Shown in pieces: positions 1 through 50,095 of a DNA stretch of 50,095 nt. The notes under the pieces are model-generated. The model worked only from the letters and a program-made list of their open reading frames with translations, searched no databases and had not been told where the DNA came from. The DNA is from an uncultured Bacilli bacterium (GTDB lineage: Bacteria; Bacillota_I; Bacilli_A; RF39; UBA660): NCBI GenBank assembly GCA_947623825.1, contig CANQHQ010000006.1, forward strand, positions 1 through 50,095, written 5' to 3'. Numbering within the stretch: the first letter of the stretch is position 1; each line of letters opens with the position of its first letter. A program made the position numbers and the translations under genes.

Positions 1-186
1 TTTATATTCAAATAAGGACTTAAGTCTTTTAAATCAATCTTCTTTTGCAAAAACGGACTTTACTCTAAAAATTGGCGAATAATTCTTGGCAAAGAGATGG
101 CGTCAATTGGTTTTTAGGTGTCATTTGTGAATTTGTTCATTCCGTGGGTGTTTTTTGCTGAATGATTGGGAGTCTTCTTGAAAAAG

Positions 187-212
187 AAAAGAGAAGTTTT
201 ATTCTCTTTTTC
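187..212. terminator. Possible terminator hairpin, either strand
   Basis: A perfect 9-bp stem (AAAAGAGAA with TTCTCTTTT, 6-nt loop) is flanked by T-rich sequence on both strands. It could end a gene lying left of the window or back up the tRNA terminator. The rest of bases 1-329 shows no gene I can support: the longest frames reaching the left edge run only about 30 codons and match nothing I recognise. Confidence 0.4.
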
Positions 213-329
213 GTTTCTCTATAAACATTATAAAAAACACAAGATTTTCGTTTCCTATTTTCAATTTATGACGAAATTGTTTGCCTTTTTGCCTTTTTTG
301 TGATATACTATGTCTCCTGTTTTGTGGTG

Positions 330-360
330 AAAAAAAACGTCTTCCCGTAGGAAAACGTTT
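330..360 (-). terminator. Rho-independent terminator of tRNA-Arg
   Basis: On the minus strand an 11-bp stem (AAACGTTTTCC with GGAAGACGTTT, one G-U pair, TAC-type loop) is followed by a run of T. It lies about 10 bases after the encoded CCA end of the tRNA, so it fits as the tRNA terminator. Confidence 0.8.
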
Positions 361-369
361 CTCACAAGA

Positions 370-446
<77 letters not shown>

Positions 447-474
447 AGTTCCTGTTCCTTTACAGAACAATTCG

Positions 475-503
475 ATTATATCTAACTAGAGAAAGTTTGT
501 CAA
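475..503 (-). promoter_or_regulatory. Consensus sigma-A promoter of tRNA-Arg
   Basis: The minus strand reads TTGACA (498-503), a 17-bp spacer, then TATAAT (475-480). Both hexamers match the vegetative consensus perfectly. Transcription would begin near 468, about 22 bases before the mature tRNA. Confidence 0.85.
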
Positions 504-528
504 GTGGCTAATTTTGTTTATCAACTGA

Positions 529-558
529 TGGTCAAATAAAGGAAAGATATGATATAAT
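529..558 (+). promoter_or_regulatory. Probable promoter of the SleB-like gene
   Basis: TGGTCA (529-534) lies 18 bp before a perfect TATAAT (553-558). The expected start near 565 leaves a short leader. The upstream GTG at 571 would sit almost on the transcript start, which supports translation from ATG 586. The promoter is divergent from the tRNA promoter. Confidence 0.6.
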
Positions 559-585
559 GATTAAAATAGAGTGGGAGTTGAGAAA

Positions 586-3132
586 ATGGCAAAAATAGAT
601 CCACAAAAAACATATGATAGAGTCAACTTTAAATTGTTTGAACGTGACGGCGTACTCATGGTTTCTATGCAGATGGTACGTTTATTTGTCGATGAAAATG
701 GGGTTGAAAGAGAAGAAGTGGTCGATTATTATGTCGCCAAAAATCCTAAGAATGTAGAGCGAATTCTCGACACTTTAACTAATACGGGGAAAGATTTTTC
801 ATTAGAGGGAGAAGATCTTATTTCTCGTTATCGAAAGAGCGATCATTTTGTCATTGAAAATTATGATGCCATTAAAAATAGACCAGAATTACAAACGTTT
901 CGTAAAAAGATAGATAAGAAATTAGAAAAACGTACCATACTTAGTAAGGTAAAGAATTTAAAACTTTTTCAAGATGAACGAAAGTTTTCTAAGATAAAGA
1001 TGGTGGCACAGGCTGTTGCTTATACTGTAGCGGTGGCTTCCGCTATGATTGGTGGATGGAAACTAAGCGAGAGAGTGGATTCTTCTGCCCTTATTGAGAG
1101 AGTAAGTCAATATGCGGATGATACTCATAATACGAAGTTACAAGATATGATGTCTGATTTAAAACCGGAAGAGACAGAGCCTCAGGAAGAACAACAGTAT
1201 TTTCGTATCAGAGAGGCAGATCCAAAAAAATTTGAATCTTTAAAAGAACGACATGAAATCAAAAATAAAATGAATGAAACTCAAAACGAAATAAATGAAA
1301 CGACAGAAGAAACCGATGATGTTGCCACTTTATCTTCTAGATTAGTGGATGGTGGTGTGGAAGCATTAAGAAAAGGAACTTCTTTTTCAAGTGAAAGTAC
1401 TTCTACTGTTTCAAACCAGAATACTTCGAATTCAGATGCTTTGAAACAGGATACTTCCTCATCTATTTCAAACGATTCTCAGAAAGAAACGATTTTTTCT
1501 TCCACCACGGGAACGATAGAAGTGACTCCTACTGTGGAAACAACGGTTTCTAATGAGCAAAAAACATCCGTAGATGATTTCACGCACATTGCTTCTTCAG
1601 AACAAAAAGAATCCGATGAAAAAGAGTTACAGAATGAATCAAATGAGAAAGAATTAAAGAAGGATGCTTCTACTATTTCTACTTTCTCTACTTTTTCGAT
1701 TCCTATTTCTCATGAAGTAGAAGAGAAAAAGATCATCAATCCGACAGTGGTTGCGACAGAAGCGGTCGCTGATTCGCAGGAGACAAAACAAGAAACATCT
1801 CAAGAAAAAGAAACGACGGAAAATCAGATGAATACGGTAGAAGTTACAGAAACTTCTCAAAATGAAACTTCTGATCAAGAAGTAACTTCTACGGAATCAG
1901 AGGTTACTGAAACTTCAAGTCAAGAAGAAACAACTTCCAATGAAACAGAGGCGGTTACTGAAACTTCTAATCAAGAAGAAACAACTTCTAATGAAACAGA
2001 AGCGGTTGCTGAAACTTCGAGTCAAGAAGAAACAACTTCCAATGAAACAGAAGAGGTTACTGAGACTTCAAGTCAAGAAGAAACAACTTCCAATGAAACA
2101 GAAGCGGTTACTGAAACTTCTAATCAAGAAGAAACAACTTCTAATGAAACAGAAGCGGTTGCTGAGACTTCAAGTCAAGAAGAAACAACTTCCAATGAAA
2201 CAGAAGCGGTTACTGAAACTTCTAGTCAAGAAGAAACAACTTCTAATGAGATAGAAGCGGTTGCTGAAACTTCTAGTCAAGAAGAAACAACTTCTAATGA
2301 AACAGAAGCGGTTACTGATACTTCTAGTCAAGAACAAGTTACTTCTACAATCAACATGGCAACGGCTACTCCTATGGAAATGACTCTTCAAAATCCTTTG
2401 AAAGTGACTGAGGCACAGGTAACAGATGCCAATACTTCTACTTCTTCTGAAGGGGGAACGACCAACGAAATACAGAATTCTACTCAGGAGGCAGTGTCTA
2501 CTACTTCTGTAGAGGCCTCTGTCCCTACAGGTACTACTTCTAATGGAACTGTTGCGGAAGAACAAACAGTTGTAGAAGCAAATGCGATCGCAACTCCGAC
2601 TTCTTTCTCTCAAGATACGGTGGTTCCAACGACTACTTCTTTCGCTCCGATTTCTGCTTATGGGGCAGAATTGTCTGCTACATCGGGAACGGTTTTCCGT
2701 AGTAATTCTTATGCGGATTCTGTATCACCACAAGAAAAAATGAAATTGGCAGCCATTGTGGCAGGAGAAGATAGCAATACTTATGAAGGTTCTTTGGCGG
2801 TTGTTTCTACTGTCTTGAATCGTTGTGATACGTCCCGCTTTAGTGGATATGGGGGAAAGAATCCTTATAAACAAATTGTTTATCCAAATCAATTCACAGC
2901 GAAGAGTGGGAAGATTGCGAATAACTATATGAATCATCCGGATCAAATTCCTGATTTTGTTATGGCAGCGGTCGAGGACGGATTAAATGGATATCGCAAT
3001 CATACCTATACTGCATTCCGGGCGAATCGGAGTGGTTCTCGTGAATGTATTGGTACAGATGGGAACTGGTATTTTAATGCTTCTGGTGAAGTTCCAAATT
3101 ATGGTCCTGTAACCAATCAAATGTTTCGATAA
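586..3132 (+). CDS. Membrane-anchored SleB-like cell wall hydrolase with repetitive stalk
   Basis: This is a protein of 848 aa. Residues 1-138 are charged and probably cytoplasmic. A hydrophobic helix follows at about 139-159, then some 520 residues rich in Ser, Thr, Glu and Asn, including a 17-residue tandem repeat. The C-terminal ~130 residues are a SleB-type hydrolase domain (Hydrolase_2 family, a spore-cortex lytic or peptidoglycan lytic transglycosylase fold). Visible hallmarks are IVAGEDSNTYEG with the expected catalytic Glu near residue 728, then VLNR, then YPNQFTA. The usual second Glu of the family EAxGE motif is not conserved. The ATG at 586 is preferred to GTG 571 because GGGAG sits 8 bases upstream of it. 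I infer single-pass anchoring with the enzyme displayed outside on a long flexible stalk. The family is known for spore germination or wall remodelling; the specific role here is open. Confidence 0.8.
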   Translation: MAKIDPQKTYDRVNFKLFERDGVLMVSMQMVRLFVDENGVEREEVVDYYVAKNPKNVERILDTLTNTGKDFSLEGEDLISRYRKSDHFVIENYDAIKNRPELQTFRKKIDKKLEKRTILSKVKNLKLFQDERKFSKIKMVAQAVAYTVAVASAMIGGWKLSERVDSSALIERVSQYADDTHNTKLQDMMSDLKPEETEPQEEQQYFRIREADPKKFESLKERHEIKNKMNETQNEINETTEETDDVATLSSRLVDGGVEALRKGTSFSSESTSTVSNQNTSNSDALKQDTSSSISNDSQKETIFSSTTGTIEVTPTVETTVSNEQKTSVDDFTHIASSEQKESDEKELQNESNEKELKKDASTISTFSTFSIPISHEVEEKKIINPTVVATEAVADSQETKQETSQEKETTENQMNTVEVTETSQNETSDQEVTSTESEVTETSSQEETTSNETEAVTETSNQEETTSNETEAVAETSSQEETTSNETEEVTETSSQEETTSNETEAVTETSNQEETTSNETEAVAETSSQEETTSNETEAVTETSSQEETTSNEIEAVAETSSQEETTSNETEAVTDTSSQEQVTSTINMATATPMEMTLQNPLKVTEAQVTDANTSTSSEGGTTNEIQNSTQEAVSTTSVEASVPTGTTSNGTVAEEQTVVEANAIATPTSFSQDTVVPTTTSFAPISAYGAELSATSGTVFRSNSYADSVSPQEKMKLAAIVAGEDSNTYEGSLAVVSTVLNRCDTSRFSGYGGKNPYKQIVYPNQFTAKSGKIANNYMNHPDQIPDFVMAAVEDGLNGYRNHTYTAFRANRSGSRECIGTDGNWYFNASGEVPNYGPVTNQMFR
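1903..2343 (+). repeat. 51-bp in-frame tandem repeat (8 full copies plus a partial ninth)
   Basis: Each unit encodes 17 residues of the form VTETSSQEETTSNETEA. Eight full units run without indels from 1903 to 2310, and a degenerate ninth begins at 2311. The variants VTETSS, VTETSN and VAETSS recur in order, so the array looks like amplification of a three-unit, 153-bp block. It forms part of the extracellular stalk of the SleB-like protein. Confidence 0.95.
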
Positions 3133-3134
3133 TA

Positions 3135-3163
3135 AAAAGGCATCCGATGGATGTCTTTTATTC
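3135..3163. terminator. Bidirectional terminator between the hydrolase gene and sspI
   Basis: An 11-bp stem (AAAAGGCATCC with GGATGTCTTTT, loop GAT) has T-rich tails on both strands. It follows the stop of the hydrolase gene at once and overlaps the stop codon of convergent sspI, so it probably serves both. Confidence 0.8.
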
Positions 3164-3373
3164 TTGTCCGTTTATGGACTCCTGTAAGATATTTAAAAGA
3201 GTTTCCTTTGTCGCCTCATCTGCTTTTTTCCATACGAGTTCAAAGAAAACACCCATTCCTGGAAGAGTGATCTCATCGTTTGTTTCAATGCTTTCTTCGA
3301 TGGCACTTTTTAGTTCTTCTTTTCCATCTCCCTTAAAATTATTCATGATATGACTTCTAATATCTAAATTCAT
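3158..3373 (-). CDS. sspI: Small acid-soluble spore protein SspI
   Basis: This 71-aa protein matches the SspI family in length and pattern. It has an N-terminal MNLDIRSHIMNNF, a middle LPGMGVFFELVWK close to the Bacillus LPGLGVLFEVIWK, and an acidic-basic C-terminus. SspI is a minor small acid-soluble protein made in the forespore and stored in the spore core. The start is supported by AAAGGAA about 8 bases upstream. A sequence resembling a sigma-G -10 (AATACTA, 3391-3397) lies upstream, but I found no matching -35 at proper spacing. The gene is direct evidence that the organism forms spores. Confidence 0.85.
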   Translation of the reverse strand: MNLDIRSHIMNNFKGDGKEELKSAIEESIETNDEITLPGMGVFFELVWKKADEATKETLLNILQESINGQE

Positions 3374-3465
3374 AAACTCATTCCTTTCACTAGTATTTTG
3401 GTTAAAAGAATTTCTTTTTATACAAATTTATGGTAAAATAGAGAAGAATTTATGAGGTGATAGGA

Positions 3466-4104
3466 ATGGAAATCGTGATGGATGGACAATCTTATGAAGT
3501 CGTGATTACTAAAAAAAGAGGAACAAAGAATACTTATTTTCGAGTAAAAAAAGATTTTAAATTATATGTTTCTACGAATCCATTCGTGACCACCAAACAA
3601 ATTGAAAAGATGATTTTAGAAAATCAAAAAGCAATTCTTACTATGTTTCAAAAACAAAAGAAAAAAGAAGAATATAATGATGGCTTTTATTATTTAGGAA
3701 AAAAATATGAGATTATTCGGACGAATGGAAAGGAAATTTCTTTAGGAGAATCCAAAGTATTTATTGGGAACGAAGCCGATTTAGATCGATGGTATCAGAA
3801 GGAAGCGAAAGTTCTTTTTCAGGAACATTTGGATTATTGGTACCAACATTTTGATCGAACGATTCCTTATCCTTCTTTGACGATTCGAAAGATGACTTCT
3901 CGTTGGGGTGTCTGTAACTCAAAACTAAAACGGGTTACTTTGAATTTAGAATTAATGAAAAGAGATTTGTGTTGTCTCGATTATGTGATTGTTCACGAAT
4001 TGAGTCACTTTCAAGAGATGAATCATTCCGCACGTTTTTGGAAGATTGTCGAAGCAAATTATCCGGCATATAAAAAGGTTCGTTCGATGATGAAGGAGTA
4101 TTAG
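3466..4104 (+). CDS. YgjP-like zinc metallopeptidase domain protein
   Basis: This is a 212-aa protein of the YgjP/DUF45 metallopeptidase group. The zinc motif HELSHF is followed about 10 residues later by HSARFW, and by the preceding SRWGVCNSKLKR signature usual in this family. Family members are predicted soluble metalloproteases; substrates are not established. The ATG at 3466 is chosen over GTG 3457 because a strong GAGGTGAT Shine-Dalgarno lies 5 bases upstream. An extended -10 (TGGTAAAAT, 3431-3439) may be its promoter, divergent from sspI. It leads a tight run into the RNA methyltransferase gene. Confidence 0.8.
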   Translation: MEIVMDGQSYEVVITKKRGTKNTYFRVKKDFKLYVSTNPFVTTKQIEKMILENQKAILTMFQKQKKKEEYNDGFYYLGKKYEIIRTNGKEISLGESKVFIGNEADLDRWYQKEAKVLFQEHLDYWYQHFDRTIPYPSLTIRKMTSRWGVCNSKLKRVTLNLELMKRDLCCLDYVIVHELSHFQEMNHSARFWKIVEANYPAYKKVRSMMKEY

Positions 4105-4119
4105 TAGGGAGGAAAGAGT

Positions 4120-4857
4120 ATGGTTCTTACCAGTTTAGAAAATCGTACTGTCAAGAATTTGGTTCGTTTGCAGGAAAAGAAATATCGAGATCAAGAGAAT
4201 CAATTTATTGCTGAAGGTTGGCATCTAGTGGAAGAAGCCTTGAAAGCAGGATTGGTGGAAGAAATTTTTGTAGAAGAGGGTGTTTCTCATTCTTTTTCTG
4301 TTCCTGTTACGGAAGTATCCAAAGAAGTGATGAAGAAAATTTCTACTTTAGAGACACCTTCTTCTGTTTTGGCTCTTTGTCATAAAAAAGAAGAATCTTC
4401 TTCTTTGGGAAAACGGTATCTTGTTTTGGATGAAATTCAAGATCCTGGAAATTTAGGTACTTTAATTCGTAGTAGTAAAGCGTTTCATGTCGATACCATT
4501 GTTTTAGGAAAAAATTCTGTTGATTTTTATCATCCGAAAGTATTGCGGGCAACGCAGGGAATGGTTTTTCATTGCCAGGTTCTTGTAGAGGATTTAGAAT
4601 CTTTTCTTCCTACCTTGAAAGAAAGGAAGATTCCGATTTATGGAACCAAGGTCGAAGAAGGAGAAGATGTCCGGATGCTTTCTTCTTCGGAAAAAGAACA
4701 GTTTGCGCTTGTATTAGGAAATGAGGGACAGGGGGTTCATCCTTCAATTTTACGTCTTTGTGACCGTTATCTTTATCTTTCGATGGCACCAGAAGTAGAA
4801 AGTTTAAATGTAGCCGTTGCGGGAAGTATTTTACTTTATGAATTAGATAGGAGATAA
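4120..4857 (+). CDS. TrmH/SpoU-family RNA 2'-O-ribose methyltransferase (YsgA-like)
   Basis: A 245-aa SpoU-class methyltransferase that uses S-adenosylmethionine to methylate a ribose 2'-OH in rRNA or tRNA. The three family motifs are present: DEIQDPGNLGTLIRS (motif 1, near residue 105), LVLGNEGQGV (motif 2) and SLNVAVAGSILLYEL (motif 3). These form the trefoil-knot cofactor site. The N-terminal ~90 residues look like the L30e-type RNA-binding substrate domain. Length and architecture match Bacillus YsgA. GGGAGG lies 8 bases before the start. It sits 15 bases after the peptidase gene and 2 bases before rimM, so it is probably co-transcribed with the ribosome maturation genes. The exact target nucleotide cannot be read from sequence. 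Confidence 0.85.
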   Translation: MVLTSLENRTVKNLVRLQEKKYRDQENQFIAEGWHLVEEALKAGLVEEIFVEEGVSHSFSVPVTEVSKEVMKKISTLETPSSVLALCHKKEESSSLGKRYLVLDEIQDPGNLGTLIRSSKAFHVDTIVLGKNSVDFYHPKVLRATQGMVFHCQVLVEDLESFLPTLKERKIPIYGTKVEEGEDVRMLSSSEKEQFALVLGNEGQGVHPSILRLCDRYLYLSMAPEVESLNVAVAGSILLYELDRR

Positions 4858-4859
4858 GT

Positions 4860-5360
4860 ATGGAAGAATATATTTATATAGGAAAGATTGTCAATACACA
4901 TGGATTGTTGGGGGAAGTAAGAATTTTGTCTTCTTTTGATCAGAAAGAGAAAGTGTTTCTTCCGGGAATGCATTTTTATATTGGTAAAAAGAAGGAACCC
5001 ATTACTGTGACTCGTTATCGTCATCATAAAAATTTTGAAATGATTTTGATGGAAGGATATCATCATATTGATGATGTGTTACGGTTTAAAGGACTTTCTG
5101 TTTATGTTCGTCGAAGTGATTTACATTTGGAGGAAGGAGAACTTCTCGAAGAAGATTATATTGGGATGGATGGATATGTCGGTACTACTTGGATTGGAAC
5201 AGTGACCGATATTGAGAACCGGGGAGGAAATAATCTTGTTTTCTTATTAGAGAAAGAGGGGAAAAGAACCTTTATTCCTTTTCGAAAAGAATTTATTGAG
5301 TCCATTCAGGTACCGGAAAAGAAAATTTATTTCTATTATATGAAGGGGATGATAGAATGA
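4860..5360 (+). CDS. rimM: Ribosome maturation factor RimM
   Basis: This 166-aa protein binds ribosomal protein S19 in the 30S head and aids 16S processing. The N-terminal barrel begins IGKIVNTHGLLGEVRI, the usual RimM opening. The PRC-barrel C-terminal part contains IENRGGNNLVFLL and the family-typical FIPFRKEFI. Its length is standard. The gene starts 2 bases after the methyltransferase stop, and its last bases overlap trmD (ATGA), the classic rimM-trmD coupling. Confidence 0.95.
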   Translation: MEEYIYIGKIVNTHGLLGEVRILSSFDQKEKVFLPGMHFYIGKKKEPITVTRYRHHKNFEMILMEGYHHIDDVLRFKGLSVYVRRSDLHLEEGELLEEDYIGMDGYVGTTWIGTVTDIENRGGNNLVFLLEKEGKRTFIPFRKEFIESIQVPEKKIYFYYMKGMIE

Positions 5361-6022
5361 AAATCGATATTTTGACTTTGTTCCCAGAAATGTTTTCTCA
5401 GGTATTTGAAGAATCTATTTTAAAAAGAGCACAAGAGAGTGGAAAGGTAGAAATTCGCATTATTAATTTTCGTACTTTTTCGAATGATCCCCATCAAAAA
5501 GTAGATGATACTCCTTATGGGGGAGGGCATGGAATGGTGCTTACTTGTCAACCGATTTTTGATTGTATTGAGAGTTTAAGAACAGAGGATACCAAAGTAA
5601 TTATGTTGACGCCAGATGGGGTATTATACAAACAGAAAATGGCATATACTTTAGCAAAGGAAAAACATTTGATACTCCTTTGTGGGCATTATGAAGGATT
5701 CGATGAACGAATTCGGACGCTTTGTGACTATGAAATTTCGATTGGAGATTACGTTTTGACAGGGGGAGAGATTCCAGCGATGATTTTAGCGGATTCTATT
5801 ATTCGTTTGTTACCGGGTGTCATCGAAGAAGAGAGTCATCTCCAAGATAGTTTTAACGATCAATTACTAGATTATCCAGCCTATACCAAACCACGTGTTT
5901 ATCGAGGAATGGAAGTGCCGGAAGTTCTCGTTTCGGGAGATCATAAAAAAATAGATGAATTTCGAGAACAAATGCGTTATAATAGAACTGTAGAGCGAAG
6001 ACCTGATTTATTAGAAAAGTAG
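5357..6022 (+). CDS. trmD: tRNA (guanine-37-N1) methyltransferase TrmD
   Basis: This 221-aa SPOUT-class enzyme methylates G37 next to the anticodon and prevents +1 frameshifting. The start MKIDILTLFPEMF, the loop DDTPYGGGHGMV, the cofactor knot GHYEGFDERI and the following GDYVLTGGEIPAM are all canonical. It is slightly shorter than the Bacillus enzyme at the C-terminus. Its ATG overlaps the rimM stop by 4 bases. In many Firmicutes rplS follows directly; here an unknown gene intervenes. Confidence 0.97.
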   Translation: MKIDILTLFPEMFSQVFEESILKRAQESGKVEIRIINFRTFSNDPHQKVDDTPYGGGHGMVLTCQPIFDCIESLRTEDTKVIMLTPDGVLYKQKMAYTLAKEKHLILLCGHYEGFDERIRTLCDYEISIGDYVLTGGEIPAMILADSIIRLLPGVIEEESHLQDSFNDQLLDYPAYTKPRVYRGMEVPEVLVSGDHKKIDEFREQMRYNRTVERRPDLLEK

Positions 6023-6032
6023 GGGTGATAGC

Positions 6033-6539
6033 ATGATTGACAAGCGGTATTTGGTGGTAAAGGAAAAAAATGATCCTACGGTTACTTATTTTGAGTATGA
6101 TAAAATGGAGGGGTACGATTTATCTCCAAAGAAAAACATCAAGATTAAAGATGCCATCAATGTCAATAAAGTCGTGATTATCAATCCTAGTTTGATGAGT
6201 AAAGTTGCTTCTAAAAAGTTGAATATGAAGTTTCGAAAACTCCTAGAATTTATTACGGTAATTTTTGAAGAAAACGAAGAAGGCGAGGATGCGGGAGATG
6301 CGTATCGTCAGGGCTTGAATGAAATTAGTAAATTGCGATTAGAAGCACGTGTTAAATATCGGAAATATATGGAAGAAGAGGCTTATCTTCTCGTCGAAAA
6401 GAAATTAGATATTTTGGAACAAGAGTTAAAAACAAGACTCTATTATTTAGAGGAATATATGCTTCATCAATATGAAAATCAACTAGCGAATTTTTATCAG
6501 GAACAAGATGAAAATTCTATTGGAAGAAGGAGTCGATAA
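6033..6539 (+). CDS. Conserved-looking protein of unknown function between trmD and rplS
   Basis: This is a 168-aa protein I do not recognise. Residues 1-75 look like a mixed alpha/beta domain with several Lys and Asn. Residues ~90-160 are strongly helical and charged (many Glu, Lys, Arg and Tyr, heptad-like spacing), compatible with a coiled coil. There is no signal peptide or membrane segment. AGGGGTGAT lies just before the ATG, and the gene starts 10 bases after trmD, so it is co-transcribed with the ribosome and tRNA maturation genes. The context suggests a link to translation, but this is inference. It ends at a clear terminator. Confidence 0.75.
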   Translation: MIDKRYLVVKEKNDPTVTYFEYDKMEGYDLSPKKNIKIKDAINVNKVVIINPSLMSKVASKKLNMKFRKLLEFITVIFEENEEGEDAGDAYRQGLNEISKLRLEARVKYRKYMEEEAYLLVEKKLDILEQELKTRLYYLEEYMLHQYENQLANFYQEQDENSIGRRSR

Positions 6540-6569
6540 AGTCTTAGAAATTCTAAGGCTTTTCTTTTT
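6539..6569 (+). terminator. Rho-independent terminator of the rimM-trmD operon
   Basis: A 9-bp stem (AAGTCTTAG with CTAAGGCTT, 5-nt loop) is followed by TTTCTTTTT. It begins at the stop codon of the 168-aa gene and separates this operon from the independently controlled rplS. Confidence 0.8.
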
Positions 6570-6589
6570 GGAAAATCAGAAAAAAACTG

Positions 6590-6618
6590 TTGCTTTTTCT
6601 TTGATTTCTTGTTATAAT
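6590..6618 (+). promoter_or_regulatory. Promoter of the rplS leader
   Basis: TTGCTT (6590-6595), a 17-bp spacer and a perfect TATAAT (6613-6618) preceded by a TG one base upstream (extended -10). Transcription would start near 6626, at the left end of the leader structure. Confidence 0.8.
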
Positions 6619-6625
6619 TTATGTC

Positions 6626-6694
6626 GTTAGTGATCCGCTTCCTTGTATTTATGTAGGAAATCAATTTCAATTTTGTTTCGGTATGATCACTGGT
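6626..6694 (+). ncRNA. L19 leader (ribosomal protein autoregulatory RNA)
   Basis: The 5' leader of rplS has a closing stem AGTGATC (6629-6635) with GATCACT (6685-6691), an internal hairpin around CCTTGTAT/ATGTAGG, and the segment CGGTATGATCACT near its 3' end. This layout matches what I recall of the L19 leader motif of Firmicutes, thought to bind L19 protein and repress its own mRNA. The assignment rests on position and recalled consensus; a covariance search with the L19 leader model would settle it. Confidence 0.75.
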
Positions 6695-6718
6695 AAAACA
6701 AGAAAGGAGATATCGTAT

Positions 6719-7066
6719 ATGGCAAATGTAATTGACAAGATTACACAAAAACAATTGAATCCAGATGTTCCTGAATTTCGTGTTGGTGATACGGTTCGTG
6801 TTGATGTAAAAATCATCGAGGGAAAGAAAGAAAGAATTCAAGCATTTGAAGGAATTGTCATTGCCCGTAAGAGTGGAGGAATTAGTGAAACATTTACTGT
6901 CAGAAAAATGTCTTCTGGTGTAGGTGTAGAAAGAATCTTCCCTATTCATTCACCAAAGATTGACAAAATTACAGTTGTACGTAGAGGAAAAGCGACACGT
7001 GCGAAGTTAACTTTCTTACGAGGAAGAGTTGGTCAATACAGAATTAAAGAAAGACGGGAGAAATAG
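6719..7066 (+). CDS. rplS: 50S ribosomal protein L19
   Basis: This 115-aa L19 lies at the 30S-50S interface. Family features are the opening [13 protein letters not shown], then [11 protein letters not shown], the [13 protein letters not shown] segment and the basic C-terminal [13 protein letters not shown]. The frame extends upstream to ATG 6683, but that codon lies inside the leader stem. ATG 6719 follows AAAGGAGAT at proper spacing and gives the standard N-terminus. It is expressed from its own promoter and probably autoregulated through the leader. Confidence 0.97.
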
Positions 7067-7087
7067 AAGACCACTGGTCTTCTTTTC
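7065..7087 (+). terminator. Terminator or attenuator after rplS
   Basis: An 8-bp GC-containing stem (AGAAGACC with GGTCTTCT, loop ACT) followed by TTTC overlaps the rplS stop codon. The downstream gene lepB starts only 18 bases later with no obvious separate promoter, so this hairpin may terminate only partly. Confidence 0.65.
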
Positions 7088-7104
7088 ATTTGAGGAATAA
7101 GAGT

Positions 7105-7623
7105 ATGAAAGAAAAAGTCATTCATTTTGGGAAAGAATTCATTCCTTATGTGATTATTGTTATCGTGATTCTTTTAATCAAACAGTTTCTTGTGACAACG
7201 GTGTTGGTTTCAGGAAGTAGTATGAATGATACGTTGTATCATCACGATATGTTACTGTTGAACCGGATTGTATACCAATTCCATGAGATTGAACGATTTG
7301 ATATTGTTGTGGTTCAAATGGAGAATGAAAAGATTATCAAACGAGTGATTGGACTTCCAGGAGAAACGATTGCTTATCGAGATAATACGTTATATGTGAA
7401 CGGAAAGAAAGTGAAGGACCCTTATGGAAAGGGGTATACCGCTGATTTTTCTCTCGATATGTTGGAATTGGAAAAAATTCCAGAAGGATATTACTTTGTG
7501 ATGGGAGACAATCGAAATAATTCTTTAGATAGTCGCCGTATTGGTGTCATTAACGAAAAAGATATTTTAGGAAAGAGTCAATTTGTTTTATTTCCTTTGA
7601 CACGATTTGGAAAGGTGAAATAA
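7105..7623 (+). CDS. lepB: Type I signal peptidase
   Basis: This 172-aa membrane serine protease cleaves signal peptides from exported proteins. A single transmembrane helix lies at about residues 13-27. The catalytic Ser is S39 in SGSSMNDTL, and the general-base Lys is K79 in IIKRVIGLPGE. The conserved C-terminal box is MGDNRNNSLDSR. This is the usual short Gram-positive form. The ATG at 7105 is preferred to TTG 7090 because GAGGA lies 8 bases before it. Position after rplS is common in Firmicutes (rplS-lepB). Confidence 0.93.
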   Translation: MKEKVIHFGKEFIPYVIIVIVILLIKQFLVTTVLVSGSSMNDTLYHHDMLLLNRIVYQFHEIERFDIVVVQMENEKIIKRVIGLPGETIAYRDNTLYVNGKKVKDPYGKGYTADFSLDMLELEKIPEGYYFVMGDNRNNSLDSRRIGVINEKDILGKSQFVLFPLTRFGKVK

Positions 7624-7625
7624 AC

Positions 7626-7645
7626 GAATCGATTCTTTTTTTTTG
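7626..7645 (+). terminator. Weak terminator after lepB
   Basis: The palindrome GAATCGATTC is followed directly by nine T residues. The stem can be only a few base pairs once a loop is allowed, so termination is probable but inefficient. The next TATAAT (7687-7692), ahead of ftsK, suggests a new transcript begins there. Confidence 0.4.
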
Positions 7646-7717
7646 ATTTCTTTTTTATAATTCTTTTCCTTTCTTTAAAAAAAAGGTATAATGGTTATAG
7701 GATATAAGAGGTGTATT

Positions 7718-9994
7718 ATGGCAAAGAGGAAGAAAAAGAAAAAACAGGAAGAAAAAAAGTTTGAACATTGGAATGAAGTCATTGGACTCTTTTTAATCGT
7801 TTTGTCAATCTTAAGTATTGTACCTACGCCTTTGGGAATTATTGGACGATTGGGCGCTAGTTTTGCGATGTTTTTGATAGGTACATGGTATCAAGTATTG
7901 TTGTTATTTGTCTTATTAGTAGGTTGTTATATGGTTTATAAGAGGGAACTTCCTAATTTTTTAACAGGAAGACTCGTTGGTTTTTATTTTTTATGGATGG
8001 GATTTTTAATTCTAGAGCATACTTCTTATGTAAAAGCAAACGAAGCGGATGTCATGGCTGTGTTTCAATTAACAATCGATAATTTGGTAGCGAATTTTCA
8101 AAATATTGTGAATGGTTCTGCCCTTACCTTGAAAGGGGCTGGAATGATTGGGGCGTTTTTGAGTGTCGTGTTCTATAAATTGTTTGCGATGGAAGGAACG
8201 TATATTGTTTCGGGACTCTTTTTAGCAATCAGTTTGGTTTTATTGACTGGAGTGGATTTGATTGGACTGATCGTAAAACCATTCCAGCGGAAAAAGAAAA
8301 AACCAAGTTTGGAAGATACGGGTGTGGTTGTGAACGACTCTTCTTTGCTTTCTGAAGAACCGAAAGAGAAGGCTGAAAAAGAAGAGGGAGAACCGAAGGA
8401 AGATAACAGGATTCGTATTCATAGTATTGACGAATTAACGCATAGTAAAGAAACGACGGGAGAAAATCCAGTGGAGGATGGAGAAAATCCAGAAGAAAAA
8501 TCTTCTGTACCGATTCATGACAATACAAATTGGAATTATCAGTTACCACCTCTTACGTTGATTTCTCAAACAAAGAAAGCCAAGAATGGCAATAATAACG
8601 AAGTGATCGAAGCCAATATTATCAAACTAGAAAAAGTTTTAAAAGATTTTGGTATTATTGGAAAAGTAGTGGAAGTCAATGTGGGACCGAGTGTCACACA
8701 GTATGAACTTGAGATTTCTTCGGGAACCAAAGTTAGTAAAATTTTGAGTTTGAATCGCGAAATTTCTCTTGCTTTGGCGAAAAGAGACGTTCGTATCCAG
8801 GCACCGATTCCAGGAAAAAGCACCGTAGGTATCGAGCTTGCCAATGATACGGTTACACCAGTTGGATTGAGAGAAATTTTGGATTCCATTCCAGCGAATA
8901 AAGTTAGTAGTAAATTATTGGTAGCGCTTGGAAAAAATATCATGGGAAATTCGATTTTCTGTGAGATTGATAAAACGCCACACTTATTAGTGGCTGGTTC
9001 TACGGGTAGTGGTAAATCCGTTTGTATTAACTGTATCATCGCTTCGATGTTGATGCGAACGAAACCGAGTGAAGTCAAACTCGTTTTGGTTGACCCGAAA
9101 AAGGTAGAACTTAGTATGTATAATTGTATTCCTCATTTATTGATTCCTGTCGTGACGGATCCTCGTAAGGCTAATGATGCTTTAAAGAGAATCGTGCGAG
9201 AAATGGAAGGAAGATACGATACCTTTAGTGAACATGGAGTCAAAAATATTTCTACCTATAATGAGTGGGTAGATAAGCAGAATGAAGGAAAAGCGGAAGA
9301 AGAACAGTTACATCATATGCCTTATATCGTCGTGATTATCGATGAACTTGCGGATTTGATGATGGTTGCTAGTAAAGAAGTCGAAGATTCGATTATGCGA
9401 ATTACACAAATGGCTCGCGCAGCCGGAATTCACTTGATTGTGGCAACACAGAGACCTTCGACGGATGTCATTACTGGTGTTGTCAAAGCCAATATTCCAT
9501 CTCGTATTTCGTTCGCAGTTTCTTCGAGTATCGATTCTCGTACGATTTTGGATTCCGTAGGAGCAGAAAAACTTTTAGGAAAAGGAGATATGCTTTTCTT
9601 ACCAATGGGAGAAAATTCTCCTGTCCGTGTGCAAGGGGCATACGTTTCGGATGAAGATTTACAAAAGATTTGTGATTGGACGATTTCTCAACAGAAAGCA
9701 CAATACGATGAACGTTTCATGAATTTAGGAGAAGCTTCTGAGTCAGGTGGAATGAGTGTTGATGATGTGAAAGATGCTCCCGAAGAGTATGAAGATCCTC
9801 TTTATAATGAGATTGTCGAATATGTCATTACGGCAGGACAAGCGAGTGCTTCAAAATTACAGAGAAAGTATAGTTTAGGTTATAACCGAGCTGCTAGAAT
9901 TATGGATTTATTGGAGGAGAGAGGCATTGTTGGTCCAGCCAATGGATCGAAACCAAGGGAAGTCTTAGTGAAGTTAGACGATTCTGATGAGTAA
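7718..9994 (+). CDS. ftsK: FtsK/SpoIIIE family DNA translocase
   Basis: A 758-aa membrane-anchored motor that pumps double-stranded DNA through the division or sporulation septum. The N-terminal ~190 residues contain four hydrophobic helices. A charged linker (about 190-290) leads to the RecA-like motor with Walker A GSTGSGKS (K433) and Walker B VVIIDELADLMM. The C-terminal gamma winged helix (SASKLQRKYSLGYNRAARIM) recognises orienting DNA motifs. Length matches SpoIIIE (about 790). The open frame begins at ATG 7691, but that codon overlaps the -10 TATAAT (7687-7692). ATG 7718 follows GAGGTG and is the likely start. In this spore former it may act in both division and chromosome transfer to the forespore. 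Confidence 0.95.
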   Translation: MAKRKKKKKQEEKKFEHWNEVIGLFLIVLSILSIVPTPLGIIGRLGASFAMFLIGTWYQVLLLFVLLVGCYMVYKRELPNFLTGRLVGFYFLWMGFLILEHTSYVKANEADVMAVFQLTIDNLVANFQNIVNGSALTLKGAGMIGAFLSVVFYKLFAMEGTYIVSGLFLAISLVLLTGVDLIGLIVKPFQRKKKKPSLEDTGVVVNDSSLLSEEPKEKAEKEEGEPKEDNRIRIHSIDELTHSKETTGENPVEDGENPEEKSSVPIHDNTNWNYQLPPLTLISQTKKAKNGNNNEVIEANIIKLEKVLKDFGIIGKVVEVNVGPSVTQYELEISSGTKVSKILSLNREISLALAKRDVRIQAPIPGKSTVGIELANDTVTPVGLREILDSIPANKVSSKLLVALGKNIMGNSIFCEIDKTPHLLVAGSTGSGKSVCINCIIASMLMRTKPSEVKLVLVDPKKVELSMYNCIPHLLIPVVTDPRKANDALKRIVREMEGRYDTFSEHGVKNISTYNEWVDKQNEGKAEEEQLHHMPYIVVIIDELADLMMVASKEVEDSIMRITQMARAAGIHLIVATQRPSTDVITGVVKANIPSRISFAVSSSIDSRTILDSVGAEKLLGKGDMLFLPMGENSPVRVQGAYVSDEDLQKICDWTISQQKAQYDERFMNLGEASESGGMSVDDVKDAPEEYEDPLYNEIVEYVITAGQASASKLQRKYSLGYNRAARIMDLLEERGIVGPANGSKPREVLVKLDDSDE

Positions 9995-9997
9995 TAT

Positions 9998-10036
9998 AAA
10001 GAGAGAAGAACAGTAATTCTTCTCTCTTTCTTTTTT
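9998..10036. terminator. Strong bidirectional terminator between ftsK and the coiled-coil gene
   Basis: A perfect 13-bp stem (AAAGAGAGAAGAA with its complement, 6-nt loop CAGTAA) is flanked by T-rich tails on both strands. It serves ftsK and the convergent gene ending at 10049. Confidence 0.85.
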
Positions 10037-10048
10037 TATTTTTCTTTT

Positions 10049-11692
10049 TTATTCTATTACTTCTTCTTGTCCATCTAATTGTTTATAGTAGAGAACTTTT
10101 TGGTTGTTGGATTCTAAATTTCGTTCCATTTCTGATTGAATATTTTTCATATTTTGGGCTCGTTCTGATAATTCTTTTTCTATCTTATCCATGGAAGCAA
10201 GAAGGTCTTTATACTCTGGCAAACTGTCTTTATATGCCCCAAATTCTTTTTCTATATACGTTCTTAAATCTTTGATTTGAGTGAATCCGCTTTCGATGAT
10301 TTGATTAATTTCTTTGGTATCATTTAGCGATTGATGAATCATATCTTGGTAATCTGTATAGTGATATTCTGTCAGTTGAATTTTCTGCTTTTCAGGAATG
10401 AGAATCTGTTTTAGAAGATTCAGTGTGATGAGGGTTTGGATGGCTGCCATTCCATTCGCATTTCGAAGAGGATTTTTTCTTATCATATGTAAAAGAAGGA
10501 GGCTTCTCGCAATGGCTTCCATCGAATAATGAAGTCGAATTTCTGTTTTAGTTGTTTGTCGAACTGCTTCTTGTACTTTCTGTGTCATGGTAACCAAACG
10601 TCGTTCTGACTCTTTGATATAACGATCAATTTGTTCTTTCATGGCTTCGATTGGAAGAAAGGCTTCTTTTCCTTTTTCAAATTCTTCTTCTCGTAATTCG
10701 ATTTCTTCTTTTTTTCTTTCTATTTCTTCCCGTAACGTTTGTTGCATTTGTTCGAAGACTAAAATTCTTTTCATTAAGGAAGTATATTCCTCGTTTCTTT
10801 TGATGTTGGAAACGGTATTTTCAATTTGTCTTTCACTTTTGACTTGACTTTTGTATTCTTCGACGAGGTCTGTAAAAGTTCGATCATGTAATCGGTGAAT
10901 GAGGTCCAAATTGTAGGAGTCACTAATGACTTCTAACTGTTTTTTGATTTGTTCGAGATAGGTGAGGAGGCGTTCTATTTCTTCTAAGGCATCCTCGACT
11001 TCTCGGATGGTTTCCATATTTTCGCTCTCTTTTTGAAGGACATTTAGTTCGACATAAATTTTCTTTAATTCATAATTGCAATTTTTTAAAAGTCGTTCTA
11101 ATTCATTGACCACTTTATATTCTAAGGCATTTTCTGTATCTTCTTCGTCTGATTCTTTCTTGATTGTTTCTTCTTCTTTGAAAGGAAATGGTTTTGATTG
11201 GAATACTTCTTTTTCTTCTACTGTTAAGATGGGTGGTTCTTCTTTTTCTATTTTGGGAAGTTGTCTTTCTTGTTCTTTTGATTCTTTTTCTTTTTTCTGT
11301 TTTTTCTCTATTTCTTGTTCTTTTCTCTGTTGTTTTTCTGGTTCTTGTTCTTTTCTTTTTTTTGGGATGGGTAAAGGGTAGGGAAGAATCGGCGGGATTT
11401 CTTTGTTTTTTTCCGGTTCCTTCCTGCTTTTTTCTTCGAATGGCTCTTTTCCTCCGAATAAGTGTTTTCTTGGAGAGGGGGTGCTTTTTTCTTTTTGATT
11501 CTCTTCTTGTTTTTCTTCTTTCTCTTTTTCTTGAATTAGAATTTTTCCCTTTTCTTCTTTTTCTTTCTTTTTCTCTTCTTGAACTAGTTTTTCTTCTTCG
11601 GCTTTGATTCTTTCTTTTCTTTTTCTTTTCTCGTTTTTTAGGATTTGTTTTCTGTCTTTTTTTCCACCTCTCGCGCCAATCCCGCCAAACAT
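10049..11692 (-). CDS. Long charged coiled-coil protein of unknown function
   Basis: This is a 547-aa protein I cannot assign. Residues 1-10 are glycine rich (MFGGIGARGG). Residues ~11-170 are an extreme Lys/Glu/Arg low-complexity stretch with a few Pro-rich interruptions. Residues ~190-540 are predicted long helices with heptad-like Leu/Ile spacing and many Glu and Lys, so extended coiled coils are likely. I see no signal peptide and no clear membrane helix. The first ATG (11698) abuts the Shine-Dalgarno GAGGG; ATG 11692 has 6-base spacing and is preferred. It diverges from three tandem paralogues across a 139-bp gap, which may indicate a shared function. Possible roles such as scaffold, cytoskeletal or coat-like protein are guesses only. 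Confidence 0.7.
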   Translation of the reverse strand: MFGGIGARGGKKDRKQILKNEKRKRKERIKAEEEKLVQEEKKKEKEEKGKILIQEKEKEEKQEENQKEKSTPSPRKHLFGGKEPFEEKSRKEPEKNKEIPPILPYPLPIPKKRKEQEPEKQQRKEQEIEKKQKKEKESKEQERQLPKIEKEEPPILTVEEKEVFQSKPFPFKEEETIKKESDEEDTENALEYKVVNELERLLKNCNYELKKIYVELNVLQKESENMETIREVEDALEEIERLLTYLEQIKKQLEVISDSYNLDLIHRLHDRTFTDLVEEYKSQVKSERQIENTVSNIKRNEEYTSLMKRILVFEQMQQTLREEIERKKEEIELREEEFEKGKEAFLPIEAMKEQIDRYIKESERRLVTMTQKVQEAVRQTTKTEIRLHYSMEAIARSLLLLHMIRKNPLRNANGMAAIQTLITLNLLKQILIPEKQKIQLTEYHYTDYQDMIHQSLNDTKEINQIIESGFTQIKDLRTYIEKEFGAYKDSLPEYKDLLASMDKIEKELSERAQNMKNIQSEMERNLESNNQKVLYYKQLDGQEEVIE

Positions 11693-11777
11693 ATCCATCC
11701 CTCTTTTCCGAGAGTATTATACTAGAAACTTCGTGGAAAGTAAATGAGATTTTTTCTTTCGTTTCTTCAAAAAATGC

Positions 11778-11806
11778 TTGTTCCTTTCGGAAAAATGTGG
11801 TAGAAT
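11778..11806 (+). promoter_or_regulatory. Promoter of the three-paralogue operon
   Basis: TTGTTC (11778-11783), a 17-bp spacer and TAGAAT (11801-11806) form a good sigma-A type promoter. The -10 context TGTGGTAGAATA recurs exactly before the J-domain/LysM gene (about 31885-31896). Confidence 0.65.
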
Positions 11807-11831
11807 ATGTTAGGTTTTAGGGGTGTGGATT

Positions 11832-12686
11832 ATGAAACGACTTGAAAATATATTTTTATTAGATAAAAAGAATCAAAAAGATCATCTTTTTCCTTATGTT
11901 CCGGGAGAAGAAATTCCCCAAGAATCTTTACTAAGAGAAAATGATCCTTTGTTTCAAATTTATGAAAGGATTTCTCTTCATTATACGATGGGAGATTGGT
12001 CTCTTGAAGATTTTCAATGTTTTCGTAAGGCTTTAGCGTCTATTCGGGAAGAAGATTTTGCGCGGTATCACGAAGTGATATTCTTTTTCCTTCGTTTGGA
12101 TCGAACGATGGGAGAATTATGGATTCGTGATTTAGCCAAACATTATGAGTTTCCTTTATTTGAACAAAGAGTCGCGAAAAAGATACAGGATGAAACGACG
12201 GGACAAAAGGGAAAGACCATTTATGTGAGTGAAGAAAAGCCATACGATGTAGGAGATATCGTTCGGTTTGCCAAGGCTTTGGATGGAAAGATTCGTTCTT
12301 TTAGTTGTTCTGTTTTATCGCTTCATCCAGAATTTCGAGAGACGGATAATGATTTTGAACGTCTTTCTATATTGAAAAAGATTTACAATGAGGATTTAAA
12401 TGAAAATCCAAAACCAGGAAAACCTCTTGGAAAAGATGTTCCTATCTTATACGAACAGTTTGATGCGATGTTTTCTTCTTATCTTCCTGTTGGAATCCAG
12501 TCGTATCTCGAAGAAAGAAAAAACGATTTGATTTCTCATCAAAAGGACTATCTCTATCAACAGTTACGTACGTATGAAGGAAAAACGGCTACTTATGCCA
12601 AGTATGCCTGTGCGACCGCTATTCAGAAAAAGAAAATTCATACGAATGAAGTCCCTCGTGTCTTTGGGGCTTGGGCTCACGATTAG
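11832..12686 (+). CDS. Unknown protein, paralogue 1 of a tandem family
   Basis: A 284-aa protein I do not recognise. It shares two landmarks with the next two genes: DFQCFRKALA at about residues 60-69 and GDIVRFAKAL at 141-150, with FEQRVAKK between them. After that the paralogues diverge. It has no signal peptide or membrane helix and looks like a soluble, mostly helical protein. ATG 11832 is chosen over GTG 11823 because AGGGG lies 8 bases upstream. It is first in a three-gene operon with its own promoter and faces the coiled-coil gene. The function cannot be inferred from sequence; the repeated gene order suggests subunits of one assembly or redundant regulators. Confidence 0.75.
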   Translation: MKRLENIFLLDKKNQKDHLFPYVPGEEIPQESLLRENDPLFQIYERISLHYTMGDWSLEDFQCFRKALASIREEDFARYHEVIFFFLRLDRTMGELWIRDLAKHYEFPLFEQRVAKKIQDETTGQKGKTIYVSEEKPYDVGDIVRFAKALDGKIRSFSCSVLSLHPEFRETDNDFERLSILKKIYNEDLNENPKPGKPLGKDVPILYEQFDAMFSSYLPVGIQSYLEERKNDLISHQKDYLYQQLRTYEGKTATYAKYACATAIQKKKIHTNEVPRVFGAWAHD

Positions 12687-12712
12687 AATCGGTTGAAAAG
12701 AAGGGAGAGATT

Positions 12713-13543
12713 ATGATGTATAATCATCGTTGGTTTGGTCAAAGAGTAGGATATTATTTACCGGCAGAACCGTTTCAAAAAATGTTACAACCATTACCAG
12801 AACATTCTTGTTTAGAAGAAGTGTATCAAGTGGTGAATTCTCTTGTTGCCTCTTCTCTCTGGACCATCAAAGATTTTAAAAGTTTTCGGAAAGAAATTGC
12901 CGTTCATTCTTTGACGGAAGTCGATGCCTTTGGACCTTTGTTACTTTATTTTTTATCGATGCCCAGCGATAGGCTTTCTTCCCTCTTTTCTTCTTTGGAT
13001 GAAATGTTTCAGTTACATGTGTTGGAAGAACGGGTAAAAATAGAGTCTATCGATGAGGAAACAGGGAAAAAGAAAACTTGTTTTGGCATTCGTAAACGTC
13101 CGATGCAAACAGGAGATGTTGTTCGGATTCCTATGGCCCTTCATAGTTTGATTTTAGGTAGTGTTTATTTGGCGGTATTTGATCCTTATTTTGAAGAAAT
13201 GCGGACACAAGATCCTCTTGAGAATATGAAAAAGTGTGTTGAAATATCTGAAACACTTTGTCAACGAGGGGGACCGGTTGAAGATGCTTTCCAAGATTTT
13301 TTAGTCGATTCTTTTTCGTTTATTACGGATCGATCTCGTTTTAGAGACTTTGTCATGTCTGAAATTGATTTTCAATTATCGCAATTACAAAAAACGATTC
13401 GGGAACAAATGGTCAAAGAAAGCGAAAGAGTAGGAATCGAATATGTCACTTATAAAAATCAAGTATTATCGTCTTATTATAGCGCTCGTGCCAAGGAATT
13501 AGCGCGAAATCAAAAGAGATATGCATCGATTGGATATCAATAA
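12713..13543 (+). CDS. Unknown protein, paralogue 2 of a tandem family
   Basis: A 276-aa relative of the preceding gene. The matching landmarks are DFKSFRKEIA at about residues 54-63 and GDVVRIPMAL at 134-143, with LEERVKI between. The spacing between landmarks (80 residues) agrees with paralogues 1 and 3 (81 and 82). The C-terminal third is helical and charged, and unlike that of the others. The start could be ATG 12713 or the adjacent ATG 12716; GGGAG lies 5 or 8 bases upstream. The TTG-initiated longer frame would overlap the previous gene and is not needed. It follows paralogue 1 by 26 bases and is co-transcribed. Function unknown. Confidence 0.75.
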   Translation: MMYNHRWFGQRVGYYLPAEPFQKMLQPLPEHSCLEEVYQVVNSLVASSLWTIKDFKSFRKEIAVHSLTEVDAFGPLLLYFLSMPSDRLSSLFSSLDEMFQLHVLEERVKIESIDEETGKKKTCFGIRKRPMQTGDVVRIPMALHSLILGSVYLAVFDPYFEEMRTQDPLENMKKCVEISETLCQRGGPVEDAFQDFLVDSFSFITDRSRFRDFVMSEIDFQLSQLQKTIREQMVKESERVGIEYVTYKNQVLSSYYSARAKELARNQKRYASIGYQ

Positions 13544-13561
13544 AAGAAAGGGAGAAAAGAA

Positions 13562-14398
13562 ATGGAACCAGGAAAAAGAAGTCGTGTGTCAGTCTGTTTA
13601 GGTAGTGTTTTTCCAAGGGACTGTGAGACAAGACAAGAAGATGTTGGAATGGGGTCTTGTTATCCGATTTATTTGAGATTATTAGAGATGTTTCGAGAGA
13701 AGAAAATTGATTCCGAAGATTTTAAAAGTATTCGACGCGCGCTTGCGGGCATCCCTATTGATGACTTTTCTACCTATGCGGATTTGGTTTTCGCCTTTTT
13801 ATCTTTCGAGGAACGAAGTACTATTTTAGAACGAGTTTGTTTCTACGATCAGAAGTATCAATGTCATTTATTAGAAAAAAGAGAAAAAAGAATCGAGCGA
13901 GATCCAAAGACGAATCAAATGATACGAGAAATCATCGAATGCGTGGAACGACCACCAGAATTTGGAGATGTCGTGCGAGTAGCGAAGGCAATTGTCAGCA
14001 AGATGGCGGCTTATCCACGAGATTTGATCGAACCAGAATTTTTGCCGATGGGAACCCAAGATATCTTTTGTGTTGCACGTTATAATTATGAGAAAAGTTT
14101 TTCTTTATTAGAAGATGCCTCTCTTTTTCAACCGTTGATGGAAAAAATTTATCAATGGTTTGATGTGACGTTTGAAGAATTTGGAACGAATCCCGCGTTA
14201 AAACAATTTTATGCGGAAAGAAGAAACACGTTAGAAGGAAAGGTTTTGGGATACATTTATAAAAAGAGAGAAAATGCCCTTATGTGGATGGAACGGGAAG
14301 TGACAGAAGCCCACAATCAACATTTGTTTGAAACACATTTGGAGTCTCTCAAAGCAAAGAGAAGAGCGGGACGTAAATTAGGTGGTTGGAGCGATTAA
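13562..14398 (+). CDS. Unknown protein, paralogue 3 of a tandem family
   Basis: A 278-aa third member of the tandem family. Landmarks are DFKSIRRALA at residues 53-62, LLEKREKR near 103-110, and GDVVRVAKAI at 135-144. The N-terminus is shorter, and the C-terminal ~90 residues are helical and charged (KRRAGRKLGG near the end). AAGGGAG lies about 7 bases before the ATG, and the gene follows paralogue 2 by 18 bases. Its TAA stop shares the palindrome TTAA with the stop of the convergent flippase gene, and no terminator is visible between them. Function unknown. Confidence 0.75.
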   Translation: MEPGKRSRVSVCLGSVFPRDCETRQEDVGMGSCYPIYLRLLEMFREKKIDSEDFKSIRRALAGIPIDDFSTYADLVFAFLSFEERSTILERVCFYDQKYQCHLLEKREKRIERDPKTNQMIREIIECVERPPEFGDVVRVAKAIVSKMAAYPRDLIEPEFLPMGTQDIFCVARYNYEKSFSLLEDASLFQPLMEKIYQWFDVTFEEFGTNPALKQFYAERRNTLEGKVLGYIYKKRENALMWMEREVTEAHNQHLFETHLESLKAKRRAGRKLGGWSD

Positions 14399-15684
14399 GA
14401 AAGATACTTTCGTAAGTAACGACCACTTTGGTAAATCGTAAAGAAGATATTGGCAACGAGAGAGAAGAGAAATCCCCACATTCCATTATGGAGAAAGAGA
14501 AAGAACACCAAACTACAACTACGGACTAGTACACTTTGCCAGGAAATGGTCCATGTTTCTTTGGCTTTTCCCATGGCTTGTAGACAGGACATGAGGGGTG
14601 TTTCAATATATTGAAATAAGAAAATAGGAGCGAGGAATTTCATATAGGAAATTCCTTTTTCTGTGTGGTAGATGAAGGATAAGAACCATCCTGGGAAGAG
14701 AGAGAACAGAATGGTTACGGGAAGACCAATCGATAACGAGAGAAGAATTCCTTGTTTGAGTTTTTTCTTTGTCTCTTTTTTCTTTCCTTGACTGTAATTT
14801 CTCGAAATGATAGGAATCAAGGCTTGCGAAATGGCATTGGTAAAAAAACTAGGAATAGAAAGAAGAGGAATGACGTATCCACTAATCAATCCATATTCTT
14901 CGACGATATAGTGATTGGTGTAACCTAAGAAACTTAAGATACCTGTTAAAAGAATCGGTTCGAGAAAGTAACCGACATTTCCGATGAGGCGACTTCCGGT
15001 TGTGGGAAGAGATAACGATAAGATTTCCCGTAATTCTGGATTTTTGGGAACCCAGTCTTGTCTAGAGATGTTCGTATGTTTTGGTAAAAAGAAAAGAAGA
15101 ACGAATAGACTTGCGCCTTCACTTAGAATATTGACAAGAATTAAAAACGTGACGGCATAAATGAGACTTTTTTGAAGAAGAATAGGAAGGAATAGAAGAA
15201 TTCCCGTCCATCGAACCAACTGTTCTGTGATGTGACTAAATACATGAGGAAGCATTCGCTCTTTGCCAAAAAAATATCCTCGTAAGAGGTTGGATAACGA
15301 TTCGAAAGGGAGAACGAGGGCAATCGCTAAAATCGGTAAATAACACCGTGGTTCTTTCAAAAAGGAAACCGCAATGGTTTTGGCAGAAAGAAAAATTCCT
15401 ACCATGAGAAGTACGTTTGTTAAAAGAAGAATGGGTAGGGAAGTAAAGATTAAAAATTTACTACGATACCGTTCTTCACTCACCAATTTAGATAACGTCG
15501 TTGGTAAACTTAATTGTGCGATACTTGTAAACAAAGCATAAGTAGGAAACATCAAAGAATAGATTCCGATTCCTTCTACTCCGATGAGACGTGTTTGCGT
15601 CATCTTGATGATCATTCCTAATAATTTGGTGATGGCGCCTCCAATGAGGAGAATGATGGCGGATTTTATAAATTTTTCTTTCAT
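14395..15684 (-). CDS. spoVB: SpoVB-like polysaccharide/lipid flippase (MATE/MOP superfamily)
   Basis: This 429-aa polytopic membrane protein has about 12-14 hydrophobic helices. The N-terminal pattern ITKLLGMIIKMTQTRLIG, then GIGIYSLMFPTYALF, is typical of SpoVB and related exporters, which are thought to flip lipid-linked wall precursors and are needed for spore cortex formation. ATG 15684 is preferred over 15690 because GAGAGG abuts the latter but is 6 bases from the former. Divergent comN follows at 15787, the same neighbourhood as in Bacillus subtilis (spoVB near comN and relA). The paralogue MurJ or a general oligosaccharide exporter remains possible, since the families are hard to separate by eye. 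Confidence 0.8.
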   Translation of the reverse strand: MKEKFIKSAIILLIGGAITKLLGMIIKMTQTRLIGVEGIGIYSLMFPTYALFTSIAQLSLPTTLSKLVSEERYRSKFLIFTSLPILLLTNVLLMVGIFLSAKTIAVSFLKEPRCYLPILAIALVLPFESLSNLLRGYFFGKERMLPHVFSHITEQLVRWTGILLFLPILLQKSLIYAVTFLILVNILSEGASLFVLLFFLPKHTNISRQDWVPKNPELREILSLSLPTTGSRLIGNVGYFLEPILLTGILSFLGYTNHYIVEEYGLISGYVIPLLSIPSFFTNAISQALIPIISRNYSQGKKKETKKKLKQGILLSLSIGLPVTILFSLFPGWFLSFIYHTEKGISYMKFLAPIFLFQYIETPLMSCLQAMGKAKETWTISWQSVLVRSCSLVFFLFLHNGMWGFLFSLVANIFFTIYQSGRYLRKYLS

Positions 15685-15786
15685 AGACATCCTCTCTAGT
15701 AGAGTCTATGAAAAATTGGGAAAACTTTTTCGTAAAAACTTTTCTATTTTCCTATTTTTTTATATAATGAAAGTAGGTGAAGAAAA

Positions 15787-16005
15787 GTGAATCTAGAGAT
15801 AGAGAGTTCCTTTGAACTTCGAAAAAAATTACTTCCTGTCTTGAAATTGAAAGCCAAAGAATTTCGTCAAAGGGGTATTTCTTATATTTCGGAACAGGAT
15901 ATTTGGAACTATCTTGTCGCTACCAAATGGAAACTAGCGGAAGGGTTAACTTTATCGGAAATGACCAATGATATTTTACATGTCGAAGTAGAGAAAAACG
16001 AATAG
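15787..16005 (+). CDS. comN: ComN-type post-transcriptional regulator
   Basis: A 72-aa soluble protein matching the ComN family: LKLKAKEFRQRGISYISEQDIWNYL is split by my reading into LKLKAKEFRQRG, then ISEQDIWNYL, then KWKLAEG and a terminal helix. In Bacillus subtilis ComN controls the competence pilus/DNA uptake operon comE after transcription. It starts with GTG (15787), with AGGTG 7 bases upstream. A TATAAT at 15763-15768 is a plausible -10. Position beside spoVB and just before rel repeats the Bacillus order, which strengthens the call. It is a little shorter than the Bacillus protein at the C-terminus. Confidence 0.75.
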   Translation: MNLEIESSFELRKKLLPVLKLKAKEFRQRGISYISEQDIWNYLVATKWKLAEGLTLSEMTNDILHVEVEKNE

Positions 16006-16019
16006 TTGGAGATGGTTAT

Positions 16020-18164
16020 ATGTCTAAAGACATTTCATATACAATGGAAGATTTAATAGAGAAGACCCGTACATATTTAAAGGAAGAAGAAGTAGAACAG
16101 ATTCGGAAAGCATATTTCTTTGCGGAAAAATGTCATCAGGGACAATTTCGGAAATCGGGAGAACCTTATATTTCTCATCCTTTACATGCTGCGATGATTT
16201 TGACAGATATTTATGCGGATAGTGCGACGATTATGGCAGCGTTACTTCATGATGTGATTGAGGATTGTGGAGTAGAACGAGAAGAAGTAGAAGAAGCCTT
16301 TGGAAAAGAAGTGGGTCGTCTTGTCTACGGAGTTTCCAAATTAGGAAGAATTAATTTTTCGACGGAGAACGAATATTTAATTGATTACTATAAGAAAATT
16401 ATCGTCGGAATGAGTGAAGATGTCCGCGTCATTATCGTCAAGTTGGCAGATCGTCTTCATAATATGCGAACGCTTTGGGCTTTACCGGAAGAAAAGCAAA
16501 AGAAGATTGCCAAAGAAACCTTAGAGATTCTAGCTCCTTTGGCGCATCATTTAGGAATTCATAAATTGAAGTCAGAATTAGAAGATTTATCTCTTCGTTA
16601 TTTGAAACCAGATGTATTTTATGATATTGCGGAAAAACTCAACAAAACGAAAGTCGAACGGGATAATACGGTCAATGAGATGCTTCGTTATGTGACCAAT
16701 TTATTGACCGAACATCGGATTCCTCATGAGATTAAGGGTCGTGCGAAAAGTATTTACAGTATCTATAATAAATTAAATAAAGGAAGAAAATTCTCGGATA
16801 TTTACGATTTACTCGCTTTACGAATTCTCGTTCATACGGAACAAGAATGTTACTTGGCTTTGGGAATTATTCATTCTAAATTTAAACCGATTCCTAAGAG
16901 ATTTAAAGATTATATCGCAATGCCAAAACCAAATATGTATCAATCTCTTCATACGACTGTTTTTGGAATTGATGGTTATCTTTTTGAAATTCAGATTCGT
17001 ACGTATGAGATGGATGAAGTGGCAGAAAACGGAATCGCTTCCCATTGGGCTTATAAAGAGCACAAAGATGCTTCTGTTTTGATGCAGAATACGACGGAAC
17101 AAAAGTTACAGTTCTTTAAATCCATTATCGAATTGAATGCCGATAAGATGAGTACCGAGGATTTTGTCAATAGTGTCAAAGAAGAAGTCTTGAATAACAA
17201 CATTTACTGTTTTACCCCAAAGGGAGATATCATCGAACTGCCGAAAGATGCGACACCGATCGATTTTGCTTATAAAGTTCATACTCGGGTAGGAGAAACG
17301 ATGATTGGGGCTATCGTCAACAACGTCATTGTTCCTCTCGATTATAAATTAAAGAATAATGATATCGTCAAAATTAATACTTCGAAGAATTCAAAAGGTC
17401 CTTCGCGCGAATGGTTAAATATTGCGAAGTCGACACAAACGAAAAATAAGATTCGTTCCTTCTTTACGAAGAGTGAAAAAGAAATCTATATGGAAAGGGG
17501 AAAAGATTCTTTAGAAAAAGAACTTCGTAAAAGAAAAATTCCTTACGATGAATTCTTTCTTCCTGAACATGTAGAAATGTTATTTCAATCTTTAAAAGTG
17601 AATCAGTTAGAGGATTTATATTTAGAGATTGGAAATGGAAAATATTCTCCTTCGATGGTTGTCAATACGATTTATCGAAAAGAAGAAGAAGTGGTGGAAC
17701 ATCCAAAGAAAGTCGTCATCAAATCGGGGGATGCGGATATCATCGTCTCTGGTATCGACAAAGTCAAAGTCAATTTGGCGAACTGTTGTAATCCGATTCC
17801 AGGAGATGAGATTATCGGATATATTACGAAAGGAAACGGAATTAGTGTCCATCGTACGGCTTGTCATAATCTCGAGATGTTGGAAGAAAGAAACGTACCT
17901 GTTTCATGGAGTGAGGAGACCAAAGAAAAGTATTTGTCGACCATTTTGATTCATTGTAGTACGAGAGAAAACAAGATGTTAGAGATGCTTCAGAAAATGA
18001 ATATGTTAGATGTAGGAGTCGATAAATTTATTACGATGAATCGGGGAGAAGATACCGTTTATGAAGTCGATTTATTCGTAAGAAATGTGGAACAATTGGA
18101 AAAAGTCTTCCTCGAATTGAATAAACTTCCTTATGTAACCAAAGTAGAAAGGTTGATGCGATAA
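16020..18164 (+). CDS. relA: Bifunctional (p)ppGpp synthetase/hydrolase Rel
   Basis: This 714-aa long RSH enzyme makes and degrades the alarmone (p)ppGpp during amino-acid starvation. The HD hydrolase domain is intact (YISHPLHAA, then ALLHDVIEDCG), so hydrolysis is expected. The synthetase domain contains RFKDYIAMPKPNMYQSLHTT. A TGS domain follows (CFTPKGDIIELP), then the Cys-containing segment NLANCCNPIPGDEI and a C-terminal ACT domain. Its length is typical. GGAGATG lies before the ATG. It is followed with overlap by dtd, as in Bacillus. Confidence 0.95.
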   Translation: MSKDISYTMEDLIEKTRTYLKEEEVEQIRKAYFFAEKCHQGQFRKSGEPYISHPLHAAMILTDIYADSATIMAALLHDVIEDCGVEREEVEEAFGKEVGRLVYGVSKLGRINFSTENEYLIDYYKKIIVGMSEDVRVIIVKLADRLHNMRTLWALPEEKQKKIAKETLEILAPLAHHLGIHKLKSELEDLSLRYLKPDVFYDIAEKLNKTKVERDNTVNEMLRYVTNLLTEHRIPHEIKGRAKSIYSIYNKLNKGRKFSDIYDLLALRILVHTEQECYLALGIIHSKFKPIPKRFKDYIAMPKPNMYQSLHTTVFGIDGYLFEIQIRTYEMDEVAENGIASHWAYKEHKDASVLMQNTTEQKLQFFKSIIELNADKMSTEDFVNSVKEEVLNNNIYCFTPKGDIIELPKDATPIDFAYKVHTRVGETMIGAIVNNVIVPLDYKLKNNDIVKINTSKNSKGPSREWLNIAKSTQTKNKIRSFFTKSEKEIYMERGKDSLEKELRKRKIPYDEFFLPEHVEMLFQSLKVNQLEDLYLEIGNGKYSPSMVVNTIYRKEEEVVEHPKKVVIKSGDADIIVSGIDKVKVNLANCCNPIPGDEIIGYITKGNGISVHRTACHNLEMLEERNVPVSWSEETKEKYLSTILIHCSTRENKMLEMLQKMNMLDVGVDKFITMNRGEDTVYEVDLFVRNVEQLEKVFLELNKLPYVTKVERLMR

Positions 18165-18598
18165 TGCGGGTGGTAGTTCAAAGAAGCAAAGAGGCGTGTT
18201 GTACGGTCGATGGAAAAAAGGTCGGTTCCATTGCGGGTGGTTTGGTCCTTCTCGTTGGTTTTACGGAACAGGATGATGCTTCGGTCATCGACTGGATGGT
18301 TCACAAAGTGACGCACCTTCGGATTTTTGATGATGAGAATCATGTCATGAATCTTTCTCTTCTCGATGTGAAGAAAGAAGTCTTATCGATTTCGCAGTTT
18401 ACGTTGTATGGAGATTGTGTGAAGGGAAATCGTCCTAGTTACCTTGCGGCATTAAATGGCGAAAAAGCGCGTCTTCTTTATGATTTATGGAATCAAAAAT
18501 TAAAGGAAGTGGTACCTGCTTCGACCGGACAGTTTGGGGCCGATATGCAGATTACATTTACCAATGATGGACCCGTAACGATTTTATTAGAGAGGTGA
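18164..18598 (+). CDS. dtd: D-aminoacyl-tRNA deacylase
   Basis: A 144-aa homodimeric editing enzyme that removes D-amino acids (and glycine mischarged on tRNA-Ala) from tRNA. The opening MRVVVQRSKEA, the active-site motif SQFTLYGDC and the cross-subunit motif NDGPVTI near the C-terminus are canonical (the usual form is NxGPVT). Its ATG overlaps the last base of the rel stop codon, so the two are translationally coupled. This is the conserved relA-dtd pair. Confidence 0.95.
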   Translation: MRVVVQRSKEACCTVDGKKVGSIAGGLVLLVGFTEQDDASVIDWMVHKVTHLRIFDDENHVMNLSLLDVKKEVLSISQFTLYGDCVKGNRPSYLAALNGEKARLLYDLWNQKLKEVVPASTGQFGADMQITFTNDGPVTILLER

Positions 18599-18602
18599 TA
18601 AA

Positions 18603-19676
18603 ATGAAAAAAGAACATATCAGTTATCGATTACTCAATCTTTTGATGTTGATGGCAGTCGTTTACCTTGTACTCAATACTTCAAATTATTGGGGAACGTT
18701 TATTGCGAAAGTATTTAGTACGTTGATGCCATTCCTTCTTGCCTTTGCCTTTGCGTATATTCTTCATCCTTTTGTAGAACGTCTCGAAAGGAAAGGGGTT
18801 CGTAGACCTCTGGCGTTGTTATCCGTCATTCTCGTCGTTCTATTCATTGTAGTTGGACTCGTTTGGCTTACAGTTCCTGTCGTTTATGATCAGTTAATTT
18901 CCTTTACGAAAACTGTAACCGAAGTCATTAATAACTTTAATGGAAAATTCGATGTGGAGTTGGGTAATTTTGAGGCAACGGTTCTTGAGACCTTGAATGA
19001 ATTAATTAAGAAATTCGGAAATTATATTTCAACTGGAACGATTGATATTTTAGGTAAGAGTGTCAACTTCATTACCAATGCGATGATTATCTTCTTCGTT
19101 ACGATTTACTTATTAATCGATATGAATAAAATTCGGGCTTTTGTTAAAAAGTTTTTAAAGCGTTGGAATATTAAATTTTACTATTATGTAAAACAACTAG
19201 ATATCGAAATTGGAAATTATCTTCATGGTTTATCGATTTTCATGTTGATTCAGTTTTTCGAGTATTCGATTTTATTTAAACTAGTCGGACATCCTAACTG
19301 GTTACTTCTTGGACTTCTTGCGTGCTTCACGACGATTATTCCTTATTTCGGTGGAATCATTACCAATGTCATTGCGGTTATCACAGCGACTGCGATTTCA
19401 TGGAAACTTTGTATCGCTACCTTGATTATTACTTTGATTTTCCCAAATATCGATGGATACTTGATTTCCCCTCATATTTATGGAAAAACCAACAATGTAA
19501 ATCCAGTTCTAGTTATTATTACGATGGGATTCTTCAGTAAGTTCTTAGGTATTTTAGGTATTGTGATGGGCCTTCCTATCTATATTGTGTTACGTTGTAC
19601 TTGGGAATATTTCGATGACGATATCAAAGAGAAGATCCAAGATGTGAAAGGGGTCAAAGAAAAAGGAAAAGTTTAG
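18603..19676 (+). CDS. AI-2E family transporter (YtvI/PerM-like)
   Basis: A 357-aa polytopic membrane protein with about seven or eight helices and the signature regions LAFAFAYILHPFVERLE near residue 50 and ILGIVMGLPIYIVL near the end. The central part has an amphipathic segment typical of the family. Members have been linked to autoinducer-2 export, Na+/H+ antiport or peptidoglycan-related export, so the substrate is uncertain. GAGGTGATAAA precedes the ATG, and the gene is 4 bases after dtd, so it belongs to the rel-dtd transcript. It ends at a clear terminator. Confidence 0.85.
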   Translation: MKKEHISYRLLNLLMLMAVVYLVLNTSNYWGTFIAKVFSTLMPFLLAFAFAYILHPFVERLERKGVRRPLALLSVILVVLFIVVGLVWLTVPVVYDQLISFTKTVTEVINNFNGKFDVELGNFEATVLETLNELIKKFGNYISTGTIDILGKSVNFITNAMIIFFVTIYLLIDMNKIRAFVKKFLKRWNIKFYYYVKQLDIEIGNYLHGLSIFMLIQFFEYSILFKLVGHPNWLLLGLLACFTTIIPYFGGIITNVIAVITATAISWKLCIATLIITLIFPNIDGYLISPHIYGKTNNVNPVLVIITMGFFSKFLGILGIVMGLPIYIVLRCTWEYFDDDIKEKIQDVKGVKEKGKV

Positions 19677-19696
19677 TTTCGCTTTTCCTTTTTTTA
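19661..19696. terminator. Bidirectional terminator between the AI-2E gene and the deacetylase gene
   Basis: An 11-bp stem (AAAAGGAAAAG with CTTTTCCTTTT, about 10-nt loop) overlaps the end of the AI-2E gene. It is followed by a run of T on the plus strand and also sits at the stop of the convergent deacetylase gene. Confidence 0.75.
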
Positions 19697-21019
19697 TGGA
19701 TTTAAAGAAGCATCTTTGATGTATTCTCTAATTTTTTTAATTTCTTGTAACTCACTCAAAGTAACCAATTGAAATCCTTGCTTTTTTAAGTTGGGAATGA
19801 TTTTTTTAAGGGCGTCTTTGCTTCTTTCATACGTGTCATGCATCAAAATAATATCGAAATCTTTGATATTATGGGTAGCCCGTAGAACGATGCGGTCGGG
19901 ATTTCTGATTCGCCAATCTTTGGTGTCGACCGTCCATAGAGCGATTTCTAGATGACTATTTTTGGTGATTCGGCGATTGGTGGAACCGTAGGTTGGACGA
20001 AGAAAGGTCGGTGTGTAATGGATTTCTTTTTGAAGAATCTCTTGAGTTTGATCGATTTGTTTTTCTAATTCTTTCGTCGAGAGACGACTTAGCCATTGAT
20101 GGTTATAAGAATGATTTCCTAATTCATTCCCATTGGCGACACTTTTTTTAAGAATTTCTTTGTAGGTCGTTACTTTATTTCCGAGAATGAAGAAAGTGGC
20201 ATTGACTTCGTTTTCTTCTAATATTTTTAGAATTTCTTCGGTATAAGGACTCGGTCCATCATCGAACGTAAGGGCAATTGAGGGAAGGGAAGGGTCAATG
20301 ACTCGTTTCTTTGTTTCCGGTTGGGAATCCTCTTCTTTTTCTTCTTTTTCCTCTGGGTAGAAGAGATAAGGGTTCTTTTTCGGAAGAGAGACAATCAGAT
20401 AATCATGATAATCTTCTTGAAGAAGAGAAGGGTTTACGGTAAAAGAAAATCCGGTAGAAGTTAGAAAAAAGGAAGTGGAATCTTCCCCAAATTCCTGTTT
20501 AAATCGTTCGGAATTGAGACAGTGAGGGCATTCTTTTTCGAAGAGAGAAAAGACTTCTTGACGGAGGGGTTCCAAAGAGTCTTTCGAACGAAGAAAGTCT
20601 TGGATGGTGCTTTTTCTTCTTTTTTTGGTATTCCATAAAATGGTTTTGATTTCATTACTAGGTACGGAAAAAGAAGGACCATTTTGATAGGTCATCATGG
20701 TGACACTTAGGTATTCTTTGGTTTCAAAGATGTTGGTATCGATATTGAATTCTTCTCGTTCTAAAAGATAAAGAGAGGTTTTGTTTTTCGTAAAATCTAG
20801 AAATTCTTCTTGTTTTTCTTCGATATACTTTGTGATTTCACGATTTAATTTGGAATCTTTTGTTTTCGCTTTGGTGATACTTTGGACCGTATTTTCTGTT
20901 TCTTGGATGATGGTTTCTAATTCGTAAGATGTGTTTTTTTGAATCGTCTCTTTATAAAGAAAAAGAAGAAGAGTAAGAATCCAAAGACAAAGGATTCCTA
21001 TTATGATTTTTTTCTTCAT
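19694..21019 (-). CDS. Membrane-anchored polysaccharide (peptidoglycan) deacetylase
   Basis: This is a 441-aa protein with an N-terminal membrane anchor (about residues 4-21). Residues ~25-230 form a separate extracellular domain, and the NodB-type deacetylase domain occupies ~240-430. Catalytic motifs are intact: TFDDGPSPYT (catalytic base and metal Asp), HSYNH (metal His residues), RPTYGS, and LMHDTY. Such enzymes remove N-acetyl groups from peptidoglycan sugars, altering lysozyme resistance or spore cortex structure. The two-domain layout resembles PdaC-type proteins, but I cannot confirm the N-terminal domain family. AAAGGAG lies 7 bases before the ATG. It diverges from uvrC. Confidence 0.88.
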   Translation of the reverse strand: MKKKIIIGILCLWILTLLLFLYKETIQKNTSYELETIIQETENTVQSITKAKTKDSKLNREITKYIEEKQEEFLDFTKNKTSLYLLEREEFNIDTNIFETKEYLSVTMMTYQNGPSFSVPSNEIKTILWNTKKRRKSTIQDFLRSKDSLEPLRQEVFSLFEKECPHCLNSERFKQEFGEDSTSFFLTSTGFSFTVNPSLLQEDYHDYLIVSLPKKNPYLFYPEEKEEKEEDSQPETKKRVIDPSLPSIALTFDDGPSPYTEEILKILEENEVNATFFILGNKVTTYKEILKKSVANGNELGNHSYNHQWLSRLSTKELEKQIDQTQEILQKEIHYTPTFLRPTYGSTNRRITKNSHLEIALWTVDTKDWRIRNPDRIVLRATHNIKDFDIILMHDTYERSKDALKKIIPNLKKQGFQLVTLSELQEIKKIREYIKDASLNP

Positions 21020-21083
21020 AGAATGCTCCTTTCTATTAGTTTATGTTTCTTCTTTGGATTTCTTTCGTTTCTTTTTTAAACTG

Positions 21084-21092
21084 TGTTATAAT
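21084..21092 (+). promoter_or_regulatory. Extended -10 promoter of uvrC
   Basis: TGTTATAAT combines the TG extension with a perfect TATAAT (21087-21092). No good -35 is visible, which is tolerable for an extended -10. It lies 30 bases before the uvrC start and argues against the longer upstream reading of that frame. Confidence 0.6.
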
Positions 21093-21122
21093 AAAGGGGA
21101 CAAGGAAAAAGAGGGTATTTCT

Positions 21123-22901
21123 ATGAGTGAAGAGACGAAGGCTTATATCAAAGAAAAATTGAAATTGGTTCCTACGCAACCAGGAAGTTATCAGATGAAA
21201 AATAAGGATGGCGTGATTATTTACGTAGGGAAAGCCAAGAACTTAAAAAATCGTTTAAAAAGTTATTTTACGGGAACGGTGACAGGAAAGACCGCGATGT
21301 TGGTTCAAGATATTGTCGATTTTGAATATATTGTCACTTCTACCGAATTAGAATCCTTTATTTTAGAGATTACTTTAATTAAAAAATATAATCCGAAATA
21401 CAATATTCTTTTAAAAGATGATAAGAGTTATCCTTATATCGAATTGACAAATGAAAGATATCCTCGTTTAAAAATTGTACGGAATGTTCATCGAACGAAA
21501 AATAAAAATCGTTTATTTGGACCGTATCCCAATGTCGCTGCAGCGAGAAAAACAGTCAATATGTTACATCGGATTTATCCTCTTCGAAAATGTGAGAATT
21601 TGAAGAAAGATTTGTGCCTTTACTATCATTTAGGAGAATGTTTGGGATACTGTCAAAAGGAGATTCCGAAGGAAGAGTTAACTTCTATGGTGGAGGAAAT
21701 CACTTCTTTCTTAAAGGGAAATAATGATTTGATTATCAAGAAATTAACCGAAGAGATGCAGAAGGCATCTGACTCTCTTCACTTTGAAAGAGCATTAGAA
21801 TTAAAAGAAATGTTACAAGATATTCAAGTAACTTTGACAAGACAAAAGATCGATTTACATCATAATTATCATTTCGATGTCTTTGGTTTTTATCAGGATA
21901 ATAATTATTTATCGATTGTTACTTTTTATATTCGGGAGGGACTTCTTTTTGGAAAGAGTCAGGATATTTTTACTTCGGTAGAAGATGCTTCGGAAGAACT
22001 CCTTTCCTATGTCATTCGGTTTTATGAAAAGAATCATTTATTACCAAAGGAGATTCTTGTTCCGGAAGGAGTCCAGGGTGATTTATTGGAACAGTATCTC
22101 GGAGTAAAAGTTTCAGTACCACACCGTGGAGATCGAAAAAAATTAGTGGATTTGGCAACCGATAACGCGAAAATTTATCTTCATGAAAAGTATGAAAATA
22201 TTAAAAAGGACGAAGAGGCACGTCTCGAAGCAGAAAAAGAATTACAACGTCTTCTTCATTTACCGCAGTTATCTCGGATTGAAGCGTTTGATAATTCGCA
22301 TTTATTTGGTACGTTCTACGTAGGAGGATTGGTTGTCTTCGATCATTTTGAACCCAATAAGAATGAGTATCGAAAGTATAAAATCAAAAGTGAAGCGCAG
22401 GATGATTTGGGAGCGATGAGAGAAGTACTTTATCGTCGTTGTTTTAAAATCTATATGGGAGAAGTCACCCCTCCCGATTTGATGATTCTCGATGGAGGAG
22501 AGTTACAGGTTGCGGTAGCGAAAGAAGTCATGGAGTCTCTTCATTTATCGATTCCGATTTGTGGGCTTAAGAAGAATGACAAACATAAGACGAGTGTGCT
22601 TATCAATGCCGATGGAGAAGAAATTCCTATGGATAAAGATAGTAATTTATTTCTCTTTTTGAATAAAATGCAGGAAGAGGTGCATCGCTTTGCGATTTCT
22701 TATCATCGAAATATTCGAAGTAAAGGCGCGCTTTCTTCTGTTTTGGATTTGGCTCCAGGAATTGGGGAAGTACGAAAGAAAGATTTATTGCGGCACTTTG
22801 GATCTCTCAAAAAAATGAAAGAAGCATCCCAAGAAGAATTGGAAGAAATTTTAGGAAAAGAGGTCGCTTTAAAATTTTTTGAATATTTAAAAGAAATATG
22901 A
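21123..22901 (+). CDS. uvrC: Excinuclease ABC subunit C
   Basis: A 592-aa nucleotide-excision repair nuclease that cuts on both sides of a lesion. The N-terminal GIY-YIG domain begins PGSYQMKNKDGVIIYVGKA. A UVR helical motif near residue 200 (LHFERALELKEM) contacts UvrB. The C-terminal RNase H-like nuclease contains EAFDNSHLFGT and LILDGG-like MILDGGELQV, followed by helix-hairpin-helix repeats (LAPGIGEVRKKDLL). Length is standard. The open frame extends upstream to 21003, but AGAGGG 8 bases before ATG 21123 and the -10 box define the real start. Confidence 0.96.
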   Translation: MSEETKAYIKEKLKLVPTQPGSYQMKNKDGVIIYVGKAKNLKNRLKSYFTGTVTGKTAMLVQDIVDFEYIVTSTELESFILEITLIKKYNPKYNILLKDDKSYPYIELTNERYPRLKIVRNVHRTKNKNRLFGPYPNVAAARKTVNMLHRIYPLRKCENLKKDLCLYYHLGECLGYCQKEIPKEELTSMVEEITSFLKGNNDLIIKKLTEEMQKASDSLHFERALELKEMLQDIQVTLTRQKIDLHHNYHFDVFGFYQDNNYLSIVTFYIREGLLFGKSQDIFTSVEDASEELLSYVIRFYEKNHLLPKEILVPEGVQGDLLEQYLGVKVSVPHRGDRKKLVDLATDNAKIYLHEKYENIKKDEEARLEAEKELQRLLHLPQLSRIEAFDNSHLFGTFYVGGLVVFDHFEPNKNEYRKYKIKSEAQDDLGAMREVLYRRCFKIYMGEVTPPDLMILDGGELQVAVAKEVMESLHLSIPICGLKKNDKHKTSVLINADGEEIPMDKDSNLFLFLNKMQEEVHRFAISYHRNIRSKGALSSVLDLAPGIGEVRKKDLLRHFGSLKKMKEASQEELEEILGKEVALKFFEYLKEI

Positions 22902-22932
22902 TAGAATGAAAGGGAAAGAAGGGTAGAGGAAT

Positions 22933-23235
22933 ATGGAAAATCAAACAGAAAGAGAATCTTATAATTATCTTCTTTATAAGGCAGGATATTATGAGGGAAA
23001 AGATATGGCTATTATGAAAGAGCCATGGAAGGAAGAAGATTTTATCTCTATGTATCAATTTGGTCTTCGAGATGGATATCATGATTTTGAAGGAAAAAGT
23101 ATCGATGATTTAGAACATTGGATTCAGACGTCTCGAGAAGAAAGAGAAGAACTTCTTTTTGCGAAATATTTAAAAAGTAGTGAGAATTATCATGGAGAGA
23201 CGGTTTATTATCAACCAGATGCGATTCGTAAATAA
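22933..23235 (+). CDS. Small protein of unknown function between uvrC and mutL
   Basis: This is a 100-aa acidic soluble protein that I do not recognise. It is rich in Tyr, Glu and Asp, with motifs YNYLLYKAGYYEGKDM and FGLRDGYHDFEG. It is probably helical and has no signal peptide or membrane segment. It starts 31 bases after uvrC with GTAGAGGAAT before the ATG and ends 17 bases before mutL, so it is likely part of a uvrC-mutL-miaA transcript. Whether it has any repair role is unknown. Confidence 0.65.
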   Translation: MENQTERESYNYLLYKAGYYEGKDMAIMKEPWKEEDFISMYQFGLRDGYHDFEGKSIDDLEHWIQTSREEREELLFAKYLKSSENYHGETVYYQPDAIRK

Positions 23236-23252
23236 GTCGGTGATGCTTTCTT

Positions 23253-25079
23253 ATGAGTAAAATACAAGTAATGGATGAGGTCTTGGCAAATAAGATTGCG
23301 GCGGGAGAAGTCGTCGAACGTTGTATGAATGTTGTCAAGGAGTTAGTCGAGAATGCCATCGATGCCAAAAGTACCGAAATTCGAATTGATTTGACCGATT
23401 CTGGTGTCAAAGAAATCAAAGTAACAGATAATGGAATTGGGATGGATCCAGAGGATGCCCAACTTTGTTTTTTGCGGCATGCGACCAGTAAACTTCGACG
23501 GGAGGAAGACCTATTTCATATTGATAGTTTAGGGTTTCGAGGAGAGGCGCTTCCTTCCATCGCCAGTGTGGCCGATGTCGTGATGCAGACTTGTAATCAG
23601 GAAACGGGAACAGAGGTTCATATTTCAGGAGGAAAGATTCTTTCTGTATCTTCCTCTGTTTTACGTCCGGGAACCAGTATTACCGTCAAGGATTTGTTTT
23701 ATAATACACCGGTTCGTTTAAAATATTTAAAAAATTTATATACGGAACTATCTTATATTACAGATTACGTGAATAAGATGGCTCTTTCTTTTCCAGAAAT
23801 TCAATTTACTTTAACGAATAATGAAAAAGTGCTTCTTCATACGGATGGGAGTAATCGTCTTTTGAAAGTCATTCATGCTATTTATGGACTTTCGGTCACG
23901 AAGAAGATGATTGAAATCAAGGGGGAGAATGACGATTACGAGATTTCGGGATATATTTCGTATCCAGAAGTGTTTAAGAGTCATAAGAATGCGATGACTC
24001 TTTTGGTAAATGGACGTTATATTAAGAATAATGAAATTTATCGGATTCTTACGGATTGTTATCATACGTATATGCCACCGGATAAATTTCCGATTGTCGT
24101 ATTAAAAATTGAAGTCGATCCTATTTTAATTGATGTCAATGTTCATCCGACCAAGATGGATATTAAATTTTCAAAGATGGATACCCTAAAAGAATTATTA
24201 GAACGTGTCATCAAGAAAGAATTGGAACGTTTGACTTTGATTCCAGATGCTTCTTTAGAGACGACAGTCGTCGGACAGGAAACGAGGATCAGTACGAATT
24301 ATGCTCCACAGGTCTACGAGGAGTTTAATGCTTCAAAGAAAGAAGAGGAGTTTGCCGAATTTGAAAAAATGACTCTTTCTCTCGATGAAAAAGAGGAACC
24401 ATTTCAAGTTGCGGAACCTTCTTTTCAAAGGGAAGAACCGTCTTCTTCTCAAAGGGAAGATGCGCTTTCTTCTCAAAGGGAAAATCCGCCTTCTTCTCGT
24501 ATTAAAAAAATGTATCCTGTCGGTTTGGTTCATGGGACGTATATTGTGGCGGAAAATGAAGATGGGATGTTTTTAATCGACCAACATGCCGCCAATGAAC
24601 GGATTAATTACGAATATTATTTGGAACAACTTTCGAATCCTACACCTGTGGTTTCGGATTTACTGGTTCCCATTTCTTTGGAATTTCCTTTCAACGAATA
24701 CGTCATTTTAAAAGAACATTTTGATCAATTAGAAAAGATGGGATTTGGTTTTGAAGAGTTTGGATTACAGACGATTGTCATACGACAAATCCCGATGTGG
24801 CTTCCGAAAGGAAACGAGGAGAATGCCATTCGAAGAATTATTGAAATTATCATTGATAAAGAAGCCTTTTCGATGGAACGATTCGTTCATAAAGTAGCGG
24901 CGACAGTGGCTTGTAAGGCTTCGATTAAGGCGAATGATGCGATTAGTTTGGCGGATATGGAAGTGTTGTTGGAACGATTGAGAAACTGTCAAAATCCGTT
25001 TACTTGTCCACATGGACGCCCAACGATTATTACTTATTCTAAGTATGATTTAGAGAAATTATTTAAACGTTCGATGTAA
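23253..25079 (+). CDS. mutL: DNA mismatch repair protein MutL
   Basis: This 608-aa MutL couples mismatch recognition by MutS to strand incision. The N-terminal GHKL ATPase shows NKIAAGEVVERC, VENAIDAKS, TDNGIGM and GFRGEALPSI. A variable linker at ~380-415 includes three 8-residue repeats around SSQRE. The C-terminal domain carries the endonuclease motif DQHAANERINYE and the zinc-site motif CPHGRP, so it belongs to the nicking class of MutL found in bacteria without MutH. The Shine-Dalgarno is weak. In many Firmicutes mutS is directly upstream; here mutS lies about 22 kb downstream. Confidence 0.96.
   Translation: MSKIQVMDEVLANKIAAGEVVERCMNVVKELVENAIDAKSTEIRIDLTDSGVKEIKVTDNGIGMDPEDAQLCFLRHATSKLRREEDLFHIDSLGFRGEALPSIASVADVVMQTCNQETGTEVHISGGKILSVSSSVLRPGTSITVKDLFYNTPVRLKYLKNLYTELSYITDYVNKMALSFPEIQFTLTNNEKVLLHTDGSNRLLKVIHAIYGLSVTKKMIEIKGENDDYEISGYISYPEVFKSHKNAMTLLVNGRYIKNNEIYRILTDCYHTYMPPDKFPIVVLKIEVDPILIDVNVHPTKMDIKFSKMDTLKELLERVIKKELERLTLIPDASLETTVVGQETRISTNYAPQVYEEFNASKKEEEFAEFEKMTLSLDEKEEPFQVAEPSFQREEPSSSQREDALSSQRENPPSSRIKKMYPVGLVHGTYIVAENEDGMFLIDQHAANERINYEYYLEQLSNPTPVVSDLLVPISLEFPFNEYVILKEHFDQLEKMGFGFEEFGLQTIVIRQIPMWLPKGNEENAIRRIIEIIIDKEAFSMERFVHKVAATVACKASIKANDAISLADMEVLLERLRNCQNPFTCPHGRPTIITYSKYDLEKLFKRSM
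24417..24488 (+). repeat. Three imperfect 24-bp repeats in the mutL linker
   Basis: Three successive units share TCAAAGGGAA and encode variants of PSSSQRED. They lie in the flexible linker between the ATPase and nuclease domains. This is a likely product of slippage and is probably neutral for folding, since the linker is variable in the family. Confidence 0.7.
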
Positions 25080-25090
25080 GGGGGAATGTT

Positions 25091-25666
25091 ATGGGACCGA
25101 ATACAGAATTAATGCGACGCTATACGAAGTATGAGTTGGAAGATGAGAATCTTTACAATTTGTTTTTCCGTGGTGTCTGGTATCCGAATTATGATACGTA
25201 TGTCTCTTATTTGAAAAGAGTAGAGAAAGAAAATCGGGAATTTTATGAATTGATGGAGAAAAAATTTCTATTGTGGCCGAACGATAAAGTCGTCGAATTA
25301 AGTGCCAACCAGGAATATTCTCTTTCTCGTTTTTTAAACCATCATTCTTTTCAAGTAATTGAATCGAAATATGGAACTGTTTCGGTTGGAACGGTGCCAC
25401 CAGAAGTGCATCTATCTCGTTCTTCTCATTTGATTTGTAATGGGTTTTATCAAGATTGTGATACCTTTTTAGATCAGATTCTTTCTGTTGATGGTTCGTT
25501 TACGATTGGAATTTGTGCGAAGAAAGATAGTCTTTTTCTTCAAGAAACGAGAAAACAGTATCTTGCCTATGCGAGAGAAAAGAGACTTTCTTGTCAATAT
25601 TATAAAAAACATGAAAACCGGAACGATATTTACCTATGGCATCATCGAGGAGGGCAAAATTCATGA
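25091..25666 (+). CDS. Protein of unknown function between mutL and miaA
   Basis: A 191-aa soluble protein that I do not recognise. Residues 1-90 are charged and helical (many Tyr, Glu, Lys and Arg). Residues ~95-170 look alpha/beta, with HLICNGFYQDCDTF and FTIGICAKKDSLF. There is no membrane helix. It begins 11 bases after mutL behind GGGGGAATG. Its TGA stop overlaps the miaA start (ATGA), so it is translationally coupled to miaA. That coupling suggests stable expression with a tRNA-modification enzyme, but no function can be assigned. Confidence 0.7.
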   Translation: MGPNTELMRRYTKYELEDENLYNLFFRGVWYPNYDTYVSYLKRVEKENREFYELMEKKFLLWPNDKVVELSANQEYSLSRFLNHHSFQVIESKYGTVSVGTVPPEVHLSRSSHLICNGFYQDCDTFLDQILSVDGSFTIGICAKKDSLFLQETRKQYLAYAREKRLSCQYYKKHENRNDIYLWHHRGGQNS

Positions 25667-26541
25667 TTTTAGCGATTGTAGGTCCGACAGGAGTCGGAAA
25701 GACGAAAATGAGTGTGGCACTTGCCAAAAAGTTTCATGCCGAAATTGTCAATGCAGATAGTATGCAGTTTTATCGAGGACTCGATATTGGTACGGCAAAA
25801 GTGACAGAAGAGGAAAAGGAAGGGGTTCCTCATCATTTGTTTGACATTTTGTCTCCAGAAGAGTATTATACGATTTACGATTATCAAAAGGACGCCCGCG
25901 CTGTGATAGAGGAAATTCAATCCCGTGGAAAGAATGTCATCTTGGTTGGGGGTAGCGGTTTATACCTTCGGGCGGCTTTATATGATTATACGTTTCAAGA
26001 AGAAGAAAAGGATGATTCCTTCGATGCGTTAACGAATGAGGAACTTTATAAGCGACTTCAATCTTATACGGAGGAAGTTCCTGTCCATCCGAACAATCGG
26101 CAACGTTTGATTCGTTTGTGTCAACGATATACGCTTGGGGAAGGAGCCGTCGTTTCCGGAAGTCAACCTTTTTATTCCTTTCATATGATTGGTCTTACGA
26201 TGGATCGGGAAGTTTTATATGACCGGATCAATCGTCGAGTCGATCAAATGATGGCGGATGGTCTTCTTGAAGAAGTAACTTCTTTCTACAAGAAAGGAAT
26301 TCATAGTAAACCTCTTCTTACTGGAATTGGATACAAAGAACTGTATTCTTATTTAGATGGAACGTGTACGTTAGAAGAAGCAGTCGAGAAGATTCGGCAG
26401 AATTCTCGACGGTATGCGAAACGGCAATATACGTTTTTCCGTCGTCAATTCGATGTAACTTGGTTTACGATTGACCCCGAGAATTTTTCTAAAAATGTAG
26501 AGGAGATTTTTCAATATGTAACGACTGTAGAGAAAGGGTGA
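25663..26541 (+). CDS. miaA: tRNA dimethylallyltransferase MiaA
   Basis: This 292-aa enzyme transfers a dimethylallyl group to A37 of tRNAs reading UNN codons. The P-loop is IVGPTGVGKT. It is followed by NADSMQFYRGLDIGTAK, GGSGLYLRA and the C-terminal tRNA-contact region RRYAKRQYTFFRRQ. The start is ATG 25663, 8 bases after GAGGAGGG; the longer frame from 25636 would add residues before the P-loop strand. It overlaps the preceding gene by 4 bases and is followed at once by another unknown gene. Confidence 0.96.
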   Translation: MILAIVGPTGVGKTKMSVALAKKFHAEIVNADSMQFYRGLDIGTAKVTEEEKEGVPHHLFDILSPEEYYTIYDYQKDARAVIEEIQSRGKNVILVGGSGLYLRAALYDYTFQEEEKDDSFDALTNEELYKRLQSYTEEVPVHPNNRQRLIRLCQRYTLGEGAVVSGSQPFYSFHMIGLTMDREVLYDRINRRVDQMMADGLLEEVTSFYKKGIHSKPLLTGIGYKELYSYLDGTCTLEEAVEKIRQNSRRYAKRQYTFFRRQFDVTWFTIDPENFSKNVEEIFQYVTTVEKG

Positions 26542-26546
26542 CAACG

Positions 26547-27584
26547 ATGGGGAACAAAGAAGGGAAGCAACCTTCTCTCATGGAAGAAATTGAAGATGTG
26601 ACCGGTCATATTTTTGATCACTATATGAAATTGGCGATATTAGAATCTCTTGGTAACGTTTCACAGGAAGCATATCAGGTGGAGAAACGGAATCTTTCCT
26701 ACTTACGAGAGTATGAAGATAAACTTTACGCGCGATTACTTTCGAAACCAGAAGAGTTTCAACAAATGTATTGTTTCTATTCGGTGATGGAAGAGGATTT
26801 GGACGAGTTAGAACAGTTGGTTCGCTTGGGAGATGAGGATACGGTTTGTCCTTATTTTCGGATTCTTATTAAACTCCAAAATCGCGTTTTGTTTCATGAT
26901 TTACAATTGAAACTTCCTCGTGGAATGAAGGCTTTGGGAAATAGCGAAACCGCCTCTTTATTTGAGGGAACCTTTTCGGCGATTCATAATAGTACGATTC
27001 ACGATTTGACTTATATCTCTTTATTAGAAATTCAGGATGCGTTAGAAAATGTTTCTTGTTCTCCGGACGAACGTCTTTCTTTATGTCGGGCGAAATACTA
27101 TTATATTTCTATGAGTCCGAGAGCGGAGTCTTTGTTTTTAGAGAAACGGGAGCAGGAACAGGAGCCTTTCTTTTTTCCGAAATGTCCTTGTTTATCTAAG
27201 AAGTTATTAGAGCGAAATCAAGATTCTTGTTTCTATTCGGCCTATCTCAGTGAACATTTATTTCAAATTTTACGTTATGCGAGTATCGTCATGGAACAAT
27301 GGCTTTCGTATTTTTCTCTTTCTCATGAAGCGATTTTTATTTCAGATTTGTTACTGCAGAGTCGGATGAATGCCGTTTTGGCTTTGGCAGATCAGGATTT
27401 TGATCCGTCGTTAGAAAAACTTTTAGAGAAGGTAATGGAACAGATGCGATTTCAACCTTATATGGAAGAAAAAAATTATGGTTATTTACAAATCCGTCAA
27501 TGCTTTTCTCATCAAGAAGAGGCGAAACAAAAACGGATTCAACCGATGGCTTCTTCTTATCAAAAAAATCAAAAAGAGGCATAA
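26547..27584 (+). CDS. Protein of unknown function downstream of miaA
   Basis: This 345-aa protein is one I do not recognise. It is rich in Glu, Leu, Tyr and Phe and appears almost entirely helical. It has a Cys-containing segment in the second half (FFFPKCPCLSKKLLE) and several hydrophobic-charged helices, but no signal peptide. ATG 26547 follows AAAGGGTG at 6 bases; the longer GTG start would overlap the miaA stop. It lies 5 bases after miaA and is the last gene before a strong terminator, so it ends the mutL-miaA transcript. Its helical, repeat-like layout would suit a scaffold or protein-binding role, which is a guess. Confidence 0.7.
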   Translation: MGNKEGKQPSLMEEIEDVTGHIFDHYMKLAILESLGNVSQEAYQVEKRNLSYLREYEDKLYARLLSKPEEFQQMYCFYSVMEEDLDELEQLVRLGDEDTVCPYFRILIKLQNRVLFHDLQLKLPRGMKALGNSETASLFEGTFSAIHNSTIHDLTYISLLEIQDALENVSCSPDERLSLCRAKYYYISMSPRAESLFLEKREQEQEPFFFPKCPCLSKKLLERNQDSCFYSAYLSEHLFQILRYASIVMEQWLSYFSLSHEAIFISDLLLQSRMNAVLALADQDFDPSLEKLLEKVMEQMRFQPYMEEKNYGYLQIRQCFSHQEEAKQKRIQPMASSYQKNQKEA

Positions 27585-27614
27585 AAAAATACCAGAAAAC
27601 TGGTATTTTATTTT
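27583..27614. terminator. Bidirectional terminator after the mutL-miaA operon
   Basis: A 10-bp stem (AAAATACCAG with CTGGTATTTT, loop AAAA) is flanked by A and T runs. It overlaps the stop codon of the convergent transglutaminase-like gene, so it can act on both strands. Confidence 0.85.
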
Positions 27615-28516
27615 GCTTCTGGATAGAAAGAAACATTATAAATATGTTGATCGGTTTCTAACTCGTGTAATTCGTCTGTCGTAATGAGATAGTAATCGTA
27701 TTCGATGATGTCATTTCCTGAATCTGTAATGGGGTCATCCCAAGTTAAATCTAAGTGAACCCATTGATCGTTGTAGTAGACTAAATTCCATATATGATTT
27801 TCGGAAGCCACTTTGTAATTTTTAATCCCAAAGCGATCAAGAAATAATTTCATGGCGTCGGCATATCCTCCACAAATGGCATAGTGTTCGATTAACGCAC
27901 CATAGGCAGTTGTAGATTGATATTGTTTCACTTGGTTATCCGAATAATCTTTATCGTATTTTGTATGATTGATAATATAGTCATGAATGGTTTTGATTTT
28001 ATCATCGATTGTCATCGTCGGAAGAATGACTTCTTTTTCTATTTGATCCATGGCGGAAAGAATGGCTTGTTCCTGTTCTTCAGTATAGGTATGATGAATA
28101 TGAATGGTTACTTTTCCCAACGTATCATATTCTGTATCGATGGTTTTAAAACTGTTGAATACAGGTACATAGTTATTGATTCCTGATAATAGGGTTTGAT
28201 TATCTGAGATATCTTCGACATCGATGAGACAATCGGTATAAGAATTTGGACAGTAGAAACTGAATTCTTCCATTCCTGAATTTAAAACCGTGTAGTAGAT
28301 ATTGATTAAATCGTTTCTTGATTCTGGTTCAAAGTTATCTGTGATTTGAACAAATTCGTAATTGTTACTAGAAGCGTAAGTATTATTTTCTAAAACGGTA
28401 CTTTTTTTGTTAAGTTCAACGTAATGGTCTACAATAAATTGGACGATTTCTTCGTTGTACTGAAAAGAAAGAAATAAAATGACGATTAGAAATAATAAAA
28501 AAAGTAATTTCTTCAT
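27608..28516 (-). CDS. Membrane-anchored or secreted transglutaminase-like protein
   Basis: A 302-aa protein with an N-terminal hydrophobic segment (about residues 3-18) serving as signal or anchor. The C-terminal half is a transglutaminase-like (papain-fold) domain with the expected triad: Cys in AICGGYADAMK, His in ENHIWNLVYY and Asp in HLDLTWDDP. Residues ~50-170 are a beta-rich N-terminal domain without a clear family. Such bacterial proteins are usually extracytoplasmic proteases or crosslinking enzymes; substrates are unknown. The ATG is preceded by AGGAGG. A TATAAT lies just upstream on the minus strand (28535-28540). It is convergent with the miaA operon. Confidence 0.8.
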   Translation of the reverse strand: MKKLLFLLFLIVILFLSFQYNEEIVQFIVDHYVELNKKSTVLENNTYASSNNYEFVQITDNFEPESRNDLINIYYTVLNSGMEEFSFYCPNSYTDCLIDVEDISDNQTLLSGINNYVPVFNSFKTIDTEYDTLGKVTIHIHHTYTEEQEQAILSAMDQIEKEVILPTMTIDDKIKTIHDYIINHTKYDKDYSDNQVKQYQSTTAYGALIEHYAICGGYADAMKLFLDRFGIKNYKVASENHIWNLVYYNDQWVHLDLTWDDPITDSGNDIIEYDYYLITTDELHELETDQHIYNVSFYPEAK

Positions 28517-28577
28517 GGAATCCTCCTATTTTTTATTATAACAAAAAGGGAAGAGGAAGCATAGTAAAAATTACTTT

Positions 28578-28778
28578 TTAAAACAAAAAATCCATTGTCG
28601 TCTTTATGGACAAGGGAATAAGGGAAAGTTTCTTCTGGCTTGTATCCATATTTTTCTTTCGATAACTATTTTTTCTTTCATCTAAACTTTCTTTAATGGC
28701 ATCACTTAAATTTTGCCCTGTCTTTATAAAAATACGATGTCTTCTAATCGTTCTTCAAATACCATCCACTTCTTCCAT
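28578..28778 (-). pseudogene. Remnant of a small gene with internal stop and frameshifts
   Basis: Minus-strand ATG 28778 has a proper AAGGAG 9 bases upstream, but codon 8 is TGA. Beyond it the same frame stays open for 58 codons (including KTGQNLSDAIKESLDER) to a TAA at 28578. A second frame from 28765 gives MVFEERLEDIVF before a stop. A third, read from about 28655, gives KYGYKPEETFPYSLVHKDDN. Joining segments of the three frames yields one natural-looking protein of roughly 65-70 residues, so this looks like a decayed gene. I do not recognise the family. The rest of 28517-28813 holds only the promoter region of the transglutaminase-like gene. Confidence 0.4.
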
Positions 28779-28796
28779 CGTATACTTCTCCTTAAT

Positions 28797-28828
28797 TATT
28801 AAATAAAAGCACTCTATTTTTGAGTGCT
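28797..28828 (-). terminator. Terminator of the 57-aa gene
   Basis: On the minus strand a 7-bp stem AGCACTC with GAGTGCT and a 7-nt loop are followed by TTTTATTT. It overlaps the stop codon of the small gene. Confidence 0.7.
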
Positions 28829-28987
28829 ATACTTTTCTATTATTTTTTTTATTTCTTCTTTCATTTTAGGCTCATTTTCATCAATATATTTTTTTTCTTC
28901 TTCTATGGTCATGTTTTTACAATCTTTTAATGCTTTTGTTCCATATTTTTTATAAACATCTTGAATTTCTTTCTCTTTATTTGTCAT
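28814..28987 (-). CDS. Small helical protein of unknown function (57 aa)
   Basis: A 57-aa protein, highly charged (Lys and Glu), beginning MTNKEKEIQDVYKKYG and predicted to be mostly helical. ATG 28987 follows GAGGTGG at close spacing and is preferred over the start at 29014. It has its own terminator. I do not recognise the family. It lies between the decayed gene and rpsT, in a short region that interrupts otherwise conserved gene order. Confidence 0.6.
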   Translation of the reverse strand: MTNKEKEIQDVYKKYGTKALKDCKNMTIEEEKKYIDENEPKMKEEIKKIIEKYSTQK

Positions 28988-29073
28988 TTTGCCACCTCTT
29001 ATAACCAAAACCATTTTTTGCTCAATTTCAATTCATTGAAACATAGCATTACGTTCAAAATTCCTTTTTAAAA

Positions 29074-29100
29074 CAAAAAAATGGAGGATTATGCCTCCAT
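29074..29100 (-). terminator. Terminator of rpsT
   Basis: The minus strand carries the stem ATGGAGG with CCTCCAT, a 6-nt loop, then TTTTTTTG. It overlaps the stop codon of rpsT. Confidence 0.85.
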
Positions 29101-29355
29101 TGCGTTTTTCTTTTTTGTTAGTCTTGATTTTTCTCTCGCTGCTTTGTTTTTATGTACTAAACCGCTTGCTGCTGCTTTGTCGATTCTTTTGATTGCCACT
29201 TTCAATGCATCTTCTGCGGCGTTTTTGTCGTTTGTATTGATGGCTTTTTCGCAGTTCTTGATGGCTGTTTTCATACTAGAAGTAACCACGGTATTGTTTT
29301 TTTCTCTTTTCGCACTTGTGATGACTCTTTTCTTGGCACTTTTGATATTTGGCAT
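29089..29355 (-). CDS. rpsT: 30S ribosomal protein S20
   Basis: This 88-aa primary 16S-binding protein has the canonical start MPNIKSAKKRV, a Lys/Arg-rich helical body and the segment DKAAASGLVHKNKAAREKSR. ATG 29355 follows GAGGTGAAAGT; the longer frame to 29379 is not needed. It is divergent from gpr, the same neighbour as in Bacillus. It has its own promoter and terminator. Confidence 0.96.
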   Translation of the reverse strand: MPNIKSAKKRVITSAKREKNNTVVTSSMKTAIKNCEKAINTNDKNAAEDALKVAIKRIDKAAASGLVHKNKAAREKSRLTKKKNAMEA

Positions 29356-29386
29356 ACTTTCACCTCGCTTTTTGTTCAACAGTTTA

Positions 29387-29415
29387 ATTCTAACAAATTT
29401 TTATATAAAATGCAA
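29387..29415 (-). promoter_or_regulatory. Promoter of rpsT
   Basis: The minus strand reads TTGCAT (29410-29415), 17 bp, then TAGAAT (29387-29392) with TG one base upstream (extended -10). It lies about 30 bases before the rpsT start. Confidence 0.7.
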
Positions 29416-29457
29416 ATAAAACTTGTATTTTTTGGAAAAATAATGGTAGGTGAAAGT

Positions 29458-30498
29458 ATGAAGCATGAGATCGATTTAAAAAAGTATACGATTCGAACGG
29501 ATTTGATTGTCGATTTATTAGGGGAAATCGAGGATAATGAGGGAGTCGAAGTAAAGAAAGAGAAAGAAGGACAAGTAGAAACGACGTATGTAGAAATTAC
29601 CAAAGAAGAGAATGCCCTCCATAAAAAGGTAGGACATTACAGTACGATTTCTTTTGAAGATGTGACCGACTCGAAAAATCGAAAAGAAGTCGAAGAAGCA
29701 TTTGTGAAAGCCTTTCGAACGATATTGGATCAAGAAAAGATTCAAGAAAAGCAAACGGCTTTGGTGGTGGGTCTTGGGAATATGGATTCTACGCCCGATG
29801 CCTTAGGTCCCAAAGTGGCAAAACAAGTTTTGGTTACGAGATATTTATTTGAAATAGATGGAGTGACTCCTGAAGAAGGGTATCGGAACGTGGCTTCTTT
29901 TATTCCTGGGGTGATGGCAAATACGGGATACGAAAGTGGCGATATGATTCAAAGTCTCATTCAAACGTTTCATCCTGATTTTTTAATCGTCATCGATGCG
30001 TTGGCTTCTTCCGCTATTTCTCGCGTTCATCGAACGATTCAAATTACCGATACCGGAATTTATCCTGGGAGTGGGGTAGGAAACAAAAGAAAAGAATTAT
30101 CGAAAGAACTTTTAGGAATTCCCGTCATTTCGGTCGGTGTTCCGACGGTGATTGATGCGATTGTATTGGTAAGTGATACGATTCAATATCTTTTTCAACA
30201 TTTTAGTTATCATAAGGATTTTTATCATAAAACCAAACTGGCACCGATTACTTCGATTGATACCCAATCGTATGAAGATCATTTATCCTATGAAGAAAAG
30301 GAAAAGTTACTAGGTCAAGTAGGACATTTGTCGGAAGAAGAACTTCAAGAATTGATTTTCGAAGTCTTGACACCGATAGGTTATCATATGGTGGTCACTC
30401 CCAAAGAAGTCGATTTTGTGATCGAAAAGTTGAGTGTGATTCTAGCGAATGGATTGAATCGTGTCCTACATTCCTCTTTCGACAATTCTCGCTTTTAA
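29458..30498 (+). CDS. gpr: Germination protease GPR (spore endopeptidase)
   Basis: This 346-aa aspartic-type protease is made as a zymogen in the forespore and degrades small acid-soluble proteins at germination. Visible family features are the N-terminal YTIRTDLIVD, LVVGLGNMDSTPDALGP, FIPGVMANTGYESGDM, VIDALASSAISRVHRTIQ and GIYPGSGVGNKRKEL. ATG 29458 follows AGGTGA and gives the expected N-terminal propeptide region; the upstream codons from 29410 are leader. It lies before spoIIP as in Bacillus and would act on proteins such as the SspI encoded at 3158. Confidence 0.93.
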   Translation: MKHEIDLKKYTIRTDLIVDLLGEIEDNEGVEVKKEKEGQVETTYVEITKEENALHKKVGHYSTISFEDVTDSKNRKEVEEAFVKAFRTILDQEKIQEKQTALVVGLGNMDSTPDALGPKVAKQVLVTRYLFEIDGVTPEEGYRNVASFIPGVMANTGYESGDMIQSLIQTFHPDFLIVIDALASSAISRVHRTIQITDTGIYPGSGVGNKRKELSKELLGIPVISVGVPTVIDAIVLVSDTIQYLFQHFSYHKDFYHKTKLAPITSIDTQSYEDHLSYEEKEKLLGQVGHLSEEELQELIFEVLTPIGYHMVVTPKEVDFVIEKLSVILANGLNRVLHSSFDNSRF

Positions 30499-30533
30499 TT
30501 CTTGTTATACTTTGAGAAAAGTAGGTGAGAATG

Positions 30534-31502
30534 ATGAGAAAAAAGAAAAAAATGGGAACCAAAAAGAAAACAGGGAAGAAACTTCTTTTTTTCCTTGTCT
30601 TTCTTTTTTCTTTTTTCTATACTTGTTTTCGTATTTCGATTGAGATGTCTGCGGATGAATACGTTCGCTATCTTTTTTTGAAAGAACAGGGACAAAATCC
30701 CTGGACCTATCACATTTCTCGTATCGCTTCTTCCTTGTTTCCTGAAGGGTTTTCGTTGGGAAATCCTTTCTCTTTGTTTTTGGGTCATTATTCGTATCAG
30801 GATTATTCGCAGAATGCTTCGGATGAAGTCGAAAAGGAACCCGCCAGTTCTTATGTCGAAGATCCTTATCCCGAAAAAACAGTCGAAGAGCCGAAAGTCT
30901 ACCTCTACAATACGCATCAATTGGAGGAATATGCGAGTGGGAGTGCCTCTCTTTATCATGTGACACCGAATGTCATGATGCTTAGTTATATTTTGCGGGA
31001 AAAGTTAAACGATCGAGGGATTCCTACCATCGTAGAAGAAAATCCTGTAACAGAGATTTTAAATGCCAACCAATGGAATTATGCCGCTAGTTACCAAGTG
31101 ACACGGTTATTCTTAGAAGATGCCAAAGCCAAATATGATTCCTTAGAGTATTTCATTGATTTACACCGAGATTCTGTCGCGAAGAATATTACGACGACTA
31201 CGATTGATGGTGTGGCATATGCCCGTACGTTATTTATTCTAGGAATGGAAAATCCTCATTATCAGGAGAATGCCAAAATGATTGAGTCTTTGCAGTCGCT
31301 CCTTGAAACGTACTATCCTGGACTCAGCCGTGGTATCTATAAAAAAGCAGGGAAGGGAGTGAATGGGGTCTACAATCAAGACTTTCATCCCAATACGATT
31401 TTAATTGAAGTTGGTGGTGTCGATAATTCGATTGAAGAAGTGTTCCATACGGCAGAAGCGATTGCGGATGTCTTACAAAAATATATGGAGGGAACGAAAT
31501 GA
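30534..31502 (+). CDS. spoIIP: Stage II sporulation protein P (peptidoglycan hydrolase)
   Basis: A 322-aa protein with a basic N-terminus and one membrane helix (about residues 16-32). It is followed by a low-complexity stretch and the amidase/endopeptidase domain. Motifs are KVYLYNTHQLEEY, FIDLHRDS and LIEVGGVDNSIEEVFHTAE. SpoIIP removes stem peptides as part of the SpoIIDMP complex that drives engulfment of the forespore. AGGTGA lies 5 bases before ATG 30534, the likely start. An extended -10 (TGTTATACT) is just upstream. It overlaps the next gene by 4 bases. SpoIID and SpoIIM are not in the window. Confidence 0.9.
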   Translation: MRKKKKMGTKKKTGKKLLFFLVFLFSFFYTCFRISIEMSADEYVRYLFLKEQGQNPWTYHISRIASSLFPEGFSLGNPFSLFLGHYSYQDYSQNASDEVEKEPASSYVEDPYPEKTVEEPKVYLYNTHQLEEYASGSASLYHVTPNVMMLSYILREKLNDRGIPTIVEENPVTEILNANQWNYAASYQVTRLFLEDAKAKYDSLEYFIDLHRDSVAKNITTTTIDGVAYARTLFILGMENPHYQENAKMIESLQSLLETYYPGLSRGIYKKAGKGVNGVYNQDFHPNTILIEVGGVDNSIEEVFHTAEAIADVLQKYMEGTK

Positions 31503-31822
31503 AAAATGATTTTCTAAGAATTCTTTCTTTTACCGTTCTATTCTTATTTTTCGGATTGTATATTGCCTCGACGAATGGATATATCGATTATCAAGCCAAG
31601 AATCAGATGATTTTAACGGAAGAACAAATCAAAAAATTTGAAGAAGACGTGAAAAATGACCGACCTATCGACGTAAAAAATTATATGGTTCGACAGGAAG
31701 AACTGTACGATAATTCTATTTCGCAGATGTCATTAAAACTATCGAATTCGATTGGAGAAGCCGTACAGGATTTTTTAAATTTTGTTTTTGAACGTATGGA
31801 ACACTTTATGAAAACGAGCTAG
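31499..31822 (+). CDS. Small membrane protein in the yqxA position
   Basis: A 107-aa protein with one N-terminal membrane helix (about residues 8-25) and a charged, helical extracytoplasmic part. It sits exactly where Bacillus has yqxA (DUF3679), between spoIIP and the lepA region, and overlaps spoIIP by 4 bases. The sequence similarity to YqxA is too weak for me to confirm by eye, so the link is positional. A sporulation role is plausible but inferred. Confidence 0.6.
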   Translation: MKNDFLRILSFTVLFLFFGLYIASTNGYIDYQAKNQMILTEEQIKKFEEDVKNDRPIDVKNYMVRQEELYDNSISQMSLKLSNSIGEAVQDFLNFVFERMEHFMKTS

Positions 31823-31865
31823 AGGTTCTTTTCCTTATTTTCTTTCATTTTTTTCGTGAAAATGC

Positions 31866-31895
31866 TTTACGAGAGAAAGGAATTTGTGGTAGAAT
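31866..31895 (+). promoter_or_regulatory. Promoter of the J-domain/LysM gene
   Basis: TTTACG (31866-31871), 18 bp, then TAGAAT (31890-31895) within TGTGGTAGAATA, the same 12 bases as in the promoter at 11778-11806. It lies about 35 bases before the start codon. Confidence 0.55.
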
Positions 31896-31929
31896 AAAAA
31901 CGTTTTTGTGACAAAAAAAGGAGGACGTT

Positions 31930-33336
31930 ATGGATACAGTATCATTTGAGGATTATTACGAATATTTTGGTATTCCCGTCGACGCAACAGAAAAAGAAAT
32001 CAAAAAAGCTTATCATCGAATGTCCCATTCTCTTCATCCAGATTCTTTTGTTGGAGCTCCTCGTGAAGTTTGCGAACAAAAAGAAAAAGAATGGCAACAT
32101 TTTCAAGAAATATATGATGTATTAATCGATCCAGAAAAAAGAGAAGAGTACGATACTTGTCGTTATCTCTATTATGAAGAATTATATCAAAAACATTTAG
32201 AAGAAGAACCAGAGGCTCCTCTTTCAGAGGATGATTCTATCTATTCGGGAGTAGAATTTGAAACCGTTGAAAAACCAGAGCCAAGCGAGAAAGTAGAGGA
32301 AGAAGAAGTTTCTTCTCACGAAGAATATGGAGAATTTTTCTCTAGTGAGTTTAATCACTTCGATTTTGCTGAAGAATTTATGGAACAAAAAGCAAAAGAA
32401 GCGGAAGTCGAAGAAGATTCGCGTTTTCAAGAAGTTTGGGAGAAAATTTCTTCTACCTCGCTTCAAGTATCCAATTGGTTTATCGATCGACTTGCTTATG
32501 GATGCGCCAAAGTGTATACGAAAACGAAAGAGTGGCAGGAAAGTTATCGAATCGTAAGACAGAAAGAGAAACGATGTCCTTTTTTACTAAGAACGCATGT
32601 GGTCGTGAATCAATTAGAAAAAAAGGATTCTTTGTCAACGGGGTCTTTCCTCAAGTTATTCTTTCCTATGGAATGGGCGTATCATTTAAAAAAGTTAAAG
32701 GTACAAAAGGGAGATACCCCTTCTATTTATGTATTAAGAAACCGTCGAAAGGTGATTTATCCTGTCTTAGGAATTGCCCTTATTGCTCTTCTTTCTCGGA
32801 AGGAACCAGAGACTTCTTTTGTCGAACTTCCTTTGATGAATGAGACGACTTCGGTAGATGCTTCCTTCGATGAGGTGGTTTCTCCTACGGTAGAAGAAAG
32901 TAACACCCTATCGACTACCGTATCGATGCTTCCTTTGGAGGACTGTGATTTGATTCGGGTTTATCAAGTCGAAACTGGAGATACATTGAGTCAAATTGCT
33001 TCTTCGTTCGACGTCGATGTCGAGGCCCTTGCGAGATTTAATCAGTTAGAGGATCTTGATGCGATTTATCCAGGAGAAGAACTTCATCTTTCTTATCACT
33101 TTGATGCGACGAAGTTTGAGGATTCTCTTTACCGTATTTCTGTTACTCCCCAGGATTCTTTGGATGCGTTAGCGAACCAATATCATACGACCGTAGAATC
33201 TCTTCTATTGTTAAATCCTGGACGGATTTCGATGGTAGGAGATGCGCTTACGATTGAAGGAGAAACTTTGTTTGTACCAGACTTTACTATGATGGAGCCG
33301 AATCTCGATTCTCAAAAAGTGAAAACATATTCTTAA
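31930..33336 (+). CDS. J-domain protein with C-terminal LysM repeats
   Basis: This 468-aa protein combines two domains rarely seen together. Residues 5-80 are a DnaJ-type J-domain with the essential HPD (36-38) in HSLHPDSF and flanking helices AYHRM and FQEIYDVL. Residues ~90-165 are very acidic, and ~165-270 are a basic helical region. A hydrophobic segment follows (275-288, VIYPVLGIALIALL), short but possibly a membrane helix. Residues 344-388 form a good LysM domain (YQVETGDTLSQIASSF), and 401-449 a second, weaker one. J-domains stimulate DnaK (Hsp70); LysM binds peptidoglycan or lipid-linked GlcNAc. The gene has its own promoter and terminator, between spoIIP and lepA. It could be envelope-spanning or, like SpoVID, a spore-surface protein with a cytoplasmic LysM. 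Function unknown. Confidence 0.8.
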   Translation: MDTVSFEDYYEYFGIPVDATEKEIKKAYHRMSHSLHPDSFVGAPREVCEQKEKEWQHFQEIYDVLIDPEKREEYDTCRYLYYEELYQKHLEEEPEAPLSEDDSIYSGVEFETVEKPEPSEKVEEEEVSSHEEYGEFFSSEFNHFDFAEEFMEQKAKEAEVEEDSRFQEVWEKISSTSLQVSNWFIDRLAYGCAKVYTKTKEWQESYRIVRQKEKRCPFLLRTHVVVNQLEKKDSLSTGSFLKLFFPMEWAYHLKKLKVQKGDTPSIYVLRNRRKVIYPVLGIALIALLSRKEPETSFVELPLMNETTSVDASFDEVVSPTVEESNTLSTTVSMLPLEDCDLIRVYQVETGDTLSQIASSFDVDVEALARFNQLEDLDAIYPGEELHLSYHFDATKFEDSLYRISVTPQDSLDALANQYHTTVESLLLLNPGRISMVGDALTIEGETLFVPDFTMMEPNLDSQKVKTYS

Positions 33337-33361
33337 AGAAAGGGTTTCCTTTCTTTTTTTG
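33335..33361 (+). terminator. Terminator of the J-domain/LysM gene
   Basis: A 9-bp stem (AAAGAAAGG with CCTTTCTTT, loop GTTT) followed by seven or more T overlaps the stop codon. Confidence 0.85.
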
Positions 33362-33450
33362 TTTCCTGTTCTTCTTTTTTTTGTTGCATTCGTTCTTCTA
33401 TCTTTTCCTTTTTCTTATTTTTTGATACAATAAACGAAGGTGAAGGAAGT

Positions 33451-35268
33451 ATGAAACAGGAGAATATTCGGAATTTTTCGATTATTGCGCATATTGATCA
33501 TGGAAAGAGTACTCTTGCGGATCGATTGTTGGAAGAAACAGGTGCGTTAGATAAACGAGAAATCAAGGAACAGACGCTCGATTCGATGGATATTGAACGA
33601 GAACGAGGAATTACCATTAAATTGAATGCGGTAGAATTAACGTATCCTTTCGAGGGAGAAACTTACGTTCTTCATTTGATTGATACGCCGGGTCATGTCG
33701 ACTTTTCTTACGAAGTGAGTCGTAGTTTGGCTGCTTGCGAAGGAGCCTTATTGGTAGTAGATGCCGCTCAGGGAATCGAAGCGCAAACACTTGCGAATTT
33801 GTATCTTGCTCTCGAACATGATTTGGTGATAATTCCTGTTATTAATAAAATTGATTTACCCAATGCGGATGTCGAGAAGGTAAAAAAAGAACTAATCGAT
33901 ACGGTTGGTTTTACGGAAGACGAATTTATTTTGACTAGTGCGAAGACCGGGGAGGGGATTCGTGATTTGTTAAAAGCCATTATCGAACGCATTCCAAGTC
34001 CTAAAGGAGATCCGAATGGAAAATTACAGGCATTGGTCTTCGATAGTTATTTTGATCCTTATCGGGGAGTGGTTGCTTCTTGTCGGATTGTCAATGGAAC
34101 GATTTCCTTGTCCGACCGGATTTTGATGATGGAAACAGGAGCCGTTTACGATGTAGTGGAATTAGGTGTTACGACTCCTAGAGAAGTAAAAAAGAATTCT
34201 CTACAGGCGGGGGATGTCGGGTATCTCGCTGCTTCTATTAAGGATATTCGTGACGTTCGGGTCGGGGATACAATTACGTTAGAAAGTTGTCCTTGTGAGA
34301 AACCACTCCCTGGATATCAACCGATGAAATCGATGGTTTTTTGTGGACTCTTTCCGATTGATTCCAGTCGCTTTGAAGATTTACGAGAGGCATTAGAAAA
34401 ATTAAAATTAAATGATGCTTCTTTGGTCTTTGAACCAGAAACTTCCGAGGCTTTGGGATTTGGTTTCCGTACTGGTTTTTTAGGCTTATTACATATGGAA
34501 ATTATCGAAGAGAGAATCGAACGAGAATTTGGGATTGAAATCATTGCGACTTCTCCAAGTGTGGTTTATGAGGTAGAATTAACCGATCATTCAGTTCTCT
34601 TAGTGGATTCTCCTAGTAAACTTCCGGATCGTCAAAAAATCTATGAAATTCGGGAACCTTATATTCAAACCAATATTTTCACACCGTCAGAATATATCGG
34701 TCCGATTATGGAACTTTGTCAAAATAAACGAGGAACTTATGTAGGAATGGATTATATCGATGCCACAAGAGTGAACATTCATTATCATTTACCATTATCT
34801 GAAATTGTTTATGATTTCTTTGATCGATTGAAGTCTTATACGAAGGGATATGCTTCTTTCGATTATGACTTGATTGGTTACCGTGCCAGTTCTTTGGTAA
34901 AAATGGATATTTTATTGAATGGGGAAGTGGTCGATGCCCTTTCGACGATTGTCCATAAAGATTTTGCTTATGCCCGAGGAAAAACGGTCGTCGAAAATTT
35001 AAAAGAATTGATTCCGAGACAAATGTTTGAAGTACCGATTCAGGCTTCCATAGGATCGAAAGTGATTGCGAGAACGGATATCAAAGCCCTTCGGAAAAAC
35101 GTCTTAGCGAAATGTTATGGAGGAGATATTACGAGAAAGAGAAAATTATTAGAAAAACAGAAAGAGGGAAAGAAACGAATGAAACAAATTGGAAGTGTGG
35201 AAGTACCACAGGAAGCCTTTTTGGCTGTTTTAAAGATGGAGGATGACAATGGAAAATCAGGAAAATAA
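33451..35268 (+). CDS. lepA: Elongation factor 4 (LepA)
   Basis: This 605-aa translational GTPase binds ribosomes and assists translation or assembly. The G domain shows [17 protein letters not shown] (P-loop), [14 protein letters not shown] and NKIDLP. The LepA-specific C-terminal domain ends with the basic [17 protein letters not shown]. Length is standard. GAAGGTGAAGG lies before the ATG. TACAAT near 33425 is a possible -10. It is followed, overlapping by 20 bases, by a small membrane protein gene and then hemW, close to the Bacillus lepA-hemW order. Confidence 0.97.
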
Positions 35269-35806
35269 TTCTTCTTTTCTTGTTACCTATCGGGTGAAGG
35301 AAGATGCGATTCAAGCCCTTTACTGTGAACCAGAAGAAAAGAAATTTCAGACTGTTTCTTATCCGAACGAAGTAGGATATCGTACCCAGTTGGAACAGTG
35401 TTATCAACGACAGTATTGGCAGTTTCGGAACCGTGCTTTAAGAGAGTGTAAGATCACTCGTGGTATTTCGATTGGGAATACGTTTCTTCTTTCTTTGGTG
35501 ACAGGAATCTCTTGGCAGATTCCGTCGATGCGACCGCTTGCGTTTCTTTCGGGGCTCGCTTGTTGTCAGGCAGTACTTTCGGGTCTTTTGGCACAACGTA
35601 GAATTACGAGATTTTATTTAACGGATGCGTGTATTCAATATGCTTCTCAAATGACTTTCTCTCTCGAGCAGGAATCTTCCCATTCGCTTTCTCCTCAAGG
35701 AGAGCGGACGTTTCAAGAAGATGGTGGCTTTTCTTCTCCCCATTCTTTCTTTTATACCAATCGGGATTTAAAAACATTGAAAAAAAGTTTGGGACCAGTG
35801 GAGTAG
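35249..35806 (+). CDS. Putative membrane protein between lepA and hemW
   Basis: A 185-aa protein I do not recognise. Residues ~70-115 contain two hydrophobic segments ([15 protein letters not shown] and [18 protein letters not shown]), probably a helical hairpin in the membrane, flanked by charged soluble ends. The C-terminal ~60 residues are Ser-rich and hydrophilic. ATG 35249 has GGAGG 6 bases upstream, whereas ATG 35243 abuts it. The start lies inside lepA (20-bp overlap), so translation is coupled. Function unknown. Confidence 0.7.
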
Positions 35807-35815
35807 GAGAAAAGG

Positions 35816-36907
35816 ATGGTAAAGAGTGGTTATGTTCACATTCCTTTTTGTCGTCATCTTTGTAGTTATTGTGACTTTGCCAAGTTTTATTACAACGAGA
35901 CTTGGGCTGAATCGTATTTGGATGCGTTAGAAAAAGAAATCAAAGAAACGTACCGAGGAGAGGTTCTCGATACGCTTTATCTTGGTGGAGGAACACCTAG
36001 TGCGCTTTCTTTTCCTTTATTTTCTCGTTTATTTACTATTCTTTCTTCTCTTCGACGGAGTCCTTCTTTGGAATTTACTGTCGAATGTAATATCGAAAGT
36101 ATTACGAGAGAAAAATTAGCATGTATGAAAGAACATGGTGTGAATCGATTGAGCATTGGAGTCGAATCTTCGCATTCGGATCGATTACGATTTTTAGGTC
36201 GGACGTATATCAAAGAAGAAGTGCGAGAAACGATTGCCTTAGTGAAGGAAATGGGGTTTACTAACATCAATGTCGATTTGATTTATGCACTTCCCAATGA
36301 GACGTTAGAGGAATTAGAGGAAGATCTTTCTTTTCTTTTGTCGTTAGAGGTTCCTCATCTTTCTACTTATTCTTTGATGATCGAAGATCATACGAAATTG
36401 TTTCTGAAAGGGTATCATGAAATCGATGATTCGCTTGACGCTACTATGTATCAAATGATTCATGATCGATTGGTTTCCTCTGGGTATCAACATTATGAGA
36501 TTAGTAATTTTGCCAAGGAAGGATACGCGTCCCGTCACAATCTTACTTATTGGCGAAATCAGGAGTATTATGGCTTTGGTTTAGGTGCCAGTGGGTATCT
36601 TTTGGGTGTTCGGTATACGAATACGAGAAGTCTTACGCAATACGTGCGAGGAGAAAGAAATCCAATCATCGAAAAAATGACCCCACAACTTGACATGGAA
36701 AATGAAATTATGTTAGGATTTAGGATGATGGAAGGAATTTCAAAGGAACGGTTTCGAGCGAAGTTTGGAAAAGATTTCAAAGAACGGTATCAGTCCTTAC
36801 CTTTATGGAAGGAACCAGTCATCGAAGAGACGGAAACCTCTTACCGTATTTCGTATTCTTACTGGTATGTTTTAAATGAAATTCTTGTTCATTTTATCGG
36901 AGAGTAG
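35816..36907 (+). CDS. hemW: Radical SAM heme chaperone HemW
   Basis: A 363-aa radical SAM protein of the HemN/HemW group. The cluster motif is CRHLCSYCDF (CxxxCxxC), preceded by GYVHIPFC. LYLGGGTPSAL and GVNRLSIGVES are family signatures. The C-terminal HemW domain contains YEISNFAKEGYASRHNLTYW. HemW binds heme and is considered a heme chaperone, not coproporphyrinogen oxidase. Whether this organism uses heme is not visible here. TAGGAGAAAAGG lies before the ATG; the gene starts 9 bases after the membrane protein gene and runs into the HD gene. Confidence 0.92.
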   Translation: MVKSGYVHIPFCRHLCSYCDFAKFYYNETWAESYLDALEKEIKETYRGEVLDTLYLGGGTPSALSFPLFSRLFTILSSLRRSPSLEFTVECNIESITREKLACMKEHGVNRLSIGVESSHSDRLRFLGRTYIKEEVRETIALVKEMGFTNINVDLIYALPNETLEELEEDLSFLLSLEVPHLSTYSLMIEDHTKLFLKGYHEIDDSLDATMYQMIHDRLVSSGYQHYEISNFAKEGYASRHNLTYWRNQEYYGFGLGASGYLLGVRYTNTRSLTQYVRGERNPIIEKMTPQLDMENEIMLGFRMMEGISKERFRAKFGKDFKERYQSLPLWKEPVIEETETSYRISYSYWYVLNEILVHFIGE

Positions 36908-36908
36908 T

Positions 36909-37493
36909 ATGGATAAAGGAAAAGTATTTGAAAGAGAAATCAATTATATTCAGACTCCGTCGTATCGGGAGGATTTACGAAAATTAATCGAGGGACTCCC
37001 AGATTATTTTTTCGAATTAGAAGCCTCTTCGACGGGAAAGTATCATCCTCGTTATGCCCTTGGTAAGGGTGGATTGGTTCGTCATACGAAGGCAGCGGTT
37101 CGTTTTGGGTATGAGTTGTTGAGTGATCCCATCATCGGAGATAAATATACAGTACGAGAAAAAGACTTGATGTTGATGTCTCTTGTGATTCATGATGGAC
37201 TTAAGTATGGAAATCCGAAGGAACAGTATACGAGAGCAGATCATCCGCTTTTGGCGGCCGAATATGTTCGTTCTAAAAAAGAAGAATTATCTTTAAGTGA
37301 GAAAGATATAGAGGATATGTGTTGTGTCATTGCGTCTCATATGGGACCTTGGAATACGCATCCTTACACGAAAGAAGAAATTCTTCCGAAGCCAAAGACG
37401 AAATACGAAAATTTTGTTCATATGTGTGATTATTTGGCAAGTCGAAAGGTCTTTCAATTAGAGTTTGATGATTACAATGATATTATTGGATGA
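36909..37493 (+). CDS. HD-domain putative phosphohydrolase
   Basis: This 194-aa protein carries an HD-type metal-binding pattern: His in LVRHTKAAVRFG, the HD doublet in VIHDGLKYG, a His in RADHPLLAAEY, a further His in IASHMGPWNTHPY, and a late Asp in HMCDYLASRK. HD proteins hydrolyse nucleotides or other phosphate esters with divalent metals; the substrate cannot be predicted. GGAG lies 6 bases before ATG 36909, one base after the hemW stop, so it is co-transcribed with hemW. The longer frame starting inside hemW is rejected. Confidence 0.8.
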   Translation: MDKGKVFEREINYIQTPSYREDLRKLIEGLPDYFFELEASSTGKYHPRYALGKGGLVRHTKAAVRFGYELLSDPIIGDKYTVREKDLMLMSLVIHDGLKYGNPKEQYTRADHPLLAAEYVRSKKEELSLSEKDIEDMCCVIASHMGPWNTHPYTKEEILPKPKTKYENFVHMCDYLASRKVFQLEFDDYNDIIG

Positions 37494-37517
37494 AGAGAAG
37501 TTTTTTCTCTTTTTTCT
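37491..37517 (+). terminator. Terminator of the lepA-hemW-HD operon
   Basis: A 7-bp stem AAGAGAA with TTCTCTT (loop GTTTT) is followed by TTTTTC. It overlaps the TGA stop of the HD gene. Confidence 0.75.
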
Positions 37518-37550
37518 TTTTCTCTTTTTCGAATAAATGTACGATTTTTA

Positions 37551-37579
37551 TTGTCGAAGGAAGAAAAATTCGATATAAT
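37551..37579 (+). promoter_or_regulatory. Promoter of the thymidylate kinase gene
   Basis: TTGTCG (37551-37556), a 17-bp spacer and perfect TATAAT (37574-37579). The start codon is 22 bases downstream, which rules out the longer upstream reading of that frame. Confidence 0.75.
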
Positions 37580-37600
37580 AAGGAAGAGAGGGTCGATAGT

Positions 37601-38266
37601 ATGAAGGGAAAACTAATCGCTGTGGAGGGAACGGATTGTTCTGGGAAAGAAACACAGGCGAAATTATTGACGAAAAAATTAAAAGCGATGGGATTAAAGG
37701 CCGTTTATCTTAGTTTTCCGATGTATGATACTCCGACTGGTAGAATTGTCGGGGGACCGTATTTAGGAAAACCAGAATTGGGACCTAGTTGGTTTCCAGA
37801 AGGACCTGTCAATGTAGAACCGAAGATTGCTTGTCTTCTTTATGCGGCAGATCGTAAATATCACACTCCGAAAATTCAAGCTTATTTGGAGGAAGGTTAT
37901 TATGTGATTTTAGATCGGTATGTTAGTTCTAATATGGCACATCAAGGTTCGAAGATTGAAAATAAAGAAGAACGATTTTATTTCTTTCGATGGATTGACA
38001 AATTAGAGTATTGGCTTTTGGAACTTCCGAAACCGGATCGAACCATTTATCTTCATGTCCCTTATGCGGTAACGAAGGAACTAATGAAAGAAAGAAATTC
38101 TTTGGATGAGGTAGAAAAAGAGGATTCTTATTTGATTCGTTCGGAACAAGCCTATGTCGAATTATCCGAACTCTATCATTGGGATGTGATTCTCTGTACG
38201 GAAGAGGGACGGATGCGTTCGATTGAAGAGATTAATCGCGAGGCATTACAAATTATCTTAGAGTAG
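37601..38266 (+). CDS. tmk: Thymidylate kinase family protein
   Basis: This 221-aa P-loop kinase probably phosphorylates dTMP to dTDP. The P-loop is EGTDCSGKETQ, a variant of the usual EGxDGxGKTT, followed by LILDRY-type ILDRYVSSNMAHQG and the lid region near EVEKEDSYLIRSEQAY. The Lys-Glu in place of Lys-Thr/Ser after the P-loop is unusual, so a related deoxynucleotide kinase is possible. GAGAGGGTC lies before ATG 37601. It starts a new transcript and is followed 27 bases later by the PcfJ-like gene. Confidence 0.82.
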   Translation: MKGKLIAVEGTDCSGKETQAKLLTKKLKAMGLKAVYLSFPMYDTPTGRIVGGPYLGKPELGPSWFPEGPVNVEPKIACLLYAADRKYHTPKIQAYLEEGYYVILDRYVSSNMAHQGSKIENKEERFYFFRWIDKLEYWLLELPKPDRTIYLHVPYAVTKELMKERNSLDEVEKEDSYLIRSEQAYVELSELYHWDVILCTEEGRMRSIEEINREALQIILE

Positions 38267-38293
38267 GTAGGATGATTGGAAAGGAGAACATCG

Positions 38294-39784
38294 ATGGAGT
38301 GGCAAGTAACTTTTTTTAGTGATTTTCATGGTACTTATGAAAAGCCGCTTTCTTATTGGAAAACGATGGATGAGGTCCCTTTCAAAGTGAAGGAATATAT
38401 TCAAAAAATCCTTGCTTCTCGCGTTCTTTATTACGAAGAAAAGAAAGAGTTTCGCTGTGTGAAATGTTTAAACCCGCTCGACGAGAATGGGTTTTGTGTA
38501 CATTGTCGGAATACGGTTTTGCTTCCTCGTTCTTATGAAGAAAAAAGATGTGTTTGTCGACCGAATGATCTTTTTTTGGATTTTCCTTTTTCCTTTGCTT
38601 TTTATGTTTTTGATGTCATAGAGGATGTTCCTTTTCTTTACCAAATTGTGGCGGAAACGACCTATGTTCATCCCCAGTTTGTGACGCCTTTTGAAGTGAC
38701 GAAACTTTCCTTGGCGCATGTTTATCAACCTTATGCTGAGGGAATTATGGATTTGCTTTCGGAAAAAGAATTTTCCTTTTCGGAATTGAAGGAAGAATTG
38801 AAAAGTGATTTCTATGACGATCTTCCTTTCTTTTCAACGGAAGAGGTTGTCTCTTTTCTTTATCCAGAAGGGTTTGAAAAGATTGAGAAGACCCCTAATT
38901 ATCGTTATTCGCATTTGACGGATTTGAAAGAATCTTTGGAGAAAGAAAATTTTTCTTTGGCTACTTTGACTCTGTTTCCTCTTGCGTTTCCTCAGTTTGA
39001 ATATTTAGTAAAAATGGGGCTTTCGCGATTAGCGATGACCAATCCAAGTCTCGTCAAGGATTCTTCTAATTTTCAAGATTCTTTTGGAGTCAGTAAAAAA
39101 TATTTTCCATTTATGCGAGAACAGAATATTACGGCACAGCAGTTATTGGCTTTACAATCTGTTCCGACGACCGATGTTTCGCTTCTTTCTTTTGTGTTTG
39201 ATCATTTATATGAAGTGAACTATTTAAAATCGTATGTTTCGATTGAAAAATTGAGAAATTATCTTGAAGAAGGGGAAGAACGAGATATCTTTGATTATTA
39301 TGATTATATAAGTACGGCCGTGGATCTCGGTTTGGATTTAACAGATTCGCAAATTTTGTTTCCTCCTGATTTTTTAGAGGCACATAATCAGGTCTTTTTA
39401 GAGAAAATCGTCGATCACAATCCGTTGATTAATCAAAATATTCAAAATCTTTCCCAAATTCTTTCTTTGAACTGTTACGAAGATGACCAATATGTGATTT
39501 TTCCAGCCGATAGTGTGGCAAGTCTCATCGATGAAGGAAATCAGATGCATAATTGTGTTCGTCTCTATTCTGAAAGAATCAGTAGAAACCAATGCCAAAT
39601 TTACTTCCTACGAAAAAAAGATGCGAAAGATCGATCTTTGGTTACGGTCGAGGTGCGCAATGGCAAAGTGGTTCAGGCTAAAGCACGGTTTAATCGGATG
39701 ATTGATTCGTCTACGCAACTCTTTTTAAAACGATGGCAGAAAGAAATTTTACCAATTATGATAGAAGAAGATGCTCCTTTTTGA
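38294..39784 (+). CDS. PcfJ-like domain protein with N-terminal zinc ribbon
   Basis: This is a 496-aa soluble protein. Near the N-terminus are two CxxC pairs (C55, C58, C68, C71; CVKC and CVHC) that look like a zinc ribbon. The middle ~250 residues are helical with no clear family. The C-terminal ~100 residues match the PcfJ-like pattern: HNCVRLYSERI, YFLRKK, LVTVEVRNGKVVQAKA. PcfJ was named from a conjugative plasmid of Enterococcus, and its biochemical role is not established. AAGGAG lies 8 bases before ATG 38294. It sits in a chromosomal housekeeping setting with no plasmid or conjugation gene nearby, and may share the tmk transcript. Confidence 0.7.
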   Translation: MEWQVTFFSDFHGTYEKPLSYWKTMDEVPFKVKEYIQKILASRVLYYEEKKEFRCVKCLNPLDENGFCVHCRNTVLLPRSYEEKRCVCRPNDLFLDFPFSFAFYVFDVIEDVPFLYQIVAETTYVHPQFVTPFEVTKLSLAHVYQPYAEGIMDLLSEKEFSFSELKEELKSDFYDDLPFFSTEEVVSFLYPEGFEKIEKTPNYRYSHLTDLKESLEKENFSLATLTLFPLAFPQFEYLVKMGLSRLAMTNPSLVKDSSNFQDSFGVSKKYFPFMREQNITAQQLLALQSVPTTDVSLLSFVFDHLYEVNYLKSYVSIEKLRNYLEEGEERDIFDYYDYISTAVDLGLDLTDSQILFPPDFLEAHNQVFLEKIVDHNPLINQNIQNLSQILSLNCYEDDQYVIFPADSVASLIDEGNQMHNCVRLYSERISRNQCQIYFLRKKDAKDRSLVTVEVRNGKVVQAKARFNRMIDSSTQLFLKRWQKEILPIMIEEDAPF

Positions 39785-39815
39785 TAAAAAAAAGAAGCAT
39801 TTTTTTATGCTTCTT
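39785..39815 (-). terminator. Terminator of the pilus ATPase gene
   Basis: On the minus strand the stem AAGAAGCAT with ATGCTTCTT (6-nt loop) is followed by a run of seven or more T. It overlaps the stop of the ATPase gene. On the plus strand no T run follows, so it is mainly a minus-strand terminator. Confidence 0.8.
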
Positions 39816-41088
39816 GTGGAATCGCTTCTTGCGAAACCTCAGTGGTTTCTTCTTCATTATCTTCTTCTTTTTCTTCTAGAAGGTCTACTTGATTATCAAG
39901 TTCATTTTCAATTTCGACTAATTTGTAAATTTCTTCGAAAGTTGTATATCCTTTAACTACTTTATCTAAACCATCTTGGAGAAGGGTAACGGTATCGTTT
40001 TCTTCGTATACCTTTCTTCTTAGTTCTTCTTTATCTGTATCTGGTCGACTGATGATATCACGAATATGTTCATCAATCTCTAGTACTTCTTGAATGGCAA
40101 TTCGTCCTAAGTATCCATTGATACATTTATCACATTTTCCTGGTTGCCAAATTTCAGGAACGTTAATGTGAAGTGCTTCTTGGAAGATACTTTTCTCATA
40201 TGGTGTCGTCGGTCTTAAAGTTCTACAATGCGGACAAATTCGACGTGCTAACTTTTGAGAGATAATTCCTTCAAGGGCAGTCGCTAATAAGTAACGTTCT
40301 ACATCCATGTCTAACAATCTTTCGATGGTAGATAGGGAATTGTTGGTGTGGATGGTAGAAAATACAACGTGTCCAGTAATGGATGCACGAACGGCAATTT
40401 GTGCGGTTTCAGAGTCACGAATTTCTCCAATTAGAATGACGTTCGGGTCTTCACGTAAGATGGAACGAAGAGCGGTCGCAAAGGTCATACCAATGTCACT
40501 GTTTACTTGTACTTGATTGATTCCTTCGATATTCATTTCTATTGGGTCTTCTACTGTAATGATGTTGGTTTCTTGTTTATTTAAGGCCTGCAACATCGAG
40601 TAGGTTGTCGTTGATTTACCAGAACCAGTTGCACCCGTTACGAGAATAATTCCATTTGGGATTTCAATCATTCGTTTAATCTTTTGATAATTCTTAGGAG
40701 AAAACTCTAAACTATGAAGTCCTTCCAAACTCTTACTATAATCAAGGATACGAATTACTACTTTTTCACCTTGATTGGTTGGTAGGGCAGCCACACGCAT
40801 ATCCAAGTCTAAGTTATCAATTCTACCTTTGATGGCACCATCTTGAGGAAGACGATTTTCTGTGATGTTCATTCCGGCGATCAATTTGATTCTGGTAATA
40901 ATGTTTCGCTCATGATCTTTTGGAATAATTGTGTGATCCTGTAAGTTTCCGTCAATCCTCATTCGAATCTTTAATCCATTTTCCATTGGGTCAAAGTGAA
41001 TATCAGAGGCTCTGGACTTGACTCCTACTAAGATAATTTTGTTTACCAAGTCTACGACTGGCGTGTTCTCTACATCATACTTTACCAT
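39805..41088 (-). CDS. Type IV filament assembly ATPase (PilB/GspE family)
   Basis: This 427-aa secretion ATPase should power assembly of a type IV pilus-like filament. Walker A is GATGSGKSTT (K158), followed by the Asp-box VEDPIE, Walker B-type REDPNVILIGEIRD and His-box FSTIHTNN. The four zinc-binding cysteines (C285, C288, C319, C322) typical of PilB/GspE are present. The N-terminal MshEN/N1 domain of larger PilB proteins is absent: the protein begins directly with the N2 domain. The C-terminal ~30 residues are very acidic. ATG 41088 follows AAGGGTGA. It diverges from the two prepilin-like genes. No PilC-type platform protein or prepilin peptidase is present in the window. Confidence 0.93.
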   Translation of the reverse strand: MVKYDVENTPVVDLVNKIILVGVKSRASDIHFDPMENGLKIRMRIDGNLQDHTIIPKDHERNIITRIKLIAGMNITENRLPQDGAIKGRIDNLDLDMRVAALPTNQGEKVVIRILDYSKSLEGLHSLEFSPKNYQKIKRMIEIPNGIILVTGATGSGKSTTTYSMLQALNKQETNIITVEDPIEMNIEGINQVQVNSDIGMTFATALRSILREDPNVILIGEIRDSETAQIAVRASITGHVVFSTIHTNNSLSTIERLLDMDVERYLLATALEGIISQKLARRICPHCRTLRPTTPYEKSIFQEALHINVPEIWQPGKCDKCINGYLGRIAIQEVLEIDEHIRDIISRPDTDKEELRRKVYEENDTVTLLQDGLDKVVKGYTTFEEIYKLVEIENELDNQVDLLEEKEEDNEEETTEVSQEAIPQEA

Positions 41089-41145
41089 TTCTTTCACCCT
41101 TACTTATTCTTCTTGTAATTTACCTATGGTATTTTACTACAATTT

Positions 41146-41174
41146 ATTATATAATATTTTTTGAAGATAGGCAA
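41146..41174 (-). promoter_or_regulatory. Promoter of the pilus ATPase gene, overlapping a divergent -10
   Basis: On the minus strand TTGCCT (41169-41174), 17 bp, then TATAAT (41146-41151). The sequence ATTATATAAT contains a -10 box on each strand (plus-strand TATAAT at 41150-41155), so the ATPase and prepilin genes may fire from overlapping divergent promoters. I see no good -35 for the plus direction. Confidence 0.55.
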
Positions 41175-41192
41175 TAAAGGAAAGTGAAAAAA

Positions 41193-42287
41193 ATGAGAAG
41201 AATTAAAAATCGGGGGTTTATGTTGATTGAAACGATGATTGTTACTGTCTTTATTATGACGATATTTGTCTTTATTTATCGGAATTCTGTACCGATGATT
41301 GGGCAATATCAGAAATTGGACAGATTTGACGATTTAGACAGTGTTTATGCCGCTAATATGATGAAAAAAATGGTTACGAATTATCTTTCATTCGATGTGA
41401 TTGACACACTTTTGGCTAATTCTACGTATGCGGATATTTCTAACTGTCAAGATACGTCAATTTACAGTGATGGATCCTACTGTTCCAAATTAAAGAAAAG
41501 TCTCAATATCGAAGTAGACGATATCGTTTATATTACGCGTTATAATGTTTCAGAAATCGTTTCTTCCGTAGGAAAAAGTTTCCGTGATGAAGTAAAACAA
41601 GACGTTCGCTTCGATTCTGGTAGTCTTTCGAACTTTCGAGATTATTTAAAAACGGTAGCTGATAATGAAAGTTTTTACAGTCCTACTAATATAGATAATA
41701 AAGCGATGGGAGTCTATCGATTATTTATTACGAGGACCGTAAGACAAGTCGATGGAACGACGAGAACGCATTATGCTAATATCGGAATTTATAAAACCAA
41801 TTATGTAGCGTCTTCGGTAGGTGCGACGGCTTCCCTACGAGCTAATAATTCGCTTTTGGTTTTAGATATTGGAGAGAATTTTCCGTTTACCTCTAATCTA
41901 CAGATTCAGTATTCTTCTGCAGGAGGTACTACTTCTTGTAATCCAGTGAACAATGTAAATCTAGGTTCCAATAACCAACAAGTGAACTGTATCTTAACCG
42001 AGAAGAATGGGAATACTTTGACGGCGAACTTTCAAGTAAAACATGGATATGCGCCGATTATGCAATCGTATGAATATCAGTGTAGTGAACCTTGTGGGTG
42101 TGACCCCGATCCAGAAACCGGAGAAGTTTCGGAGGATTGTGTTCCAGAAGAATGTCCGACCACTTGTGTCGGTACTCAGATGGTGTGCAACAAGGGTGGC
42201 GTTTATGTAGAAAAAATTGGTAGTGAAAACATAAATAAATGTTTATACTGCGTGAGTACGGGAGCAGATGGAACATGTGTATATTAA
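41193..42287 (+). CDS. Prepilin-like protein with cysteine-rich C-terminus
   Basis: A 364-aa protein with a class III (type IV pilin) signal: basic residues, then NRG, cleavage before FMLIETM, with Glu at mature position 5, then a 20-residue hydrophobic helix. The rest is a large extracytoplasmic domain. The last ~60 residues hold about ten Cys (QCSEPCGC, EDCVPEEC, TTCVG), suggesting disulfides or metal binding. It is much larger than a typical major pilin, so a minor pilin is more likely. ATG 41193 fits the local GTGA-type ribosome site; GTG 41184 is an alternative. It is followed 11 bases later by a second prepilin-like gene. Confidence 0.82.
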   Translation: MRRIKNRGFMLIETMIVTVFIMTIFVFIYRNSVPMIGQYQKLDRFDDLDSVYAANMMKKMVTNYLSFDVIDTLLANSTYADISNCQDTSIYSDGSYCSKLKKSLNIEVDDIVYITRYNVSEIVSSVGKSFRDEVKQDVRFDSGSLSNFRDYLKTVADNESFYSPTNIDNKAMGVYRLFITRTVRQVDGTTRTHYANIGIYKTNYVASSVGATASLRANNSLLVLDIGENFPFTSNLQIQYSSAGGTTSCNPVNNVNLGSNNQQVNCILTEKNGNTLTANFQVKHGYAPIMQSYEYQCSEPCGCDPDPETGEVSEDCVPEECPTTCVGTQMVCNKGGVYVEKIGSENINKCLYCVSTGADGTCVY

Positions 42288-42298
42288 GGCGGTGTGAA

Positions 42299-43873
42299 AT
42301 GAAGCGATTAAATAATCACGGGGTAAGTTTGGTTGAAATTATCGTTACTTTTTCCATAGTCATGGTCATTGTAGGCGGACTAATGGGAATTATTATGAAT
42401 TATCGTTTACAAGCGCAGTCTTCTTTTTCAAAATTGGAACTTCAAACTTATAAAAATACTTTAACCAAAGAAATCCAAGATGATATTTTGAATTTGGGGT
42501 TGTCTAATATCAACGAGGAGGGAAGTTGTTCCAGTGTCGAAAATAGAAATCGATTTGCTTCCTGTGCGAATTTGGTTTTTAAGGATGGGACAGAAAAAAT
42601 TTTGGCTATTTCTAAAATAGGTCAGGATGATCGAGATTCTTTGGAACATAAATATATTTTTTATGATGATGAACGGCATGTGATTCAGGATTCTCTTCCT
42701 AAAAAGATTCCTTCTGGTAGACATGCCATCGATTTTCAATCCATCTTTGTATATGATGGAAATTTTGTTTCTTCCGATAGTACTTTCTTGTCGGATGGAA
42801 CCGAAGTGAAGATTTTCTCTATCGATATTCCGATTGAACATATTGATTACGAAGAGGATTTTGGATTACATATTGTAGCCTCGAATGCCGATTTCTTGTC
42901 GACGAATGCCATGATTACAGAATTTCAGTATATTGGAGAAAACTATCAAGAGTATTCTGCCCCGGCAGACGGAACGTACCGTATCGAGTTATGGGGTGCT
43001 TCGGGTGGAAATATTGGAACGTATTTAGGTGGAAAAGGTGCCTATACGAGCGGTTATATTACTTTGAAAAAAGGACAAACTCTTTATGTTTATGTCGGTG
43101 GACAAGGAACCAATACCGATGTTGGAGGATTCAATGGAGGAGAATCGTTACGAACGGGTCAACATATCTATGGTTCTTCTGGTGGAGGTGCCACAGATGT
43201 TCGCTTGATTGGTGGTAGTTGGGACGACTTCAATGGATTAAAGAGTCGAATCATGGTTGCGGCCGGTGGTGGAGGTGCCAATTACCGAAATACCACTTCG
43301 GAAAAGGAAGGAAAACTTTATGGCTCGGGTAACGGTGGTGCCGGTGGAGGCATTATTGGTTATACGGGTGAGGCTTCTTCTTATGCGGATGTGACAGGGG
43401 GTTTTGAGTCTTATCCGAGTCACTGTTATGGTACAGGTGGAACTCAGGTTTCAGGTGGCAGTCGCCGTTGCTTTAACCCTAGTGGAGCGCAGTTGAATTC
43501 TGGTGTTACGGGTGGTTTTGGAAAGTCTTTGACCGTTACTTCCATATCTCAATCTGGTGGTGGTGGAGGATGGTATACCGGTGGACATAGCGATAATGGA
43601 GCGGCTGGAGGAGGTTCTTCTTATATCTCCGGTCATCCAGGATGTCAAGCAGTTGACCAGTTATCTACTGAGGGTAGCGTCCGTCATAAACCTGTTTCTG
43701 AACATGATTCCTTCGCGTTTAATGATACGACAATGATTGATGGAGAAGGTTATGTATGGACGTCTGCAACGCAACCTACTACCAAACAATCGATGCCATC
43801 GAATGGAGTAACTACGGTAAAAGAAGGAAACGTAGGAAATGGATATGCCCGGATTACCTATTTAGGTCTATAA
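42299..43873 (+). CDS. Prepilin-like protein with ALK/LTK-type glycine-rich domain
   Basis: This 524-aa protein begins with a class III signal: NNHG, cleavage before VSLVEII, with Glu at mature position 5, then a hydrophobic helix to about residue 38. Residues ~40-220 form an extracytoplasmic domain. Residues ~225-520 are glycine rich. Motifs include YRIELWGASGGN, YTSGYITLKKGQTLYVYVGG, GGGATDVRL, MVAAGGGGAN, SGGGGGWYTGG, AAGGGSSYI and GNGYARITY. This layout matches the glycine-rich domain of ALK/LTK receptor kinases and related bacterial proteins (Gly_rich). AAGGCGGTG precedes ATG 42299. It is co-transcribed with the Cys-rich prepilin and ends at a terminator. By analogy with other large minor pilins it may be a filament-tip adhesin, which is inference. 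Confidence 0.85.
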   Translation: MKRLNNHGVSLVEIIVTFSIVMVIVGGLMGIIMNYRLQAQSSFSKLELQTYKNTLTKEIQDDILNLGLSNINEEGSCSSVENRNRFASCANLVFKDGTEKILAISKIGQDDRDSLEHKYIFYDDERHVIQDSLPKKIPSGRHAIDFQSIFVYDGNFVSSDSTFLSDGTEVKIFSIDIPIEHIDYEEDFGLHIVASNADFLSTNAMITEFQYIGENYQEYSAPADGTYRIELWGASGGNIGTYLGGKGAYTSGYITLKKGQTLYVYVGGQGTNTDVGGFNGGESLRTGQHIYGSSGGGATDVRLIGGSWDDFNGLKSRIMVAAGGGGANYRNTTSEKEGKLYGSGNGGAGGGIIGYTGEASSYADVTGGFESYPSHCYGTGGTQVSGGSRRCFNPSGAQLNSGVTGGFGKSLTVTSISQSGGGGGWYTGGHSDNGAAGGGSSYISGHPGCQAVDQLSTEGSVRHKPVSEHDSFAFNDTTMIDGEGYVWTSATQPTTKQSMPSNGVTTVKEGNVGNGYARITYLGL

Positions 43874-43897
43874 GAAAATGAAATACTTTGATTTGAG

Positions 43898-43920
43898 AGG
43901 ACGATGATTCGTCCTTTTTA
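43898..43920. terminator. Bidirectional terminator between the prepilin operon and ylbJ
   Basis: A 7-bp GC-rich stem AGGACGA with TCGTCCT (4-nt loop) is followed by TTTTTA on the plus strand. It overlaps the stop codon of the convergent ylbJ. Confidence 0.75.
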
Positions 43921-44862
43921 TGTGATCCAAATAGGGTAGAGAAGAGAGAAAAGAAGAATGGAAAGAATGGTTTGGATGATGCGGGCCCAAAAATAAGGAA
44001 AGTATCTTAGATTTTGTTCCGTAATAATACTTAGAACCTGCATATGCACACTGAATCCCCCAAAAGAAAGAAATCCTAGGATAAAAATACATTTTGTAAA
44101 TTCCGAAAAAGAACTCATACTGACATATTGGATTCCTTGGGTCATCTCTAAGATTCCCGAAAGAAGAAAGCGAACATTTTCACTTAAAGGAAGCAACTGT
44201 TTTATCAAAGTGGTCAGTACCAAAAAACAAGTAATGGTTCCTAAAAGAAAAAATACAGTTGATAAGGAGTCTCGGATGCTTTTACTTAAGGCTTTTCCGA
44301 ATTTTGGATTTTTTCTTTGAAAAAAGAGATTCCAATTTCTCTTGTGGTTATTTGGTTCTTCTTTTTTTCCGCAAATACCAATGATTAAGTTACTGATTAC
44401 ATGACAAAAAAGGATTAGAAAGGCAACGGCTGGGTGATGAAGAAGGCTACTACCGATGAATCCTAAAATAAAAAGAGGATTAGAGAAGTGGGTAAATGTT
44501 AATAGATGTTCTCCTTCCTCTTTCGTTAAGATTTGTTCTTCTACCAATCGAGTCGTGTATTTGGCACCGCTCGGAAAGCCCGAGATGAGACTTGTAAATA
44601 AGACAAATCCACATTCTCCTTTTAATCCGAATAGTTTTGGCATCCATTTTCCAAATAGGATTCCTAAAAAGTCAACGAAACCATATTCGATTAAAAGATT
44701 CGAAAGAACAAAGAAAGGAAATAAGGTAGGAAATAAGTTATCTTTCCAAATAGAGATGGAAAATCCTACACTTTGAATCACTTCTTCTGAATAGGTAATC
44801 ATTAAAATAAAAGTTGTCAGTAGTAGACAAAGAATCCATAGAGAGAAAGTTCTTTTCTTCAT
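43918..44862 (-). CDS. ylbJ: Sporulation integral membrane protein YlbJ
   Basis: A 314-aa polytopic membrane protein with about eight helices and the nucleoside-recognition (Gate) type signature LISGFPSGAKYTTRLV, then FTHFSNPLFILGFIGSSLL. YlbJ is a mother-cell protein needed for normal spore formation in Bacillus subtilis; what it transports is unknown. AAAGGAA lies before the ATG. It is divergent from the ylbL-type gene; in Bacillus, ylbJ and ylbL are also close neighbours. Confidence 0.88.
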   Translation of the reverse strand: MKKRTFSLWILCLLLTTFILMITYSEEVIQSVGFSISIWKDNLFPTLFPFFVLSNLLIEYGFVDFLGILFGKWMPKLFGLKGECGFVLFTSLISGFPSGAKYTTRLVEEQILTKEEGEHLLTFTHFSNPLFILGFIGSSLLHHPAVAFLILFCHVISNLIIGICGKKEEPNNHKRNWNLFFQRKNPKFGKALSKSIRDSLSTVFFLLGTITCFLVLTTLIKQLLPLSENVRFLLSGILEMTQGIQYVSMSSFSEFTKCIFILGFLSFGGFSVHMQVLSIITEQNLRYFPYFWARIIQTILSILLFSLLYPIWIT

Positions 44863-44878
44863 AAAGTCGTTCCTTTCG

Positions 44879-44887
44879 TGTTATAAT
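44879..44887 (+). promoter_or_regulatory. Extended -10 promoter of ylbL
   Basis: TGTTATAAT (TG extension plus perfect TATAAT, 44882-44887) lies about 20 bases before the start codon. No clear -35 is visible. Confidence 0.55.
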
Positions 44888-44907
44888 GAAGTGGAAGGAT
44901 GGATGAA

Positions 44908-45921
44908 ATGATTAGTAAATTATATGAAAAAGGAAAAGATTTTATCAAAGAATCTTATTTATATATTTGTTTTTATTTTGTACTTTTTGCGGTTATGTGG
45001 TATCCGCTTCCTTACTATATTTATAGTGGGGGAGGACTCATTAATTTAGCGGACAGAGTAGAGATAGAAGATGGATATCGTTCTGAAGGAAGTTTTCATA
45101 TGTGTTATGTGACAGAATTAGATGGATCGGTTACTTCTTTTCTTCTTGGAAAATTATTAGGTTGGGATATTGTTCCTATCGAGGATATGCAGTTGGGTGA
45201 AGAGGAAAGTAGCGAAGATATCTTTTTACGTGATCGGTTGTTTATGAATGCAGGTAACTCTAATGCGATTATGACGGCTTATCAGAAGGCGGGAAAAAGT
45301 TTTCAGATTACAGAAAACAAAAATTATGTTTTTTATATTGATTCCATGGCGGATACGACGTTAAAACTTGGCGATGATATTCGAAAAATTAATGGTATCG
45401 ATTATACTGATTTGGCAATGTTAAAGGAAAAAGTCGCCGAAACAAAACCGGGAGAGTTGGTACATTTTACGGTTCTTCGGGATGGAAAAGAAATGGAGAC
45501 AGAAGCCAAGGTGTACGAAGAGGAAGGTGCTTCCTATATTGGAATTGCGGTTCAGAATGATTTTTCTTATGAAACGGATCCAGAAGTAAAACTTACTTTT
45601 ACAAAACAAGAGGCAGGAAGTTCCGGAGGCTTGATGTTAACTTTAGCGATTTATAATCAACTAGTGGAAGAAGATATTACGAGAGGACTAAAAATCGCAG
45701 GAACGGGTACGATGGAACGGGATGGTAGTGTTGGACCGATTGGTGGCGTGAAATACAAATTGAAGGGTGCTGTTTCTAAGAAGACGAAAATCTTCTTTGT
45801 ACCGAAAGGGGAAAATTACGAAGAAGCAATGGCCGAAAAGGAAAAACATCATTATTCGATTGAAATTGTTGGGGTTGCATCTTTTGATGAAGCACTTGCG
45901 TATTTAACGGAGAGAAAGTAA
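44908..45921 (+). CDS. ylbL: Membrane-anchored Lon-like (S16) protease with PDZ domain (YlbL/SepM type)
   Basis: This 337-aa protein has one N-terminal membrane helix (about residues 17-33), a PDZ-like domain (about 140-210, LKLGDDIRKINGIDY) and a C-terminal Lon-type S16 domain. The catalytic Ser is S239 in AGSSGGLMLTL, and the Lys lies in GPIGGVKYKLKGA. Homologues cut extracellular or membrane substrates, for example SepM matures a competence peptide in Streptococcus. The substrate here is unknown. ATG 44908 is favoured over 44899, because GGAAGG abuts the latter. Confidence 0.9.
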   Translation: MISKLYEKGKDFIKESYLYICFYFVLFAVMWYPLPYYIYSGGGLINLADRVEIEDGYRSEGSFHMCYVTELDGSVTSFLLGKLLGWDIVPIEDMQLGEEESSEDIFLRDRLFMNAGNSNAIMTAYQKAGKSFQITENKNYVFYIDSMADTTLKLGDDIRKINGIDYTDLAMLKEKVAETKPGELVHFTVLRDGKEMETEAKVYEEEGASYIGIAVQNDFSYETDPEVKLTFTKQEAGSSGGLMLTLAIYNQLVEEDITRGLKIAGTGTMERDGSVGPIGGVKYKLKGAVSKKTKIFFVPKGENYEEAMAEKEKHHYSIEIVGVASFDEALAYLTERK

Positions 45922-45940
45922 TGTCAAAAAATGACATTTT
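45920..45940 (+). terminator. Weak terminator after ylbL
   Basis: A 7-bp stem AATGTCA with TGACATT (5-nt A loop) followed by only two or three T overlaps the ylbL stop codon. It may be inefficient. A TATAAT at 45967-45972 suggests a new transcript for the next gene. Confidence 0.45.
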
Positions 45941-45997
45941 GCGTTCTCTTTTCTTTTGTTCTTTGATATAATAAAAGGAGTTTTAGGGGGAAAATTT

Positions 45998-46924
45998 ATG
46001 TTGAATCTATCAGAGGAAGAACGAAGAGAAGTATTGAAATCAGGAGGTCATTTGGCATTTTCTTGTAGGCATCCCAAGTTGGGAGACTTTATCGTTTATT
46101 TTCGAAGTGATAATTGTATTGTTGATGATCTTTACGTTGTAGAAGCGGAACCTGGGGCTATTTTTGATGGGAAAGTCGTACCTAAAGATCCAAATAAAGA
46201 ATTTTGTGATTATCAGGGAGTGATGACTCTTTCCTTTGATTTGATGGTTCCTTTGGCACCGATGGAGTTGGTTCATTACTTTCACGATTACGAGAAGGAA
46301 AATTATTGTTTTACTTTCAAGAATGAAAAGGAAAATCTTCAGAGTTATCACGTTCAAAAACAGGATGGAAAATGGGGTCGGATTGAAGCCAAAACTTCTT
46401 CGACCGCTCAAAGTTTTCAATTTTTGAAAGATATCGATATTCCTGGTTATTGGATGTGGGAAGGAACGCATTCTTCCGGAATCCAAGAATTTCAAGTCTA
46501 TTCTTATAAGGAAGGAAGATTTGTTTCCAATTATTTTCATGAAATCGATTTCGATGTGGAAGATACAGGGTATTTTGCTTACGTAAGAAGAGATTTATTC
46601 GATTACGATATGGATGACAATGGGCAGGAAGAGGCTGTTTATTTAGGAACTCTTTTTGGCTATGTTGATGAAAATTTTCTTTTTGCGACTCCTTTGTACG
46701 ATACGAAGAAAAAACAGTTGGTGACGACGACGTCCTTTACCAAACTCTCTCATTTTGAGGACTATGCGAAACAGGCAACCGATGCCTATTATCTTGAGTT
46801 TTTGAGTGAACAGGCTGGACAGGAAGAGGCTTTGATTTATATGCAATCGCATCCGAATCCGAAGTGTCGTCCTCAAGGTCAAATTATTTCCTTTCGGGAA
46901 AAAGTACTAGAAAAGAGGAAGTAG
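45998..46924 (+). CDS. Protein of unknown function upstream of mutS
   Basis: A 308-aa acidic protein I do not recognise. It starts MLNLSEEERREVLKSGGHLA and is rich in Tyr, Phe, Asp and Glu, with many beta-strand-like stretches (FIVYFRSDNCIVDDLYVVE). It has no signal peptide or membrane segment. Residues ~200-215 (DLFDYDMDDNGQEEAVYLG) resemble an acidic loop that could bind Ca2+, although I do not see a full EF-hand. AGGGGG lies 10 bases before the ATG, and a TATAAT is 25 bases upstream. Its stop is 2 bases before the mutS start, so the two are likely co-transcribed. A role in repair is not implied by the sequence. Confidence 0.7.
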   Translation: MLNLSEEERREVLKSGGHLAFSCRHPKLGDFIVYFRSDNCIVDDLYVVEAEPGAIFDGKVVPKDPNKEFCDYQGVMTLSFDLMVPLAPMELVHYFHDYEKENYCFTFKNEKENLQSYHVQKQDGKWGRIEAKTSSTAQSFQFLKDIDIPGYWMWEGTHSSGIQEFQVYSYKEGRFVSNYFHEIDFDVEDTGYFAYVRRDLFDYDMDDNGQEEAVYLGTLFGYVDENFLFATPLYDTKKKQLVTTTSFTKLSHFEDYAKQATDAYYLEFLSEQAGQEEALIYMQSHPNPKCRPQGQIISFREKVLEKRK

Positions 46925-46926
46925 GA

Positions 46927-49479
46927 ATGAAACGTAGTGAAGTAGATAGAGAAAAAATCTCTCCTGTGATGCAACAATATTTGGAGATTAAAGAACAGTA
47001 TGAGGATACGATTATCTTTTTTCGTTTGGGAGATTTTTATGAAATGTTTTTTGAAGATGCGGTGACTGCTTCTCGAGAACTAGAACTTACCTTGACAGGA
47101 AAAAATTGTGGGTTAGAGGAACGGGTACCGATGTGTGGGGTTCCTTACCATGCTTATAAGGCGTATCTAGATAAATTAATCGACCGTGGATACAAAGTGG
47201 CAATTTGTGAACAGATGACGGATCCGAAGGAAACCAAAGGGATGGTGGAAAGAGAGGTTATCCAAGTTGTTACGAAAGGAACCAGATTGGATGATGCACT
47301 CAATTCGAAAGATTTTAATTTTATTGCCAGTGTCTATGATTTTGATTATTGTTATGGAATTAGTTATATCGACGTCTCTACGGGATATACTTCAGGAATT
47401 GTTTTAGATCATAATGAAGAAGCCTTGATAAAAGAATTGGTAAATCACAATATTAAAGAGGGAATTGTCAATGATAAGATTGATCGTAGTATCGTTAATC
47501 AATTACGGGAAAACTATCAGATTTTAATTACGATTACCGACCAACTATACGAGGAAGAGCCATACCGTTATATTTATGAAGACGTGAAAGATGTTCGTTT
47601 GATTACCGCTACGAAGCATTTGCTTGCGTATTTGTTGGAAACCAAGAAGGGGGATTTGTCTCATCTTCAGAAATTAGAGGTTCTCGATTATTCGAAACAT
47701 CTTTTGTTTGATGTCCATACAAAAAAGAATTTGGAGTTAATTGAAACGATTCGAAGTCATGAACGACAATATTCTCTTTTGTGGCTTTTAGATAAAACGA
47801 AGACGGCAATGGGAAGTCGATTCTTAAAGGCAAATTTGGAGAGTCCTTTGACCGATAAAAAGGAATTAATGCGAAGATACGACATCATTGAAAAACTTTT
47901 AACGGAATTTATCAAAAAAGAGGAACTTCGTGAGGCTTTAGATCAGGTGTATGATTTGGAACGTTTGGCGAGCCGCGTCAGTTATGGAAATGTAAATGCC
48001 AGAGACTTTATTCAGTTGCGAAATTCTTTAGGTGCACTTCCTACGATTCATGCGATTCTAGAAGAAATTTCTTATGACAAAAATGTCGAAGTATTAGAGG
48101 AACTTTATCAGTTACTTTCTCGCTCAATCTCGGAGGATGCGCCTGCGACTCTTAAAGAGGGTTCTTTGATTCAACCAGGATACAGTTCTCAATTGGATGA
48201 ATTAAAGAATATTCGAAAAAATAGTAAAGATTATATTCTTCAACTTGAAAATGATGAAAAAGAAAGAACAGGAATTAAGAACCTTAAAATTGGATTTAAT
48301 AAAGTGTTCGGTTATTATATTGAAGTTAGCAAAGGTAGTATTCCTATGATTAAGGAAGAGTTTGGATATGAGAGGAAACAAACCCTTGTAAATTATGAGC
48401 GTTTTATTACGCCTTTGTTAAAGGAAAAAGAAGATATTATTCTTGGTGCGGAAGAAAAAATTATTGAATTGGAATATCAATTGTTCATGCAGATTCGAGA
48501 TACCGCAAAGACCTATGTTCCCAAACTTCAACAAATTTCTAAAGTATTGGCAGAAGTGGACATGATGTTGTCTCTTACTTTGGTGGCAGAAGAGAATAAT
48601 TATGTGAGACCTTTTTTGACGGAAGAACGAGTTATTAATATTAAGGATGGAAGGCATCCTGTGGTAGAAAAGGTTAGCAAAAAGGACTATGTTCCGAATG
48701 ATATTTCGATGGGAAAAGATACCAATATTCTTTTGATTACTGGTCCGAATATGGCTGGAAAGAGTACATATATGCGACAACTTGCGATTATTATTATCAT
48801 GGCTCAAATTGGATCTTTTGTTCCGTGTCGCAGTTGTATGATTCCTATTTTTGATCGAATTTTTACACGTATTGGAGCGAGTGATGATTTGGTTAGTGGA
48901 GAGAGTACTTTTATGGTGGAAATGAAGGAGGCAAATGTAGCGATTCAGGAAGCGACAGAGAACAGCCTTATTTTATTCGATGAATTGGGTAGGGGAACCG
49001 CAACGTATGATGGAATGAGTTTGGCTCAAGCAATTTTGGAATATATTCATGATAAAATCAAAGCGAAGACGTTGTTTTCGACCCATTATCATGAATTGAC
49101 CTCTCTTGCTTCTGATTTACCGAACCTTCGAAATGTTCATGTTAGTGCCATCGAAGGGAAGGGAACGATTACGTTCCTTCATAAAGTCAAAAATGGCGCC
49201 GTAGATAAAAGTTATGGAATTCATGTTGCTTCTTTGGCACATCTACCAACCTCTTTGATTGAACGTGCTAGTGAAATTTTAGATGTTTACGAACACAAGG
49301 GGGAAAAGCAGCAGACGTTTACCCAGACTAGTTTATTTTTAGATTTTGATAATACAGATCCTGTAACAGAGGATGAAATTACAAAGAAGTTGGGTGAAAT
49401 TAATCCCCTAGAAATGACTCCAATGGAGGCTTTGAACTTTCTCTATGAGATTACGAATGAGTATAAGGGAAAAAAGTAA
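46927..49479 (+). CDS. mutS: DNA mismatch repair protein MutS
   Basis: This 850-aa mismatch-recognition ATPase has the mismatch-binding N-terminal motif FFRLGDFYEMFFEDA with the intercalating Phe, the connector and lever/clamp regions, and the ATPase core with Walker A GPNMAGKSTYMRQ, then SGESTFMVEM, Walker B LILFDELGRGT and FSTHYHEL. The C-terminal helix-turn-helix dimer region is present (MTPMEALNFLYEI). The open frame reaches back to 46864 inside the previous gene, but ATG 46927 after GAGGAAG/TAGGA is the likely start. MutL is encoded about 22 kb away at 23253. Confidence 0.97.
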   Translation: MKRSEVDREKISPVMQQYLEIKEQYEDTIIFFRLGDFYEMFFEDAVTASRELELTLTGKNCGLEERVPMCGVPYHAYKAYLDKLIDRGYKVAICEQMTDPKETKGMVEREVIQVVTKGTRLDDALNSKDFNFIASVYDFDYCYGISYIDVSTGYTSGIVLDHNEEALIKELVNHNIKEGIVNDKIDRSIVNQLRENYQILITITDQLYEEEPYRYIYEDVKDVRLITATKHLLAYLLETKKGDLSHLQKLEVLDYSKHLLFDVHTKKNLELIETIRSHERQYSLLWLLDKTKTAMGSRFLKANLESPLTDKKELMRRYDIIEKLLTEFIKKEELREALDQVYDLERLASRVSYGNVNARDFIQLRNSLGALPTIHAILEEISYDKNVEVLEELYQLLSRSISEDAPATLKEGSLIQPGYSSQLDELKNIRKNSKDYILQLENDEKERTGIKNLKIGFNKVFGYYIEVSKGSIPMIKEEFGYERKQTLVNYERFITPLLKEKEDIILGAEEKIIELEYQLFMQIRDTAKTYVPKLQQISKVLAEVDMMLSLTLVAEENNYVRPFLTEERVINIKDGRHPVVEKVSKKDYVPNDISMGKDTNILLITGPNMAGKSTYMRQLAIIIIMAQIGSFVPCRSCMIPIFDRIFTRIGASDDLVSGESTFMVEMKEANVAIQEATENSLILFDELGRGTATYDGMSLAQAILEYIHDKIKAKTLFSTHYHELTSLASDLPNLRNVHVSAIEGKGTITFLHKVKNGAVDKSYGIHVASLAHLPTSLIERASEILDVYEHKGEKQQTFTQTSLFLDFDNTDPVTEDEITKKLGEINPLEMTPMEALNFLYEITNEYKGKK

Positions 49480-49487
49480 GAAACGAA

Positions 49488-49514
49488 AAAAGGCGATATT
49501 CGCCTTTTATTTTT
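49488..49514. terminator. Bidirectional terminator between mutS and the nuclease fragment
   Basis: A 9-bp stem AAAAGGCGA with TCGCCTTTT (loop TAT) followed by ATTTTTG lies just after mutS. It overlaps the stop codon of the convergent gene at 49507. Confidence 0.85.
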
Positions 49515-49836
49515 GCATTAGAGATTGTAATTGATTTGAGGTAAGACCTGTGCATTCTGCAATGAGATTAATATCTAAATTTTTCTTGAGCATTGTGAGG
49601 GCAATTTCTTGACTTTTTTCATTTTTTCCTTTATCTAGTCCGATTTTCTCTCCTTTATTTAAACCGATTTTTTCTCCTTTTGCCATTCCTCTTTCCATTC
49701 CTCTCTCTTCCGCTTCTTCGCTTCGTCGATAGATTTCTTGTTTGTAATCATAAGCCTTCTGTCGCTCTTTGTCATATAACTTCACAATCGTTGTCTTCTT
49801 GCTTGCTTTCTTTGCTTCTTCTACATATTCTTTCAT
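49507..49836 (-). CDS. C-terminal piece of an Rpn/PD-(D/E)XK nuclease family protein, copy A
   Basis: A 109-aa frame that reads like the C-terminal tail of Rpn/YhgA-type (PD-(D/E)XK, often labelled transposase) proteins. It has a charged helix (RQKAYDYKQEIYRRSEEAEE), short repeats of the form KGEKIGL, and the terminal helix pair LNLIAECTGLTS-like NLIAECTGLTSNQL. The catalytic N-terminal domain is absent. ATG 49836 has AAAGGAATGAG upstream, so it may be translated as a stand-alone small protein; otherwise it is a truncated remnant. A second, nearly identical copy lies immediately upstream on the same strand. Function of the isolated tail is unknown. Confidence 0.6.
   Translation of the reverse strand: MKEYVEEAKKASKKTTIVKLYDKERQKAYDYKQEIYRRSEEAEERGMERGMAKGEKIGLNKGEKIGLDKGKNEKSQEIALTMLKKNLDINLIAECTGLTSNQLQSLMQK
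49514..49798. repeat. Tandem repeat copy A of the nuclease-tail sequence
   Basis: The sequence from GCATTAGAGATTGTAATTG through CTCTTTGTCAT occurs again at 49870-50095, with a few substitutions and a shorter middle. The length difference comes from extra KG-type repeats and an added stretch in copy A. The two are direct repeats, about 70 bases apart. Confidence 0.85.
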
Positions 49837-49862
49837 AATCTCATTCCTTTCACAATTTTCTT

Positions 49863-50095
49863 TTACTTTTGCATTAGAGATTGTAATTGGTTTGAGGTAA
49901 GACCGGTGCATTCTGCAATGAGATTGATATCTAAATTTTTCTTGAGCATTGTGAGGGCAACTTGATGTATTCCTTTATCTAACCCGATTTTCTCTCCTTT
50001 ATCCAACCCGATTCTTTCTCCTCTTTCTTCTGCTTCTTCGCTTTGTCGATAGATTTCTTGTTTGTAATCATAAGCCTTCTGTCGCTCTTTGTCAT
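49863..50095 (-). CDS. C-terminal piece of an Rpn/PD-(D/E)XK nuclease family protein, copy B (partial at window edge)
   Basis: This is a minus-strand frame open to the right edge and ending at TAA 49863-49865. The visible 77 codons match copy A: DKERQKAYDYKQEIYRQSEE, then repeats ERIGLDKGEKIGLDKG, then ALTMLKKNLDINLIAECTG, and the same SLMQK end. It could be the tail of a full-length gene whose catalytic domain lies outside the window. Copy A would then be a partial duplication of it. The family is linked to recombination-promoting nucleases. Confidence 0.65.
   Translation of the reverse strand, partial: DKERQKAYDYKQEIYRQSEEAEERGERIGLDKGEKIGLDKGIHQVALTMLKKNLDINLIAECTGLTSNQLQSLMQK

Follow-up and report, generated by a model that had tools for sequence, protein, structure and literature searches.

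The type IV pili (T4P) of Streptococcus sanguinis carry the modular tip pilins PilB, with a vWA module, and PilC, with a ConA-like lectin module; in models of PilA-PilB-PilC these modular pilins sit at the filament tip, and they attach to ligands of the host (PMC8179133, PMC9934059). In Com pili, DNA is bound by two pilins at the filament tip (PMC12153270). In the tail fibre of cyanophage Pam3, the protein gp24 combines a TNF-like domain with a Gly-rich domain resembling that of ALK, and has been assigned to receptor recognition (PMC9608196).

The locus described here encodes two prepilins, hereafter pil1 and pil2. Like PilB and PilC of S. sanguinis, pil2 joins a class III pilin module to a bulky C-terminal module (ligand-binding in S. 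sanguinis) in a monoderm host and is paired with another minor pilin, and in one relative the pil1 counterpart has a Laminin_G/ConA-like module. Unlike the S. sanguinis pilins, pil2 has as its head an ALK/LTK-type glycine-rich domain (GRD), its gene adjoins an ATPase gene instead of belonging to a full pil operon, and different genera have apparently swapped heads while the two-pilin carrier stayed conserved.

The window, the whole 50,095-nucleotide stretch of DNA that was analysed, is contig C6 of a 1.48 Mb genome (93% complete) from a monoderm lineage, in keeping with the Gram-positive host assumed when the window was read from its sequence alone. Its near relatives are metagenome-assembled gut Bacilli, including Candidatus Scybalousia intestinigallinarum (now Alloscybalousia). 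The three key genes occupy positions 39805-43873, as the sequence-only reading had correctly placed them, with a minus-strand ATPase gene separated by ~100 bases from two plus-strand prepilin genes (Table 1). This gene order and the leader motifs agree with its description of an ATPase divergent from two class III prepilins, and the divergent spacing is short in most relatives too.

Table 1. Features of the filament locus, in positions of the window.
Feature	Position	Strand	Evidence
PilB/GspE-type assembly ATPase without N1	39805..41097	-	T2SSE E 1.6e-119; TIGR02533 positions 104-484
Divergent intergenic region, ~100 bases, between ATPase and prepilin genes	41089..41192	.	Sequence
Prepilin 1 (pil1)	41193..42287	+	Class III motif; orthologues
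Prepilin 2 (pil2), leader and pilin module, residues 1-203	42299..42907	+	Motif with Glu5; ribosome-binding site; N_methyl at cut-off
Prepilin 2, ALK/LTK-type GRD, residues 204-524	42908..43873	+	PF12810; model; fold matches
Fast-evolving GRD stretch, residues 366-425, candidate ligand-contact loops	43394..43573	+	dN/dS contrast with pilin module

A class III motif with Glu5 is present in both locus prepilins and in their orthologues. The open reading frame of pil1 (41184-42287) probably starts at ATG 41193, with the leader MRRIKNRG followed by FMLIE, and that of pil2 (42239-43873) probably starts at ATG 42299, behind AAGGCGG, with the leader MKRLNNHG followed by VSLVE; both predicted starts agree with the orthologues. 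The pil1 protein consists of a pilin module of ~205 amino acids, whose N-terminus weakly matches ComGD (3.6e-4), and a tail of ~160 amino acids containing 12 cysteines. This Cys-rich tail occurs only in the subclade of the window and is partly common to another prepilin of the same genome. The N_methyl match of pil2, which had been named as a check on the pilin assignment, is marginal: it reaches the cut-off of 21.2 bits in the genome scan (21.2) and falls below it in the protein scan (18.2).

The sequence-only reading had recognized on the second prepilin a pilin N-terminus joined to an ALK/LTK-like glycine-rich head, and profile searches, structural modelling and fold comparison all support this architecture. 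In pil2, a pilin module (residues 1-203, pI 4.64) is joined to a 320-residue ALK/LTK glycine-rich domain that matches PF12810 (ALK_LTK_GRD) with an E-value of 6.4e-44 (151.2 bits, cut-off 24.5; residues 244-542 of the open reading frame), and this is the only PF12810 copy in the genome. The AlphaFold model of full-length pil2 (39 sequences; pLDDT 87, pTM 0.64) contains a long helix (residues 11-66), then a pilin-like sheet and then the head, and the GRD modelled alone (76 sequences) scored higher (pLDDT 92.5, pTM 0.93). Chance glycine-rich low complexity is ruled out by the profile match (E 6e-44) and the pTM of 0.93.

When the GRD was compared with PDB structures using Foldseek (significance: E below 1e-3), all 21 of 21 significant matches were ALK or LTK ectodomains (E 5.5e-8 to 6.8e-6). 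The TM-scores to ALK/LTK structures were 0.28-0.43, and below 0.5 in both the full-length and the GRD-only search; therefore, we claim the ALK/LTK fold from the Foldseek E-values and sequence only. A profile of the GRD recovered the C. elegans ALK homologue SCD-2 among PDB sequences (7LIR, E 1.1e-8), and a direct phmmer search of the pil2 protein against PDB sequences returned no ALK chain. We consider homology of the GRD to ALK/LTK secure, as judged from sequence and local structure. The identity of every significant match favours the ALK-type fold expected for the head; global superposition is weak, and a single rigid superposition was not obtained.

The pil2 head therefore shares its Pfam family, and its sole significant PDB fold matches, with the extracellular glycine-rich (TG) domain of ALK/LTK (PDB 7NX1, 7LRZ, 7LIR); unlike these receptors, it is bacterial and carried on a pilin without a kinase, and no EGF-like domain was detected in it. 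The next match in the GRD-only search was Pam3 gp24 (E 0.098, not significant). As in gp24-type phage fibres, an ALK-like glycine-rich domain would end a long appendage and may hold a variable contact region, but gp24 forms a trimeric fibre whose shaft is helical. Numerous viral predicted structures match the GRD fold, and several of these are auto-named receptor protein-tyrosine kinase; for BFVD phage entries such as A0A8S5URB1, this name is likely an annotation carry-over.

The genome encodes the core parts of a type IV filament, namely an extension ATPase, a PilC/GspF platform and a prepilin peptidase. The ATPase, probably starting at ATG 41088 and ending in a short, acidic C-terminal tail, matches T2SSE (Pfam; Table 1). 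Because its alignments begin at position 104 of the GspE model (TIGR02533; 104-484 of 486) and position 174 of the PilB model (174-560 of 564), the N1 region is missing: the protein has no counterpart of about the first 100 GspE residues, or of the first 170 or so of PilB, in line with the sequence-only reading of an ATPase without N1. Some relatives (L205, L245, L238, L210, L199) have ATPase C-terminal tails of up to ~950 residues that are charged and apparently disordered, and the length of this tail differs between genera.

Profile searches found a single PilC-type protein (492 amino acids, with T2SSF twice) and, adjacent to it on contig C3, a single prepilin peptidase, PilD (259 amino acids, Peptidase_A24). 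With the ATPase and the class III prepilins, these proteins bear out the earlier assignment to a type IV filament. A complete pil operon at the window locus is ruled out by their location on another contig. Of 96 related loci, 22 have the PilC and PilD genes directly beyond the ATPase, and we therefore regard the parts found here as one system split over two loci; by this comparison of gene order, the ATPase locus and the contig C3 pair make up one dispersed type IV filament system. Neither PilM (profile search) nor a PilT-type retraction ATPase was found in this 93% complete genome. PilT-driven retraction was rejected as a candidate, as the only other T2SSE-type ATPases are two of Tad type; these, together with a second PilC-like pair, are parts of Tad-type loci. 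One such pilus locus, on contig C44 (L006:2171-7042), encodes a Flp-like 71-amino-acid pilin, TadA, TadB and TadC, and the second TadA/VirB11-like ATPase is on contig C13 (L010).

Ten N_methyl matches were obtained in the genome scan. A cluster of four prepilin genes (G000:C8:1-9400, L052; 168, 213, 204 and 760 amino acids) is a likely source of the major pilin, and its 168-amino-acid product (L052:8894-9400) resembles GspG/ComGC at the N-terminus. Two other prepilin genes, at a contig end (G000:C12:34444-34910) and in a contig interior (C23:11700-13592), encode identical N-terminal 155 amino acids, and contig C35 begins inside a closely similar gene (C35:1-1284). At C12, C23 and C35, the assembly seems to have been interrupted by the repetition of large modular prepilin genes.

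Across the family, the ATPase was matched strongly (E of 1e-60 or better) in 111 of 116 genomes, from nearly all genera; four others gave weak matches only and one gave none. Conservation of the neighbourhood in relatives, raised earlier as a check, was observed: the ATPase usually adjoins the same two prepilins, which in most loci read lie between it and a YlbJ-like gene. Exceptions include L207 and L224, in which both minor pilins are absent and the ATPase and YlbJ-like genes are side by side, and a clade of 18 loci (L212, L217, L227, L236, L246, L251 and others) in which the ATPase is mostly apart from the pilin pair, beside unrelated genes. We surveyed heads in 85 loci that had not been picked for GRDs, in 60 of which both pilins were readable. 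Two small pilins without a head were encoded by 33 of these pairs, 16 had some other long module (lectin-like in one, LRR in one) and 11 had a GRD (8 on pil2, 3 on pil1). As head-free pairs make up more than half of the readable ones, the filament does not require a head.

The modules recognized by Pfam included Laminin_G_3 (Laminin_G/ConA-like lectin) on pil1 of L214, LRR_5 on pil1 of L240 and an Ig-like domain that separates pilin from GRD in L063; each of the two pilins has a GRD in L123 and L124. Heads are thus borne by either pilin, and they change repeatedly on the ATPase tree. On this tree, which also includes loci fetched for having a GRD, presence of a GRD on pil2 changed at least 7 times, and well supported branches require no fewer than 3 of these changes. 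In a tree of 153 GRDs, the window clade is placed with GRDs from surface proteins of the non-pilin and pseudo-pilin kinds (SH-aLRT 93) and apart from the pil2 GRDs of other genera; carriage by a pilin changes no fewer than 27 times. The simplest reading is repeated grafting of GRDs onto pilins, but the trees, built by a quick search with SH-aLRT as their sole support measure, are moderately supported. In these comparisons, the GRD is one head among several that a conserved pair of pilins carries.

GRDs also occur on unrelated prepilins. One locus from a water buffalo omasum assembly (L105:963-12775, JAFYYX010000001.1) has seven consecutive prepilin genes with one or two GRDs each, and at its edge an additional truncated GRD reading frame lies beside this tandem array. 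In L081, L083, L087, L111, L148, L067 and L070, GRD proteins have pseudo-prepilin N-termini, with K-N-x-G-F or similar and a hydrophobic helix but without Glu5 (for example GFAISSMLYS).

Within the pil2 GRD, residues 366-425 evolve faster than the other parts compared. Among the close orthologues L059, L060, L061 and L062, dN/dS was 0.43-0.52 in this stretch, compared to 0.04-0.06 in the pilin module and 0.06-0.09 in the first part of the GRD, and its dN was ~ten-fold that of the pilin module at similar dS. The ratio was also about 0.5 between the window and either L072 or L074, and the L072-L074 pair was without this signal (0.12). For L059-L060, the non-synonymous contrast between the stretch and the pilin module was ~15-fold in odds (approximate Fisher p 2e-21, rounded counts); as the stretch was picked after viewing the alignment, this p-value is descriptive only, and the argument rests on recurrence in several pairs. 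Since dS is alike in all parts, import of this stretch from a diverged donor by recombination is not supported. Fast evolution here is as would be expected of a contact surface, and relaxed constraint could also explain it, given a dN/dS below 1.

From these data, we propose that pil2 is a modular minor pilin and probably, in our judgement with somewhat more to be said for it than against, a tip adhesin with an exchangeable head. As relatives replace the GRD with a lectin-like module, an LRR module or no head, it looks like an exchangeable adhesive tip. In a type IV filament of this gut Bacilli lineage, the locus would account for the extension motor and for two minor pilins. PilD would cleave the prepilin leaders, and PilC and the PilB-like ATPase would insert pil1 and pil2 first, probably as an initiating complex, which would place them at the tip, a position we assign by analogy with S. 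sanguinis. Extension may then proceed with another prepilin, such as the 168-amino-acid protein noted above. The GRD would project as a bulky head and contact its ligand through residues 366-425; candidates are mucus or a glycan of the host, other cells and surfaces. Swapping the head on the retained two-pilin carrier would retarget the filament. The architecture put forward in the sequence-only reading was right and its function is plausible: exchange with lectin-like and LRR modules and the fast stretch indirectly favour an adhesin, and the tip position and rigidity it also put forward, like any ligand, are conjectural.

The filament subtype is undecided, with a minimal, Com-like parts list. 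The equivalog cut-offs of GspE, PilB, ComGA, GspF, ComGB and ComGC-ComGF were not reached (ComGA 268.8 bits, cut-off 300; ComGB 148.9, 240; ComGC 35.9, 75), and PilM and PilT, which mark a type IVa pilus, were not found. Given these two negative searches and a comEA-comEC operon on contig C5 (ComEA named by eye from SLBB-like and helix-hairpin-helix sequence, ComEC by PF03772), the filament could itself be a Com-type pilus for DNA uptake or have arisen from one. In that case, pil1 and pil2 would be counterparts of the ComGD/ComGF tip pilins, capturing DNA for ComEA/ComEC, and the head would be an accessory that aids uptake or attachment to DNA-rich surfaces. Weak N-terminal matches to ComGD and ComGE and the presence of ComEC in 103 of 116 family genomes fit this proposal. 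The system resembles the monoderm Com pilus (T4dP, PMC12153270) in its minimal machinery of an ATPase, a PilC/GspF-like protein and a peptidase, with ComEA/ComEC and without PilT. It differs from that pilus in its two dispersed loci, the lack of comG operon order, scores below the ComG cut-offs and large modular minor pilins. Most GRD heads are acidic (12 of 14 have a pI of 4.5-6.6, and that of the window has 5.67), which together with the lectin-like and LRR alternatives argues against DNA as the ligand of the head, and exchange among such modules is unexpected of a DNA-binding part. Absences of the ATPase and of ComEC do not coincide, which also counts against a Com pilus; as a test of competence, their co-loss was uninformative. 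We consider a DNA-capturing role for these pilins, the main rival to adhesion as the function of the filament, unlikely yet worth keeping in view, and it is compatible with an adhesive head, so that both functions could coexist.

It is very unlikely that the GRD is a structural spacer or stabilizer without a specific ligand: the domain is glycine-rich, well ordered and carried by a great many unrelated surface proteins in this family, as such a role might have it, but its localized fast evolution, its repeated exchange with lectin-like and LRR heads, and the binding of ligands or receptors by ALK/LTK and phage fibres speak against this. Least probable of all is a type II-secretion-like monoderm pseudopilus that pushes substrates out with pil2 as the piston-tip pseudopilin, for although the ATPase and PilC score best against the GspE and GspF models (below cut-offs), Bacilli are not expected to have an outer membrane, the system has no linked secreted substrate, and it is not evident what a pilin with a ligand-binding domain would do there.

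Returning to pil2 as a tip adhesin, we tentatively extend the proposal to the whole family of small-genome gut Bacilli, at a little less than even confidence: the conserved two-pilin tip unit beside the assembly ATPase may be a socket that takes an ALK-type GRD, a lectin-like, leucine-rich or unnamed domain, or no head. Such heads would have been recruited repeatedly from other surface proteins and would have diversified locally, in a stretch that makes contact, comparable to the swapping and diversification of receptor-binding proteins by phages, and the ALK-type fold would thus serve as a bacterial pilus adhesin. Modular pilins are already known; the ALK-type head and its apparent exchange on a conserved carrier seem to be new. 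Our literature search found no report of an ALK-type head on a pilin and none joining modular pilins, a glycine-rich domain and an adhesin, its one match for PF12810 concerned a fungus, and this architecture may already be listed in the census dataset of PMC8179133.

Together, these results would extend the repertoire of pilus heads to a ligand-binding fold of the kind found in animal receptors. The same carrier with different heads, over 80 loci, is a natural series that allows direct tests of head exchange and diversification, and the set of bacterial GRDs is useful for finding what the ALK-type fold binds outside animals. For uncultured gut Bacilli, pil2 provides a candidate for attachment.
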